Of a stretch of 64,000 nucleotides of DNA, positions 1-64,000 are shown in pieces. The notes under the pieces are model-generated. The model was given only the letters and a program-made list of their open reading frames with translations. It was not told where the DNA came from and made no database searches. Position 1 is the first letter of the stretch, and each line of letters starts with the position of its first letter. This stretch comes from Candidatus Thalassarchaeum sp. (GTDB taxonomy: Archaea > Thermoplasmatota > Poseidoniia > Poseidoniales > Thalassarchaeaceae): the NCBI GenBank assembly GCA_022449345.1, contig JAKURL010000007.1, positions 18,181-82,180 of the forward strand, written 5' to 3'. The translations under genes and the position numbers were made by a program.

Positions 1-161
1 GGCGTCCCCCCTTAGCCGCCCGCGTTCCCCTTTCGGTGGCAGCCTTACACCTTATTACCTTCCGTTTTATTCTAACCAACATCGTACCGCTGGGGGGGGG
101 GGTGGCCCCGCCGCACTGCCCCAACTTTTTATTCCTATGAGCCAAGGGTACGTGTAGTAGT

Positions 162-3100
162 ATGCTGCACGAGGCCAGAACCAAATTCTCAAAATTGCCT
201 CGAGGGGTTCGAAGAATTATTTTCGCAGCCTTGCTATTCATCGATGCCAACTACTTGGGAACTCTGAATGGTGTCGGTTTTCTCAATATCCTAGACAGTA
301 TATTGGGAGGCGGCCTGCCAAATGATTTGGTCTGGTTAATTCAGGTCATCGAGGCAATCTCAGCAGGTTTCTTAGTAATCAAGGTGCTATTCGATGATGT
401 TCCTAGTAGTCATGCAAGAACACTGGCACTACTGTTGTCGCCACTTTTCATGGTAGCAGTCACGTTCTATACTCTCGATTTACTACTCCAAGGACTTGGT
501 ACAAGCGCCGGATTCACCCTTGATTTGGTATCAATTACTACCGGGACTCTGACTTGGTCTTCGACTTACTTGGCTATCGCCATTGGTTTGACACTGACCT
601 ACAAAGTACAGAGATACGGAAACTTCGCCCAATCTGAATTATTCATGATTGGAATGTATCTATCGATGATTATGATTTGGAGTGATTATTTCTTCCCGAT
701 GACGAGTCTATCGACCACCAAAGAAGGAGTCCTGACTTGGTCCGTATTGATTTTCACTTTACTCGCTGCTTTCATACTAACTGGATTTGCTGGAATTATC
801 ATTGATCGACTCGTCTACAAAGGATTCCGCAAAACCCAAGCAAGCCCTCAGGTGATGATGATTGCATCGCTTGGGGTAGCGTTAATTCTCCGCGCCTTGA
901 CCTACATGAGATTTGGCGCGGGGAGAAACATGTTTGAGCCAGAGGGAGATTGGAGAATGCCAAATCTTCGATGGGAACTACCAACAACAAAGATGCGGTT
1001 CAATCTTGGAGATAGAGGTCTAGATGAGGGAAACACCTACACTCAATGGACCTGTGAACAAACAGGTGTAGATGAAACTACAGGAGAACCAATTCTTACT
1101 CGAATCGTTAGTGAGACTTCTAAACCCGCTTTCGAAATATACGATACCACTGCGGATTGTGTTACCCAAGCTACAACCAATTATGCCTACTACAAGGGTG
1201 CAGTCCCTATTGTAATGTTCTCCTCTGTTTTGCTACTACTGCTGCTACTCAACAAGACCCGACTTGGCAGGAGAATGAGGGCGGTTGCAGATAACCCCGA
1301 ATTGGCCGCTAGCAGTGGAATAAATGTCGAGCGTGTGCACATGACCAGTGCATTCCTTTCCGCAGGAATATCTGGAATGGGTGGAGCGATCTTCGCGCTG
1401 ACGCTCAGATTCAATCCGGAAACTGCATTTACTCTTCTTCTCCCCTCCTTCGCGATAATTGTTTTAGGAACCATAGGCTCGATTCCAGGAGCTATCGTTG
1501 GTTCATTGGTTGTAGGATTCGTGCGTGCATTATCTTCGCCGGTGCTGATTGGTATCGGTTCACCTCTAGGCCGCTCGAATTACTCGGCTCTTGATGGAGT
1601 AATGCCGTACATCTTTTTAGTAGCGATTTTGATGATTATGCCCGAGGGTTTAGGAGATACTTACGAGAAATGGAAGATTGATCGTCTGAGAGATCGCAAA
1701 GAATACGACCCAGAAAAGTCAGGAAAAATTACTGCTGCCCTAGCTATATTGCCAACGGGTATATTTGGATTACATCATTGGTGGAGAAATCGATCTGACA
1801 AAATGCAGAATTTTTCAGCTATCGCAATATCAGCATATGCCTTCCATCGCTTTAGTGACTTTGTTGGAAGAAATTCATTTGCTGATGGGTCATGTTCAGA
1901 TTCTTGTCAGAGTGATGAATTTGTAGACACCAATCTTGCAGTCCTAACGGGAAGAAATGACGGGACGTTACTAATCGAAGACTCCCCATTGGATGAATCC
2001 GATCTCTTAGGACAGATATCCCCTCCAAATGATTTGACCCCTGCTGAATCGGATGAATGGGTAGCAAAATCAGTTGCAGATATGCATGAATCTTGGTTTA
2101 ATATGATGAACTTTGAGATAGATTTGGTCAATTTAATCGTCGACCTCGGTGATATCATTTGGCCTTGGGCATTCATCCTACTATGGTTGTACTCAATCTA
2201 CGAAGGAATTTCCATCTTGCAAGGGAATTACGAAACTAAGGGAACTCAACCACTTTCATCGAAGTTCAACGATATTATTTCTCCACTCTCTATTCGAATT
2301 AGGCAACTGAATACTCAATTACGAATTCGTTGGTTGGAATTTGATAGGAACCATGACCAATTTGTCAAGCGGATTAAGCAACGCATCTCTGAATCCTCTA
2401 GCGGCATAACCTCAAGGGTAAGTACAGAATCTGGAAAGTTATACTCAACAATCCTCGATAAACTGCCAATAGGTTCAACGGACGATAAGCAGAACCTGCG
2501 AAGTTATGGAAGAGAGAGCCCAATCGGTTCTTGGCTTCTCTTTGGCCTACTGATGTTCATCCTCATATTGTTCTTGGCCTGGTTGCCAATTGCCGAGTCG
2601 GATAATTTCAGATTCAAGAAGATTCTACAGGTATCCAACGTTCTGTTAACTCTCTCAATCTTCGTATTGATGTCCTTCTCACTAAATCTTCACACAGGAT
2701 ACACAGGGATGGTTAACTTCGGTGTTATCTTCTTCGTTGCCATAGGGACGATAACTGTCGGAATTTTGACTGCACCGGAATATCTTCACGGCTATGATTG
2801 GGCGATTCTACCGGCGCTGATTATTGCACTTCTTCTGGCTGCAGCCTTCGGCTGGACACTAGCATATCCAACCGCTCGTCTGAGAACAGATTATTTCGCA
2901 ATTGTAACGATTTCACTCGGCGAGATAGTAAGAGTTCTGCTTGCTGGTGAGCCATTACTCAGGGTTGGTGCAGTAGGGAACGCAATTGGGATTTCATCGT
3001 ATCCATTACCACTTGAGAACTGGTGGTTCTGTGGTTCAGAGACTTCTGGCCTAGACACCCAATGGGTTAGTCCAGACGCCTGTCGTGATGATCCGAATCT

Positions 3101-3917
3101 AACTGATACACCTGCATATTTGATTGGAGATTGGCTGAATTTGGGCGAACCAGCACCCTATCTGTTCGCACTGATGATTATGTCAGTAGTTGCAGTCATC
3201 CTCGTCTGGATTTTATTGAACAGAATTCTTTCTTCCCCTTGGGGTAGAATCCTCAAGGGGATTAGAGAGGATGAGGACGTTGCTCAGCACCACGGTCATG
3301 ATGTTCTAACTCACAAAGCCGCTAGCCTAGCTCTAGGTGCCTCAATTGCGGCTTTGGCAGGAGCCTTCTGGGCTTGGAAGCTAACCGGATTTGAACCCAG
3401 CTTCATGTCTCCTGCGCGCTCAACCTTCCTTGTATGGGCGGCATTCATTATTGGTGGGACTTCGAATAACAAAGGAATGGTTGTCGGTGCATTCATCATC
3501 GTATTGATGGAGTTCGTATTCAACGTGCTAGTCGCTGGCCAAGGTTCCTCAGACCTTCCTCTACACACCACAGCGGGGCGTATAGATCAGTTGTTTGAAT
3601 GGCTAATCCTAAGCCCATGGGAAGTTGTTAGCCTATTCCTAGGAGCAGCATTTGTCGGTTTCGCTATTCGCTCAGAAAGAATCCTCGAAATCGGCTTGGC
3701 CGGGGTCGCGGTCTTCTCATTCACCGCAGTCGTTCTTGGCCAGCGTTCAATCGAAGAGTCGTTCTTTGGAGGGGTCGTAAGTGCTGACATGCTTTACTTC
3801 AAACTCTTCCTAATCGGTTGTTTGATGCTATTCTCACTCAAGTTCAACTCCAAGGGTCTACTACCTGAAGTTCCGGTCCGACCTGAGCGACCTAACGGAG
3901 GTGAGGCTGTTGAGTGA
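162..3917 (+). CDS. Branched-chain amino acid ABC transporter permease, LivH-LivM fusion
   Basis: 1251 aa; N-terminal half has LivH-like motifs ([63 protein letters not shown]); C-terminal half has LivM-like motifs ([57 protein letters not shown]). Followed by LivG and LivF genes. Confidence 0.9.
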
Positions 3918-4704
3918 ACCTGTTTTGAAGGTCGAAAATCTCCGAAAGGAGTTTGGCGGTCTTGTAGCTGTCAAGGATGTATCTTTCGAAGTCGGGCCAG
4001 GTGAATTCGTTGGATTAATCGGTCCGAATGGATGCGGGAAGTCAACCACATTCAACTGTATTAGTGGACTATTGGATCAAACTACTGGAACCGTGGAGAT
4101 TTTCGGCAAGGACGCATCAACGATGCGACCCGATCAAATACAGAATCTAGGATTTACCAGAACTTTCCAGCATACACGACTATGGCGGCAAATGACAGTA
4201 ATCGAAAATCTCCTCGTTCCTCCTCGTGAACAATTCAAACCGAATCCACTGAAGGCAATTTTGCAATCCTCATCGCGACCCGAAGAGAAGGAAAGATTGA
4301 CTCGGGCCTATGATGTGCTAGACCAATTGGAAGTTCCACACATGGCTCACAATTTGGCCAGCGAACTTTCCGGTGGCCAATCGAAATTGGTCGACATAGG
4401 CCGCTCGATGATGGGTGACCCAAAGTTGCTACTGCTCGACGAGCCGGTAGCTGGTGTCGCAGGGCCTTTGGCACTAAAGATATTCAACAACCTTAGGCAA
4501 ATCGTCGATGATACTGGAATTTCTGTTCTAATCATCGAACACAACATGGATTTCATTTTACGACAAGGAGTAGACAGAATCGTCGTAATGAATGAAGGAG
4601 AGATTCTGATGGTCGGAACTCCGGATGAAGTCCGCAGCAACCGAGAGGTCATCGAAGCCTACCTCGGTGCTGCTGGAGACGATTCGGGAGGTGAGGAAGA
4701 ATGA
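3901..4704 (+). CDS. livG: Branched-chain amino acid ABC transporter ATP-binding protein (LivG-like)
   Basis: Walker [10 protein letters not shown], signature ELSGGQSKL, Walker B LLLLDEP; overlaps end of permease gene. Confidence 0.92.
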
Positions 4705-5417
4705 GCGAGAGAGTTCTAGAAATCAATGGACTGAATAGCGGTTATGGCTCAGTTCAGATTCTTTACGATATCGAGATCTATGTCGATAAGGGCGAATTTG
4801 TTACCATCATCGGTCCGAATGGTTGTGGAAAATCAACTCTAATCAAGACAATATTCGGAATCGCTACTCACTATTCCGGCAGTGTCCAACACAAGAGCGA
4901 GGAGGTCTCTGGATGGAGAACAGACCAGTTAGTCAATCGAGGAATAGCCTATGTTCCACAGGTGAACAACGTCTTCCCTTCGTTGACTGTGCATGAAAAT
5001 CTGCAAATGGGTGGCAACATGTTACCAACAAGTGTGCTTGCAGAAAGAATCGATCGCGCGTTGAATATGTTCCCAGATTTGCAACAGCGCACTCATGACC
5101 TCGCTGCTTCGCTCTCCGGTGGTGAGCGTCAGATGCTAGCAATCTCTCGTGCGTTAATTTCTGACCCAACTTTCCTATTGCTAGACGAACCTACGGCTGC
5201 ACTTTCGCCTCTCTATCAGCAGCAAATTATCGAGCGAATTGATGCTTTGCGTGAAGAGGGAATTACAGTCTTAATTGTCGAACAAAACGCTAGATTAAGC
5301 CTTGCTAGGTCCGATCGAGGATACATTTTCGCAAGTGGAAAGGTAGTGCACACAGGAGATGCTCAACACATCCTTACTGATCCTGAAATCGGCGAGTATT
5401 TCCTCGGCTCTCATTGA
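4701..5417 (+). CDS. livF: Branched-chain amino acid ABC transporter ATP-binding protein (LivF-like)
   Basis: Walker [10 protein letters not shown], signature SLSGGERQM, Walker B FLLLDEP; ATGA overlap with LivG. Confidence 0.92.
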   Translation: MSERVLEINGLNSGYGSVQILYDIEIYVDKGEFVTIIGPNGCGKSTLIKTIFGIATHYSGSVQHKSEEVSGWRTDQLVNRGIAYVPQVNNVFPSLTVHENLQMGGNMLPTSVLAERIDRALNMFPDLQQRTHDLAASLSGGERQMLAISRALISDPTFLLLDEPTAALSPLYQQQIIERIDALREEGITVLIVEQNARLSLARSDRGYIFASGKVVHTGDAQHILTDPEIGEYFLGSH

Positions 5418-5421
5418 ATGC

Positions 5422-6033
5422 TTAGCGAGCCAGAACTCTATGCACTGCAAGAGGGATGAAATGCAGAGATTCTGCCAACCTATGTCCATCTTCGACCTCG
5501 ATGAGTTCGACAATCGGATTCGAGGTCGAGACCTTTCGTGAAGATTCGATAGGCACGATATCGTCTTGGTTGCCGTGAATGATCACTGTAGGATGGTAGA
5601 GGCTCGGCCAAGACATCTCATCTGCAGTTGTGATGAAGTCCCAACCAAATTTCACCTCATGACCGAATCCATGGTGGAAGTAAGAGTGCGAGTCGAGTTT
5701 TTGCCATTCTCGCAAGCCTTCCTCGCCAATCATTGAGCGAAAATTCTCCGCCAGACCGAATGCTGGTGCCATCAGAACGATGCGAAGCTCGCGGTCAGAG
5801 AATCTATGCGAAGCATTGGCGATTGCAAGCCCCCCATATGATGAACCCATTATCACATCCAAGTCATTATTGTTTGAAATTGCTTCAGCGACTACTTCGG
5901 TTTGGTCGGCAATGCTCCAACCCCTGTCACTCATCGCCGGAGAAACAACTTCCCAGCCTAAATTCTCAGCAATCCATGTCGGCTTCGAGCCATTTGGACT
6001 TCCCTCTAAGCCGTGAGCCCAGAGGACCTTCAC
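5422..6033 (-). CDS. Alpha/beta hydrolase (YqiA/UPF0227-like)
   Basis: MKVLWAHGLEGSPNGSK start, nucleophile elbow GSSYGG, late D (GNQDDIVP) and H (EDGHRL). Confidence 0.75.
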   Translation of the reverse strand: MKVLWAHGLEGSPNGSKPTWIAENLGWEVVSPAMSDRGWSIADQTEVVAEAISNNNDLDVIMGSSYGGLAIANASHRFSDRELRIVLMAPAFGLAENFRSMIGEEGLREWQKLDSHSYFHHGFGHEVKFGWDFITTADEMSWPSLYHPTVIIHGNQDDIVPIESSRKVSTSNPIVELIEVEDGHRLAESLHFIPLAVHRVLAR

Positions 6034-6037
6034 AGAA

Positions 6038-6499
6038 TCACTCCAAATGACAAAACTTCAGGGCCACGAAGTCGGTTCCAGTCGGCTCTCTGCGCATCGA
6101 TTCAGCATCCATCGCTCGCAGATGAATCTCGCCGACGACGTGAATTGTTGCGTGGAATAGGTGTCCGCCATGAACCACATGTCCATTGTCAGACATCAAA
6201 GTGTGAATGTGGGTGAATGGCCCATCTGGGCTGGGAATTAAATTGCCTTGAGTTGACAGCAGTTCCATTGGTCCAGCATGGTCTAGGGTTTGGTAAACTC
6301 CGTCCGAATCAAGATATCCCATACGGATGTCTCGTACTCTTCCGATACCACTGGTGATTGCAGCACATTCGATCCCATGTTCGGCCAAACTCTGAATTGA
6401 GGCGTGAATCTCTTCCCCAGGATCGAGCCTCAAAATCACATCATCACCCTCGCGAATAAATTCCATAAGTGGGCGACCGAGTTCCCGTGCTTGAATCAA
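6038..6499 (-). CDS. PPC/DUF296 domain protein
   Basis: LDPGEEIHASIQSLAEHGIECAAITSGIGRVRDIRMGYLD and HIHTLMSDNGHVVHGGHL are typical of the PPC/DUF296 fold. Confidence 0.8.
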   Translation of the reverse strand: MIQARELGRPLMEFIREGDDVILRLDPGEEIHASIQSLAEHGIECAAITSGIGRVRDIRMGYLDSDGVYQTLDHAGPMELLSTQGNLIPSPDGPFTHIHTLMSDNGHVVHGGHLFHATIHVVGEIHLRAMDAESMRREPTGTDFVALKFCHLE

Positions 6500-6674
6500 T
6501 CCCAGGGTGCGCTTCCTCTGGGTGTCGACAAACTAACGTTTTTCCTGCAGTGGAAGCGCTCAGGCCCACATTCTGGCGACGTGTAGCGGTCAAAACTTCC
6601 AGTGGAAGAAGGGGGGTCGAGTGAATCATCCGCTTTGTTCATAGACTACGGATTATCACTTCCCTTGCCCGGCG

Positions 6675-8843
6675 GTGAAATCTATGACGATGGCAGCACA
6701 TGACTCCTCGGCTAGGTGGCGGACTTTCTTCACCGAAGCTAAAGAGGCGGAGATAGTTCCACTTCTGTCGAAGCAGTCTGAAAATGCTGTGCTTGACATT
6801 ACTTTCCACGAACTTCAGGCATTTGACCCTGAGTTCGCTGAAGACGTTCTTAGCAACCCTCGCAAGATTATCAACAACGGTCGAAATACCCTAACTGAAA
6901 TTTGTCGGGAGCGCGGTGAAGACCTTGACTGCCTAATTCGTGTTGGGGAGTTGCCTAAGGATAGCCGCCGTGATCTGAGAGATATGGGCAGCCGAGACAT
7001 CGAAACTCTCCGAAGTGCAGAAATCATAGTTACAAAAATCAGCGAAATCAAGCCTAGAATTCATCGAGCGGTATTCCAATGTGAGAACTGTGGTCATTCC
7101 GTCGAGATGATTCAAGACAATGAAAGAGAATTGAAAGAACCGCTAAAGTGCCCCGAGGAAACTGGTTGTGGAGAGTCTGCCGGGCGTTCAGGCGGAACTC
7201 GCTTCAATCTCGTAATGAACGTCTCTCGCATGGTCAACAACCAGTGGATTGAGGTTCAGGAGGTTCCTGAGAACGTGCCTAGCGGTGCCCAACCATCTCG
7301 AGGTCAAGTTCTCGTTGAGGGTGACCTCGTCAACAAACATCTGCCAGGTCAGAGAGTTGTGATCAACGTCATTCCAGTAGTTCATTCTGAGGTAAAGAGA
7401 AACAAGAAGACACCGATGTTCGATATCATCTACCACCTTGTTAGTTCCGAACACGAGAGTACTCCATTCACTGAAATCAAAATCTCCGATGAAGATCGCC
7501 AAGCGATTATCGACATCTGTGCAAGGCCAGACCTCTTGCAATTGATGCAGCGCTCAATCGCACCCTCGGTTTACGCAACCGGAGTAGTTCATTATGTCAA
7601 GAGAAGCCTAGCCTTGCAACTATTCGGCGGCGTTTCTCGAGTAAACAAGGACGCAACCCGTTCTCGAGGTGACATTCATATCCTTCTGATGGGAGACCCC
7701 GGTGTTGCAAAGTCACAGCTTCTCAATTACATGTCAAAACTATCGCCACGAGGAATGTTCGCTACTGGTGGCGGTGTATCTGGTGCTGGACTTACAGCCG
7801 CCGCGGTACGAGATGAGTTCAGCGGCGGTGGACGATTCGCTTTGGAAGCGGGCATCCTTCCATTATCCGACCGAGGAATGGCTGCAATTGATGAGTTCGA
7901 CAAAATCGGTGAAGAAGATAGGAGAACCATGCATCCAGCGATGGAACAACAGCGCCTAGATGTCTCAAAGGGGGGTGTCAAGGCTACCCTGAATACCCGA
8001 TGCGCAATCCTTGCAGCAGCCAACCCGAAAGAGGGGCGATTCACCAGGCGCGGAGCAAATGAAAGCGTCATGCACTCCTACAACGAAACCGGACTTCCAC
8101 CTCCTCTTGCATCCCGATTCGACATTATTTGGATGATGCGCGATGAGGTCAGAGTAGACGACGATGAACGCATCGCTCGCCATATTCTGGAAGTCAGAAC
8201 CCAAGGGGTTAGCGAGACCAAGCTCGATGAAGTGATGGAGTTTGATCTTCGAGAAGCGGAAGAAGGAGAAATCTTTGCAGAAGGTGTTGATGGCTCTCAG
8301 CACCTCACTATTGAGTTCCTCAGAAAGTACATCGCCTACGCAAAGAGAAGTATCAATCCAGACCTAAGCGACGATGCTAAGGCAATGATTCTCGAGTACT
8401 ATACCAAGGAAAGGCAGTCATTCGGCCGAGATCAGCAACAATACACAGAGACGGATGTAATTCCGATTACTCCTCGTGCCTTAGAGGCACTAATTCGATT
8501 GACAGAAGCCCATGCTAGAATGCATCTTCGAGAAGTAGCCCTTGCAGACGATGCAAAGATGGCACTTGCAATCTTCAGGCATTGGCGTGAAGAAGCAGGA
8601 ATTGAGGACGATTCGGAATTGGTTTCGGGTGTATCCGTCAGCCAAAGAAATGCAGGTAATATGGTAAGGTCAGTTATCCGAGATTTGTGTAGCGACAAGG
8701 GCGTTGCAGAGTTAACTGAGATTCTCAATCGCTGTGAGACTCGTGGAGTTAAGGAATACCAAGTCGAAGAAGTCCTTTCAAGAATGCTGCAAGGCGGCGA
8801 ATTATTCGAGATTTCACATGAGCGGTATTCCTTCGCCCGTTGA
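6675..8843 (+). CDS. mcm: Replicative DNA helicase MCM
   Basis: Zn motif CENCGH...CPEETGC, Walker A GDPGVAKSQLL, Walker B AIDEFDK, arginine finger LASRFDI. Start could be 6675 (GTG) or 6684 (ATG). Confidence 0.97.
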   Translation: MKSMTMAAHDSSARWRTFFTEAKEAEIVPLLSKQSENAVLDITFHELQAFDPEFAEDVLSNPRKIINNGRNTLTEICRERGEDLDCLIRVGELPKDSRRDLRDMGSRDIETLRSAEIIVTKISEIKPRIHRAVFQCENCGHSVEMIQDNERELKEPLKCPEETGCGESAGRSGGTRFNLVMNVSRMVNNQWIEVQEVPENVPSGAQPSRGQVLVEGDLVNKHLPGQRVVINVIPVVHSEVKRNKKTPMFDIIYHLVSSEHESTPFTEIKISDEDRQAIIDICARPDLLQLMQRSIAPSVYATGVVHYVKRSLALQLFGGVSRVNKDATRSRGDIHILLMGDPGVAKSQLLNYMSKLSPRGMFATGGGVSGAGLTAAAVRDEFSGGGRFALEAGILPLSDRGMAAIDEFDKIGEEDRRTMHPAMEQQRLDVSKGGVKATLNTRCAILAAANPKEGRFTRRGANESVMHSYNETGLPPPLASRFDIIWMMRDEVRVDDDERIARHILEVRTQGVSETKLDEVMEFDLREAEEGEIFAEGVDGSQHLTIEFLRKYIAYAKRSINPDLSDDAKAMILEYYTKERQSFGRDQQQYTETDVIPITPRALEALIRLTEAHARMHLREVALADDAKMALAIFRHWREEAGIEDDSELVSGVSVSQRNAGNMVRSVIRDLCSDKGVAELTEILNRCETRGVKEYQVEEVLSRMLQGGELFEISHERYSFAR

Positions 8844-10989
8844 GCCTATGAGCGATGACCGCCCGCTTGATAACGTGAGCACCAGCGAGCCGCATGGAGA
8901 GGTCGCAAATGCCTCTGAGTTAGATCCATCAGGTCTTGGCTTCATGTGCGGTCTTGAAGTCCACCAGCAACTGAACACAGGTAAGTTGCATTCTAGGATG
9001 CCGAGCATACTGTATGAAGTGGGAATCGAAGAAATTCCAGACGATTGGAAGCGTGAGGGTAGAAGGCTAAGAGCGGCTCAAGGAGAAGGCGGAAAAGTCG
9101 ATGTCGCCGCTCGCTTTGAGGCTCGTAGGAATCGCTCATTTGTCTATGTTCAATCACCTAATTCTGGCTTAATCGAACTCGATGAAGCCCCGCCATTATC
9201 ACATGATGATTCGGCGGTCAAAGCAGCCTTGACGATTAGTGCAATGATGGACGCAAAGCCTGTTCCATTCCTCCAAGCGATGCGGAAAACAGTTGTCGAC
9301 GGCTCCAACACCAGTGGTTTTCAGCGTACCACATTAATCGCTACAGACGGAGTAATCCAAACCCCTTCGGGAGACGTCGGTATCGATGTCATCTGTCTTG
9401 AGGAGGACTCAGCGAGGAAGCTCGATACCCAATCCACAGATTCCGGTGAGGTGGTGATTTACACACTCGACAGACTAGGAGTCCCCCTAGTCGAGATTGC
9501 GACCGCCCCTGATGTACAAACACCAGAACACGCAAAGGAGACGGCCCTAGCTCTCGGAACTTTCCTTCGAGATACTCGGATGGTGCGCCGTGGTCTCGGT
9601 TCAATCCGTCAAGATCTGAATGTAAGTATCGCCTGCGGCGATCGTGTCGAAATCAAGGGCTGTCAGGATTTGGATTGGATTCCACGAATCATCCGCCTCG
9701 AGATGTCTCGCCAGTTGCATATGTATCGCCTTGCCAACGAATTGCGAGAAGAGGCTGGCCTACCAGCATTACCACCCGACCGTAGGGACGACCAGATTCC
9801 GGTTGAGAATCGAGTTGCTAGAGCGGTCGAGAGCAGAATACCGATGCAACTTCACGATATGACCACCATTTTCGATGGTTGCACCTCTACAATGGTTGAA
9901 CGAGCTCTCACCCGAGGATCACTTGTCAAGGCAACAATCTTGCCTAGATTTTCCGGAAAGATTGGCACCAAGCAGATGGATGAGGAAGACTCTCAACTAC
10001 CAAGGTTAGGAAGAGAATTGGCCGGCGCGGCCAAATTAGCAGGTGTTGCCGGCATTTTCCACTCCGATGAATTGCCAGCGTATGGTATCGACCAAAATCT
10101 CGTAGATTCGGTTAGGTCAAGCCTTGAAATCGAAGAAAACGATGCATTCGTCCTCTGCGTCGCACCAGAATGGCAAGCCGACTTGGCTCTTGAATCGGTC
10201 ATCGAACGTGCTCGCAAGGCATACCATCGAATCCCGAAAGAGGTTCGTAATGTCGTAATCCGCAAGGGCGCGCCGGAGGATGGAACAACCACTGCCATGA
10301 GACCACTTCCTGGCGGCGCTCGAATGTATCCCGAGACCGACATTCCTGTGGTACCGTTAGATGAAGATCGATGGTCTTCAATCAGCGATGAACTTCCGTT
10401 AAATCGAATCCAGAGAATAGAGCGCCTGAGTTCATACGACATTTCGGACAATCAAATAGAGGCATTAATCGGCGCAGAATTGGATGACATACTTGTGATT
10501 GCTATCGAGGGTGGTCCATGCGGAACACCGGGCATACCTGCCAAGGCGATGGCCTCAGCTCTTCTAGACAATACCAGAGAGGAGATCTCCGAAAGCACAG
10601 AATTCAGTGCGGAAAATATCCCCATGCCAATCCTCACCTTATCTCTTCACGCGCGCGAGGAAGGCATCATCACTCGCGAAGGACTTGTGCCGATGGCCCG
10701 CAGTCTTTTGATTGAAGGACCATCTTACAAAGAAGCTGAATTCCCTGAGCGCCTCAAATGGTTCAGCGAGAAAGCTGAGGCGGACGGATACACTCCAGCC
10801 GACTCATCGGCGGTCGAAGACGCGGTTGACGAAATTCTCGCAGATCGCGCCGACTTCGTTGCAGAGCGTGGCTTGGGCGCGATTGGACCTCTGATGGGTG
10901 TGGTCATGGGCAAGTTAGGTGGGGCAGCAGACGGAAAGGTAGTCAGCGAGGTTTTGAAACAGAAAATCAGTGAACTGATTGAAGATTGA
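8818..10989 (+). CDS. gatE: Glu-tRNA(Gln) amidotransferase subunit E
   Basis: GLEVHQQLNTGKLHSRMPS, SGFQRTTLIATDG, GLGSIRQDLNVSI; start chosen at ATG 8818 (MSGIPSPVEP), overlapping the MCM 3' end by 26 bp. Confidence 0.93.
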   Translation: MSGIPSPVEPMSDDRPLDNVSTSEPHGEVANASELDPSGLGFMCGLEVHQQLNTGKLHSRMPSILYEVGIEEIPDDWKREGRRLRAAQGEGGKVDVAARFEARRNRSFVYVQSPNSGLIELDEAPPLSHDDSAVKAALTISAMMDAKPVPFLQAMRKTVVDGSNTSGFQRTTLIATDGVIQTPSGDVGIDVICLEEDSARKLDTQSTDSGEVVIYTLDRLGVPLVEIATAPDVQTPEHAKETALALGTFLRDTRMVRRGLGSIRQDLNVSIACGDRVEIKGCQDLDWIPRIIRLEMSRQLHMYRLANELREEAGLPALPPDRRDDQIPVENRVARAVESRIPMQLHDMTTIFDGCTSTMVERALTRGSLVKATILPRFSGKIGTKQMDEEDSQLPRLGRELAGAAKLAGVAGIFHSDELPAYGIDQNLVDSVRSSLEIEENDAFVLCVAPEWQADLALESVIERARKAYHRIPKEVRNVVIRKGAPEDGTTTAMRPLPGGARMYPETDIPVVPLDEDRWSSISDELPLNRIQRIERLSSYDISDNQIEALIGAELDDILVIAIEGGPCGTPGIPAKAMASALLDNTREEISESTEFSAENIPMPILTLSLHAREEGIITREGLVPMARSLLIEGPSYKEAEFPERLKWFSEKAEADGYTPADSSAVEDAVDEILADRADFVAERGLGAIGPLMGVVMGKLGGAADGKVVSEVLKQKISELIED

Positions 10990-11052
10990 GCCTAGATTTT
11001 TACAGCCCTCATCAACTAACTTCTTAGACCCAACTCAACACCAAAAAACTCC

Positions 11053-11610
11053 ATGTCGGATAATCTCAAACCGCTATCTGTAATTGCAGTAATTGCATTG
11101 ATTATCCTAGCCCCTGCAATTCGAGATGCTTTGAGAGAAGAAGCAGCGACTTATGTCGATGATAGCGAATCCTCACACGATGGTTTACCGGAGTCATGGA
11201 ATGATACGCAAGTCTTCTGTGTTCTATTCCCAGACCAAACTTCTCATCCCAAGTTTACATCTGGAGTTACTATGATTGAGCAGGATGGTTCGACACTCGG
11301 AACAAACTCAGAGTACAACGGCACAGGCGCTTGTGCGGGGGGTTTCTCAGGTTTTGAGAATGGGTTAGATTTGATGGACGCTGCAGTGAATTCCTCTGGC
11401 ACTGACTTAGTTTACAACTTGACAGAATTCTCATTCGGCTTACAAATTGACTCGATAGGGGGCATCGAACCATGCGATGCTACCGAGTGTTCTGACTCAT
11501 CGGGCGCTTACTGGGCTCTCTACCACAACGGGGGGACATCTTTGGTTGGAATCAGTGATATAATTCTCTCAGAAGGCGATGTTCTATTGTGGCAGATTGC
11601 CACATGGTGA
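11053..11610 (+). CDS. Membrane-anchored DUF4430 / transcobalamin-C-terminal-like protein
   Basis: N-terminal hydrophobic segment; C-terminal pattern SGAYWALYHNGGTSLVGISDIILSEGDVLLWQIATW resembles DUF4430. Adjacent to an ECF S-component-like gene. Confidence 0.6.
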   Translation: MSDNLKPLSVIAVIALIILAPAIRDALREEAATYVDDSESSHDGLPESWNDTQVFCVLFPDQTSHPKFTSGVTMIEQDGSTLGTNSEYNGTGACAGGFSGFENGLDLMDAAVNSSGTDLVYNLTEFSFGLQIDSIGGIEPCDATECSDSSGAYWALYHNGGTSLVGISDIILSEGDVLLWQIATW

Positions 11611-11634
11611 GAGGGGATACTCAGCAACCATCAA

Positions 11635-12327
11635 GTGCGACTAGACATCCAGATAGAACGGGGTTCAGCCATGTACGACTTCCACAACGTCGCATTGACT
11701 CCTACACAGAGCCTATTGCTGAACATTTGCATCCTCTCCGTAATCGTCTTCGCTGTGCTCCGTAGCGAGCGAAGATTGGATGATTATAACCCAATTGCAA
11801 TGCTTGGTGTCTTGGCTATTTTCGGAATTGCCGGCCGAATTCTTCTCGATCCAATTCCTAACTTCCAGCCAGTCACCGTAATCGTATTACTTGCGGGAAT
11901 TTACTACGGCGCTCCTCGTGCTGTTGCTCTCGCAGGCATAATCGCACTAGCCTCTAATTTCGCTGTACTCGGTCACGGACCTTGGACACTATTCCAAGTC
12001 GCAGGTTGGGGGCTGGTCGGCTTCGCAGGCGCTTTCTTCGCTGACCACCTTCTGAAGGACGGCCGCCTTCAATTGAATAGATTGGCCGGACTAGCAATAA
12101 TCTCAGCCTTCGCCTTCGATTGGGTAGTCTCATCGAGTATCCTCCTCAAGACCGATGTCTCGATGCTAGCACCATATCTTCTCAACGGCTTGCTATTCGA
12201 TCTCTACCACGCCGTCGGCAACCTAGTCTTCGTCGCTTGGCTCGCCAACCCGTTGGGCGAGATTATGCTACGTCACAGGGTAGAGCCTAGTAGCCAATCG
12301 GTGAGTGAAGTTGTCACAAACAGATGA
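11635..12327 (+). CDS. ECF transporter S component-like membrane protein
   Basis: Polytopic 230-aa protein; GIAGRILLDPIPNFQPVTVIVLLAGIYYGAPRAVALAGIIALASNF is typical of ECF S-component architecture. Confidence 0.65.
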   Translation: MRLDIQIERGSAMYDFHNVALTPTQSLLLNICILSVIVFAVLRSERRLDDYNPIAMLGVLAIFGIAGRILLDPIPNFQPVTVIVLLAGIYYGAPRAVALAGIIALASNFAVLGHGPWTLFQVAGWGLVGFAGAFFADHLLKDGRLQLNRLAGLAIISAFAFDWVVSSSILLKTDVSMLAPYLLNGLLFDLYHAVGNLVFVAWLANPLGEIMLRHRVEPSSQSVSEVVTNR

Positions 12328-12334
12328 AATCACA

Positions 12335-12679
12335 ATGGTCTTGGTGACCCGAGCCGACCTCAAGCTATCCAAAGGCAAGTTAGCTGCACAATGCGGCCAT
12401 GCCGTCATGGAGTGTGCTCTACGAGCGAAGAAACAAACTCCACGAGCCCTAGATAAATACCGCAGAGAAGGAGCGAGGAAGATAGTCTGCAAAGCAGCGG
12501 ATGAAGAATCACTTCGAAAGATACTGACACAGGCAAAGAAAGCAGGACTAGTTTGCTACCTAGTCAAAGATGCAGGCCACACTGAGATTCCACCAGGTAC
12601 CGTAACTGTTGTTGGTATAGGACCGGGCCTTAGGTCTGACATAGACAAGATAACCGGCGACCTGCAATTAGTCGGATAA
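12335..12679 (+). CDS. pth2: Peptidyl-tRNA hydrolase, Pth2 type
   Basis: MVLVTRADLKLSKGKLAAQCGHAVMECAL and AGHTEIPPGTVTVVGIGPG. The ORF track start at 12305 is an alternative GTG. Confidence 0.95.
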   Translation: MVLVTRADLKLSKGKLAAQCGHAVMECALRAKKQTPRALDKYRREGARKIVCKAADEESLRKILTQAKKAGLVCYLVKDAGHTEIPPGTVTVVGIGPGLRSDIDKITGDLQLVG

Positions 12680-12700
12680 GCACCCGAAACCAAAGAAACC

Positions 12701-12722
12701 CCACAGAGCGAATGCTCTGTGG
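12701..12722. terminator. Intergenic stem-loop CCACAGAGC-GAAT-GCTCTGTGG followed by GGGGTTTT
   Basis: Perfect 9-bp inverted repeat 22 nt after the pth2 stop; T4 run follows. Confidence 0.7.
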
Positions 12723-12741
12723 GGGGTTTTGAGAATCGGCT

Positions 12742-12769
12742 AGACTGGGGGACCGAAGTCCCCCAGTCT
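12742..12769. terminator. Intergenic stem-loop AGACTGGGGGAC-CGAA-GTCCCCCAGTCT
   Basis: Perfect 12-bp inverted repeat with 4-nt loop between convergent genes. Confidence 0.65.
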
Positions 12770-12807
12770 GCCTTACGTGTTTCAGAATCCTAAATTACTG
12801 ATTCAGA

Positions 12808-13404
12808 TCAAATTGCGTCATCGATCAAGCCACCAAGCATTGCACCGAGTCCAATTATGACTCCGTCCATTACCCAGTTGCTTAGACCTTCGACGATGTT
12901 GCCGCCGCCAACAAGCTCACTTGCCATCATGTCAGCACCGCCTACACCAGCTCCTAGGGAGCCAGCAAGGGCAACAACTGCGAAAGCAGTCATCCAGCCA
13001 TCGCACCTGCCTGCAATTGCACCAATAAGTGCACCAGCAGCCAACATCATTACAGCGCCATCCATAGCGTTGTCTTCAGCACCCCATACGTCGACGCCCC
13101 ACATTTCTGAGTCTGCCGCTGTTACGTCGCCAGCCTCAGCCATCAGTAGCAACGCAAGCGCTGCACCGAGTACTTGGAACAGCAAGCGCATACCGTTTCC
13201 GATCCACGCATCTGTGTCCTGTAGGTCACCAGTCATTGCACTGATCCAGGTGAACATAGGCAGAACGTGTGCTCCTGCCATAGCCGCCATGACGACAGCG
13301 AGTAGTACACCCATCATCACCATGTTGTCTTCACCGAGAACCAGTAGTGACACCGCGAAAGCGCCACCAAGTTCTGCCATGTTCGTTTTCCAATCCATTT
13401 CCAT
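12808..13404 (-). CDS. Divergent aquaporin (MIP)-like membrane protein
   Basis: Two-half hydrophobic layout; MAELGGAFAVSLLV, MAGAHVLPMFTW (cf. SGAHVNPAVT) and LFQVLGAALALLL resemble MIP family. SD-like GGAGG upstream of the ATG. Confidence 0.5.
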   Translation of the reverse strand: MEMDWKTNMAELGGAFAVSLLVLGEDNMVMMGVLLAVVMAAMAGAHVLPMFTWISAMTGDLQDTDAWIGNGMRLLFQVLGAALALLLMAEAGDVTAADSEMWGVDVWGAEDNAMDGAVMMLAAGALIGAIAGRCDGWMTAFAVVALAGSLGAGVGGADMMASELVGGGNIVEGLSNWVMDGVIIGLGAMLGGLIDDAI

Positions 13405-13451
13405 ATTATTTCCTCCTCGCCTAAGCGAGTAGTTGTGGGTCTTTCGGTGAG

Positions 13452-13459
13452 TATATAAT
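13452..13459 (-). promoter_or_regulatory. Putative TATA box (TTATATAC) for the aquaporin-like gene
   Basis: gtatataa on + strand ~50 bp upstream of the minus-strand ATG at 13404. Confidence 0.5.
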
Positions 13460-13627
13460 CAATGTTGCTTGAAACCCCCAAAATAGAGTGGATTTAGCAC
13501 ATTTTTCCGAACGCCGGTGTTGCTGAGAACACCTGATAACGCAGATGATATCGAGTGTTGCCTAAACAATTCGGTGCTCTGCACCGATTCGGGAACCGTC
13601 AATAATCCCAACCACCCCTCACCACCT

Positions 13628-14164
13628 ATGGTGGTGCAGGTTGAACTCGACCCTGAGGTTCGAAATAGCCTGCTTTCTGAGTGCTCAGGCCTTTCAGGCC
13701 TGGTCGATTGGTTGGATGCGATTGATCGACGTCCAGGACTAGCTGAACTCGATGTACACCTCAGAGGTATGGACGTCAACCTCGATGCGCTTCGAGAATG
13801 CATCGGCTACGCCGATGACGGATACCAGCGCAACGTAATCAAGAAATCCGAGTTCTACGAACTCGTCGCAATTTGCTGGACACCGGGTCAAGATACTCCA
13901 ATTCACGATCACGTCGGTTCTGACTGTGCTTTCCTAATCGCTGACGGCGTCTCTACAGAGACGATTTACAAATTGAATGACGAAGGCCTTGCTTTCCCAG
14001 TTGAGGTCCGCACATACCAACCTGGGGAAGTATGTGCAGCTGAGGAACCTGACATTCACCGTGTTTCTAATGACTCGGATTCAGAACTCATAAATGTGCA
14101 CGTCTACACTCCCCCTCTGTACGCTTACAACATATACGCACCGGCTTCCGAGCCGACCGCGTAG
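13628..14164 (+). CDS. Cysteine dioxygenase type I
   Basis: WTPGQDTPIHDHVGSDCAFLIADG and EEPDIHRVSN cupin metal motifs. ORF opens at GTG 13517; ATG at 13628 is preferred. Confidence 0.8.
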   Translation: MVVQVELDPEVRNSLLSECSGLSGLVDWLDAIDRRPGLAELDVHLRGMDVNLDALRECIGYADDGYQRNVIKKSEFYELVAICWTPGQDTPIHDHVGSDCAFLIADGVSTETIYKLNDEGLAFPVEVRTYQPGEVCAAEEPDIHRVSNDSDSELINVHVYTPPLYAYNIYAPASEPTA

Positions 14165-14188
14165 CGGTCGAATTTCAATCGCGGGATT

Positions 14189-15508
14189 TCAAGCGATTCC
14201 AGCATCTCGTTTGTATTCCTCATACACTTCTCGGAACAATTGGATGTCCGATTCGAAAGTCTCAGGTAGCAAAGGTCCGAAAGAGAATCTGAAGAATCGA
14301 TAATACGGTGTTTGGTAACTTGGATTCTTTGAATGGGGTCTAGCCATATCACAATCTTTGGCACAAAGAATTGCAGCTCCACGTTTGAACAATCGTTTGT
14401 TCAATTCGTCACTGGTCATTCCTTGGGGTAATTCCAACCAATGGTAGAAGCCACCCTTACCGGTGTAAACACCTAGGCCCATTTCTGCGAACGCCTTTCC
14501 GTACCGTTCTCGTTGCCAATTGTAATGTTGCTCGACAGCTGCCCTCGCCTTCTTCACTCGACTTGGCTCGAGAAGCATAACCGCATAGTGCTGCGAAGGG
14601 TGGCTGACCCCTCCCATTCCAAAACTAGAGTAATTCGACATCGTTTCGATATTGGTTTTGCTGGAGATAATCCAGCCGATACGGATTCCAGGCGATTGCA
14701 ATCCTTTGGTGCAAGCGCCGGCAAGGAAGACATTGCTATTGTTGAGGTCTTGGACAAACTCGATTCCACTTACCGATGGCGAGTGAAACATCTCGTATGC
14801 TTCGTCGAGGAGAATACCATTGCCGGACTGTTCCGCCATCTCAATGAGTTCTCGTAACTCTTCACCTGAGCGAGTTTGTCCAGAGGGATTTTGCGGATTC
14901 GAAATTACTGGCATTAGACCAATTCCTTCGCTGACTCCAGAACGGTCGTAATACTCTGAATTGTGTGGGTGAAAATTATTCTCTTTGTTGAATGGAACAA
15001 TTTCGTATTCGGTATTTGTTTGAGTTAGAATATCGAGATAAGCTGGCCACTCTATATTGCCGATTCTAACCTTGATGTGATCTTTGAGGAAGGCCATCAC
15101 AGTGTAAATTCCTGGCCGTCCTCCGGCGAAGACCATGACGTTCTCTGGAGTGATTGTTGAGCCATACCTTGAGTTGTAAAAATCGACGATTGCCTCACGC
15201 AATTTTGGATGACCCCAAGCCTTCGGATAAAATCGATCTTCCCAAGTCACATCGACACTATCTGGAAGAGGTGGTCCACCGAATTTCTCTAGTGGAGTTG
15301 TTAGTGGGAAACCCTGAGACCAGGAATGAGTTCCTTCAGTTCCCATGAAGCTTCCAAAGGTGTCTCTGAAAGCGTAAAGCGTCTCGTAAATTCCCATAGG
15401 CGGACAGTTGTCGGAGAGAAAAGATTCCACTTGCCCAGTCATTGCTTGTTCTGAACTCCCGTCTATGTCCGTTCCCCCAGTCACACACCTCCGTGAGGCT
15501 GCACACAA
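14189..15508 (-). CDS. PLP-dependent aminotransferase, class I/II
   Basis: VISNPQNPSGQTRSGEEL, GILLDEAYE, AGACTKGLQSPGIRIGW (PLP lysine). True start may be an internal Met (MTGQVESF). Confidence 0.85.
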   Translation of the reverse strand: MCAASRRCVTGGTDIDGSSEQAMTGQVESFLSDNCPPMGIYETLYAFRDTFGSFMGTEGTHSWSQGFPLTTPLEKFGGPPLPDSVDVTWEDRFYPKAWGHPKLREAIVDFYNSRYGSTITPENVMVFAGGRPGIYTVMAFLKDHIKVRIGNIEWPAYLDILTQTNTEYEIVPFNKENNFHPHNSEYYDRSGVSEGIGLMPVISNPQNPSGQTRSGEELRELIEMAEQSGNGILLDEAYEMFHSPSVSGIEFVQDLNNSNVFLAGACTKGLQSPGIRIGWIISSKTNIETMSNYSSFGMGGVSHPSQHYAVMLLEPSRVKKARAAVEQHYNWQRERYGKAFAEMGLGVYTGKGGFYHWLELPQGMTSDELNKRLFKRGAAILCAKDCDMARPHSKNPSYQTPYYRFFRFSFGPLLPETFESDIQLFREVYEEYKRDAGIA

Positions 15509-15588
15509 ATGAGTTTGACCGTCCTACTTTCCAATAGCAAGTATATGCCTAACAAAGCGTTAAGTTCGTTTAGTACTGTCAGGCTTCC

Positions 15589-18500
15589 ATGAGCCGACCC
15601 GATAGACGCCAATTCTGCCTCGCCCTAGTTCTTACCGTGCTACTCCTAGGGATGTCCGCATCATTCTCTGTGGACTCAAGCGTAAAGGAGGAATTAGCAG
15701 AGGACGTTGTTGTAGAGACTAGACACCTTTCAAATCAGAGTATTATGGGATTCCAATCGGGCTCTATATTTTCAAATACGAGTCTCACTGCCTCAATTAG
15801 CTACACTTGCGTGAATATGGCCAACAACAGAATGAAGTGTTGGGGGCACGGTCACCAAGGTCAGATTGGAGATGGGTGGTCCGGTGACAGATACAACGCT
15901 ACGTTTGTACTCCTTGGAGCAGAAGGAGGGCCTCCATACGCTTACTCCCACGGTTCCTTTGGACAACACACGATTGCTCGAATGACAGACGGCACTCTAC
16001 AGGCTTGGGGGCACGACGGCTGGGGGCAACTCGGACATGGCCACTACGGTGGACAACACAACAGCCCCAAGCCGGTATCAATGCCTTTTGGCAGAACGGC
16101 ACTACATGCTGAAACAGGCATGCAAACTAGTTGTGCTGTGATGGATGACCAATCCCTTTGGTGCTGGGGTCGAAACGACCCATTTGGACAGGTAGGTAAC
16201 AACAACTCGACCGGTGACGAGGTGTCCGTCCCAATGCACATCCCCATTCCTAATAACCAGAGCGTTATCGCTCTCGCGGGAGGCACCAACTTCTGGTGCA
16301 TTATTCTAGAGGACCGTAGCGGAATGTGCTGGGGTTCTAACACTAACGGGCAACTTGGAAACGGAGTCTCCACAGGCCATGGTGCAAACGCTTCTTGGTC
16401 GAATCCAGCTCCAGAACCTATCACTATACTTCCGCAGAACCGGAGTTTGGCGGCAATTTCCACAGGTCAACTCCACGTTTGCGCTATTCTTGACAATGGT
16501 AGCGTTGTTTGCTGGGGGGGGAACAATCACGGGCAAATCGGTAATGGAACATATGGTGACGACGGGGACTCCGCCGTAACCACTCCTCAATATGTATCTC
16601 TACCTGCAGGTAGAACCGCGATTTCGATTGATTCTGGCTTTTATCACAACTGTGCTATCTTAGATGATCACAGCACTTGGTGTTGGGGCAGGAACAACCA
16701 CGGACAGCTCGGTGATGGCACCACTACGAACAGTTCAACACCCATAGAGATCAGTGTACCAGGACTTGAGTTTGCCTCAATCTCGGCCGGCGCTTACCAT
16801 ACCTGTGCTGTAGCAACCAATGCCTCTGTTTGGTGCTGGGGCCAGCATGACAATGGACAACTGGGTCTCGGTGGCGATGTTACCGGATGGCCCTATGATA
16901 GCGATGTTCCAGCGTGGGTAAATATTTCTCGAGGTTTTGCTACAGACACTGTATCGATGAGTAATCGAGATCATGATGGCGACGGACTTCTCTCTATATT
17001 CGATCCCACACCCTATGGGCCTCCAATTTGCCCTCCGGGCGAATACATAGTTCCAGCCGAAGAGAAATGTTACGAAGCGGCGCCAGGACATTATGTCCCA
17101 AACTCCAACATGACCTATGAATTGGAGTGTCTTGCCGGAACTTTCCAACCAAATTCTGGGCAGTCTTTCTGCTACGAAGCAGCGCCTGGATTTTATGTTG
17201 AATTCAATGCCGCGATTAGCGCTGAAATTTGCCCTATTGGGTCATATCAAAATCAAACAGGACAAACATCCTGTATTGCTACACCTGCTGGACATTATTC
17301 AGACTTTGAAGGCTCAATAGACCCAATCCCATGTGATGTAGGTAATTATCAACCATTGACGGGTCAGTCGAATTGTCAAAATAGCGATGCTGGTCACTAT
17401 GTTCCAATCGAGGGTCAGGCTGAACAGACCGCCTGTGAAGCCGGGACCTACCAACCCGGAACTGGAATGGACCATTGTTGGCGAGCCAATGTAGGCTATT
17501 ATGTGAGTCAGGAAGGTGCCACGGAACAAGCAGACTGCCAACCGGGAACCTATGCTGACGTGCGAGGTTTGGCTGAGTGTAAAGATGCTGACCCAGGCCA
17601 TTACGTAGCCACCAACCTTTCAGTAAGTCAGTCAGCCTGCCCTCCCGGTCAATACCAACCGCTCTCGGGTCAGGACAGTTGTCAAATTACTGACGCGGGA
17701 CACTACAATCCAGCTTCAGGTTCACCTGATATGGTTCCCTGTGAGCAAGGATATTTCCAAGATCAAATGGGAAGCACATCTTGTAATCCATCACAGCCGG
17801 GATACCACGTTCCAGATACAGGTTCAATTAGTCAGACCGAATGTCCAGTCGGTACATATTCTTCTGAAAATGCTGTTATTACCTGTACCGATGCATCACT
17901 CGGTTACCACGTTCCAAGCACCGGCTCAAATGTGGAATTTGAATGTCTGGCGGGGACCTATACTTCAGAGGAAGGCTCCTCATCATGTAAAGACGCAGAC
18001 CCGGGACACATCGTTAGATTCGACGGCTCCTCTGGGCAGGAATCATGTATGCAAGGAACCTATCAAGCCGACTCGGGAACTACCGATTGTGTTGCAGCGG
18101 CTCCCGGATATTATGTCGATTCAACTGCCGCCATAGATCAGAAAGCATGCCTTCCAGGCACCTACCAATGGGACTACGGCCAAACCGATTGTTTGGAATC
18201 TCCGCCAGGAAAATATTCTGCAGACAGTGGTTCATCAACCGTAGACAATTGTGACCCAGGCACATATCAGCCAGATACTGGTCAAGCCTCTTGTTTAGAT
18301 GCTGATCCAGGATATTACGTAGACGATTTTGGAGCAACTGAACAGGTTCCATGTGAAGTTGGAAGTTTTCAGAATCTTGCAGGACAAGGCGAGTGTAAGC
18401 CAGCCGAACCCGGCCACATGGTATCGGCTGCTGGCTCAGGTGAGCAAACCCCATGTTCATCCGGAACTTACCAACCAATGTTTGGCCGGGATAGTTGTAT

Positions 18501-18825
18501 CATAGCCAGCGTTGACTACTTCGTTGAATCCGCAGGTTCTTCCAAACAAACACGTTGTCCTTCAGGAGAATCTCAACCCGAAGAAGGGCAATCATCCTGT
18601 ATCAAAAATGAGGATGATTCACTTCCAATTTTGGCAATTGCTGGAGCGGTAATAGTCGTCCTTGCAATAGGTGGATTCCTAATGACTAAAGGAAAGAGTG
18701 AACCCGCCCCTAAAGACAGAAGAAGAAAGCCTCCTAAAGGCGCGAGGCGCAGGAAAAAGCGACCAGAAGGAGCTCGTAAACCTAGGCCAAATGAGGCCAC
18801 AGAGGCGAAAAAAGAAGAAGATTGA
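15589..18825 (+). CDS. Cell-surface protein: signal peptide, RCC1-type repeats, Asp-rich Ca-type linker, tandem Cys-rich (GCC2/GCC3 / ephrin-receptor-like) repeats, C-terminal TM and basic tail
   Basis: About seven WG-x4-GQ-[ILV]-G RCC1 signatures; DHDGDGLLSIFDPTP linker; more than 10 repeats of C-x2-G-[TSN]-[YF]-Q-x(5)-GQ-x2-C-x(4)-PGHYV; TM LPILAIAGAVIVVLAIGGFLM then KR-rich tail. Confidence 0.85.
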   Translation: MSRPDRRQFCLALVLTVLLLGMSASFSVDSSVKEELAEDVVVETRHLSNQSIMGFQSGSIFSNTSLTASISYTCVNMANNRMKCWGHGHQGQIGDGWSGDRYNATFVLLGAEGGPPYAYSHGSFGQHTIARMTDGTLQAWGHDGWGQLGHGHYGGQHNSPKPVSMPFGRTALHAETGMQTSCAVMDDQSLWCWGRNDPFGQVGNNNSTGDEVSVPMHIPIPNNQSVIALAGGTNFWCIILEDRSGMCWGSNTNGQLGNGVSTGHGANASWSNPAPEPITILPQNRSLAAISTGQLHVCAILDNGSVVCWGGNNHGQIGNGTYGDDGDSAVTTPQYVSLPAGRTAISIDSGFYHNCAILDDHSTWCWGRNNHGQLGDGTTTNSSTPIEISVPGLEFASISAGAYHTCAVATNASVWCWGQHDNGQLGLGGDVTGWPYDSDVPAWVNISRGFATDTVSMSNRDHDGDGLLSIFDPTPYGPPICPPGEYIVPAEEKCYEAAPGHYVPNSNMTYELECLAGTFQPNSGQSFCYEAAPGFYVEFNAAISAEICPIGSYQNQTGQTSCIATPAGHYSDFEGSIDPIPCDVGNYQPLTGQSNCQNSDAGHYVPIEGQAEQTACEAGTYQPGTGMDHCWRANVGYYVSQEGATEQADCQPGTYADVRGLAECKDADPGHYVATNLSVSQSACPPGQYQPLSGQDSCQITDAGHYNPASGSPDMVPCEQGYFQDQMGSTSCNPSQPGYHVPDTGSISQTECPVGTYSSENAVITCTDASLGYHVPSTGSNVEFECLAGTYTSEEGSSSCKDADPGHIVRFDGSSGQESCMQGTYQADSGTTDCVAAAPGYYVDSTAAIDQKACLPGTYQWDYGQTDCLESPPGKYSADSGSSTVDNCDPGTYQPDTGQASCLDADPGYYVDDFGATEQVPCEVGSFQNLAGQGECKPAEPGHMVSAAGSGEQTPCSSGTYQPMFGRDSCIIASVDYFVESAGSSKQTRCPSGESQPEEGQSSCIKNEDDSLPILAIAGAVIVVLAIGGFLMTKGKSEPAPKDRRRKPPKGARRRKKRPEGARKPRPNEATEAKKEED
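17023..18605 (+). repeat. Tandem ~45-50 aa Cys-rich repeats within the surface-protein gene
   Basis: Periodic CxxGxYQ...GQxxC...PGxYV blocks in translation of 15589..18825. Confidence 0.8.
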
Positions 18826-18936
18826 TTCGTGAATAATTTTCGGCTTTACTTTCGTCGAATATCACGCACTAGGCTGCTTTCACTGAAGAACAACCTTCTC
18901 GGTTCTCTTGAAATGTGAGTCCGAGTCGGCATAATC

Positions 18937-20004
18937 ATGCGCGAGTATCCGTCTGATAGGATCGACCTTCGCAGTGACACGGTCACTCAACCCACGCAGG
19001 CAATGCGCGAGGCCATGGCTGCCGCAGTGGTCGGCGACGACGTTCTGGGAGACGATCCCACTGTGATTGAGCTCCAGAACCGCGTTGCTGAGATGCTTGG
19101 CAAGGAGGCCGCCCTGTTCGTTCCTTCGGGAACGATGTCCAATGCCGTTGCAATCAAGACCCAGACCAGACCGGGAGATGAGATCGTCGCCCATCGTAAG
19201 AGTCACATCTACATGTACGAGGCTGGTGGGTACGCGATGCTCTCAGGTTGCTCGATATCACTGGTTGAGGGGTATCGTGGATTGATGTCTCCGAAAGACG
19301 TCCAGATGGCTATCCGCAAGGTCGCCGGAAGCGACTCCCACTACCCTGAGTGCACCCTGATTTGTGTAGAGAACACAGCCAATGTAGGAGGTGGGTCGAT
19401 CTACGAGCAGGAGACCCTAGACGCAATCTGCGAGGTTGCCCACAGAAACGACTGCCGCGCCCATCTGGACGGCGCGAGGATGTTCAATGCGGTCATCGCC
19501 AGCGGAATCGATCCAGCGAGGATGGTCAGGGACTTCGACACCATCTCGATTTGCCTTTCCAAGGGTCTGGGAGCACCCGTCGGCTCGGTATTGGTCGGTG
19601 ACTCTGCGACGATTGCTGAGGCTCACAGGTGGCGCAAGATGTTCGGAGGCGGAATGAGGCAGGCCGGAATGCTCGCAGCCGCAGGTCTCTACGCTTTGGA
19701 TAACAACATCGACAGGCTCGCCGAAGACCATGCCCGAGCCCGACGCCTCGCCGAGGCTGTCGACGCAATGGAGGCGTTCTCAATCGACCTTGGAGCGGTG
19801 CAGTCCAACATGGTATACATCAACTGTGAGAAGGGCGCGGCGAAGATTCTGGTCGACAAGTTGGCGGATCAGGGAGTAGATGTTCTTGATCTCGAACAGG
19901 GAGTAGATTACGGAGATGTCTCGACAGTCAGAGCAGTTGTCCATCTGCATATTACCGATGAGGATATTGATCGGACGATTGCAGCCTTTGCTGCGACGCA
20001 ATGA
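18937..20004 (+). CDS. Low-specificity L-threonine aldolase
   Basis: [58 protein letters not shown] (PLP lysine). Confidence 0.95.
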
Positions 20005-20043
20005 GGGCGAACCCTTCATCATCAAAGCGATTTCCGCAAATCG

Positions 20044-20973
20044 ATGCGAACCCTTCTGGCAGTCTCACTCACCGCCCTATTGCTAGCACCAATGGGTGCT
20101 CTAGCAGAGAGTGGAACTATTTGGGTCGATGCTAGAGGTCAGCAGGATGCTGGAACCTTTGGCGGCTTAACGTTGTCAATGGGCAATGGCACGGTAGATG
20201 CTAGCACCAGTTCAGATTACAACGAATTGCCGAATATTGTCGAGGTTTATACTGCAACTTGGTGCATGAATTGCGTTACCTCTGAGCACACGATGAAGAA
20301 TGCAGTCGAGGGCATCGATGCAGTCTTAATCCACTACCATCGGGTGTGGTACGAAATAGAGGATCCATTTGGTTCAGACAGTACTGAGGAGCGTTGGGAA
20401 GGCGTTTACGGAGATGCTTCAAAGGAGGCGATTGGTAGCAAGAGAGCCGCTCCAACTTCAGTTATTGATGGCCAACGTATGCACACTGGTTCGACAGCAA
20501 AAGGAATTTCTCTGCTAGACGATTATTCTCAATCTCTGCAAGTAGGAAATCGAGCTTGGTTCATGGATGGAACGATTGACTTCTCAGTGAGTTTTTCCGA
20601 CTCGGTAGCGAGTTTTTCGTGGAACTTCGATAATCTGGTCTCCTCCTGCGCAGACGATTGCCCAACCCAAACCACAACCCCTTGGGTTCTATTTGTCGAG
20701 GACTCAGCAAGATTTGAGGACGGCTCAAACAATTTGGAAGAGTACATACACGTTAACCACGCAGCCGTTCAGTTGTCCGGGTTCAACGGCACAGAAACAA
20801 TCGACGTTCCTTCCGCTTGGGATGGAGAGGACATGAACGCAGTACTACTAATCGACTGGGAAGTAGAACAAGACCAAGGCCGAGACATTTTTGGCAATCT
20901 ACCAGGGATTGGCGTTGCCAGCCTATTTTCTCTCCTAGCCGCAGCTCCACTAGTAAGAAGTCGGCAACATTGA
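20044..20973 (+). CDS. Secreted/membrane-anchored thioredoxin-fold protein
   Basis: Signal peptide; VEVYTATWCMNCVTSEHTM (CxxC) and KRAAPTSVIDG; C-terminal TM before SRQH. Confidence 0.7.
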   Translation: MRTLLAVSLTALLLAPMGALAESGTIWVDARGQQDAGTFGGLTLSMGNGTVDASTSSDYNELPNIVEVYTATWCMNCVTSEHTMKNAVEGIDAVLIHYHRVWYEIEDPFGSDSTEERWEGVYGDASKEAIGSKRAAPTSVIDGQRMHTGSTAKGISLLDDYSQSLQVGNRAWFMDGTIDFSVSFSDSVASFSWNFDNLVSSCADDCPTQTTTPWVLFVEDSARFEDGSNNLEEYIHVNHAAVQLSGFNGTETIDVPSAWDGEDMNAVLLIDWEVEQDQGRDIFGNLPGIGVASLFSLLAAAPLVRSRQH

Positions 20974-21045
20974 TGACAATCTTGAGTCTCATCCATCGGC
21001 GGGTTCAAGAACCCCCTCAAAGCATCGTAGACGCTCGGTGAGGTC

Positions 21046-24000
21046 ATGGTTCTGGAACAGACACTCTCGGTTACCAATGAGGAGGTTCAACCGGGGCCAC
21101 TTCCTGCATGGTTACTTGACCATATTAGACGTCAGAGTTTCGACTCTCTCCCGCGCTCCAAAGGTGGCCCTTCAAGAATTCTAATTTTGTATCCAGGAGA
21201 AGAGGCTAGGCGAGAGAATCTAGAGCGCCTAGCTGACGAAGGTCTGGTAATCGACAGGACACTTCACCACACCATTGATTCACTGGAAAAATCTCTTCTT
21301 GCTGATTTACGGATGCCTAGGATTCTGTCTTTGTCAGGAGGTTGGAATCTGCTTCTCAACGTAGCCTGTGCTCAGGCAGCGGCGAATTTACACTTCCCAA
21401 TTCTTCATCCAATCCCTCAATTCGAGTGGAATCGAAACAAGACTCGCTCGCTAACAGCCTTACATTCGGTATTGGCTCGCGAGGGTCGACTAGAGGAATG
21501 GGATGGAGCCGGAATAGATGGCTTCTCCCGCGTCCTTCGCGATTTGGAAAATCGATTGGGTGGAACCCACCCCGACTTTGTTACAGGTCGAGTAATCGAT
21601 GGCCTACAAAGAAACTTAGATTCTGATTCATGTCCTTTCAGTCTATCTGAAGTTGACGGGATTGTAATGCTTGACCATTCTCCAGTACTGCCCTCACAGC
21701 GAACTGAGTTATTGCGGACAATATCGCAGCATAGGCCAATTCATCAATTGGTTTATCCTGGTAATTTCAGACAGGGAATTCATGGTTTCCTTCTAGAAGA
21801 CCAATACCCAATTAAGGAATCAGAAAACCTACCTGATTGGCTTCCTTTGCATGAAGTGGCCGATTTCTCGGATGGAATTGAAACCTCCAATTATCGCCGA
21901 TTTAGACTTCAGAGAGAAACCCATTCAATCCCACTGACAACGAGATTGATTGCCGAGCAATTGGGGACTAATCCTGCCTCTAGCATTTTACTCATCGATC
22001 CTACTTCTGAGGAGGATACTCACCAATGGATTCGAGCTTTATCAGATCTTGGCATATCTTTGCCAAATTCTCACTCAATGGCTTCTAGCAAGCCTCTTGG
22101 CCATTGGCTTTCAGCCCTTGCTGGAGTTTGCCACGGGCCAAACGCATGGTCTCTCGATTCCTTGCGAGCGCTTTCTCTACAGGGCTCTCTGAGTTTATTC
22201 TCTAAGCTAAATGCTCATCCTACACACGAGGAAATTCTCCCACAGGCAAGCGCTGATTTACTTTCAGAATTGGCCCGAAGTGACCACATCCTTGGCGGTG
22301 CTGGTGCCCTTGAGAGATGGTTAGTAACTCTCGCTAGGGAAGAGCCAGACATTCACAAAGGCCCAACTAAGGAGGCAACCCAATGGTGGCTACTTTCGCT
22401 AGCACAAAGTAATAGTCCACTTCTCGCAGATTTTGATCGAGGGGCACTATCCAACCGCGACCTATGGCGTGGTTGTCATAGCGGCCAACATCTGCCACAA
22501 TTAAAGGCTAAGTCTAATGGCGATGAATGGCTTACTGCAGCGCTATCTAGAGTTGATTTAGAATCAGGAATTGAGTCGGCAGATGGTTCAAATTCTCTTC
22601 CAGCAGCAGTTGTGCAGAGCCTCGTTGATGCCCATTCTAGGCTTCGCAAGATGCAGCTTACAACAGGCCAACCCATCTCTCAAGGCGGTGTAGAATGGGT
22701 TGTAGAGTTGGAAACAATTCTCTCCTCAACTACGGTAAGAAGTGGTGGTGGCAATTCTCGAGGTAAGGTCCGTCTGACAACACCAGAGGGTGCTTTGGGT
22801 TGCACTGCTGACCTCGTCATCCTTGCAAACGTCTCAAGCGCATCTTGGGATTTACGAGTTCAGAAGATCCCTTTACTTGGAGACGAGGAACGTCACAGAC
22901 AAGGAATCCTTCGGCCCGACACTCCGATTCGGCAAGCTCGCCATCATCTCTACCATTTGCTCAGTGCGGCTAATTCTGAGATTGTAATTCTAGATCCCAG
23001 CCAAGACAAATCCACTCCAGTCGCTGCCCCCATTCGCGAATGGATTAGGGAGAATAGCCCCGACTCAAATTCGCTTATCCTTGAGGAATCGCCAGGCAGA
23101 GAAAATGATTCTAGTAATCAGAGATGGCAAGATGGTAACTCCTTGCGAAATGTGCAAGCACCATCTCGAGTAGCTCTCAATCCTTCAGCGGTTTCAATCC
23201 CACTCGATGTTGAGATTCAGGAGGATAGAGAGCGCAGACAACCTCGCAGAGTCGATGGAGAAGGATATCTATTAGAATCCGCAACTCCACACATCTGGGC
23301 CATCGAAAATAGCCTCTTACTTCGCAAATCCCCCAAAAAAAGCACCAGCCCGAGAATGGCATCTCGCTGGCCAGTTGTTGGTGGACCACGAAGAGCCTCA
23401 ATCGACCCTAGACCGCTTAGTCCCGAAGCAACCGGTTCAGCTCCTTTTGACTCTAGGCACGGTCATACTGCAGGGGCTGAACAGACTGTTCCAATCTGGT
23501 CAGCGAGTCGCCTCAAACAATGGCTCTCCTGTCCTCGACGAGGTTGGCTAACTCGAGGTTTGTATGCTGAGGAAGAGGAGCGCCAGAGAGAGGACCTCGA
23601 TTCTAGAGTTCAAGGCAATTTACTGCACAAGGTCCACCATCAACTGATTGAACGAATCTTAGGTGTCAAGGAGAATAGTGAACGCACCCTCGAACAAATG
23701 CGTAACAGCGGCCTACCGCTGAATATTGCAACTGCAAGCCTGAGCGATACTGAATTGCATTCAATGGCACTGGAAATTCTCGCTGATTTAGCGCCGTGGT
23801 TAGAGAGGACAGACGCAGTATCCAATTCTCGTCTAAGGATGCTGACAGGATTCTCTCGGGATGAATGGTTGGATTGGCTTAGGGACGGCGGCCCAACCCC
23901 GTTAGCCGGCCGAATTGGTCGAATGGTTACCGCCGAGCGTACATTACGAGGCGCAATACCAATCGCCATAGAATGGGAGGCACTTTCTTTCGATGAAGAT

Positions 24001-24651
24001 GGAATAGAAATTTCACTTCCCGAAGAGTTGTCAAGCCATGGGGACGGAGCGTTACCTGCATTGAGGTTACGAGGAGAGATAGATCGAGTTGATTTGCTTC
24101 CCTTCGACTCTGAGAAGTCTATTTTTGAGGATGAATCAGGGTCAACATCGGTAGCACCAATCAGATTCAAGGATGGGGATTGGAAGCCTCGTAGAATGAT
24201 TATCATCCGTGATATCAAAACCAGCGAAAGTGAACCACTCAAGCGACATCGAATCGGTTTGCTTGAGGAATTGCAACTCGCGCTTTATGCTAGAGCATGG
24301 GAGGTAGCACATCCTGGTGATCTGGTAGTCGCCGCTGGCATCAGCGTCATCGGTCACAATACCGACCATTTCCTAGAAGTCTCAGGCTTCGTTCCAACGT
24401 ATTCCCCTTTGATTGAGATAGGTGATGTCAGCCATCAACAGACTACGAATTTGCATCGATTCCCTGATGAAGAACCCGAAGAGGCCAGTGACTCATTCAG
24501 GGCATGGTTGGCTCAGCGTCTTACAACCGCTCTAGCAACAGCCGCGGGTGCAGCTAGCGGACGAGTCCATCCAACCCCTAGCAAGGACGCCTGCAAATTC
24601 TGTCCGGTAACTTCGGTTTGCGATGTTAGGTACAAGGGTGATGATAGATGA
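21046..24651 (+). CDS. AddB-like PD-(D/E)XK nuclease subunit with Cys4 (Fe-S type) cluster motif
   Basis: C-terminal WSASRLKQWLSCPRRGWL, RGEIDRVDLLPF, IIIRDIKTSES, LQLALYARAWE, DACKFCPVTSVCD; overlaps downstream helicase by ATGA. Confidence 0.8.
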   Translation: MVLEQTLSVTNEEVQPGPLPAWLLDHIRRQSFDSLPRSKGGPSRILILYPGEEARRENLERLADEGLVIDRTLHHTIDSLEKSLLADLRMPRILSLSGGWNLLLNVACAQAAANLHFPILHPIPQFEWNRNKTRSLTALHSVLAREGRLEEWDGAGIDGFSRVLRDLENRLGGTHPDFVTGRVIDGLQRNLDSDSCPFSLSEVDGIVMLDHSPVLPSQRTELLRTISQHRPIHQLVYPGNFRQGIHGFLLEDQYPIKESENLPDWLPLHEVADFSDGIETSNYRRFRLQRETHSIPLTTRLIAEQLGTNPASSILLIDPTSEEDTHQWIRALSDLGISLPNSHSMASSKPLGHWLSALAGVCHGPNAWSLDSLRALSLQGSLSLFSKLNAHPTHEEILPQASADLLSELARSDHILGGAGALERWLVTLAREEPDIHKGPTKEATQWWLLSLAQSNSPLLADFDRGALSNRDLWRGCHSGQHLPQLKAKSNGDEWLTAALSRVDLESGIESADGSNSLPAAVVQSLVDAHSRLRKMQLTTGQPISQGGVEWVVELETILSSTTVRSGGGNSRGKVRLTTPEGALGCTADLVILANVSSASWDLRVQKIPLLGDEERHRQGILRPDTPIRQARHHLYHLLSAANSEIVILDPSQDKSTPVAAPIREWIRENSPDSNSLILEESPGRENDSSNQRWQDGNSLRNVQAPSRVALNPSAVSIPLDVEIQEDRERRQPRRVDGEGYLLESATPHIWAIENSLLLRKSPKKSTSPRMASRWPVVGGPRRASIDPRPLSPEATGSAPFDSRHGHTAGAEQTVPIWSASRLKQWLSCPRRGWLTRGLYAEEEERQREDLDSRVQGNLLHKVHHQLIERILGVKENSERTLEQMRNSGLPLNIATASLSDTELHSMALEILADLAPWLERTDAVSNSRLRMLTGFSRDEWLDWLRDGGPTPLAGRIGRMVTAERTLRGAIPIAIEWEALSFDEDGIEISLPEELSSHGDGALPALRLRGEIDRVDLLPFDSEKSIFEDESGSTSVAPIRFKDGDWKPRRMIIIRDIKTSESEPLKRHRIGLLEELQLALYARAWEVAHPGDLVVAAGISVIGHNTDHFLEVSGFVPTYSPLIEIGDVSHQQTTNLHRFPDEEPEEASDSFRAWLAQRLTTALATAAGAASGRVHPTPSKDACKFCPVTSVCDVRYKGDDR

Positions 24652-27600
24652 GTAATGGAGAGGACAATTCTGAAACTGTCACCCTCAACACTGGCCAGCG
24701 GCTAGCACTCAACCTCGACTCTCACATTGTCATCGACGCTGGTGCGGGCACTGGCAAAACGATGACAATCGTAGAGCGTGTTGTCCAACACTATCTCGAG
24801 GAGGATCAAAGAGCCACACGCATCCTTCCGAGACCAGAGCGACCCAGACAACTTGAAGGTGGGACTCTGGTATCGCCACTCACTCAACGGATGAATTTGG
24901 AAGAATGGGGAGGCTTGCTTCCCTCGGAGGTCGTCCTTCTCACCTTCACAGTAGCTGCTGCCGACCAAATGAGAGATAAATTAAGGGAAAAAATCGCTCG
25001 ATTGCGGCCTGGTTCTTTCACAGCATCAAGCGAAGATAATGCAGATCCCAGAATTACTCACGAAGGCTTCCCTGAACAATTGTTGATGTTGTTAGAAGAT
25101 GCTCCAATCGGCACCATCGACTCATTCTTCAATCAATTAGTTGCCCCATATCGAAGCTATCTTGGTGATGATTTCGGTGATGATGTTGTAACCGACTCTG
25201 AGATATTGCGCATAGTTGAACAAAGCATCAACACTCTCTGGAGACTGCCTAATGCTCCCAACTTGTTTGGAGATGCAGTCGATGCCGGAATTCCTTCTCC
25301 CGAAGTTGAAGCGGTTCTGGCAGCCCGAGACAGATTATCTCAACACTATTCGGGAAGAAACCGAGCAACTAAAATCCTCAGTCCTCTGATTTCCAAGTCG
25401 ATATTCATTTCAGTAGGTGAAAGAGGTCTGTTGGGTCGAGATCAGAGAATAGACCCCGAATTGCTGCAACAACGACTGATGTCATCCATTAGGACAGAAG
25501 ATATTGAAGAAGTCACAATAGGTATCCATTCAATTATCGATGATTACGTAGACTGCGTTCGCAGTTACTCAGGATTAGCGCCTAAAGGATGGGAAGCCGG
25601 AACACGAATTCATATTCTTTCTACACTCTCAGATGAAGGTCCGCCGGCTGAACCTTGGGATTGTTTAATCTGGCTCAGCAGGGTGTTCATGTGTATAACA
25701 GGTTCAGGCCTTCTCGACAAAGATGATTGGAAACCTTTCCCGAGGACCACTCTGCCAAACCACCCAAGCAATCCTTGGCCCTCTGGAATATTATCCTACA
25801 CAGCACTGGATGAACCCTACAGAACTAATGTCAAGGATACTTGGGCGGATTGTCAATCACGTGCGAACGACTTACTATTTTCCGAGGTCGGTCAAAGGGT
25901 GAAACATCACTCACTTCTAGCACTAATTCTAGACTCTCGTGAAGAGTTATTGATTCCGATAAATGCTCCATTTAATTTGGCTCACCTTCCTGCGGATTTA
26001 CCAGAACGTCTTCCAGTTGGAATGAGCCCTCAGGCATATTCTTTCAATATGGCAGCTGAAGCCCGAAACCTCGATGATATCAGAACCATTCTACGAGGTT
26101 TGGCTGGAATAGTGAATGTTCTGAAAGAGAGGGAAGAGGTTCACGAACATCGAGACATAGCATTACTTGCAGGCGACCTTCTGTTGGATTCCTGTCCACG
26201 ATTTTGCCGATCATTTTACCCAGAAGCAATCATCGCTGCTCTAGATTCCATTGGGGATAACACTTGGCGTGATGACCACATTCATCGAGCATTTGATGTC
26301 TTGGAAGATATGGAGGCAAATCCAGATTTAGCAGGAGATGCAGCGTCAAGGCTAGGAGAAATTCGCCGAGACCTCGACCACCGATATGGCTTGTTACGTC
26401 AGATTAGGCGAAGGTATCGAGCATTCATAATCGACGAGGCTCAAGACAACTCACCGCTTCAGTGGAGAATTCTCTCAAGACTCTGGGGACCACGAGAATT
26501 CAATTCAAGCGACCACCTAGAGGAACCCGACACGGACTGGCAACCAACAGTCTGCTATGTCGGCGATATGAAACAATCAATCTACGCCTTCCGTCAAGCC
26601 GAAGTCGCTGGATTCAGACAATTCGCTCATCGACTTCGTTCAATTAATCGACATGAGTATGAGAATCTCTCTGAGTTAACTCGAGAACCAGTGCTTAGGA
26701 GTGAGATCCAGAGTCGAGATCCAAGATTCTCTCACGAAAGACAGATTGTTCGGGCATCTGAACTTGTAGAGGAAAATGTACGTAATCTGACAGGTTGGGT
26801 ACATTTCGAGACCACAGAAGGTACATCCTCGTTGAGTCCTGCTGAGGTTTCTGCTCGTTCTGAGGGTGAGATCTCGCTTACCACGAATTATCGAACGGAC
26901 GGAGATCTACTACACGTGATGAATGAATGGTGGGATGATATTTTCTCCGACCGACATCGCTTCTTCCCTGATGCAGATTACTATGCCTCAGCACAGCGAT
27001 TGTTACCATCACCAGACAATCAGCATAAGCGGGGTGTGCTAGAATGGATTTGTCCAGTTTTGGATGATGGGGAGGATGATCCTCCGGCTGAATTAACCAC
27101 CTATATCGATCCATTCGGGCCCGGCAAAGCGGACTCTGCAGAAAGACAAGCGATGATGATTGCAAAGCGCATACAGTCTCTGACTCAATGTCGAGAAACT
27201 CGGGTGCTGCAAGCCAATGGAGAATGGTCAACAATACCGCCGGCTGATGAACCGGTTCGGTATAATGACATCATGGTGCTAATGGCAAGCCGCTCGAAAA
27301 TTCGAGATGCTCTGATTCGTCAACTAAGGGATCACAATATTCCGGTGCAAGCCGACCGAGAGGGCGGCTTGATGCTTCGACCAGTAGTAGCTGAACTCGA
27401 TGGATTGATACAATTCATTGCTCGACCCAATAGCAGATTTGCTGCTGCTTGGGTCGCTCGCTCACCATTGATTGGAATGAACGATTCAGAATTGCAATCA
27501 TTCCTTGCTGCGAGACAGGATGAGAATTTGCTTCATAGACTCCTCGATTATTGCTCAACACCAAGACAGCGAGCTATGGTTCAAAGATGGATTGGCCTTT

Positions 27601-29681
27601 CAGCCTCTGGAAGAATAATCAACTTGCTCGAGGAGACTATCGATCAATCGGATTTGCTAATCGCTCATTGTGAAGAAGGTTCAGTTCAGGACGTCGAGCG
27701 ATTCGTTGAGGAAGTCCGTTTGATTTCGGAATCCGTTGGTGGTGACCCGATTGTTATCGCCGACCGTTTGCGCGACCTGCGAGAACAAGTAGGCCGTGCT
27801 CTAGAGGGCAAGAATACACCGGAGAGAGATGCTGTTCAATTGATGTCTATACACAATTCAAAGGGGCTAGAGTCGAAAGTTGTCTTTGTAGCAGATCTGT
27901 TTAGCACTAAGCAGGTCACGCTAACCAATGAGTCTCAATCAAGATTGATTGTCAATCCAGAATTCTTCGCCGGACACCCCGCTCCTTGGCCCGGCGATAA
28001 ATATCCATACTCGGCTATGTGGGAACACTCCCGAAAAATCGCTCAAAAGCGTAAGAATGCCGAGGCTAGACGCTTGCTTTACGTCGCTGCGACAAGAGCT
28101 GAGGAGCATCTTGTAATCGTCGGTTCACCCAAGGAAACGAGTTGGCAGGAAGATGCAGGTTTGAGACTACAGTGGAGGTATTCAGCATCTGAAACCACAC
28201 TCGGTCAAATGTGGGTAGAATCGTTGAGACAAGCCTCTCATCGTCGGGGTGAACACTCGCAAGATTCTCCATGGGTATCTCACGAAGATGACAATCAACC
28301 TCACCCACTTAACTCTGGGCGAGGACCCGATAGATTCCTCAATCCTAGCACACTTCGCTTCGATGGATGGCTTCGGGCTGAAGAAACAGGGCATCCGAAA
28401 ATGGGCCTCAATGTATACCATCATCCCAACTGCCTAAGAAGCGATAATCCAAACGAGAACATACTCTATTCTCCCCTGGTCCGACAAACTATGCTTCACC
28501 AAGCAGCAACAGATGAAAGGATCTCTGAGGTTGAACTCACCTCGAGATTGGAGACGGGAGCAAGAATCCGACTCGCACCTCATCGTTTATCGAAGATTGA
28601 CGCCTGTTCTCGTCGACATTGGTTTGAGACAAGAGGCGGATTGAAACCCGATCCTATTTCTTCATCGGAGCAAATCCTCGACGAAGATATCGACCCTCGT
28701 TCGTCGAGACAAATGGATGAGCCAAATGTTGAACATGAAGATGAAGAGCTCCCATCTCCGACAGAATTGGGATTAATCGTCCACAGAATGTTTGAGGTCG
28801 GCATAGGTAATCCCGGGCCAGCAAAAAATCAGCCTTCTATGCCGCTTCCAGAAATCTGGTCCACTCCTGTCAATAGTCGCTTATTAGATACCGATATGAT
28901 GGAGGAAGTATTTGCAGAATTACTTCCTAGAGGTGTAGACGTTGAGAGAACCTCTGAGATAGTCACAGCAATGATGTATAGAATCGAAGAAGGCATCGTT
29001 GGCCGATTAACAAACGCGGAAATCATCGACGGTGAGAGGGTTGAGGGTTTGCGCACTGAGTACCCATTCACCATCTCAAATGCAGTCTCCTTTGAGGCGG
29101 TATCTCGGACTAGGTGGACGCCAGATGGTGAGGAAACCCTCTCTTACATTGAGAACGCATTTGTCGATATGGACGGTTCGATCGACCTTGCACTTTGCTC
29201 GAGTCACGAGGACGGCTCCTCTTCGATACGTCCAATTGATCTGAAAACTGAACAGTCCACGAGCATCTTGACAGGCTCTGGGGGCTTATTGGATGCCTAC
29301 GGAAATACTTCAACAGATCCTGCAAATGATGCAGAGCTCGAAATGCTACAACATCACCGATTGCAATTGACCCTATATCATCGAGCATTGGAGATGATGG
29401 AAGCGAGGCGGCCTGAAGGTCAGCAACGTCGTGTAGAGAGGCCCGCAATCCTAGTCGGCGTTTCGGGCCGCTTGGTGATTTATCCAGAGGATATGTTCGC
29501 CGCAGCGCAATCCGAACTAGATGATATCCTCACGACTGCAGCAGGAATGGAATTAGCTACAGAATTACCTCTAGCGGATTTCCAGAGACGCCCTGCTTCC
29601 GAAGCTCATATCTGCGCCATATGTCCGTTCAGTAGAGGGGATTTACCAATTTGTGGTCCTCTTGAAGAACTGACTCCTTAA
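24648..29681 (+). CDS. AddA-like UvrD/RecB superfamily helicase with C-terminal PD-(D/E)XK nuclease
   Basis: Walker A VIDAGAGTGKTMT, motif II FIIDEAQDNSP, GDMKQSIYAFRQAE, LMSIHNSKGLESKVVFVAD, LLYVAATRAEEHLV; nuclease motifs GSIDLALC, IRPIDLKTE, LQLTLYHRAL; Cys motif ICAICPFSRGDLPIC. Confidence 0.88.
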   Translation: MSNGEDNSETVTLNTGQRLALNLDSHIVIDAGAGTGKTMTIVERVVQHYLEEDQRATRILPRPERPRQLEGGTLVSPLTQRMNLEEWGGLLPSEVVLLTFTVAAADQMRDKLREKIARLRPGSFTASSEDNADPRITHEGFPEQLLMLLEDAPIGTIDSFFNQLVAPYRSYLGDDFGDDVVTDSEILRIVEQSINTLWRLPNAPNLFGDAVDAGIPSPEVEAVLAARDRLSQHYSGRNRATKILSPLISKSIFISVGERGLLGRDQRIDPELLQQRLMSSIRTEDIEEVTIGIHSIIDDYVDCVRSYSGLAPKGWEAGTRIHILSTLSDEGPPAEPWDCLIWLSRVFMCITGSGLLDKDDWKPFPRTTLPNHPSNPWPSGILSYTALDEPYRTNVKDTWADCQSRANDLLFSEVGQRVKHHSLLALILDSREELLIPINAPFNLAHLPADLPERLPVGMSPQAYSFNMAAEARNLDDIRTILRGLAGIVNVLKEREEVHEHRDIALLAGDLLLDSCPRFCRSFYPEAIIAALDSIGDNTWRDDHIHRAFDVLEDMEANPDLAGDAASRLGEIRRDLDHRYGLLRQIRRRYRAFIIDEAQDNSPLQWRILSRLWGPREFNSSDHLEEPDTDWQPTVCYVGDMKQSIYAFRQAEVAGFRQFAHRLRSINRHEYENLSELTREPVLRSEIQSRDPRFSHERQIVRASELVEENVRNLTGWVHFETTEGTSSLSPAEVSARSEGEISLTTNYRTDGDLLHVMNEWWDDIFSDRHRFFPDADYYASAQRLLPSPDNQHKRGVLEWICPVLDDGEDDPPAELTTYIDPFGPGKADSAERQAMMIAKRIQSLTQCRETRVLQANGEWSTIPPADEPVRYNDIMVLMASRSKIRDALIRQLRDHNIPVQADREGGLMLRPVVAELDGLIQFIARPNSRFAAAWVARSPLIGMNDSELQSFLAARQDENLLHRLLDYCSTPRQRAMVQRWIGLSASGRIINLLEETIDQSDLLIAHCEEGSVQDVERFVEEVRLISESVGGDPIVIADRLRDLREQVGRALEGKNTPERDAVQLMSIHNSKGLESKVVFVADLFSTKQVTLTNESQSRLIVNPEFFAGHPAPWPGDKYPYSAMWEHSRKIAQKRKNAEARRLLYVAATRAEEHLVIVGSPKETSWQEDAGLRLQWRYSASETTLGQMWVESLRQASHRRGEHSQDSPWVSHEDDNQPHPLNSGRGPDRFLNPSTLRFDGWLRAEETGHPKMGLNVYHHPNCLRSDNPNENILYSPLVRQTMLHQAATDERISEVELTSRLETGARIRLAPHRLSKIDACSRRHWFETRGGLKPDPISSSEQILDEDIDPRSSRQMDEPNVEHEDEELPSPTELGLIVHRMFEVGIGNPGPAKNQPSMPLPEIWSTPVNSRLLDTDMMEEVFAELLPRGVDVERTSEIVTAMMYRIEEGIVGRLTNAEIIDGERVEGLRTEYPFTISNAVSFEAVSRTRWTPDGEETLSYIENAFVDMDGSIDLALCSSHEDGSSSIRPIDLKTEQSTSILTGSGGLLDAYGNTSTDPANDAELEMLQHHRLQLTLYHRALEMMEARRPEGQQRRVERPAILVGVSGRLVIYPEDMFAAAQSELDDILTTAAGMELATELPLADFQRRPASEAHICAICPFSRGDLPICGPLEELTP

Positions 29682-29753
29682 CCTTCAATCTTGAACATTA
29701 TTGCGAGCCTTTTGCGGGGAAGAATCCATTTGCCTAATCGATAACCCACACTC

Positions 29754-31166
29754 ATGACAGTAGACCTAGATAGCATGGCAGAGAATGCCGAGAGAATTTG
29801 GGAGGAGTCAATTCTCCCCAGTCTTGGCGAATTTATCGAGATTCATGCCCTATCGCCAATGTTTGAACCAAATTGGGACGAATTGGGAGAATTGCAGGCT
29901 ACTATCGATTTATTCTGTTCATGGTTGGATGAACAAGGCATTGAGGGCATGAATTACGAAGTCCACCGAATTGGAGAGCATTCCCCAGTTCTATTGGTAA
30001 CAATCGAAGGAACTGGAAGCGGTGAGGTTCTGTTCTATTCTCATCTAGACAAGCAACCTAGCCGACCTCACCTCTGGTCCGAAGGGCTACACCCTCTGAA
30101 GGGTGTACGCCGAGATCCATTCCTATTCGGTCGAGGCTCGGTTGACGACGGCTACGGCGGATATCTTTGTGTCGCGGCGATTAAGCTTCTACAAGAGGCT
30201 GGAATCGCTCATCCGAAGGCTACCTTCCTAATCGAGACCTGTGAGGAATCGGGTTCATTCGACCTCCCTCCTTACCTCGATGCACTAACAGACGATTTGG
30301 GTAATCCCGATCTAATCGTCGTTCTCGACAGTGGTGGTCCAAGTTATGACCACATCTGGGTAACCGAGGCACTGCGTGGCCTTGTTGCTGGAAACCTGAG
30401 TGTTAGAGTATCACACGAAGGAGTTCATTCTGGAATGTCAGGAGGCGCCATTCCCTCTTCATTTAGGATTCAGCGAATGCTCCTGGATAGAGTTGAGAAT
30501 TCGCAGACCGGAGAGGTCCTCATCCCAGAAATGCACGTAGAAATTTCTGACAAAATCAAGCAGGAGGCAGCTACTCTTGGAGGTATACTTGGCGACGAAC
30601 TTTGGAAGTCTCTACCGGTCGTTGATACTCTTGAAGCACAGTCAAAAGAGCCGAGTGAGATGCTTTTGGACATCAATTGGAGACCGGCCCTTTCTGTAAT
30701 CGGAGCAGACGGTATACCTCCGGTGCAAACTGCAGGTAATGTTCTGCGAACAAATACCGACTTGAAACTCAGCTTCCGAATCCCACCCGGGGTGAAGGCT
30801 GAGGTAGTTCAAGACATTGTCAAAGAAGTACTCGAGGCAAATCCTCCTTACGGCGCGGAAGTAACCTATCGCACAACCGAACCCGCCGACGGATTCCACG
30901 CCCCTCCGTTGAATGAAGGAGTTGCGGCAGCGCTAGACTCGGCAAGCCGCCACCTAACTGGACATCCACCCATGGCAACTTGGGTCGGTGGAACAATCCC
31001 GTTCATGGCGATGATTCAGGGCAAATATCCCGATGCCTGCTTCCTATGTACCGGCTCAGCAGGTCCCGGCAACAATGCACACGGTCCTGATGAAAAGTTG
31101 CACATCCCTCATTCTAAGCGGCTGAACGTTGCACTGGCCGCCGCTGTTGCAGCCATTTGTGAGTGA
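29754..31166 (+). CDS. M20 family metallopeptidase
   Basis: VLFYSHLDKQPSRP, FLFGRGSVDDGYGGY, IETCEESGS, HSGMSGGAIPSSFRI. Confidence 0.9.
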   Translation: MTVDLDSMAENAERIWEESILPSLGEFIEIHALSPMFEPNWDELGELQATIDLFCSWLDEQGIEGMNYEVHRIGEHSPVLLVTIEGTGSGEVLFYSHLDKQPSRPHLWSEGLHPLKGVRRDPFLFGRGSVDDGYGGYLCVAAIKLLQEAGIAHPKATFLIETCEESGSFDLPPYLDALTDDLGNPDLIVVLDSGGPSYDHIWVTEALRGLVAGNLSVRVSHEGVHSGMSGGAIPSSFRIQRMLLDRVENSQTGEVLIPEMHVEISDKIKQEAATLGGILGDELWKSLPVVDTLEAQSKEPSEMLLDINWRPALSVIGADGIPPVQTAGNVLRTNTDLKLSFRIPPGVKAEVVQDIVKEVLEANPPYGAEVTYRTTEPADGFHAPPLNEGVAAALDSASRHLTGHPPMATWVGGTIPFMAMIQGKYPDACFLCTGSAGPGNNAHGPDEKLHIPHSKRLNVALAAAVAAICE

Positions 31167-31290
31167 GTTTGAATATGAAATATGTAGTATGTCGTAAACT
31201 CTGTTTTGACTTTCTAACTGTGGTTCGCTATGAAAATCAGTCCGCCGCAGTTAAAGCAGGGCCGAGTCTCGAAGGTGACGAGGTGCGCTG

Positions 31291-31926
31291 ATGAGCGAAG
31301 AAGACTCCCCCGTATCCCCTGATCTTCGAATCCGCCAATTGGAAGAAGATTTGGCCAAGGAGAAGGACCGACTTGAGAAGCTATACGCAGGTTACACAAC
31401 CCTCAAAGATTCATCCGATGAGAAGGATGCAACAATCGATGTTCTAGAGCGTCAGATGATTGACAAAGAGATTGAGATGGAGGGTCTTGAGGAACTTCTC
31501 TCAGACAAGGACAACCGAATTAGAGACCTCGAATTAGATGGAGCGAAGAACTCACAGCGAGTCAAGCACCTAGAACCCGAATTGCAGAAGATGGAAGAGA
31601 TGTACACTCGCGAATCGGCTCGTCTTGGAAGGGTATTCGAGGTTGCTGAAGACCTAGACGAAGCCCTAGGTGTTGCAAAGGCGCAATTGACCTCTAGGGA
31701 TGATTGGTACGCTCAACACATGAGGCTCTTTGAGGACCTCAGTCAAGCGATTCAAACCCGCTATGACATGATCGATGCTGCGATTGAGGCGATTCGCGAG
31801 CAGGAACTCAAGCAAGAAACATTCCGCGAGCGCATGGATGAGGTTCTAGAAGCAGCAGCAGATACGGCTGAAGAAATGGCCGAAGAAGCCGCTGACGAAG
31901 CCGAGGAAGAAGTCGACGACGAGTGA
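31291..31926 (+). CDS. Coiled-coil protein of unknown function
   Basis: Heptad-rich, highly charged 211 aa with acidic tail; compact gene spacing. Confidence 0.65.
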   Translation: MSEEDSPVSPDLRIRQLEEDLAKEKDRLEKLYAGYTTLKDSSDEKDATIDVLERQMIDKEIEMEGLEELLSDKDNRIRDLELDGAKNSQRVKHLEPELQKMEEMYTRESARLGRVFEVAEDLDEALGVAKAQLTSRDDWYAQHMRLFEDLSQAIQTRYDMIDAAIEAIREQELKQETFRERMDEVLEAAADTAEEMAEEAADEAEEEVDDE

Positions 31927-31937
31927 GAATTTCTATC

Positions 31938-32663
31938 TCATTCTGGCTTAGAACCGTCCGCGAGTCGAATGCATTTTGCTGGCACACCACCCCAAATTTC
32001 TCCGGCTGGGATATTGGTCCATTTAGGTAGTACAGCGCGGTTAGCGACGACTGCTCCAGCTCCTATTGTGCAACCTGGCTGAACGGTAGAATTTCCTCCG
32101 ATCAAGGCGTCCTCACCAATGGTTACTGGGGCCATAACCAATTCACCTCGCTCCACTAAATGAGCATTTATGATGGCATTTCCTCCAATTACGGCACCAT
32201 CCCCCAAAACAACCGATCCAGCATCATTTAGGTGGGGTGTGTTAATCTGGCAACCAGAACCTATCTTTGCACCTGCCATACGGTAGTAAATCGTCCCGAT
32301 GAATGAAGGAACTAGAACAGGGAGGAATAGAATCGCCACTCTGTGGAAAATCATAGACCAAGCCCATTGGATTGTAATGAATGACCGTAGAGGGTAGCGG
32401 CCGGGTTCAAGACGAGGTCGAAACAATCCTCCGAGCAATCCGGAGATCATTACAAGGGTGATACCCCAGACTACACAAGCCAACCCAAGTGCGATTCCTG
32501 TTCCGAGTAACTCCATCCAATATTCCTGCTCAACGAGGTAATCCCTTGACTCAAGGAATAGCCAAACGCCCGGCACTGAGGCAATTCCCACAACTATACC
32601 AAGGAATGGAATGACGAGAAATGTGAGAAAATTCTGAACTATCTCAAACGACTTCAGGTGCAC
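31938..32663 (-). CDS. Membrane-anchored hexapeptide-repeat (left-handed beta-helix) transferase-like protein
   Basis: N-terminal TM segments; LGDGAVIGGNAIINAHLVERGELVMAPVTIGEDALIGGNSTVQPGCTIGAGAVVANRAVLPKWTNIPAGEIWGGVPAK hexapeptide pattern. Confidence 0.8.
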   Translation of the reverse strand: MHLKSFEIVQNFLTFLVIPFLGIVVGIASVPGVWLFLESRDYLVEQEYWMELLGTGIALGLACVVWGITLVMISGLLGGLFRPRLEPGRYPLRSFITIQWAWSMIFHRVAILFLPVLVPSFIGTIYYRMAGAKIGSGCQINTPHLNDAGSVVLGDGAVIGGNAIINAHLVERGELVMAPVTIGEDALIGGNSTVQPGCTIGAGAVVANRAVLPKWTNIPAGEIWGGVPAKCIRLADGSKPE

Positions 32664-33878
32664 ACCCCGCCTTCGGTTCCGGTCTTTCAGTCATCAATTT
32701 TGGCCTGTCGGCAGAATCAAGACAGGTCTGACTGCCGAAATGATATGGCTCAGGCCTGTGGTATGTTGGGTGACGGTTCACCAGCGGTGAAAATTCACCA
32801 TCTGGTCAAGGCGCCAGAAAACACCGCAGAGTCAATCGCCCGTCGCGAATCTTGGGACGCTCAGAAGCCTGCAACCGTCTACGTCACCCCCGAGCGAATG
32901 CCTGACGGCACACCCTGTCAAGCTGTGACGGTAATCCTCCGAACTCGTGGGTGTGCTTGGTGGTGGAAATCTGGTTGTACATTTTGTGGCTACTTCAACG
33001 ACGTGCGCGATGATGTAACTGCGAACGACCTATTCGCTCAGTGGCAGGAAGCAAAAAGACAGACTAATGATTTTGAAGGTTGTTCGATGGTTAAGGTGTA
33101 TACCTCTGGTACATTCTTTGAAGATCAGGAGAATCCAGTCGAATGGCAACAACACATTCTCACCGAGACACACAAAATGGGACTCCACCTAGTAGTCGAG
33201 GCTCAAGCCCACATGTGTAAGCCAGAGAAATTGGAATTCCTCGCAAAACACCATCCGGGTTGTACAGTAGCGATTGGGCTTGAGGCATACGACGACGCAG
33301 TACTACAATTTCACGTCAATAAGGGATTCTCGACGAAGACTTGGCGAAAGGCCGTAGATGATCTTCGAAGCAACGGTCTTCGAGTCAAAACTTACCTAAT
33401 TTTCAAACCGCCATTCATGAGTGAGGGCGACGCATTGAACCACACATCGAAGTGGCTGGTCGACGTCGCTCCACTTTCCGATGAGGTCTCGATAAATCCG
33501 ATGAACATACAGAATCGTACAATCGTCGACCGGCTGTTTAGGAATAGAGAGTATCGACCTCCTTGGCTTTGGTCGCTCGTCGAGATGGTTCAACGCACCC
33601 ACGACGAAACAGCTGAGCACGATGCTCGAATCATCGTCCATCCTACCGCTGGAGGAAAGATTCGCGGCGCCCACAATTGCGGTTTCTGCGACAAACACGT
33701 GGTCGCCGCCATAGAGCGATACTCAGTTTCTCGAAACCTAGCTGAGTTCAAAGGATTAGAATGCGAATGTAAGGCGGTTTGGAGCTCGGAAGTATCCTCT
33801 GACTCGTCTCTCCCAACGCCTCTTGGCACCGGCCGAGATCGTCGAGGCAACCGCGTTGATTTGATGCGCGCTCCTTGA
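32658..33878 (+). CDS. Archaeosine biosynthesis radical SAM protein RaSEA-like
   Basis: ILRTRGCAWWWKSGCTFCGYFNDV, KVYTSGTFFEDQE, VAIGLEAYDD, KTYLIFKPPFMSEGDAL. True start probably an internal Met. Confidence 0.85.
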   Translation: MHTPPSVPVFQSSILACRQNQDRSDCRNDMAQACGMLGDGSPAVKIHHLVKAPENTAESIARRESWDAQKPATVYVTPERMPDGTPCQAVTVILRTRGCAWWWKSGCTFCGYFNDVRDDVTANDLFAQWQEAKRQTNDFEGCSMVKVYTSGTFFEDQENPVEWQQHILTETHKMGLHLVVEAQAHMCKPEKLEFLAKHHPGCTVAIGLEAYDDAVLQFHVNKGFSTKTWRKAVDDLRSNGLRVKTYLIFKPPFMSEGDALNHTSKWLVDVAPLSDEVSINPMNIQNRTIVDRLFRNREYRPPWLWSLVEMVQRTHDETAEHDARIIVHPTAGGKIRGAHNCGFCDKHVVAAIERYSVSRNLAEFKGLECECKAVWSSEVSSDSSLPTPLGTGRDRRGNRVDLMRAP

Positions 33879-33881
33879 TGT

Positions 33882-33898
33882 GAGGGACTACGTCCCTC
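33882..33898. terminator. Stem-loop GAGGGAC-TAC-GTCCCTC after RaSEA gene
   Basis: Perfect 7-bp inverted repeat immediately after the stop codon. Confidence 0.5.
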
Positions 33899-33944
33899 GC
33901 CTAACGCTTAAGGGCGAATCTTCTGTGGTCCACCTATCCACGAA

Positions 33945-34226
33945 GTGTTGTGGACAAGTGGTGTCTCAATGACGAATGATGACGGATTCCTACAAGGCGA
34001 GAACGAACCTGGTGCTTCGAAGGTAGTGTTAGTTGGGGCATTAGTCTCCGCGCTAATCTTCATGGTTGTCTACAGCATCCTCTATCCTGGACAGGATTAT
34101 CCGGTTTTATCTGATTTCGAGACCTTCGGTTCTTTGACCGGCGGAATTTGGTTCTTCATCCTTGGAGCGGTCTTGGGAATGTTCTCAATTATCGCCACGA
34201 TGATTACGGAGGCAACTCGCGAGTGA
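33945..34226 (+). CDS. Small two-TM membrane protein
   Basis: 93 aa, two hydrophobic segments; 1-2 nt from the next gene. Confidence 0.6.
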   Translation: MLWTSGVSMTNDDGFLQGENEPGASKVVLVGALVSALIFMVVYSILYPGQDYPVLSDFETFGSLTGGIWFFILGAVLGMFSIIATMITEATRE

Positions 34227-34227
34227 G

Positions 34228-35901
34228 GTGGTTGTGATGTCTGAGATTTTCACTACTCTAGCCGTCTTTTGGCTCTGTGCTTTCGTATTCTATGTTCTAG
34301 TCCACAGGGGGCTCTGGATCTTCTCAGACGTAGCACGAACCATGGGGATGTTCATGCTTGAGAAGGCCCTTGGTCCGGGTATAGATTTGGTCGAGGGCCG
34401 TACAGGTTCTGCGGCACGAGCATGGATAATGCAGTCAGCCCTGTGGTTGATGATTGGTGGGCTGTTTACCTTCGAGGGTATGTGGCTTGCACATGAGCCG
34501 ACCGCTCTGCATTCACTCAGCGCTTGGGGATACGACCCTACCGCTGATACCCTAGCCGCCACAGGTAAGGCGGCCACAGCCTTTGGTGGAATAACCATGG
34601 CACTGGTCGGCTGTGGCTTGCATATATTGCCTAATTTATTGGGCACAAGTTTGGCCAGTGAGAGAAATGGGGCATTGGTCTCTTTCCTCTATTCCGGAGG
34701 GGTATTCGTTACTTTGGTTGGCTCACATGATCCATTAATTCTAGGAGTCAAGGTTATGGTAGTAGGAACAGGAATCCACGTTCTGGCAATGACCGCCGTC
34801 GTCATAAATCAATTACTCACCGTAGCCAGCCGAGTCGGCTCGATTCCTATGCCAGCATGGCTAATTTTGTTAGGATTGATGGCTGAATCATTCAATCTAA
34901 TCGCTGGCATTTCTACCGGTGCTATCAACGATGGTGATGGCCAGTGGTTGATGTACAGATTACAGGGAAGCGGATTCTTCTTCCTTTCATTGGCCGGTGT
35001 TGTACTATACGCATCTAGTGTGGCCTCTGGCAATGCCCTTTGGTCTCGTACTCTAGTCGGAGCAACACTGCTCGGAGGTTTGTTCACATTGAATCCATTT
35101 GGAGCGAATCATGGAACTCTAGTTGCAGATTTGTTTGGTATCGATGCAGGCGAAATGGGTATGTCATCCAATGACACGGTCATTGTTACCTTCCTAATGG
35201 CCCTCGCATCTGTACCGGTCATTGCCTTGTCTGCGAACACCATGCTGACCATGAGAGGTGGCAATTCTTCAGGAGCTAATCCTAGTGGTGCTGGTTTGGT
35301 TGAGATTAACTTTGGAGTAATGGCAATGATTCCAGTCTTCATCGGTTCTCTATTCGTTCAAACCGATGCAGTATCCGGAACCGATGCGATTTCAGGTCTT
35401 TCTTGGACGATTGAAGAGATGAGTCGCTGGGCGGTAATGGTGCCACTATCTTTGGGTTCAGTATTGGCTCTCTACCCTTCGATTACCGGACGACAATTGG
35501 CATCAGCTAGCCGCGCTCGAACTGCCTTTTGGCTAATGTCAGGAGCGGTTTTACTCGGATTGATGCTCAACTTAACTTCCAGCGCTATCGACATGGCTCT
35601 ATTAGACGCTGGTGTCGAAGATCCATCGAGCCTATCCCACGAACTTGCTGTAGCGGGCTCGGTAATCTTCTACTTCGCCGTAGTTGCCATGATTCTCCAC
35701 TGTCTCAACATGGTTAGCGGTCTGTTCCGCGGAGATATTATCGGAGAGGGTACTGAAGTTGCTTCGAGTATTGAGGCCGACACCTACAATCTGGCTTCGG
35801 CCACCACAGTCTCACGCATTCTTACCTCTGGTGCAGGTATGGATACAGTGGTAGTGCCAGTAGGCGAATCAGACGAGAAAGGCTCAGCAACTGATTTGTA
35901 A
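34228..35901 (+). CDS. Polytopic membrane protein, divergent heme-copper oxidase subunit I-like (cbb3/NorB-like)
   Basis: HILPNLLGTSLASERNGALVSFLYSGG resembles the YxLPRLTGRPLxSERL stretch of CcoN/NorB; multiple TMs. Preferred start ATG 34237. Confidence 0.5.
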   Translation: MVVMSEIFTTLAVFWLCAFVFYVLVHRGLWIFSDVARTMGMFMLEKALGPGIDLVEGRTGSAARAWIMQSALWLMIGGLFTFEGMWLAHEPTALHSLSAWGYDPTADTLAATGKAATAFGGITMALVGCGLHILPNLLGTSLASERNGALVSFLYSGGVFVTLVGSHDPLILGVKVMVVGTGIHVLAMTAVVINQLLTVASRVGSIPMPAWLILLGLMAESFNLIAGISTGAINDGDGQWLMYRLQGSGFFFLSLAGVVLYASSVASGNALWSRTLVGATLLGGLFTLNPFGANHGTLVADLFGIDAGEMGMSSNDTVIVTFLMALASVPVIALSANTMLTMRGGNSSGANPSGAGLVEINFGVMAMIPVFIGSLFVQTDAVSGTDAISGLSWTIEEMSRWAVMVPLSLGSVLALYPSITGRQLASASRARTAFWLMSGAVLLGLMLNLTSSAIDMALLDAGVEDPSSLSHELAVAGSVIFYFAVVAMILHCLNMVSGLFRGDIIGEGTEVASSIEADTYNLASATTVSRILTSGAGMDTVVVPVGESDEKGSATDL

Positions 35902-35951
35902 GATAATCAGGGCAAAGCCGCCACCGTCAAGTTGAGGGCTAACCACCCTAG

Positions 35952-37256
35952 TTGAGTGAAGGGGATGACATGAGGATAGGGCTGGTCGGCAAGCCGAATG
36001 TCGGTAAATCAACGACATTCTCGGCCCTAACTCAAACACCCGTAGATATAGCAAATTATCCGTTTACAACTATTGAGCCAAATGTAGGTGTAGCATGGAT
36101 CCCTCTTCGGCAACCGTGTGCCTGCTCGGCACTAAGGGCAAAGCGTGAAGCGGCTGGAAGGCTTGAACCAACTACTGATGATGATCCTCGAAAGGGTAGC
36201 ATTTGTTCTCCAAATACTGGATCTTGTGTCGAACACAACCGATTGATTCCTGTAACCATGGTGGATGTTGCGGGATTGGTTCCAGGCGCTCACGAGGGAC
36301 GCGGTCGAGGTAACCAATTCCTTTCCGACCTCGCACGATGTGATGCTCTAATCCAAGTCGTAGACGTATCAGGTTCAACCGACCTTGAGGGTAATCCGGT
36401 TGGAGAAGGGGGTTCCAATCCCGTCGAGGAGCATGAGTTCCTTCTCGGAGAGTTGGATGCTTGGATTCGTGGAATAATCGAATCAAGTTGGCAACGAGGA
36501 GCCCGTCGTGTTCAATCAGAGGGTGACAAGGCCCTTCTTACGTATGTCTTGGACCAATTGAGTGGTATCGGCGCAGACGAAACCCACGTCTCCGTTGGCC
36601 TTGCTGCAGTTTCCTCTGAACATCCAGATGCTGGAGTTCCTTGGTCCTGGGGTATCGAGGAGTTGTCGACTCTTGCGAAGACGGTCAGAGCAGCTCTGTT
36701 CCCCATTTGCGTTGCTGCGAATAAGGCCGATCGAGCAGAGGATGGATCTTGGAAGCAACTCGCAGATTTAGTCACTTCATCTGGAGGAATACTAGTACCT
36801 ACCAGTGCAGAGGCCGAACTTGCCCTCAGTAGAGCAAGTGCAGCAGGATTGATTCAACATAGGCCCGGCAGAGAGGGATTCACCATCACAGAAGATGGCG
36901 AGTCTAAGTTGTCAGAAGCCCAGAGAACGGCTCTTTCCTCAATTGACAAATCACTCTCAAGGTGGTCAGGAGGAGGTCTTGTTGGTTTGGTCGGAGACAT
37001 CGTTTTCGATAGACTCGACAGAAGGGTTGCCTATCCAGTACAGGATGAAACTCATTGGGTTGATGGCGAGGGCAATGTCCTACCTGATGCTATTCTCATC
37101 CCCGAAGAGACCACTGCGAAGGGCTTGGCCTACGCAGTCCACACAGACCTCGGGGACGGATTCATCCGAGCTACAGATGCACGTAGTGGACGTGTAATTG
37201 GGGCTGATCACGAAGTCCAGAACGGCGACGTGATTCGAATTCACGCCAAGTCGTGA
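35952..37256 (+). CDS. YchF/OLA1-like Obg-family GTPase with TGS domain
   Basis: GLVGKPNVGKSTTFSALT, DIANYPFTTIEPNVGVAW, DVAGLVPGAHEGRGRGNQFLSDL, C-terminal TGS-like VHTDLGDGFIRA...HEVQNGDVIRIHAKS. Start likely ATG 35970. Confidence 0.93.
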   Translation: MSEGDDMRIGLVGKPNVGKSTTFSALTQTPVDIANYPFTTIEPNVGVAWIPLRQPCACSALRAKREAAGRLEPTTDDDPRKGSICSPNTGSCVEHNRLIPVTMVDVAGLVPGAHEGRGRGNQFLSDLARCDALIQVVDVSGSTDLEGNPVGEGGSNPVEEHEFLLGELDAWIRGIIESSWQRGARRVQSEGDKALLTYVLDQLSGIGADETHVSVGLAAVSSEHPDAGVPWSWGIEELSTLAKTVRAALFPICVAANKADRAEDGSWKQLADLVTSSGGILVPTSAEAELALSRASAAGLIQHRPGREGFTITEDGESKLSEAQRTALSSIDKSLSRWSGGGLVGLVGDIVFDRLDRRVAYPVQDETHWVDGEGNVLPDAILIPEETTAKGLAYAVHTDLGDGFIRATDARSGRVIGADHEVQNGDVIRIHAKS

Positions 37257-37392
37257 GTCATTCGTGCAGTCTGGACGAGAGAAGGGTGAGCTGTCTCTCA
37301 GCGTCCGCCCGTTGAAGCGGCTAGCATCCGCATGACTCGATAGCCACCGCTAGACGGTGCTTGCAGGGTGTGTTCTAACTTGCTTTTGGGCT

Positions 37393-37716
37393 TCAGCCGA
37401 AAAGAGATCCGAGGCCTTCGAAGCCAGCGGCATCGTCCTCTTCCTCTTCCTCAGCTGGGGCTTCCTCAGCAGCAGGAGCATCCTTACCACCGCCGCCACC
37501 AGCAGTAGCTGGAGCAGCAGCAACAGGCGCTGCGACGGCAGTAGCCATCGCCTCCCCGATGTCAACATCGCCGAGGGATGTGACTAGCGCCTTTACTCGG
37601 GCACCGTCGACCTCAACACCAGCAGCGCTCAATACTGAGCTAACGCCGTCTTCATCGATATCCTTCTCTGCGGAGTGCAGAAGCATTGCAGCATATACAT
37701 ATTCCATTTTTCTCAC
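37393..37716 (-). CDS. rpl12: Ribosomal protein P1 / L12 (archaeal)
   Basis: [42 protein letters not shown] and acidic tail ending GLGSLFG. Confidence 0.95.
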
Positions 37717-37725
37717 CTATTTTTT

Positions 37726-38751
37726 TCAGCCGAAGAGATCACCGAGTCCATCGAACCCAGCGTCTTCTTCTTCCTCCTCTTCCTCATCAGCCGAGGTTTC
37801 CTCGGCGGATTCTGCTGCATCGGAGGTTGCAGTAGGAGCGCTTGTAGTAGCGCTAGCAGCAGCACCGAGTGCTGCTGCCAACTCGTCATCAAGCGCAGAG
37901 GAATCTAGCTGGCCAGCTAAGGCCAGTGCGCGCGCGTTAGCACGCGATACGAATAGTGGAATTGTTACATCGTTGGCGATACCCGCTTCCACAGCCACAG
38001 ATGTAGCCTCACCACTCGCCTTAGCAAGTAGGGTTGACATAGTCTGTGAAGAGAACCAGCGAATATTGCAGGCAAGATTGAACGCGCCTGAAGTCGCGGT
38101 AATGATATCTGAGCGGAATCCATCTGTGTCTAGGTCTAGGGAGTCGGATTCGAATAGGAAACCGTCCTCAATCGCTCCAGTTAGGATAATTCCAATCTCG
38201 ATTGGATTGATGTTCAGTTTTGCAAGCATGATTCCGAGGTCAGCAGAAATCTGCTCACCCTTGTTGACGACAGTGGTGGTCTTCTGAATCGCAACCTTGC
38301 CCTTGTCGATTTTTGCAGGGATTCCAACAGCGTTGAACTCACCAACGATTGGACCAGGGCCGAACTCAGTTGGCCCCTTCTCGATGATGATGTCTATTGG
38401 GGCTACTTCGCCTTCCTTTGCAGCACGGCCCTGTTTTGTCTTCTCTAATTCAGAGTATAGTTGGAAGGCGTTCATGGAACTTGTGTGAACAATCGCTGGC
38501 TGTACGGCTCCTTCGAGAAGTGCTTCTAGTTCGTCTATCGGTCGGCCAGATTGCTCCCAAGCAAGGCGCATCAAGGTCTTCTTTGCCATTGTAATTGACA
38601 TATTGCTACGCAAATCATGGCGCATGCTGAGCATATTCTTTGCAGGAACTCCACCAATGTCCACAATCCCAAGAACTCCATCGGAGGTTAGGATTGCAAC
38701 GAGTTCGCCAACACGGTCACGCTTCCATGAAGCTACCTTTGGCTCAATCAT
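37726..38751 (-). CDS. rpl10: Ribosomal protein L10 / P0 (archaeal)
   Basis: Position between L1 and L12; VGIVDIGGVPAKNMLSMRHDLR-type motif and acidic tail ending GLGDLFG. Confidence 0.95.
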   Translation of the reverse strand: MIEPKVASWKRDRVGELVAILTSDGVLGIVDIGGVPAKNMLSMRHDLRSNMSITMAKKTLMRLAWEQSGRPIDELEALLEGAVQPAIVHTSSMNAFQLYSELEKTKQGRAAKEGEVAPIDIIIEKGPTEFGPGPIVGEFNAVGIPAKIDKGKVAIQKTTTVVNKGEQISADLGIMLAKLNINPIEIGIILTGAIEDGFLFESDSLDLDTDGFRSDIITATSGAFNLACNIRWFSSQTMSTLLAKASGEATSVAVEAGIANDVTIPLFVSRANARALALAGQLDSSALDDELAAALGAAASATTSAPTATSDAAESAEETSADEEEEEEEDAGFDGLGDLFG

Positions 38752-39449
38752 TCAATCACCTCGACCTTAATCGAAGGACCCATTGAGGTCTTGATGTAGC
38801 AAGATCGGATATTTCCAGTTCCACGCTCTAGCTTGCCTGTAACTCGAGTCCAGATTGCCATTGCGTTGTTGGTTAGGTCGTCGAGACTTTGCTCTCGAGA
38901 ACCTACTGGGCTGTGGAAAGTCATCTTGTCTCGTGAGCGTACAATCGCTGTGTCCTTCAGACCGGCTGCAACCATTGCAGGGTCAAGGGTAGGTGGCACT
39001 GGACGTGGCATCTTACCACGAGGACCGAGAACAACACCGAGGAATCGACCAACGGTTCCCATGTGAGGAATCTCTGCGAGGAAGAAATCGACGCTATTTG
39101 CCAACTTACGAGCCTGTTGGCGGTTGCCACCTAGGTCCTCGATTGTTGCTGGGTCGATGATATTGATTCCAGCTGCTCTAGCTTTGGTTGCCATTTCGCC
39201 ACCGGCGAACATGGCTATCTTGACCGGTTTTCCGCGACCAGCAGGAAGACGAATCTCCTCTTGGATACGGTTTGCAGGATTCTTCAGGTCAATGTCCTTC
39301 AAGTTAAATGAAAACTCGACGGTCTCGATGAACTTACGCTCGGGAGCGCTGTTCAGAGCTTCTTCAATCGCTGTTTGGATATTTTCTCTCATATTTCTCA
39401 CCTCTGCGGTCAGCGAGGTTCCCCTCTCCCGCAATTCGTGTTTTATCAC
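38748..39449 (-). CDS. rpl1: Ribosomal protein L1
   Basis: RKFIETVEFSFNLKDIDLKNPANRIQEEIRLP, GRFLGVVLGPRGKMPRPVP. Confidence 0.95.
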   Translation of the reverse strand: MIKHELRERGTSLTAEVRNMRENIQTAIEEALNSAPERKFIETVEFSFNLKDIDLKNPANRIQEEIRLPAGRGKPVKIAMFAGGEMATKARAAGINIIDPATIEDLGGNRQQARKLANSVDFFLAEIPHMGTVGRFLGVVLGPRGKMPRPVPPTLDPAMVAAGLKDTAIVRSRDKMTFHSPVGSREQSLDDLTNNAMAIWTRVTGKLERGTGNIRSCYIKTSMGPSIKVEVIE

Positions 39450-39724
39450 TCAAAATGCTCGTCGAATCTCCCTTCTTTCATTTCTTGTAATGCGGTCTTT
39501 GGCTCCATGCCTTCGACCTTAACGCGCATTGCTACGCAGGTCCCCATGACCTCGCGTGAGCGCGCGTATAGTGTTGTACCGGTCAAGCGGTCCTTTTGTT
39601 TCTCAGCAACCTGCTTGACTTGGTCCATGGATAGGTTCTCAGTGGAAGCATCCCAACTTCCATTGCACTTCTTCTGACCTAGGGTCTGCAGAATCACGTG
39701 AGGTGTCTCATTGCGTGCTGACAT
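39446..39724 (-). CDS. rpl11: Ribosomal protein L11, C-terminal domain only (92 aa)
   Basis: LSMDQVKQVAEKQKDRLTGTTLYARSREVMGTCVAMRVKVEGMEPKTALQEMKEGRFDEHFE matches the archaeal L11 C-terminal domain; SD GGAGGTT upstream of ATG; in-frame TAG five codons upstream. Confidence 0.88.
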   Translation of the reverse strand: MSARNETPHVILQTLGQKKCNGSWDASTENLSMDQVKQVAEKQKDRLTGTTLYARSREVMGTCVAMRVKVEGMEPKTALQEMKEGRFDEHFE

Positions 39725-39810
39725 GCTTGTAACCTCCTACAGAAGTGCCCCGCCGACCTGCTCTCCCTATTTGAGCGTGATGACGGACCTCCAATTTCTC
39801 CTAATTCTAC

Positions 39811-40710
39811 TCACTCGACGCGCTGAGTTACTCGAACTTGGTCAGCGCGCACGGTCAGAGCGACTGGTACAGCCGCTTCGAAGAGTTCGACCGTGACCTC
39901 TTCCTTTGATTCTGTAACACGGATAACGCGAGCTGCCTGACCCTTGAATGCGCCGCCGCTAATTTCGATGATACAACCTTCCTCAATGCCGGCAGTTGCC
40001 GCCTTAGGCTCAAGATAGGAAAGTGTGTTTTCGAGTGGTGATACTCCTGGAAGTACCTTTCGGCAGTTCTTCAGACGGGTTGTGGTCATGCCGACCATTC
40101 CAATCAATTTCTCGACGTGGTGAAGTGCTGAAGCCTCGACGAAGATATAGCCACGAACGTGGCCCGGAACCAATACTCCGAAGATCTCCTCTTGAATGGC
40201 TTTTAGCGAACCGGTACCGGAAAGTCGAGCGCGAATTTCCTTGGCTACATTCTCTTCCTGACCGATGCTGGTCTTGAGGATGTAAAGGAAAGCAGCGACG
40301 TCACCATACATCGCATCGATTTGTGGAATTGCAAATCGCTCAGCACCGATTCCTTCATTTGATTTTGATTCGTAATTTCCAATGTATGCTGGATCGACCC
40401 AGCTGTGATTCTTGTAGATGGTTCGAGGGGTGGCTTCATCGCTCTCGGAAATGAACAATAGTGGAGTAACATCGTTTAGACGGTTTCCAAAAGCAAGACC
40501 TCGTGCAGGACCTGAGCGAACGTACTGAAGTGACTCAGCAGGGATTCCTGTGCACTCGGTGACTCTAGTGGTAACCGCATCGATATCCTCCGGATCTCCT
40601 ATACCATATATTCCATCCCAAGCACCGGGAAAATCAGCGACCTCGTCGGCTCGCTGCATGATTAGGACCTTCTCGCCGTGGCGAATGTAGACTACGTATG
40701 CATCGGACAT
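39811..40710 (-). CDS. spt5: Transcription elongation factor Spt5 (NGN + KOW) with N-terminal NUDIX-like domain
   Basis: C-terminal FLYILKTSIGQEENVAKEI and EISGGAFKGQAARVIRVTESKEEVTVELFEAAVPVALTVRADQVRV; N-terminal YIRHGEKVLIMQRADEVADFPGAWDGIYGIGDPEDIDAVTTRVTECTGI resembles NUDIX. SD GAGGTGA upstream of ATG. Confidence 0.88.
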   Translation of the reverse strand: MSDAYVVYIRHGEKVLIMQRADEVADFPGAWDGIYGIGDPEDIDAVTTRVTECTGIPAESLQYVRSGPARGLAFGNRLNDVTPLLFISESDEATPRTIYKNHSWVDPAYIGNYESKSNEGIGAERFAIPQIDAMYGDVAAFLYILKTSIGQEENVAKEIRARLSGTGSLKAIQEEIFGVLVPGHVRGYIFVEASALHHVEKLIGMVGMTTTRLKNCRKVLPGVSPLENTLSYLEPKAATAGIEEGCIIEISGGAFKGQAARVIRVTESKEEVTVELFEAAVPVALTVRADQVRVTQRVE

Positions 40711-40720
40711 CTATCTCACC

Positions 40721-40987
40721 TCAGGAGTTGGTTAGCCAATCGAAGAACACAGGTAGTGCGTTATCCATCAACCAAAGCATCAGGAATCCGATTGCACCCA
40801 GAATAAACATCCCAATTCCACAGACGATTACGGTCTGGCGGAATTCTTGCTTGGAAGGTTTTCTGGCCATCTTTAGGATTCGAGCCATAGAGCCGGTTTG
40901 TACTCGGCGTAATCTCTCTTCTATGTCATCCTGTAATTTCTGTGCAGTTTGCTCGATAGGACCAACATCAGAGTTCTCGATAGCCAT
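40721..40987 (-). CDS. secE: Protein translocase subunit SecE
   Basis: Short single-TM protein with KPSKQEFRQTVIVCGIGMFILGAIGFLM between FtsZ and Spt5. Confidence 0.85.
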   Translation of the reverse strand: MAIENSDVGPIEQTAQKLQDDIEERLRRVQTGSMARILKMARKPSKQEFRQTVIVCGIGMFILGAIGFLMLWLMDNALPVFFDWLTNS

Positions 40988-41042
40988 GGCTCTTCCTCAA
41001 TTGCGACTCGGCGACCGACCATCCCTCTTTAAGCACGACGGG

Positions 41043-41060
41043 CGAACCCCAAAGGGTTCG
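41043..41060. terminator. Stem-loop CGAACCC-CAAA-GGGTTCG downstream of ftsZ
   Basis: Perfect 7-bp inverted repeat between ftsZ stop and secE start. Confidence 0.5.
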
Positions 41061-41091
41061 AATTGCAATAGTCCAACCGCATCGAATAGGT

Positions 41092-42234
41092 TCAGTTGAC
41101 GAATTCAACAGTTCTAGTTCGTAGGTTTCGCATTTGTGTATGCAGTGCTGCGCCGTGAATCTGCTCGGATTTCACTCCGGTCAGTACTAGCAGCACTCGG
41201 ATTTCATCTCCCATCGATTGATCTGTCGTTGCACCCCAAATGATTCGAGCATACGGATTTATTCTATCGCGAATCAACTGGGCACATTTCTCCGCGTCTC
41301 CCAATGACAGAGTCGGTCCTCCAACTACGTTGACAAGAGCGCCTCTAGCATCCGATATATCGATATCCAACAGCGGCGATTCTAGCGCCTCGTCAGTCGC
41401 CTTCTCGGCACAGTCCTCGCCTCTTGCTTCTCCAAGACCGATCATTGCCACGCCTCCGCCATTTTCCATGACTGACCTGAGGTCTTGGAAGTCGAGATTG
41501 ACCACTCCTTCCTTGGAAATCATCTCGGAGACTCCGGCAATGGATCTCATGAGTAATTCATCCGCGACTCTGAATGCCGCATCCAAAGGCAGATCGCGTA
41601 CGCCATCAACCTCTAGCAATCTCTCGTTTGGTAGCACGACGACGGTGTCGCAAACTTCGCGCAATCTCTCCAACCCCCATTCTGCATTCTGTCTGCGAAG
41701 AGCACCTTCGGAGAGGAATGGGTAACTTACGACGGCAATCGTCAGGGCACCTTCTGCTTGGGCCAAGCGAGCGATAACATGAGCAGAACCGGTTCCTGTT
41801 CCACCACCCAATCCGGCGGTGATGAAAGCGAGGTCACAATTCTCGACCTCTTTCATGAGAGCCTTCTCAGATTCGAAAGCGGCTTGCTCCCCCTTCTCTG
41901 GGTCGCCGCCTGCACCTCGTCCTCTGGCGCTTCGCCCGATTAGCACCTTGTTGTCGACGCCGACTCTCAGTAGGTGTTGGGCGTCAGTGTTGATGGCCAG
42001 TCCACGGACATATTCGCCATCGAACAGACCCTCCCTTTCCAATCTAGCCACGGTGTTTGAACCGCAGCCACCACAACCGAATACACGGATTCGTGGTTGT
42101 AGTGATTTCAGTAGCGTTTTCAGTTCAGGATCAGTCTCCGTCACAACCGGCGCCGCCGGTGATTCTTCCCCATCCTGAAGCTCCAATACACGGTTGATAA
42201 GGTGCTTCATACGCAACGCTGGCACTCCAAGCAA
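41092..42234 (-). CDS. ftsZ: Cell division protein FtsZ
   Basis: FGCGGCGSNTVARL, AFITAGLGGGTGTGSAHVIARLA, AINTDAQHL. Start likely ATG 42210 (MKHLINRVLEL). Confidence 0.95.
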   Translation of the reverse strand: MLGVPALRMKHLINRVLELQDGEESPAAPVVTETDPELKTLLKSLQPRIRVFGCGGCGSNTVARLEREGLFDGEYVRGLAINTDAQHLLRVGVDNKVLIGRSARGRGAGGDPEKGEQAAFESEKALMKEVENCDLAFITAGLGGGTGTGSAHVIARLAQAEGALTIAVVSYPFLSEGALRRQNAEWGLERLREVCDTVVVLPNERLLEVDGVRDLPLDAAFRVADELLMRSIAGVSEMISKEGVVNLDFQDLRSVMENGGGVAMIGLGEARGEDCAEKATDEALESPLLDIDISDARGALVNVVGGPTLSLGDAEKCAQLIRDRINPYARIIWGATTDQSMGDEIRVLLVLTGVKSEQIHGAALHTQMRNLRTRTVEFVN

Positions 42235-42256
42235 GGATAATGCTTGCCGTAGCGAT

Positions 42257-42273
42257 TGGGCCCTTTGGGCCCA
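42257..42273. terminator. Stem-loop TGGGCCC-TTT-GGGCCCA between CDP-alcohol phosphatidyltransferase and ftsZ
   Basis: Perfect 7-bp inverted repeat 15 nt after the upstream gene's stop. Confidence 0.5.
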
Positions 42274-42287
42274 TTGAGGGCCCCTGC

Positions 42288-42980
42288 TCAGTTTGCCATA
42301 AGTTGCTTTCTAGTTTCTATGAACCGAACTACGAATGTGTATAGTCCACCCCAGAAGGAAACTGCCAGAGCCAACGTCATTCCATTCAATTCTGCATTAC
42401 CTAGCAAAGCCCAATGAGCATATTCGTGGAATGAGGATATGTCCAGCCCAGAACCGCCTGAGCTAGCCTGCCAAGCAGCCCACAGAAGGCCGCCGAGAGT
42501 AACCACCAATCGGTCGGCTCGGCTGAAACCACCGTACAGTCGACCAAGTCCAACAGACTGAGCTTGTGTCCCCATGTATGAGCCCAGTAGCGTAAGAAGC
42601 GCAGCAGCCCAACCCGCCATCGGGTCGACAACGAAAACCGAGTTGTAACCGATGGCGACTACCAATCCAACATCGACCACACGATCGATAGTGTGGTCAA
42701 GGAAATCTCCGTACGGTCCAGCCGTTCCTTGATGTCGCGCTAGCGCCCCATCTAGAGCATCAAATACACCAGCGATTAGGACAAGCACAACCGCTCCAGT
42801 AATCATCATCGCTCCTTCGCTATTGCCCTCAGCGACTGCGATTAGGTAAAATGAGACGATTGAGATGGCTAAGGATGTCCAAGTTAGCACACTAGGATCA
42901 AGGTCTCCCATTCTAACGACTAGAGGTTGTACCATCTTTGTCCAGCTGTCGCGCATTTTCTCGAACATCAGCCCACCCAA
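42288..42980 (-). CDS. CDP-alcohol phosphatidyltransferase family protein
   Basis: GVFDALDGALARHQGTAGPYGDFLDHTIDRVVD matches DG-x2-AR-x(8)-G-x3-D-x3-D (GAxxD variant). Confidence 0.92.
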   Translation of the reverse strand: MGGLMFEKMRDSWTKMVQPLVVRMGDLDPSVLTWTSLAISIVSFYLIAVAEGNSEGAMMITGAVVLVLIAGVFDALDGALARHQGTAGPYGDFLDHTIDRVVDVGLVVAIGYNSVFVVDPMAGWAAALLTLLGSYMGTQAQSVGLGRLYGGFSRADRLVVTLGGLLWAAWQASSGGSGLDISSFHEYAHWALLGNAELNGMTLALAVSFWGGLYTFVVRFIETRKQLMAN

Positions 42981-43552
42981 TCAATTACTGCCTCAGGGCT
43001 GGCCGGTTTGAAGCCATCTGAAATCCAGTAGAGAATATTGGAAACAATTTCTTCAGATCCATCGCCCGAAGTATCGAACTCTGCCCAGGGCGAATCATTC
43101 TCGCGCTCATTCCACGCACCACCGAGTAATTCCCACTCGACATTTGCCTCGACTTTTGTTTCGGAATAACCACGTTCGTTGAGACGCTGGCGTAGAACAT
43201 CTGGGTTGCATCGTAGAACCACAACCGCATCGACTGGAAGGTTGTGGGAAAGGTGGCCGTCGATAAGTTCCGGCTCCAAAGGAGCCGACTCCCAAGCTTC
43301 AGCGATGTTTTGTAACAGAATTTCCATATCGACTGGATGTGCACCATCAGATGGATCTAACTCACCGAGTGCGCCGGCTTGTTCAGCCAATTCCTCGATT
43401 GTTGAGACATTCAAACCCTGCTGAGCAAGTAAGTCCGCAACAGTCGATTTACCGGTGCCAGGGGTACCGGATAGGGCTAGCCTGAAGGTGCCTTCCACGT
43501 AATCACGGGTGGGTGATGAACCCATGAACGCTCCGTGTCGGGGGCGCAACAT
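42968..43552 (-). CDS. Adenylate kinase AK6/Fap7-like
   Basis: LALSGTPGTGKSTVADLL, DGHLSHNLPVDAVVVLRCNPDVLRQRLNERGYSETKVEANVEWE. Confidence 0.88.
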   Translation of the reverse strand: MLRPRHGAFMGSSPTRDYVEGTFRLALSGTPGTGKSTVADLLAQQGLNVSTIEELAEQAGALGELDPSDGAHPVDMEILLQNIAEAWESAPLEPELIDGHLSHNLPVDAVVVLRCNPDVLRQRLNERGYSETKVEANVEWELLGGAWNERENDSPWAEFDTSGDGSEEIVSNILYWISDGFKPASPEAVIDWVG

Positions 43553-43581
43553 TGACCCATCGAAAGCGCCTGCGACCTTCC

Positions 43582-44733
43582 ATGAGTGATGCTGAGACCG
43601 GACATGTAAGCGTACTTGGAGCCTTTTCGCCGGCGGAAAATAAACTCAATATTCTGCTACTCGCACTTCCAGCAACCTGCTATTTCGCATACGTAGCACA
43701 CGATGAATCGATGGCCTTCTTTTCCTCTCTAGTCGCAATAATGCCTCTGGCTTTCTTGATGGGTCGAGCAACGGAGGAAATCGCCCTTCGAACATCAGAA
43801 TCTCTTGGTGGTCTGCTGAATGCGACTTTTGGCAATGCGGCTGAGATGATAATCGCTCTACTGGCAATCTATGCTGCATCTCAGGCAGACACATCCACAG
43901 TAGAAGGAATTGCAACAGAGGAACTCATGGTCAACCTAGTTCAAGCTAGCCTGATAGGTAGTATTCTGGGTAACTTACTGCTCGTCATGGGTCTGGCATT
44001 CGTCTGGGGCGGAATCCACTACGCCGAGCAGAAATTCTCTCAAACTCAGGTTAGTTCCAACGGCTCTTTGATGTTGTTGGCAATGATTGTGTTAATTATT
44101 CCAGCCGTATTCAATTCAACAGTAGGTGGCTCCGAGGGTGCGGAGGGTGTGGCAAATCTAAGTCACATTGCTGCAATTGTTCTACTCGCTCTTTACGGAT
44201 TATTCCTGTATTTCCAATTCAAATCGCACGTAGACTTGTTCGCTACCGAGACCCACGATCATGAGAAGCCGGAAATGAGCCAGAGAGACGCAATAATCCT
44301 ACTAATTGCGGCAACGGTTTTGGTATCTTGGATGGCCGAAATTCTTGTTCACTCGGTAGAATACGCTGCTGACGATATGGGATTACCTCACCTATTCATC
44401 GGTATAATTCTGCTACCGCTCTTCGGTAACGCGGCTGAGCACTTCACCGCCGTCACAGTTGCGGGCAAGGACAAGATGGACCTTTCATTTGCTATCTCGA
44501 TGGGTTCCTCAACTCAGATTGCAGTATTTGTTGCTCCATTGATGATTATCATCGCTTGGGCATTGAACGTCCCGCTAACCTTTGAGTTCGGAATGCTAGA
44601 AACCGTCTCAGTCTTCCTTGCAGTTTTGATTGTGAATGCTATCGCATCTGATGGTAAATCGAATTGGCTCGAAGGTGCACTGTTGCTTGGAACCTATGTT
44701 GTTCTGGGTGCTGCTTTCCTTCTCCATCCGTGA
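43582..44733 (+). CDS. Calcium/proton (cation) antiporter, CaxA family
   Basis: Two Cax repeats: ESLGGLLNATFGNAAEMIIALLA and ILLPLFGNAAEHFTAVTVAGKDKMDLSFAISMGSSTQIAVFVAP. Confidence 0.95.
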   Translation: MSDAETGHVSVLGAFSPAENKLNILLLALPATCYFAYVAHDESMAFFSSLVAIMPLAFLMGRATEEIALRTSESLGGLLNATFGNAAEMIIALLAIYAASQADTSTVEGIATEELMVNLVQASLIGSILGNLLLVMGLAFVWGGIHYAEQKFSQTQVSSNGSLMLLAMIVLIIPAVFNSTVGGSEGAEGVANLSHIAAIVLLALYGLFLYFQFKSHVDLFATETHDHEKPEMSQRDAIILLIAATVLVSWMAEILVHSVEYAADDMGLPHLFIGIILLPLFGNAAEHFTAVTVAGKDKMDLSFAISMGSSTQIAVFVAPLMIIIAWALNVPLTFEFGMLETVSVFLAVLIVNAIASDGKSNWLEGALLLGTYVVLGAAFLLHP

Positions 44734-44757
44734 ATCAAAGGGTACCCTCTGATTCAG
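44731..44757. terminator. Bidirectional stem-loop TGAATCA-A-AGGGTACCCT-C-TGATTCA between convergent genes
   Basis: Nested inverted repeat spanning the 20-bp gap between cax and amidohydrolase stops. Confidence 0.55.
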
Positions 44758-46010
44758 AGTTCAGCGTAGTATTCGATTACCGCCTCATTCAGCGCTTCTC
44801 TAGCACTATTCTCATCCACGGTTAGTGTAATTCCATCCTGCCTCAGTGCTTCCCCATCGACAAAGACATCGAGCACTCGACCACCTGAATATAGGAGATT
44901 TGGAAGGAGTCGTCTTCCATCTTTACCGATAGGCGACATTCGAATGTCATTGAGGTCCCAAGTTATCCAATCATTCGAACCCTTGGTGGCTAATTGCCAT
45001 GTCTCCTCTGGTCCTAGAACTCGGGCATTCCAATGGTCGTGCTTCTGAACCAGGCTTGCCGCCTTTGCTTCGGCTCGCATGTCCAGTGAATTATTGCTGG
45101 CTGAACCATCGGTTCCCAAGCGAACATCAACCTCTGCTTCTTTCATCGCAGGGTAGGACATAGTTCCACCACAGCCCAACTTCTGGTTGGAGGTCGGACA
45201 GTGGACTGCATGAGCTCCGTGTCCGGCTAGTATCCTCATTTCCTTCTTGGTCAGCCAACCACAATGAGCACAGACGGTTGTTCCGTCGGTGAAATAATCT
45301 AGAGAATCTAGGTACTCTACAGGATACATCCCGGTTGCTTCGTGGCAGTCAGCAACTTCCTTACGAGTCTCAGAAGTGTGGATTTGTAGGGTGCAACCGG
45401 TTCTTTTTGCTAGGTCGGAGCCCTTCAGAAGAATCTCTTCGTCACAGACGTAAACCGAGTGTGTTCCGACTCCGTAATCTATCCTCCCTGGTCTTGGTGA
45501 GGTGCCGGTAATCAGACCTTCGACATGACGTAATGCATCTCCCGAACCGGACTTGAAATTGGGAGTCAAACCATCGGTTATCGGTCCACAAAGCGTAGCC
45601 CTAACCCCCGTCTCCGCAAGGGTCTCACCGATGGTTTGGGTGTGGAAATACATGTCACAAGCGTAGGTTGTTCCGGTGGCAATCATCTCTGCCGCAGCAG
45701 CCCTAGTTCCAATCTCCACGAGTTCTTTTGTCAGTTTCTTCTCAACGGGGAAAATCGCAGTTTCAAGCCACTCCATCAGAGGCAATCCTTCACCCATTCC
45801 TCGATTGAGAATCATCGCGAGGTGGGTGTGCCAATTTTGGAAAGAACGAGTGATGATTCGACCTGTTCCATCAATAATCTCGAGAACATCTTCGTCACCA
45901 TTACTAGCCGACCACGAACCATTTTCATGCAGAATGAAATCTCCATGCTGAAGGCTACAATCATGATCCATCAGCCAAGCATTGGTGTACCGGCGGTCAC
46001 CAATATCCAT
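44754..46010 (-). CDS. Amidohydrolase family protein (MTA/SAH deaminase-like)
   Basis: RSFQNWHTHLAMILNRGMGEGLPLMEWL, TLQIHTSETRKEV, LGTDGSASNNSLDM. Confidence 0.88.
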   Translation of the reverse strand: MDIGDRRYTNAWLMDHDCSLQHGDFILHENGSWSASNGDEDVLEIIDGTGRIITRSFQNWHTHLAMILNRGMGEGLPLMEWLETAIFPVEKKLTKELVEIGTRAAAAEMIATGTTYACDMYFHTQTIGETLAETGVRATLCGPITDGLTPNFKSGSGDALRHVEGLITGTSPRPGRIDYGVGTHSVYVCDEEILLKGSDLAKRTGCTLQIHTSETRKEVADCHEATGMYPVEYLDSLDYFTDGTTVCAHCGWLTKKEMRILAGHGAHAVHCPTSNQKLGCGGTMSYPAMKEAEVDVRLGTDGSASNNSLDMRAEAKAASLVQKHDHWNARVLGPEETWQLATKGSNDWITWDLNDIRMSPIGKDGRRLLPNLLYSGGRVLDVFVDGEALRQDGITLTVDENSAREALNEAVIEYYAEL

Positions 46011-46086
46011 AATCTCGCCAACGGCTATCGCATCTCAACTTTGTCAGCGACCTCAATTAGAAGAATTGGTCATATAATCTGTTTTT

Positions 46087-46695
46087 TCAACCCACTCGAC
46101 ATATAGCATCCAAGGTACTGAGCACTTCACCTTCTTCATTGGTCAAATATGCTTCAACGACATCTCCGGTATACATCCGACCAACTCCTGATGGAGTGCC
46201 AGTCCAGACGAAATCTCCTGGAGAAAGCTCGTACCAACTCGATAGGTGCTCGACTAATTCGTCAACTGAATGAATCATTAGAGAAGTGGGGGCATCTTGT
46301 CTAGTCTCGCCATTAATCTTCATCGTAACCTGCATGACTCCTTCTTGGTAGGGTGTCCAAGTTCCTAAAACACCACTTCCTCGGAAGGCCTTACCCTCGG
46401 TCCATGGCCATCGCTTATTCTTGGCAATTGTTTGTCTTGTTCGATTGGTTGTATCACAACCGATACACATTGCTTCTGGGCGCAAGTCATCCCCCAATCG
46501 AACTACTAGTTCTGCTTCGTGGTCAATGTGGTCTTCCTCGTTCATCAGCTCGATGACATTGTTTCCATTTTCATCAGCCTCAATATGGGCGCTTGCCGGC
46601 TTTAGGAAGAATCTAGGGTATTCTTCTGAGATATCTCCACCAATCTCTTCTGCGTGCGCGGCGTAATTCCTGAAACAGCACCATCCTAGTCCCAT
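46087..46695 (-). CDS. Fumarylacetoacetate hydrolase (FAH) family protein
   Basis: HEAELVVRLGDDLRP, DTTNRTRQTIAKNKRWPWTEGKAFRGSGVLG, PGDFVWTGTPSGVGRMYTGD. Confidence 0.9.
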   Translation of the reverse strand: MGLGWCCFRNYAAHAEEIGGDISEEYPRFFLKPASAHIEADENGNNVIELMNEEDHIDHEAELVVRLGDDLRPEAMCIGCDTTNRTRQTIAKNKRWPWTEGKAFRGSGVLGTWTPYQEGVMQVTMKINGETRQDAPTSLMIHSVDELVEHLSSWYELSPGDFVWTGTPSGVGRMYTGDVVEAYLTNEEGEVLSTLDAICRVG

Positions 46696-46793
46696 GTTCC
46701 AATCGTGCAGGCAACCGGCCTTGAGCGATACGGTGGGCTAACCTTCGATTTCGTCGCGAGGATTCAAGGGGGTGCGTTGTCCGAATCCCATCG

Positions 46794-47789
46794 ATGGCCG
46801 ATGACCCCTACCACGTTCTGGGAGTTTCAAAAGACGCCACAGACGCGGAGATAAAGCGGGCTTACCGCAAGTTGGCAAGGCAACATCATCCAGATAGAAA
46901 TCCAGACGATGCCGCCGCTGAGGAGAGATTCAAGGCAATCCAAGCGGCGTATGATCAGATTGGAACTGCCGCCGCTCGCAAGGAGTATGACCAACAGAGA
47001 AGAATTGAGGAAATGTTTGCTCGAGGTAGCAATCCATTCTCTGGATTTAGTGGTGGTGGTGGCTTTCGAACAGGAGGATTTAGCAGCGGCCAAGGCTTCG
47101 ATTTCTCAGATATCCTAAACCAATTCATGGGCGGAAGGGGTGGTGCTGAGGCTCAATTTCAGCAACAGCCCAGACAACAAACGCGTCCTCCTCAACCGCC
47201 TCCTGTTCAGCGCGGTCCGGATATCGAAGCGGGTATTGACATCACTTTAGAACAGGCTCTAAATGGTACGAAAATTGAGTTCGGGCACCGTAGATTACGA
47301 ATCTGTGAACGCTGTGAAGGAACATCGTTCAATTCGAGAAAGCCTTGTTCAAAATGTTCCGGAAAGGGAGTCGAATCTCGTTCTTCGACGATTACCGTCA
47401 GAGTGCCTTCAGGTGCTCAGCACGGCCAGCAACTTCGCCTGAAAAAAATGGGTCATGAACATCCCCAAGGAGAGCCTGGAGATTTACTCATCAACATTCG
47501 ACTAGATGCCGAAGAAGGTCGTCGATGGGAGGGCAGCAGACTGATTCAGGAGGTTGCCGTTCCGTACTCGACTCTGATGTTAGGAGGCGCGGTTCGTATC
47601 CGCACTCCAGCAGGAAAGCGAGTACAAATCGAAGTAGCTGAAGGCACTCGGATTGGTGATCGTCGCCGTCTTGCAGGACATGGGCACGACGGCGGACCGC
47701 TGGATATCGAATTCATACTCGCAGAGCCGGAGCAAGTGAGTAAGAAACAGAAAGAGGCACTTGATCGGCTCAGAGATTCAGGACTTTGA
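46794..47789 (+). CDS. DnaJ-like J-domain chaperone with reduced zinc-finger region
   Basis: J domain DPYHVLGVSKDATDAEIKRAYRKLARQHHPDRNP; G/F region; only two CxxC motifs (CERCEG, CSKCSGKG); C-terminal substrate-binding domain. Confidence 0.9.
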   Translation: MADDPYHVLGVSKDATDAEIKRAYRKLARQHHPDRNPDDAAAEERFKAIQAAYDQIGTAAARKEYDQQRRIEEMFARGSNPFSGFSGGGGFRTGGFSSGQGFDFSDILNQFMGGRGGAEAQFQQQPRQQTRPPQPPPVQRGPDIEAGIDITLEQALNGTKIEFGHRRLRICERCEGTSFNSRKPCSKCSGKGVESRSSTITVRVPSGAQHGQQLRLKKMGHEHPQGEPGDLLINIRLDAEEGRRWEGSRLIQEVAVPYSTLMLGGAVRIRTPAGKRVQIEVAEGTRIGDRRRLAGHGHDGGPLDIEFILAEPEQVSKKQKEALDRLRDSGL

Positions 47790-47829
47790 CTAAACATGGA
47801 TTAAAAAACACGATACAAAGGCACCGACT

Positions 47830-50800
47830 ATGAGAGAAGTTAGGGACTTCGGTAAGGTTGCCAATTTTCTTCTTCCCCAAAGTTTCAAACTTCACACTGC
47901 GGTGCTCTTCATCAGCCTCCTGATGATTCCAGGCTTGCTTGCAAGCCTGACACCAATCGATGTCCAATCATATGACATGGAATCGCCAGAATTAACAGCG
48001 AATCAGGTTGTTAACGAAGATTTTGAAGCTGCGGAAAAAACGCATGGATTCGCCATCTCGGTGAGAGATAGGAAATCTATCCTAACATCTGATTCAGCCC
48101 CTCATTATACCATTGATGGCGAAATAGATTACGCCAACTTGCCCCATTCTTCTGAGAGGGTTGGATATCAAGGAAAAAGTGCGGGTTTAGTGGGTGAAGA
48201 TATTCCTACTGGAGGAGTCCTTAATCTTACGATACTCAGAGAGATAGAGAACAAAACCGCCATTGCAAGTTCACATTATATCTCTGACTTCGCAAGGCCT
48301 TTGGTTACCGAATTAACCAGTACAGGATTCTTTGGTCCGATGTCTCTGCCTGACCTTCTCCGAGCCTTCATGGCAGGAGAATCTCTGCTAACTAAACCCA
48401 CAATTAATGTCCTCGGATTGCTAGAACCGGCAAGAACAAACTGGGAAGATTGTGGAGTATTGGAATGTCTCACCTATGATGATCCTAACCTTACTCAGGC
48501 CCATGTTGACCTAGCCTCACATAGGATGATTATGTATTCAAACGGAGCTATGCTACGCTGGTTCTCAACCGATAGAGGATTCACCTTTGATGAGACCAGC
48601 TCTCTAATGGGGCCAGTTGGGGGAACTATTCGTGAAGATGGAACGTTCGACGACGATGTAATTTGGGGCCCTGGAAGGTGGTCAGCATCTACAACTTGGA
48701 TTCTAATTCAACTCAGTCGCACAGAGTTGCAGGAGAATGGAATTACCCATTCCTGGGAGGATGCAAGAAATGAACCAGAAGGATATCGGTTCGACGGGTT
48801 CAATTTAGTTACGACTCCCCCGGATTACAACTTAGAGGACTGTAGAAACGCCCTTCAAAAGGGGGAAGAACTTTGCAGTTTTGAATGGGCAATGCTCGAC
48901 CTCGAAAAGCAGATGAGAACAACCGACCAACTCGTTGTCACTTTCTCAGTAAATGAGGGAATAAACGTTGAACTGAACCGCGAATTGCTAGAATCTAGCT
49001 TGCTACTAATCGCCATGGCACTGGCCATTACCGTGCTACTTTGGTTCAGTCTACGGAGGACCTCTGACGTGGTAATAGTCGGGGCCACCTTGATTTTTGC
49101 TCTATTGTGGATGCAAGGCTCAATCGGCTGGATGATAATCCTTGGAGAGAAGTATGGATTCAAGATAATCAGCAAGAGTCAATTTTCCACCCTACTTCCA
49201 ATCTTGGTTATTGCTTTGGGAATAGACGACAGTCTGCACGCTCTACACAGATACAAGGAGGAAAGGAGAAAAGGGCGCTCTCCGGAGGAATCTGCTCATG
49301 CTTCATTGTCTAGAGTTGGCAGAGCGATTATGTTGACATCATTCACTACTATGTCTGCATTCGCGGCCAATCTGACTTCAGATATCGCCGCCCTGCGTTC
49401 ATTCGGTGTCGAAGCGTCTCTAGGTGTTGCAGCGGCATTCATCCTAACCGGAATTTGGGCACCATTGATTCGCATGGATTGGGATAAGCGTCTGGCCAAA
49501 CAAGGAAACTTGCCAGAAGAGGAAACCGGCATAGTTCACATGATTCGAGAACAGCGTCTAGTTTCCATTGCGAATAATTCATCGAAAAACTCCTCCCTGC
49601 TACTGGTGTTAATTCTAATTATCACAGCAATCGCCATTCCAATGATGCAGAGTCTTGAGGGTGATTTCAAAGTCAAAGATTTTCTAGATGAGGAATCGGA
49701 TTTCGCACAGGCTGTAGAATTAGTCAATACTAGGTTCAGCGATGAGGGAGAGCCGGCTGCAGTCATTATAGAAGGCGATATGCTAGACCCGAGAGTCTAC
49801 GCTGCGATTCAAGCCACTAGAGATAATATGGCAGACCCAAGCCCAAATGACCCTGGAAAATACACTAAAATGCCTTTAGGGACACCTGAAATGCATGGTG
49901 TGGACGAATTGATTTGGGCCGCAAAGGCGAGCATGTTTTCCAACAATACATCCTTTGTTGAGGCGGGTTGGGAATCCGCGAGCCTCGATTGTCAGAGGCT
50001 AGCAAATGGCCTACCAGACGAAACTGACCGTGATTGTCTGAGATTCATGTATGGATTCGTCTACGTGTATGGGGTCCCAGCCGGAGGATACTTTCCGGCA
50101 ATTCCAGAATCTCTGGCCGCCCTCCATATTGTTCCAACCTGTGAGTTAGACCCTGAATTGGTGCATCTATGCAAAGATGGAAGCATTCCGGAATACAATC
50201 GCATGACTCTGCGCTGGGGAATTGCAAACCCAGAGCAGTTCATCGTCGTAGAACAGGTTCTTGCAGAATTGGAATTGGATATGCAACCTTTCCAAGAACT
50301 GGCAGCTCAAGACCTCTCGGAAAGGTCAGATATCGAGTCGGCTAGCGAGGAATATCCTGTAACTTGGGCTATCGCTACCGGCGATCCAGTCACACGCTAC
50401 GTGGCCGCTTCTAGTATGCAGAATCAAATGCAAGGAACCCTAGTCCTCGGTGTTCTATTCTGTCTAATTACTCTGTGGTGGGGATTCCGAAAGGTCGAGT
50501 ATGGATTTGATGATTATTCGCTTCGAGACCTTGTGATATCTTCTCCAGTAATAATTGGGATAACTGGCTATGTTTACCTGACAGTTAGCGTAAATCTTGC
50601 TATTGTAATTGCAATTCTTCTCATCATAGGCGCTGGATATTGGGGCACAAGGTCGCTCTCAACTGCCATCTTTACCACCATTCCAATTGTAATTGTAATA
50701 ATTTGGTTGTACGCAATTATCGCTGCTGCTGGATATGGATTGAACATGGTCACAGTTGCAATTGCAGCGATGAGTTTGGGGGTCGGAATCGACTACGTTA

Positions 50801-51099
50801 TCCACGTCGTAGAGAGGTATCGAGAGGAGCGAGCGACCGGTGCTGGTGTAGAGACCAGCATCAAGGCGATTGGTGGCGCTGCGGGCCTTGCCTTGTTTGG
50901 ATCCGCAGTCTCCGATGTGACTGGATTTCTAATTATCAATCGCTCAGCCATGGGTTTCTTCGCAAGCTTCGGATTGTTCTGTGCTGCCATGATTGGGCTT
51001 TCCTTATTCGCCAGCCTAGTAGTTACACCTGCAATGCTTGGGGTGATGTCCCGTACTAGGAGCCAAGACTCTCAGCAGGTTGAAGCAGTTGGGGCTTGA
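47830..51099 (+). CDS. RND/MMPL superfamily transporter
   Basis: 1089 aa; two TM clusters with LVIALGIDDSLHALHRYKEERRKG and AIAAMSLGVGIDYVIHVVERYREER motifs. Confidence 0.9.
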   Translation: MREVRDFGKVANFLLPQSFKLHTAVLFISLLMIPGLLASLTPIDVQSYDMESPELTANQVVNEDFEAAEKTHGFAISVRDRKSILTSDSAPHYTIDGEIDYANLPHSSERVGYQGKSAGLVGEDIPTGGVLNLTILREIENKTAIASSHYISDFARPLVTELTSTGFFGPMSLPDLLRAFMAGESLLTKPTINVLGLLEPARTNWEDCGVLECLTYDDPNLTQAHVDLASHRMIMYSNGAMLRWFSTDRGFTFDETSSLMGPVGGTIREDGTFDDDVIWGPGRWSASTTWILIQLSRTELQENGITHSWEDARNEPEGYRFDGFNLVTTPPDYNLEDCRNALQKGEELCSFEWAMLDLEKQMRTTDQLVVTFSVNEGINVELNRELLESSLLLIAMALAITVLLWFSLRRTSDVVIVGATLIFALLWMQGSIGWMIILGEKYGFKIISKSQFSTLLPILVIALGIDDSLHALHRYKEERRKGRSPEESAHASLSRVGRAIMLTSFTTMSAFAANLTSDIAALRSFGVEASLGVAAAFILTGIWAPLIRMDWDKRLAKQGNLPEEETGIVHMIREQRLVSIANNSSKNSSLLLVLILIITAIAIPMMQSLEGDFKVKDFLDEESDFAQAVELVNTRFSDEGEPAAVIIEGDMLDPRVYAAIQATRDNMADPSPNDPGKYTKMPLGTPEMHGVDELIWAAKASMFSNNTSFVEAGWESASLDCQRLANGLPDETDRDCLRFMYGFVYVYGVPAGGYFPAIPESLAALHIVPTCELDPELVHLCKDGSIPEYNRMTLRWGIANPEQFIVVEQVLAELELDMQPFQELAAQDLSERSDIESASEEYPVTWAIATGDPVTRYVAASSMQNQMQGTLVLGVLFCLITLWWGFRKVEYGFDDYSLRDLVISSPVIIGITGYVYLTVSVNLAIVIAILLIIGAGYWGTRSLSTAIFTTIPIVIVIIWLYAIIAAAGYGLNMVTVAIAAMSLGVGIDYVIHVVERYREERATGAGVETSIKAIGGAAGLALFGSAVSDVTGFLIINRSAMGFFASFGLFCAAMIGLSLFASLVVTPAMLGVMSRTRSQDSQQVEAVGA

Positions 51100-51442
51100 C
51101 GGCTGGATGAGCAGGATGGATGACTCAGAGACTCTCACCGACCTAGAGAGAGGCAAAGAGGACTGTGTTCTGCGATTCGCTGATGGTCAGGCCTTCCGAG
51201 TTGAATACCTTGACATCAGGCAGTCTTGTCCTTGTGCAAAGTGTGGTCCTCGTCAGGAAAATGAGCAACGAATTATCGAATTCCGTGAAGAAGTAATGCG
51301 GCTTCGATTAGACAAGCCAAAGGCCGAGTTGGTAGGCCGCTATGGCTTGAGATTTTCATGGCCTAGTGGCTGTTCTAGTGGCATCTATTCTTTTCCTCTA
51401 CTACGAAAGGTAGCAGAAGACAAAGGAACCTCATTGCCTTGA
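51080..51442 (+). CDS. DUF971 / gamma-butyrobetaine hydroxylase-like N-terminal domain protein
   Basis: LRFADGQAFRVEYLDIRQSCPCAKC and GRYGLRFSWPSGCSSGIYSFPLLRKV; start may be internal Met ~51107. Confidence 0.8.
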   Translation: MKQLGLDGWMSRMDDSETLTDLERGKEDCVLRFADGQAFRVEYLDIRQSCPCAKCGPRQENEQRIIEFREEVMRLRLDKPKAELVGRYGLRFSWPSGCSSGIYSFPLLRKVAEDKGTSLP

Positions 51443-51443
51443 A

Positions 51444-51761
51444 CTACTCCATCCTCTGTTGGTAATTGTACATGATTGACCAAACCTTAGTCAGGGCGTA
51501 GTGGTAGTCCTCGTCCATCCTGCACTCGTCCTTGAAACTGGTATATTTAACAGATGATATTTGGTCTAAGAGAACCGGTATTGCCTCGCTCTTAAGCATG
51601 GTAATTCTGAACCTATAGTCAGCCCAGTCAATTACCTCAATCTCATATTCGGGCCAAAGGACCTCCAGTGGGTCGATGACCCTAGACTTTACCTGGAAGC
51701 TGTCAGGTAGGGAGTTGTGCTGCACCACGCTGATGAAGCCGTACTTAGTGAAAACCCACAT
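51444..51761 (-). CDS. Conserved hypothetical of the 'MWxxTKYGFxSVV...' family
   Basis: MWVFTKYGFISVVQHNS...FQVKSRVIDPLEVLWPEYEIEVIDWADYRFRITM...YHYALTKVWSIMYNYQ resembles a widespread uncharacterised family (recollection, not searched). Confidence 0.6.
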   Translation of the reverse strand: MWVFTKYGFISVVQHNSLPDSFQVKSRVIDPLEVLWPEYEIEVIDWADYRFRITMLKSEAIPVLLDQISSVKYTSFKDECRMDEDYHYALTKVWSIMYNYQQRME

Positions 51762-52160
51762 TTAGGCCACCTCCACGCCTACGACCTCTTCCTGGGGCTC
51801 TTCTTCCGGCGGCTCCTCGTAGGGTATGACCACCGTGTATGGGTCTAGTTGGACCTCGATACCAGCCGACTCAAAGGTTACTTTCATGCTCGCCAAGCGA
51901 GTAAAACAGAAGGGGTGGTCTACAACCGAAACGCACCTGACCATAGTCTCGTCGACACGCTGGAAGTTGACCCCTAACTTGTGAAAGAAGGTCGCTTGCC
52001 CATCCTTATGGTCTGCCATGAAACCATGAGCGTACTGACGGTAATGGTGACTGGTTGCCCACTGCATTTCCTCCTCGTCTAGAGGGGGTAGCCTGTCAGC
52101 TACCGTGGACATTTCGTTTGTCGTTGTGTCGTCATATTTCTTCATCTCTATAATTGTCAT
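51762..52160 (-). CDS. Hypothetical protein
   Basis: ORF restarted at ATG 52160 (MTIIEMKKYDD), with SD-like GGAAGTGAT upstream; directly abuts the 51444..51761 gene. Confidence 0.6.
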   Translation of the reverse strand: MTIIEMKKYDDTTTNEMSTVADRLPPLDEEEMQWATSHHYRQYAHGFMADHKDGQATFFHKLGVNFQRVDETMVRCVSVVDHPFCFTRLASMKVTFESAGIEVQLDPYTVVIPYEEPPEEEPQEEVVGVEVA

Positions 52161-52182
52161 TTTATCACTTCCTTCTCCGGCT

Positions 52183-52205
52183 AAGGGTGTGCTACGCACA
52201 CCCTT
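52183..52205. other. Perfect stem-loop AAGGGTGTGC-TAC-GCACACCCTT in the leader of the 52160 gene
   Basis: 10-bp perfect inverted repeat, 3-nt loop, between a TATA-like TTTAAATA and the ATG. Confidence 0.65.
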
Positions 52206-52220
52206 TTATGTCATTGAGAG

Positions 52221-52228
52221 TATTTAAA
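52221..52228 (-). promoter_or_regulatory. Putative TATA box (TTTAAATA)
   Basis: tatttaaa on + strand, ~65 bp upstream of the minus-strand ATG at 52160. Confidence 0.45.
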
Positions 52229-52376
52229 CTATATTTTTACATGTGTGTAATTCCCAATTTCCGGTACTAGTTTCACTAGGAAAATCGAATGGTTTCCAAC
52301 TAGAATCCCAGCATATCTGCATCCATATCATTTGATCGCATCGCAAGCATCTTTTCGGGTATCCTTTTGTTATCAT
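52224..52376 (-). CDS. Small (50 aa) zinc-ribbon-like protein
   Basis: MITKGYPKRCLRCDQMIWMQICWDSSWKPFDFPSETSTGNWELHTCKNIV: CxxC ... HxC arrangement; GGTGAG SD-like 3-4 nt upstream of ATG 52376; TATATAAA further upstream. Confidence 0.5.
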   Translation of the reverse strand: MITKGYPKRCLRCDQMIWMQICWDSSWKPFDFPSETSTGNWELHTCKNIV

Positions 52377-52506
52377 TTTCTCACCTAGACTCGAGTCTAA
52401 CTTTCTATTCATTCCTTGTTTATATAGTCAAATTCAGATAGAAGCGCTCAAAGGTAACCCTCGATTCGGCAGGGCATCGCAATGTGGGATTCCCTCCCTC
52501 GCTGCG

Positions 52507-53949
52507 GTGGGTGATTCAATGACCCGAGATGAGCCAGAGGCTGATGCAACTCCGCCAGAAGAGGAGGAGTGGCAACTCTATGCTAGCGCTGGTTATGCTG
52601 CAGCAGAAGACCCATGGGACGACCTAGTCGAGATTGAAGATGAAGACGAGGAAGAAGAGGAATGGTTCGATGGCGACGATTTCGAAACCAATGGTCAAAC
52701 CCTCGATTGGGACTTTCCACCATGTCCCACTCCACTAGGTATCGCTCACATGATTCGCCTTGGTACCTGCGACCATTGTTTGCACCGAGTCGGCGGACGT
52801 CGAACCGATGAGGCTGGAGAGGCAGGAGGTGCATCACTTCGCTCAGAAGCCTTGGCTCGTGACAAAGAGTTGGAATCATTTGAGACGCCCGACCTATGTC
52901 CACTCTGCGAGAATCTATTCGAAGATGTAGACAACATCGTTGAGAGAATAGTCCAACAAACCGGTGAATTGGATCACGGTTCTTTACAGATTGGTGTTCA
53001 TGTTCCAAAGGATCTGATTCAGGCAGAAGATCAAATTCGTACTAAGCATGGAGCAACTGGCTCTAGGCCGCTGAAGGCAGCCTTTTCAGAAGCCGTGCAG
53101 ACTGGTGTCGTAGCCCGAATGGATGGCGTCGAATTCGTCAAAGAACGGCCGGATTTGATGATTCTAATCGACTGCTTAACGCTGCGAGTCGATGTCGACA
53201 TTCGTCCGGTATTCATCTACGGCCGCTACCGAAAGTTGGATCGTGGAATACCTCAGACTCGCTGGCCTTGTCGAGCCTGTCGCGGCCGTGCAGAAGGCTG
53301 CGAGGCCTGCGAAGGCTCAGGCTTGCAGTATCCTGATTCAGTGCAGGATCTAATCGGCGAGCCGTTCCGGCTAGCCTTGTCAGCGAATTTCACCTCATTC
53401 CACGGAATGGGTCGTGAAGACATAGACGTCCGCTGTCTAGGACGAGGCCGTCCCTTTGTGCTGGAAGTTAAGCGTCCAAAGATACGCCGTACTGAATTGG
53501 AAGAGTTAATGCAGACCGTCAACACAAACGGTGCGGGTAAAATCGAGATTAGCGATTTGCGTTGGTCAAACCGAAGTGAGGTCAGTAGGGTGAAAGAAAC
53601 CCGAGCTGATAAGTCCTACACAATCCGATTCTCAGTCGAAGAACCTCCAGAGGAATCAGCCATTATCGAATCGATCTCAAACCTATCCGGAGTCACTCTG
53701 GAACAACAGACACCGAAGCGAGTATCTCACAGGAGAGCCGATAGGAAGCGCAAGCGCAAGGTAGTTTCAATCGACAATGTGTTTGTCGAAGGCAAAGAGG
53801 TGCAATTTTCCGTCCGTTGCGAGGCGGGAACTTACGTCAAGGAACTCGTGCATTCCGACGAAGGTAGAACCGTACCTTCAATCGCTGGTGTTTTGGAGAG
53901 TCCGTGTGAAGTAATTTGGCTGGATGTGGAGGATATCCACGCTGACTGA
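52507..53949 (+). CDS. pus10: tRNA pseudouridine(54/55) synthase Pus10
   Basis: CDHCLHRVGGRR, CPLCENLF, FIYGRYRKLDRGIPQTRWPC, GREDIDVRCLGRGRPFVLEVKRPK, VRCEAGTYVKELVHSDEGRT. Confidence 0.95.
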   Translation: MGDSMTRDEPEADATPPEEEEWQLYASAGYAAAEDPWDDLVEIEDEDEEEEEWFDGDDFETNGQTLDWDFPPCPTPLGIAHMIRLGTCDHCLHRVGGRRTDEAGEAGGASLRSEALARDKELESFETPDLCPLCENLFEDVDNIVERIVQQTGELDHGSLQIGVHVPKDLIQAEDQIRTKHGATGSRPLKAAFSEAVQTGVVARMDGVEFVKERPDLMILIDCLTLRVDVDIRPVFIYGRYRKLDRGIPQTRWPCRACRGRAEGCEACEGSGLQYPDSVQDLIGEPFRLALSANFTSFHGMGREDIDVRCLGRGRPFVLEVKRPKIRRTELEELMQTVNTNGAGKIEISDLRWSNRSEVSRVKETRADKSYTIRFSVEEPPEESAIIESISNLSGVTLEQQTPKRVSHRRADRKRKRKVVSIDNVFVEGKEVQFSVRCEAGTYVKELVHSDEGRTVPSIAGVLESPCEVIWLDVEDIHAD

Positions 53950-53962
53950 AGCCCGAAGGGCT
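53950..53962. terminator. Short stem-loop AGCCC-GAA-GGGCT after Pus10 stop
   Basis: Perfect 5-bp inverted repeat immediately after the stop codon. Confidence 0.35.
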
Positions 53963-54028
53963 CAGATGGGCTTAAGAATGGGTGCTAGGTCGACCGCTCG
54001 CACAACCTATGTTTTAGAGGTGAAAATC

Positions 54029-54319
54029 ATGCGCAGAAGTCACGGTACTCGTCAAGGAACTCGCAGTATCCTACGCCGTTCCAAAATACAGCAGGGTCGC
54101 ATCGATATCGCCCGAGTTATGCATCAATACGAGATTGGTGACAGGGTCGCTGTTGTGCTTGATGGCTCCCAGCAAAAGGGAATGCCTCATCGTCGATTCC
54201 AAGGCGCCACAGGCGTCATCGAAGCCAAGCAAGGTCGTGCATGGGTCGTAGCCCTACACGACAAGAACATGGCCAAGACCGTTGTAGCTCGCCCAGAGCA
54301 CCTTCTTCCGGTGGAGTGA
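54029..54319 (+). CDS. rpl21e: Ribosomal protein L21e
   Basis: MRRSHGTRQGTRSILRRSKIQQGRIDIARVMHQYEIGDRVAVVLDGSQQKGMPHRRFQGATG. Confidence 0.93.
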   Translation: MRRSHGTRQGTRSILRRSKIQQGRIDIARVMHQYEIGDRVAVVLDGSQQKGMPHRRFQGATGVIEAKQGRAWVVALHDKNMAKTVVARPEHLLPVE

Positions 54320-54324
54320 TTGAA

Positions 54325-54678
54325 ATGAGCAAGAGAGAGTTTGTTGACTTCGCTACCGTCCGCAATTTGCTTTTGGATGCTCGAGAGAGACGCGGTGAGT
54401 TGTCCTATGAGCAGAAGGTTGCCCTACAGCACGCTGAGTGGGCTGCTAGCGAGAACCGAGGTGGAATCAAAACCAGTCCAGAGGTATTCACCAACCTCTT
54501 CGAGGACCTCGCTAAGACTGAGAAATTGAACCAGCACCCAGAGGTATGTGCAAAGATTGCCGAACTCGCTCCAATAAAGGTCGAAGACGTTCGCGTCATC
54601 ATCGCTTCCAAGAGAATTGCAATGGACACAGACGAGATTGAGGAAATCATCACCACTGTGCGACAACACATTCTCTGA
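54325..54678 (+). CDS. rpoF: DNA-directed RNA polymerase subunit F (Rpb4/RpoF)
   Basis: KREFVDFATVRNLLLDARERRGELSYEQKVALQHAEWA and C-terminal HRDC-like EIEEIITTVRQHI; position after L21e. Confidence 0.9.
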   Translation: MSKREFVDFATVRNLLLDARERRGELSYEQKVALQHAEWAASENRGGIKTSPEVFTNLFEDLAKTEKLNQHPEVCAKIAELAPIKVEDVRVIIASKRIAMDTDEIEEIITTVRQHIL

Positions 54679-54788
54679 GTTGAAATGAGGAATTTTCTGC
54701 ATTGAAGTCAGCATTTTCCTGAAATTTCGTAAATTCTGCTATAACCATCCATTCATGAGGGATAACCGACTTCCGAGGACTGAGGAAA

Positions 54789-55358
54789 ATGCAGCCGAAT
54801 GGCAATGTGGATGGCGACACAGCCGATGGGCCATTTGCCTCTGAGACCCATGTTAGAGTCCTCGATGTGCTGGAGAGAAGGCCGACCGGCTGGGAAATTC
54901 ATGCTATTTCAGAACCAGGCCTTCACATCGTTCGAGTTAGATTGAATGATGGGTTCACATCTGAGTTAGGAGATCACCTTTCCCTCGATTCAGGTAAGAC
55001 CGGACCATTGTCCCAACTACGCTTTCAAGACCTATCTGGAGAGGCCAACTCGGCTTTACAGGAGGTGGTTGCAAAATCCATCAAAGTCAATCCAGACCCA
55101 CACTTGGGTTTCTACAACCGTGCAAACAACATCTCACTGAAGGTTCACGCCTTCCAATTACTGCCTGGTGTTGGTAGTTCAACAGCCAAGTCCTGGGTTG
55201 AGATTCGTGGATACAACGGCTGGGTCGACTTAGACGAGGTTAGCGAAAAACTCGGCATCGATGCAGTGGATTTGCTCGCCGAGCGCTACGTCAAGGAATT
55301 GCAAGACCCAACAGAGATTCCAAGCTTGCTAGAATTACTGGTTAGGGTCAGCGCCTAA
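54789..55358 (+). CDS. DUF655 family protein
   Basis: ETHVRVLDVLERRPTGWEIHAI, NRANNISLKVHAFQLLPGVGSSTAKSWVEIR; position in rpl21e-rpoF-DUF655-ksgA cluster. Confidence 0.9.
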   Translation: MQPNGNVDGDTADGPFASETHVRVLDVLERRPTGWEIHAISEPGLHIVRVRLNDGFTSELGDHLSLDSGKTGPLSQLRFQDLSGEANSALQEVVAKSIKVNPDPHLGFYNRANNISLKVHAFQLLPGVGSSTAKSWVEIRGYNGWVDLDEVSEKLGIDAVDLLAERYVKELQDPTEIPSLLELLVRVSA

Positions 55359-55371
55359 TCGGGGTGGGCGT

Positions 55372-56244
55372 ATGGACGACCTCGATGTCAGATTGCTGGT
55401 CGAATTGCTACGAGACCGAATGACTCCAGATCGCTCGCTCGGGCAGCATTTCCTGCTCGACGAAGCGGTAATCGCGAGGGCGGTCGAACTCGCCTCAAAG
55501 AATCAACCAATTACCGAGGAAAGCCATGTACTGGAGATTGGCCCAGGTCCCGGTTCGCTTACATTGGAATTATTGCGAACCGGTGCAAAAGTAACCGCTG
55601 TTGAATTAGATCAGGAAGCGGTTTCTCATCTATCTAGGGTTTTCAACAGCACAGATGGAAGGTTGGAAGTATTACACGCAGATGTTCTTGAAATCGATTG
55701 GCCGCAAGACATTACACATATCGTATCCAATCTTCCTTACCAGATTTCTAGTCCAGTGTTAGAGATTATTCAGAAACACCATTCGAACAACCAATTGCAA
55801 GGAATCTCATTGCTTGTTCAGGAGGAATTTGCAGAGCGGATGGCGATGAATAAGGGTCATGCAACACGCGGCCCTCTTGGGCACTCACTGTGGCTTGACT
55901 TCGATGTGGAACGGGATGCAAAGGTAGCACCTCATTCATTCAGTCCATCTCCCCGTGTGCATTCTCGCTTAACCAATCTAATACCGGTTGAGCGGAATTC
56001 GGCGCAATCGATTGACCGCCGTCTTTTCAGGATGGTAATCGCCGAATCTTTTGCTCATCGACGACGAAAACTCCGCACATCTCTGAAAAAACCCCCAAAG
56101 CGCCTCAGCAGAATCTCCGGTTGGCATCGCTCCCGTTGGCAAACGGCAATCGAAGCAATACCAGCCAAGACCCTAGACCTCCGGCCTGAGAATCTAACTT
56201 CGGAAGATTGGGTATCGTTAATCGCCTCGATGAGCCAAGTTTGA
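55372..56244 (+). CDS. ksgA: 16S rRNA dimethyladenosine transferase KsgA/Dim1
   Basis: RSLGQHFLLDEAVIARAVELA, VLEIGPGPGSLTLELL, HIVSNLPYQISSPV. Confidence 0.95.
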   Translation: MDDLDVRLLVELLRDRMTPDRSLGQHFLLDEAVIARAVELASKNQPITEESHVLEIGPGPGSLTLELLRTGAKVTAVELDQEAVSHLSRVFNSTDGRLEVLHADVLEIDWPQDITHIVSNLPYQISSPVLEIIQKHHSNNQLQGISLLVQEEFAERMAMNKGHATRGPLGHSLWLDFDVERDAKVAPHSFSPSPRVHSRLTNLIPVERNSAQSIDRRLFRMVIAESFAHRRRKLRTSLKKPPKRLSRISGWHRSRWQTAIEAIPAKTLDLRPENLTSEDWVSLIASMSQV

Positions 56245-56344
56245 ACCATAATGAGAACTGGAGAACCACGCCTTCAAAGCCCACTGTAGGTTCGGGGGCA
56301 ACAGCGGAGTCTGTGGGGGTCTCGCTGGGAAGGGAGTTGCTTAG

Positions 56345-57436
56345 ATGGCCAAGAAGGACACTTATCTTGCGCTTCTGCGCAGAGGAATCGATGAGAATAC
56401 TGCTCAACTCCTCGCTGACTCTGGTGTCAAAGTCGGCGACTTGAAGAAACTCGATGAAGAGAAACTTCGCAACAATTACGGCCTCAAGAAGGAGATTGCA
56501 AAATCGGTCCTTGAGGCGGTAAAATCAGGCCCTAGAACCGCTGCAAAGCAGCGATATCTGGCAGATGTATTGTCGAAGGACAAGAAAAAGAAAGTCGACA
56601 AAATCGAGGAGCAGCGCTTCAAACGTGAGCAGAAGGATATCGTCTCAGAACTTAATGAGAAGAAAGAGGAACTACGTATAGCAAAGGTCGAGGCGTTCCG
56701 CTCCAAGAAATTGGTGATGAATCGCCTCGGAAAGACAATCGAACTCATCGTCAAATTAGAGAATTCATTCGATGATGAATCAAAGCGCGAACAGCGAACC
56801 AAACTGCGAGATCAACTCGAGACTCGCGGCTTAGAAGCGGCCAGAGACCACGAGATGCTAGAATTGGTCGGAACACCACAAGACATCGTAGATTTCCGCC
56901 GAAAACTTGCTCCTAAATTGTGCATGTATGCCTGCCCAGAGTGTGGGGAGGAGATGGACCCACGAGGTGGCAACGTAATCGAAGACCCAACCGATTTTTC
57001 CTTCGTTTGCTGGGAATGTGAGGACGAATTCCACGCTCCGATGGCAAACTACGTCGATGAGCAACTAAACAACGGCTCACGAATCAAAATCAATCCTAAG
57101 ATGAAGCCACGAGAAAAGGTCTACAGAAAACCGAAGAAGAAGTCGGCTGATACAATCAAGGATTTGATGATGAAGGATTTGGAGGCAACCGGAGCATCTG
57201 CTGAGGAGATGGCCGCTGCGGTCGAGGCTAGCGACTTGACAGGCGGCTTGATGAGCATCGACGAATGGATCGATCAGACACTTGCTGCCAAGGGCTATAT
57301 CCAAGCTCAAGAGCACCGAGAGGATTTCATCCTCGCTACTGGTGCTGGTGCTACCAAGTTCAATAAGTGGATGAAGAAAGCTGGTCTTGTCTTCAACAAG
57401 CAGACAGGCCAGTGGACTCGCTGGACCAAAGACTGA
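56345..57436 (+). CDS. Uncharacterised protein: HhH-like N-terminus, coiled coil, zinc ribbon
   Basis: 363 aa; GVKVGDLKKLDEEKLRNNYGLKKEIAKSVLEAV; long charged helix; CPECGEEMDPRGGNVIEDPTDFSFVCWECEDEF. Confidence 0.7.
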   Translation: MAKKDTYLALLRRGIDENTAQLLADSGVKVGDLKKLDEEKLRNNYGLKKEIAKSVLEAVKSGPRTAAKQRYLADVLSKDKKKKVDKIEEQRFKREQKDIVSELNEKKEELRIAKVEAFRSKKLVMNRLGKTIELIVKLENSFDDESKREQRTKLRDQLETRGLEAARDHEMLELVGTPQDIVDFRRKLAPKLCMYACPECGEEMDPRGGNVIEDPTDFSFVCWECEDEFHAPMANYVDEQLNNGSRIKINPKMKPREKVYRKPKKKSADTIKDLMMKDLEATGASAEEMAAAVEASDLTGGLMSIDEWIDQTLAAKGYIQAQEHREDFILATGAGATKFNKWMKKAGLVFNKQTGQWTRWTKD

Positions 57437-57479
57437 GTTCGCCGGTCGATTTCAAGACGAATAATCAAGTCGGAGCGTC

Positions 57480-57767
57480 GTGGCGATAGTCCGTTTCTTC
57501 CGGGGGGCTCTACTGCTCGGGGTAGCAGAGGCAGAGGAAGACCAACCTTTGGTTGAGGTGGCTGAGAAGGCTGGAGTAGAGATTCCAACCAATTGTACTT
57601 CGGGCAACTGCGGCACATGTTTGGTGCGACTAAAGAGCGGTGAAATTGACTATCCAGACCCCTTACCTCCGGGCCTCGACAAATCCTTAGTCGAGGACGG
57701 AGGAGTCCTATCATGCTGTATGCAGGCTGCGGGAGTCTGCGATATCGATGTGATTCCGCCTTTGTGA
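57480..57767 (+). CDS. 2Fe-2S ferredoxin (plant-type)
   Basis: CTSGNCGTCLVRLKSG ... SCCMQA; GTG start. Confidence 0.9.
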   Translation: MAIVRFFRGALLLGVAEAEEDQPLVEVAEKAGVEIPTNCTSGNCGTCLVRLKSGEIDYPDPLPPGLDKSLVEDGGVLSCCMQAAGVCDIDVIPPL

Positions 57768-57776
57768 AGTGATTTA

Positions 57777-57938
57777 ATGGAAAACGACGAATTATTTTTC
57801 CTATTGATCTTCAATATTGTTGGAGTTGGCATCGGGGTTTGGTTTCTCTACACGCGCTTACGTGCAAAACTAGTAGAGGTCGAGGAGCGCAAAGCACGAA
57901 GATGGAAGCATCAAATTAGTGAGGAGAGTGAAGAATAA
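57777..57938 (+). CDS. Small (53 aa) single-TM protein, not in supplied ORF track
   Basis: [53 protein letters not shown]; stop overlaps the next start as TAATG. Confidence 0.65.
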
Positions 57939-58297
57939 TGGATACAATCAATCTAAAGGAAAAATTAGGTAAATTTTCTGATCATTGGACACCCAAGGTC
58001 ATCGCTGAAATGAATGATTACCAATTCAAGTTAGTCAAAATCCAGGGTGAATTCGTCTGGCACAATCACCCAGACACCGATGAGGTTTTCATCGTCATCG
58101 AAGGGAGCATGAAAATCGAGTTCGAAAATGAGACAATCGAGTTGAACGAAGGTGAGATGATAGTCGTACCCAAAGGTGTTGAACACAAACCGTATGCCGA
58201 ATCTGAATGCAAGGTTATGCTAGTAGAACCACGCGGTGTAGTGAACACCGGCGAAGCCGATAGTGAACTCACCGCCGATAATGATGTCTGGATTTGA
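57938..58297 (+). CDS. Cupin domain protein
   Basis: [51 protein letters not shown]. Confidence 0.92.
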
Positions 58298-58301
58298 TTG
58301 C

Positions 58302-58595
58302 TTATTCATTGATTGCTGCGGTCCATCTATCCGCTTGCGGCACACCTACAACTTCGATGTGGCAAGCCAACACGCCCTTTTGTTGCTTGATTTCGGAGCG
58401 TAGTTCGATTAGGTCATTGATACAACAAGGGCAATGTGCTCTTCTTGGCCGAATCCACAACTGAACTATTCCTGCCTCATCAACCTCGACCCCTTTCAGA
58501 ATGGATTCATCAGTGATTTCTATCCCATGAGGTTCGGTTCTTCCTCGCAGTAATCTTGCAAGGCGCTTCTGAGCACTTACTTTGACGCGGCTCAT
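58302..58595 (-). CDS. MIP18/DUF59-like (Fe-S assembly-type) small protein
   Basis: Spacing of AHCPCCINDLIELRSEIKQQKGVLACHIEVVGVPQADRW resembles DUF59 C-terminal region. Confidence 0.45.
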   Translation of the reverse strand: MSRVKVSAQKRLARLLRGRTEPHGIEITDESILKGVEVDEAGIVQLWIRPRRAHCPCCINDLIELRSEIKQQKGVLACHIEVVGVPQADRWTAAINE

Positions 58596-59851
58596 TCATC
58601 CCACTCCGTGAGCAGACCCCATGAATCTCCCATGGTCAAACATTCCATGCCATCGGCAGTACGTGTGAAGGTGTCCTCAGTACCTATGGCGCCTGAGTCA
58701 TAGATGACCTTTGGTTCAATCGCCATAGTCCCTCCAACAGGAAGTTCTCTGTCAAATCGCTCGGCGATTACCGGTGTTTCATCGAGTTCTAATCCAACGG
58801 AATGACCTAGGAAAGCCGCTTGTTCAGGACTCATTCCCATCAGATGCTCAGAGTATCCCATTTCACCGGCCATACCATTGCCAATTCGCCAAGCCTCTGA
58901 GCAATTATCTCCACTTCCGAGGCTTGCAACAATAGCGTCGCGAATTTCTGCCATATCATCAAGCCGACCGATTGATTCCTCATCGAGGGAGCCAGCACAG
59001 AACATTCGCGTACAATCCGAGACATATCCGCGATGTAGGTGAACTATATCGACAATCACAGGCTCTCCAGCCACCACTTTTGCGTGGCCAGCACCAAGTG
59101 AAGAGATTGGACTTGCCCCGAGCCCACCGATAGCCGAATCGAAGTATGAGGGGATTGCTCCCGACCTTCCTGTAGCAATTACAACACGGTCGCAATCCAT
59201 CGGCCATCGCCTCATTCGGATGCGACCTCCGAATCCTGCTGCGCGACTAACTTCGTCAGCAGCCGCTGCCATCTCTAATTCGCTGCGTCCTTCCCCACCA
59301 ACTTCTCGAACGGCTTCAAACATCTCTCGATTGATTCGTCCGCTCTCTCTATGCATCTCAATTTCCCATGCTGATTTTGTTTCACGCAATCCGTACATCA
59401 TGTAGGTACAGTCTTCCATTTCGCCGAGAGCGGATAGCCTTCGAGAGAAATATTGCCAGCGGTCATGAGGCATTTTTCCAGCTAACATTGCTGGGGCCGA
59501 GTTTGCTCCAAGAGAACGGAAAGCATCGGTCATATGCCTCATTCTAGGTTGTGCTGAAATTGGGTCTGGAGCATCATCACCGCCTGATTCAAATCTTGCT
59601 CTTTTCAGCGATTTGCGAACCCAATGAGTATTCTGTATTCCCGAGCCCTCCGCACCGATGAGCATCATACCGTTTTGCCTACCGCCGGTCAGCCAGTAGA
59701 GTTCTACTGGGTCATCGATTAAGGCAGACTCAATGTTTGCTTCTGCCAGCGCAGAAGACATACGATTGCGGCGCTGTTCCAATTCACTGACCGGAACCCG
59801 CCAGTCTTCACCATCGGGGCCTGTAAGCCGCTCCGCATCCCACGCCATCAA
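58592..59851 (-). CDS. M24 family Xaa-Pro peptidase
   Basis: Metal-ligand pattern: VDIVHLHRGYVSDCTRMF, GHSVGLELDETP, MAIEPKV, GTEDTF. Confidence 0.9.
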   Translation of the reverse strand: MMAWDAERLTGPDGEDWRVPVSELEQRRNRMSSALAEANIESALIDDPVELYWLTGGRQNGMMLIGAEGSGIQNTHWVRKSLKRARFESGGDDAPDPISAQPRMRHMTDAFRSLGANSAPAMLAGKMPHDRWQYFSRRLSALGEMEDCTYMMYGLRETKSAWEIEMHRESGRINREMFEAVREVGGEGRSELEMAAAADEVSRAAGFGGRIRMRRWPMDCDRVVIATGRSGAIPSYFDSAIGGLGASPISSLGAGHAKVVAGEPVIVDIVHLHRGYVSDCTRMFCAGSLDEESIGRLDDMAEIRDAIVASLGSGDNCSEAWRIGNGMAGEMGYSEHLMGMSPEQAAFLGHSVGLELDETPVIAERFDRELPVGGTMAIEPKVIYDSGAIGTEDTFTRTADGMECLTMGDSWGLLTEWDE

Positions 59852-59935
59852 CCCGCCACTACGTCAAGGACACAAAGGCATTGGGGGAGAATTCTGACCC
59901 GTCCTATATCCATCATTATCAAAAGACGCCTGCCG

Positions 59936-61183
59936 GTGGCTCGCATCGTGCCCAGCGTTCTGTCGTTGGACGACATTCGACTTAGCGGTAAGCGTGTGCT
60001 GTATCGGGTTGACATCAATTCACCTCTTCATCCAGAGACTGGAGCCTTCCTAGATGATGGAAGACTTAGGGCGATTCTTCCCACTCTTGCTGATCTCTCT
60101 GACTCAAAGGTTGTGATTCTTGGACATCAGTCGAGACCAGGTCGAGATGATTTCACCAACCTATCAGGTCATGCTGAACGCCTAGGAAGAATTCTTGGCC
60201 GTCTAATCCGCTTCGTTCCGGACGTTTGTGGAGATAAGGCGATAGAGGCGATTCGGAGTTTGAACAATGGAGAGATTCTTTGTTTGGATAACGTCAGAAT
60301 GCATTCGGAAGAAATTTCACTAAAGAAGGCCGAATTAGACGAATTACGACTTTCCCAGATCGTAAGCAATCTAGCGCCTGAATTCGACGCATATGTCACC
60401 GATGCCTTCGCCGCAGCACATCGAAATTCAGCAACTCTGACGGGATTTGCTGATGATTTACCTTGCATTGCAGGACGCTTAATGCAACGAGAGATTAGTG
60501 CCCTTCAAACAGCTGTGACCAACCCCCCACGCCCTTACGTTGCAATCCTAGGGGGGGCTAAGGCTGACGATTCCTTCCGAGTAGCTCAGAACCTCATCAA
60601 TAGAGGAGTCGTCGATACAGTTGCATTTGTTGGAGTCGTTGGAAACATGGTGCTTTGGGTTCAGGGCGTTGACATTGGAGATGGCAATAAGGAATTCATC
60701 AGAGGTACTCTTGCGGATGATTTTGAAATAGCGTGGGAAATGGCCCAATCATTGGTAGAGAATCATTCAGACCTACTCCTAGTTCCCAGTGATGTTGCCG
60801 TCGAAATCGACGAAGAGCGAGTTGCAAAAAGAGTCGATGAACTACCGGTACCGCATCCGATTTACGATATTGGGGTAGAGACTCTGATGAGATTGAGGCC
60901 GGTATTGATGAATGCAGAATGCGTCCTATGGAATGGACCGGCCAGTTATTTTGAGAAACCAGCCTTCGCCTTCGGTACGATTGAAATTCTCAATATGTGC
61001 ACTGAAACAAAGGCCATGACAATAGTAGGTGGTGGGCATACTAGTGCCTTAGTCAACTCCAGAGGGGTTGCAGACAAAGTATCACACAATAGCACCGGCG
61101 GAGGAGCCTGTTTGCAGATGCTCTGTGGTGACAAGATGCCAGTAATAGACGCCCTCAAGCACTCCGCAAAGAAGTTCTCTTGA
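59936..61183 (+). CDS. pgk: Phosphoglycerate kinase
   Basis: LSGKRVLYRVDINSPL, LGHQSRPG, YVTDAFAAAHRNSATLTGF, VAILGGAKADDSF, VLWNGPASYFE, TIVGGGHTSAL; GTG start. Confidence 0.97.
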   Translation: MARIVPSVLSLDDIRLSGKRVLYRVDINSPLHPETGAFLDDGRLRAILPTLADLSDSKVVILGHQSRPGRDDFTNLSGHAERLGRILGRLIRFVPDVCGDKAIEAIRSLNNGEILCLDNVRMHSEEISLKKAELDELRLSQIVSNLAPEFDAYVTDAFAAAHRNSATLTGFADDLPCIAGRLMQREISALQTAVTNPPRPYVAILGGAKADDSFRVAQNLINRGVVDTVAFVGVVGNMVLWVQGVDIGDGNKEFIRGTLADDFEIAWEMAQSLVENHSDLLLVPSDVAVEIDEERVAKRVDELPVPHPIYDIGVETLMRLRPVLMNAECVLWNGPASYFEKPAFAFGTIEILNMCTETKAMTIVGGGHTSALVNSRGVADKVSHNSTGGGACLQMLCGDKMPVIDALKHSAKKFS

Positions 61184-61243
61184 GACGAACTTCGAGCGCG
61201 AGGGCGCCCATTTCTTTATCGTCATAACCGAAGAAGAAGTAGT

Positions 61244-61483
61244 ATGACGGATGAAGAGAGAGGAGAGAGTGGCTTCACCAGTCCTTTGATTTTCGTAGGC
61301 TTCCTCGGGGTAATGTTAGCACTCATTGTAATCATAACTCAAACCACTGAATGGGGTGAAGAGAATCAAGGGATTTTCTTCGGTGATTTCATCTGCAAAC
61401 TAATCCTCATTCCAGTATTTATTGCGGTATTTGGCTGGAATGGTTTTTTCGGCGGTCAAGTAAACCAAAGTAAGGAAGATTAG
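61244..61483 (+). CDS. Small membrane protein
   Basis: 79 aa, two hydrophobic segments. Confidence 0.55.
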   Translation: MTDEERGESGFTSPLIFVGFLGVMLALIVIITQTTEWGEENQGIFFGDFICKLILIPVFIAVFGWNGFFGGQVNQSKED

Positions 61484-61503
61484 ACATTTAGGAGAAGAAG
61501 TAA

Positions 61504-62886
61504 TCAACACAATTCGCTAAGATCTAGAATATGTCCAATTCTTGAATTCACATCCTCAATAATCGAGTTTAGTAATTCCTGATTTCGCGCCTCTGCTCGC
61601 ATAACCAAAATTGGTTCGGTGTTTGATGGCCTGCAGAGGTACCAACCGTCTGAGTAGCGAACCCTAATTCCGTCTTCAGTCGACTTTTCCATATCTGCAA
61701 AAGCCTGTTCTACTGCAGCCATAGTCTCCTCGCGACCGTCAATTAGAGGGATTTTTGTTTCGTCTGTGGAAGGATAGTCTGGGAGGTTGGAGAATCTTTG
61801 AGAGAAACTTATGCCGCCAGCATTCGGCGCGGATTCCCGACCAACAATTTCCAACAATCGAGCTGCATTGTAGAGCGAGCAATCGAAGCCCGGCCACCTA
61901 TCGTGAAGGAAAAAGTGGCCTGACATCTCTCCGGCCATCACCGCTTCTGGATTATTTCGCAATTCTCGCTTCATGAATGAGTGACCAGTTCTAACCATTC
62001 TCGGAATACCGCCGCTGGCAAGGATCGCTTCCTCTAGTGCCATACTGCATTTGACATCGAAGAAAACGGTGCGTTCAGCCTCTGTTCCATCGCGGCGATC
62101 GACCAAGACATCAGCCGCGATAAGAGCCATCAAACGGTCTGGATGGATAAATCGACCTTGCTCATCCACGACTCCAATTCGATCTCCGTCTCCATCCATC
62201 CCTATACCCAATTCACATCCATTCTCCACTACCGCCACAGACAGATCTGTCATATTCTTCTGACGGGTTGGGTCTGGTGGATGGTTGGGGAAGGTATTGT
62301 CCCATTCACAATGAATAGGCACTAAGTCAACATCAAGTCGTTTCATGAGTTTGACAGTCAATGGGCCAGGTACTGCATTTCCACAGTCGATGGCAATTCG
62401 GATAGAACGCTGAGGCTTGCCAGCATTTTCGACGATTGTCTCTACTACCTGTTCCTCAAAGTTTGGCATTTCAGTAATGCTTCCCGAACCGCTACGGAAT
62501 TCTCCTGCATCAAATGTAGCCTTGAGATCCTGCAATTCTTCACCAGCCATTGGTAATGTGCCTCGACAAATCTTGAATCCATTATACTCAGGAGGATTGT
62601 GACTTGCAGTAATGGCCACTGCAGCATCGACCGACAAGTCCACAGTGGCTCGATATAACACTCCTGTAGTAGTAATTCCAAGGTCGATTACGTCAGCCCC
62701 AGCTCTAGTCATACCTTGTAGGAATGCATTGTGCAATTCTGGACCAGACTCACGGATATCTCGAGCTACTGCTACGCATTTTGCGTCGAGATGAGTAACC
62801 AATGCAGCCCCCAATCTTTGGGCAAACTCGGCATCCAATTGGCTGCCGGCAAGGCCGCGAATATCGTAAGCCTTGAACACACTCAT
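61504..62886 (-). CDS. Phosphomannomutase/phosphoglucomutase
   Basis: MSVFKAYDIRGLAGSQLDAEFAQRLG, AVAITASHNPPEYNGFK, GIGMDGDGDRIGVVDEQG, GEMSGHFFLHD. Confidence 0.95.
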   Translation of the reverse strand: MSVFKAYDIRGLAGSQLDAEFAQRLGAALVTHLDAKCVAVARDIRESGPELHNAFLQGMTRAGADVIDLGITTTGVLYRATVDLSVDAAVAITASHNPPEYNGFKICRGTLPMAGEELQDLKATFDAGEFRSGSGSITEMPNFEEQVVETIVENAGKPQRSIRIAIDCGNAVPGPLTVKLMKRLDVDLVPIHCEWDNTFPNHPPDPTRQKNMTDLSVAVVENGCELGIGMDGDGDRIGVVDEQGRFIHPDRLMALIAADVLVDRRDGTEAERTVFFDVKCSMALEEAILASGGIPRMVRTGHSFMKRELRNNPEAVMAGEMSGHFFLHDRWPGFDCSLYNAARLLEIVGRESAPNAGGISFSQRFSNLPDYPSTDETKIPLIDGREETMAAVEQAFADMEKSTEDGIRVRYSDGWYLCRPSNTEPILVMRAEARNQELLNSIIEDVNSRIGHILDLSELC

Positions 62887-62957
62887 GAGTCAGTCGAAGC
62901 GCTCGGCCTTCATCATCCCATCGTGGCTATGGCAATTGGAAAATCGAGTCTTGAGGC

Positions 62958-63341
62958 TCAATTTGAACCTGAACCACGGACTGCCCGCGCTACGACTTCG
63001 ACCTTTGCACCGGCAGGCAGTTCCTTCACTCCGTAAGCGGCGCGAGCGGGAAGAACAGTACCCTCCAACCAAGCGGCGTATACATCGTTGAATTCGCCGA
63101 ATTCAGCCATGTTCTCAAGCAGTACCATGACCATCACGAGATCGCCCTTTCCCGCTCCAGCTTCACCTAGCAATACCTCGATTTTTGCCAGTGCACTGGT
63201 GGCCTGTTCAGTCATAGAATCTCCACCATCTATACCGATTTGACCAGCGACCCAAATATCGTCACCTACTACCATACATGGATTGTAGGGGAACATCGGT
63301 TTTACGCCTGCATAAATTGGTTGCTTCTTACTCATGACCAT
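62958..63341 (-). CDS. RidA (YjgF/YER057c) family protein
   Basis: MTEQATSALAKIEVLLGEAGAGKGDLVMVMVLLENMAEFGEFNDVYAAWLEGTVLPARAAYGVKELPAGAKVEV. Confidence 0.92.
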   Translation of the reverse strand: MVMSKKQPIYAGVKPMFPYNPCMVVGDDIWVAGQIGIDGGDSMTEQATSALAKIEVLLGEAGAGKGDLVMVMVLLENMAEFGEFNDVYAAWLEGTVLPARAAYGVKELPAGAKVEVVARAVRGSGSN

Positions 63342-63376
63342 ACCAGTCCAACTCGGATGATAGGGTTATTCCTTCC

Positions 63377-63841
63377 TCATTCCCTGAGTAATTCTACTAT
63401 ATCCAAGTGATCGGCTGCGACGGTTTCTTCATTCAAATCATCGATTGGCACCCAAGCCGCAGATACAGCATCATCAGCACCTCGCGGCTCGGTATCTAAA
63501 GCCGCGTCAACCAGATAGAATAGACCGACGCAATGCTTGCGAGGATCTCGTCCAGGTGCTCCCAAAATGTGCAAAACTCGAGGATTTTTGCCCTTGACTC
63601 CAGTTTCTTCAAACATTTCCCTAAGAACAGCATCTTCAGGGTCTTCGCCATAATCGACAAAACCGCCCGGGAAGGCCCACATTCCTTCCCATACAGCAGG
63701 ATCTGGCCCGCGTTCAATCATCAGCAATTCTAGACCGTTTTCAGTTTCCCTCGCTGCTACAGCATCAACGGTTACCGATGGGCTATGGTAACCATCTCTA
63801 CCACATTCTGGACAACTGTTTGAGTTAGATTCAGCCCCCAT
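63377..63841 (-). CDS. NUDIX hydrolase
   Basis: Zn-ribbon-like start [10 protein letters not shown]; canonical Nudix box [24 protein letters not shown]. Confidence 0.93.
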
Positions 63842-64000
63842 AGCGTCTCCTCCTCATTTGGTAATCTTCGATTGCCTCGTATAGGTCTCTGCGTCTGAAA
63901 GACGGCCAGTGCACATCGGAGAAGTAGAGTTCAGAGTAAGCGATCTGCCACAATAAGAAATTCGAAATCCTTTCTTCACCAGAGGTTCTAATGACCAAAT
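63831..64000 (-). CDS. uppS: Undecaprenyl diphosphate synthase family, C-terminal part (truncated by window edge)
   Basis: Manual minus-strand translation [55 protein letters not shown]; overlaps NUDIX start. Confidence 0.88.

Follow-up and report, generated by a model that had tools for sequence, protein, structure and literature searches.

Spt5 of the order Poseidoniales (MGII) carries a NUDIX-like domain in front of its NGN and KOW domains; the NUDIX-NGN-KOW arrangement is a new architecture for this universal, already known factor. The representative studied here lies in a 64,000-nucleotide stretch of Candidatus Thalassarchaeum sp. DNA (hereafter the window), where an uninterrupted open reading frame with an ATG start encodes a protein of 299 aa (spt5, 39811..40710, minus strand). 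By predicted fold and by homology the added domain belongs to the NUDIX clan, and the residues at its former active site make it very likely a catalytically dead pseudoenzyme rather than a NUDIX hydrolase. We favor, with a probability of roughly 0.6, a role as a non-catalytic docking or ligand-binding module that is held on RNA polymerase via Spt5-NGN. Spt5 is a universal RNA-polymerase elongation factor and MGII are abundant ocean archaea; a whole order of surface-ocean archaea has thus taken a domain of a metabolic-type enzyme into Spt5 and fixed it under strong selection. The pseudo-NUDIX domain is therefore a direct candidate for a lineage-specific elongation regulator, and would be a clean case of an enzyme turned binding module with free relatives surviving in sister lineages. 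No description of a NUDIX-Spt5 fusion was found in the openly licensed literature.

The window protein is a member of archaeal Spt5 with ~135 extra N-terminal residues, as detected by Pfam and TIGR00405 matches and by homologues across the order. A sequence-only reading of the same DNA had described one uninterrupted 299-aa frame in a SecE-Spt5-L11 cluster, preceded by the Shine-Dalgarno sequence GAGGTGA and ending in ~150 residues of archaeal NGN and KOW; its coordinates are right, and the strand, which it did not give, is minus. The Spt5 portion proper (residues 139-299; 39814..40296, minus strand) matches the archaeal Spt5 equivalog TIGR00405 over residues 143-297 (5e-31; 107.6 bits versus a cut-off of 69.95), and its NGN matches PF03439 over residues 142-206 (1.2e-11; 44.8 bits, cut-off 22.4), while KOW by Pfam alone stays below its cut-off (17.4 versus 22.3). 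The top Foldseek matches of this portion are Spt5 of T. kodakarensis, P. furiosus, and M. jannaschii, and the same genome encodes Spt4 (PF06093, 3.4e-11, above cut-off). Upstream lies secE (40721..40987, minus strand; Pfam SecE, 2.8e-6), the end of which is overlapped by the Shine-Dalgarno sequence (40716..40722, minus strand) five bases before the spt5 ATG. Downstream lies a gene for a 92-aa uL11 consisting of the C-terminal RNA-binding domain only (39446..39724, minus strand; PF00298, 2.2e-6). The order secE-spt5-uL11 is kept in 85 of 89 related loci, and a strong Shine-Dalgarno sequence precedes the fusion start in 70 of 93 distinct relatives. NGN plus KOW, a genomic Spt4, and the secE-spt5-uL11 neighborhood are shared with archaeal Spt5 as represented by TIGR00405, T. 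kodakarensis 9bct, and P. furiosus 3p8b; however, archaeal Spt5 in publications is composed of NGN and KOW only, whereas MGII Spt5 possesses the further N-terminal residues (PMC11616081; PMC3382729).

The NUDIX-like character that the sequence-only reading had seen in the N-terminus was localized to its first ~110 residues. AlphaFold models of the whole protein and of residues 1-138 gave an identical core, with pLDDT of 83-95 in most core blocks and a predicted beta-beta-beta-alpha-beta-beta-beta-beta order over residues 1-111 (40378..40710, minus strand). The absence of a NUDIX fold, named in that reading as grounds for dropping the idea, was thus not what the prediction returned. The predicted domain is followed by a variable linker (residues 112-138, ending in MYGDV; 40297..40377, minus strand), which has pLDDT mostly below 50 and differs in length among relatives. 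A Foldseek search of the PDB with the N-terminal domain yielded 308 matches at E ≤ 0.001 with TM up to 0.66; the best 50 of these 308 are nearly all NUDIX hydrolases or other members of the NUDIX clan, for example IPP isomerase and the MUTYH C-terminal domain, and the NUDIX matches include NudI, RppH, RenU, Ap4A hydrolase, and M. mazei MutT. A Pfam search with the domain of the window protein itself gave no match, the cut-off of NUDIX PF00293 not being reached, and in NCBIfam it had a sub-threshold hit (0.099) to a NUDIX protein, the type-1 IPP isomerase. PF00293 is matched by 10 of 17 diverse relatives (best E 3.6e-6), one of those listed singly passing the curated cut-off (23.5 versus 21.1 bits). 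A profile of the domain searched against PDB sequences returned NUDIX proteins as all five best matches (0.011 to 0.32). Run against other Thermoplasmatota, the same profile (A1) retrieved free-standing NUDIX proteins with Glu-bearing boxes (E 3.5e-14 to 4.6e-10); the reverse profile (A5), built from seven free NUDIX proteins, retrieved the Spt5 domain in MGII genomes down to 9.4e-16, often as the best match of the genome. The closest sequence relatives of the domain are free Thermoplasmatota NUDIX proteins (L199, L200, L203, L205) and aconitase-X (AcnX)-swivel fusions (L201, L202, L204). Its assignment to the NUDIX clan accordingly draws on the Pfam matches of relatives, the PDB profile matches, the predicted structure with its Foldseek neighbors, and the reciprocal profiles.

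The degenerate Nudix box (residues 33-56; 40543..40614, minus strand) points to loss of catalysis. An intact box, GX5EX7REUXEEXGU, occurs in none of the 93 distinct fused sequences, in keeping with the earlier remark that it is largely lost. All seven free relatives have the catalytic Glu, which gives way to Arg in 92 of 93 fused sequences (R49; codon 40564-40566, minus strand); the second box Glu is replaced by C, S, V, T, or A, and in the alignment the DW-E motif that precedes the last core strand of the free family is absent from the Spt5 domain. The free Thermoplasmatota family thus retains the catalytic glutamates, whereas the Spt5 domain does not; because of these combined losses the domain is very likely catalytically dead, as the sequence-only reading had proposed. 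Degenerate boxes and non-catalytic NUDIX domains have precedents, all of which differ from the MGII case. NUDT21/CFIm25 (CPSF5), a factor of eukaryotic mRNA 3' processing, likewise combines a NUDIX fold with a degenerate box and works on RNA polymerase II transcripts; its box reads GX5EX7RLX2EIXGR (PMC5389931), so that its changes differ from those in MGII, and it is a separate protein that is not fused to Spt5. Proteins of the NrtR and DBC1 type are regulators built of several domains, one of them a NUDIX domain without catalysis (PMC5389931), but they act as a DNA-binding repressor or a deacetylase regulator, whereas the MGII domain sits on a general elongation factor.

Substitution patterns were examined for evidence of selection. 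Median dN/dS (Nei-Gojobori, 79 pairs) is lower in NGN-KOW (0.01) than in the NUDIX part (~0.06); 28 disjoint pairs gave 0.005 and 0.07, respectively. Core residues common to the free family and the Spt5 domain are L16, R20, W31, G33, G36, T54, G55, P83, L85, W104, and P107; in the latter, R10, D32, R49, R65, R70-G71, Y99, and D106 have newly become invariant or nearly so. With low dN/dS, a kept ancestral core, and a new invariant set, the domain is not decaying and looks like a re-purposed one. The new invariant residues would fit a specific ligand or partner, and our guess is that D32 pairs with R49 where the metal site used to be. With a mean net charge of –9 the domain is acidic, and general RNA binding is therefore unlikely. 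Better candidates are a partner protein or a small anionic ligand that the new arginines would hold.

Full-length homologues span the whole order, and the joining of the window Spt5 to the NUDIX-like domain is therefore not a chance product. Within Thalassarchaeaceae, 132 of 148 genomes have a match, among them each of the 14 high-quality genomes and members of all 11 genera, and nearly all matches unbroken by contig ends cover residues 1-299. The order's other family, Poseidoniaceae by position, shares this fused architecture, and across Poseidoniales every high-quality genome (35 of 35) and every genus (22 of 22) yielded an Spt5. All genera of the order that are well sampled have the fusion; its recurrence in independent genomes was a check that the sequence-only reading had asked for. 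Among the full-length-profile matches listed for 390 Thermoplasmatota genomes, none outside the order is fused; those listed cover NGN-KOW only, beginning at profile position 98 at the least. Plain Spt5 with a short acidic tail is what the third family of the class (the inferred MGIII) possesses, and a seed-pattern scan beyond Thermoplasmatota returned, among the loci listed, only the MGII group. Because the fusion is present in both families of the order and absent from the listed outside matches and from inferred MGIII, it dates to the stem of Poseidoniales, and it has a single origin. In a tree of the domain, the Spt5 copies form one clade (support 100/100) on a long stem of 2.3 changes per column, grouped with a free Thermoplasmatota NUDIX family (96/91); as the profile of the Spt5 domain served to gather that family and the tree has a distant outgroup, this grouping does not fix the exact sister.

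Other explanations of the arrangement were rejected. Assembly error or frameshift is ruled out by the identical uninterrupted frame in both families of the order. A separate NUDIX gene in MGII was likewise not found, A1 matching only the fusion in the four MGII genomes checked (G000, G014, G148, G149), and with this the other doubt raised by the sequence-only reading, a separately encoded domain in related genomes and hence an artifact of assembly here, fell away. Free relatives of the domain are present in other Thermoplasmatota. An origin from the host genome's own free NUDIX genes, of which seven were found, was discarded as none is matched by A1 even at E 10; the five of their proteins placed in the tree all fall outside the group of Spt5 domains and free family. 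A few loci deviate. In genomes G008 and G027 the NUDIX and NGN-KOW halves are fragmented but share a contig, and these cases look like local errors; in the former (G008:C19:30726-31927, L135), the NUDIX and NGN-KOW parts lie in different frames ~385 bases apart, either by a local error or in a broken gene. In one MGII bin an additional Spt5 is of the plain form, and the uL11 after it is full-length and of the inferred-MGIII type (L150, G003:C36); this contig is likely contamination. Another bin encodes a distant second Spt5-like protein of 161 aa with 31% identity (L152, G092:C57:177-608), which is either a paralogue or contamination.

We propose the following route to the docking or ligand-binding module. 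After MGII split from the inferred MGIII lineage, a NUDIX hydrolase of a Thermoplasmatota family had its coding sequence fused in frame to the start of spt5. The metal and catalytic site was dismantled (Glu to Arg49, and the second Glu to its various replacements), the fold core being retained and the new invariant set acquired. The sequences demonstrate these steps or support them strongly. Archaeal Spt5 binds polymerase and Spt4 through NGN, while KOW recruits factors that include FttA, a termination nuclease at the RNA exit (PMC11616081; PMC3382729). Given this clamping of NGN on RNA polymerase with Spt4, each Spt5-bound elongating polymerase would carry a pseudo-NUDIX domain, held on the variable linker at the start of NGN. 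There the domain would recruit a protein partner or bind a specific nucleotide or RNA feature, supplementing the KOW recruitment platform and tuning elongation, termination, or transcription-translation coupling; the sequence-only reading had suggested that such a dead domain could be a nucleotide or RNA sensor or a protein-binding module. Non-catalytic Nudix domains are known typically from multidomain proteins, in which they bind small molecules or proteins (PMC5389931).

Several readings compete with this one. The domain could still be an enzyme with a rewired active site, comparable to GDP-mannose mannosyl hydrolases and IPP isomerases, and act on nascent RNA 5' ends or on nucleotides near RNA polymerase. 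E52 is indeed kept in 87 of 93 fused sequences, NUDIX enzymes with substituted boxes are known (PMC5389931), and several Foldseek matches are RNA 5'-pyrophosphohydrolases (RppH); however, the near-universal replacement of the catalytic Glu by Arg, together with the loss of the second Glu and of DW-E, renders residual catalysis quite improbable. An unlikely alternative of another kind is that the domain merely stabilizes Spt5-NGN or the Spt4/5 heterodimer, or serves the structure passively in some way and binds no ligand itself. This would agree with the higher dN/dS of the NUDIX part, which tolerates more change than NGN-KOW, and with its position on a variable linker, although the same linker speaks against a rigid cap, and a cap has no obvious need of a new invariant Arg/Asp/Tyr set that includes R49. 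It is highly improbable that the fusion is not expressed as such and that translation from the internal Met134 produces an ordinary NGN-KOW Spt5. Of the 93 distinct sequences, 82 retain Met134, but in none of the 93 does a Shine-Dalgarno sequence precede this position, and Leu takes its place in 11, five of these with non-start codons; moreover, the Shine-Dalgarno sequence is located before residue 1, and strong selection acts on the amino acids encoded upstream of Met134.

A further reading takes in the neighboring uL11 gene. The uL11 N-terminal domain is a near-universal part of the ribosomal GTPase center. Its Pfam family PF03946 was found in all 12 genomes searched from other Thermoplasmatota and in all 14 controls, but in none of 60 MGII genomes, nor in the host genome. 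Where found, MGII uL11 has the short form throughout, usually 91-100 aa (longer lengths stem from upstream start codons), compared with 154-162 aa in other Thermoplasmatota and inferred MGIII. The loss thus affects the gene next to spt5 and falls on the same branch as the fusion, and the cluster merits experiments in its own right. The pseudo-NUDIX domain might belong to a transcription-translation link that was rewired in co-evolution with the uL11 loss. Both changes map to one clade and to adjacent genes of one cluster, and KOW of bacterial NusG is known to contact the ribosome (PMC3382729). Nevertheless, one shared branch is a single event that proves nothing and may be coincidence, and pseudo-NUDIX and the uL11 N-terminal domain have no sequence similarity. 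The known NusG-ribosome contact, moreover, is at S10, distant from the uL11 N-terminal domain at the GTPase center, and we give such co-evolution little credence. In a bolder form of the module reading, which we consider rather unlikely, the domain would act as a polymerase-tethered sensor: the former active site with its invariant Arg would bind a nucleotide alarmone or an RNA 5' end and modulate elongation or termination via Spt5, within a reshaped transcription-translation interface that includes the shortened uL11.

N-terminal additions to Spt5 also occur elsewhere in Thermoplasmatota. Many other families possess a beta-rich extension of ~120 aa before NGN (L162, L164, L166, L167, L169, L175, L179, L180, L181, L183, L187), which is Ig-like in appearance, matches no Pfam family above cut-off, and is mutually homologous by leave-one-out searches (E 1e-15 to 1e-32). 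Homology of these extensions to the MGII domain was ruled out, as they match one another and not NUDIX; more than one N-terminal addition to Spt5 has therefore taken place within Thermoplasmatota. Finally, in the three swivel fusions from other Thermoplasmatota, a NUDIX domain of the same free family lies behind an aconitase-X swivel domain (PF01989, DUF126), identified by Pfam for L201 and by similarity for L202 and L204, which suggests that the free family is linked to the pathway of the aconitase-X enzyme.
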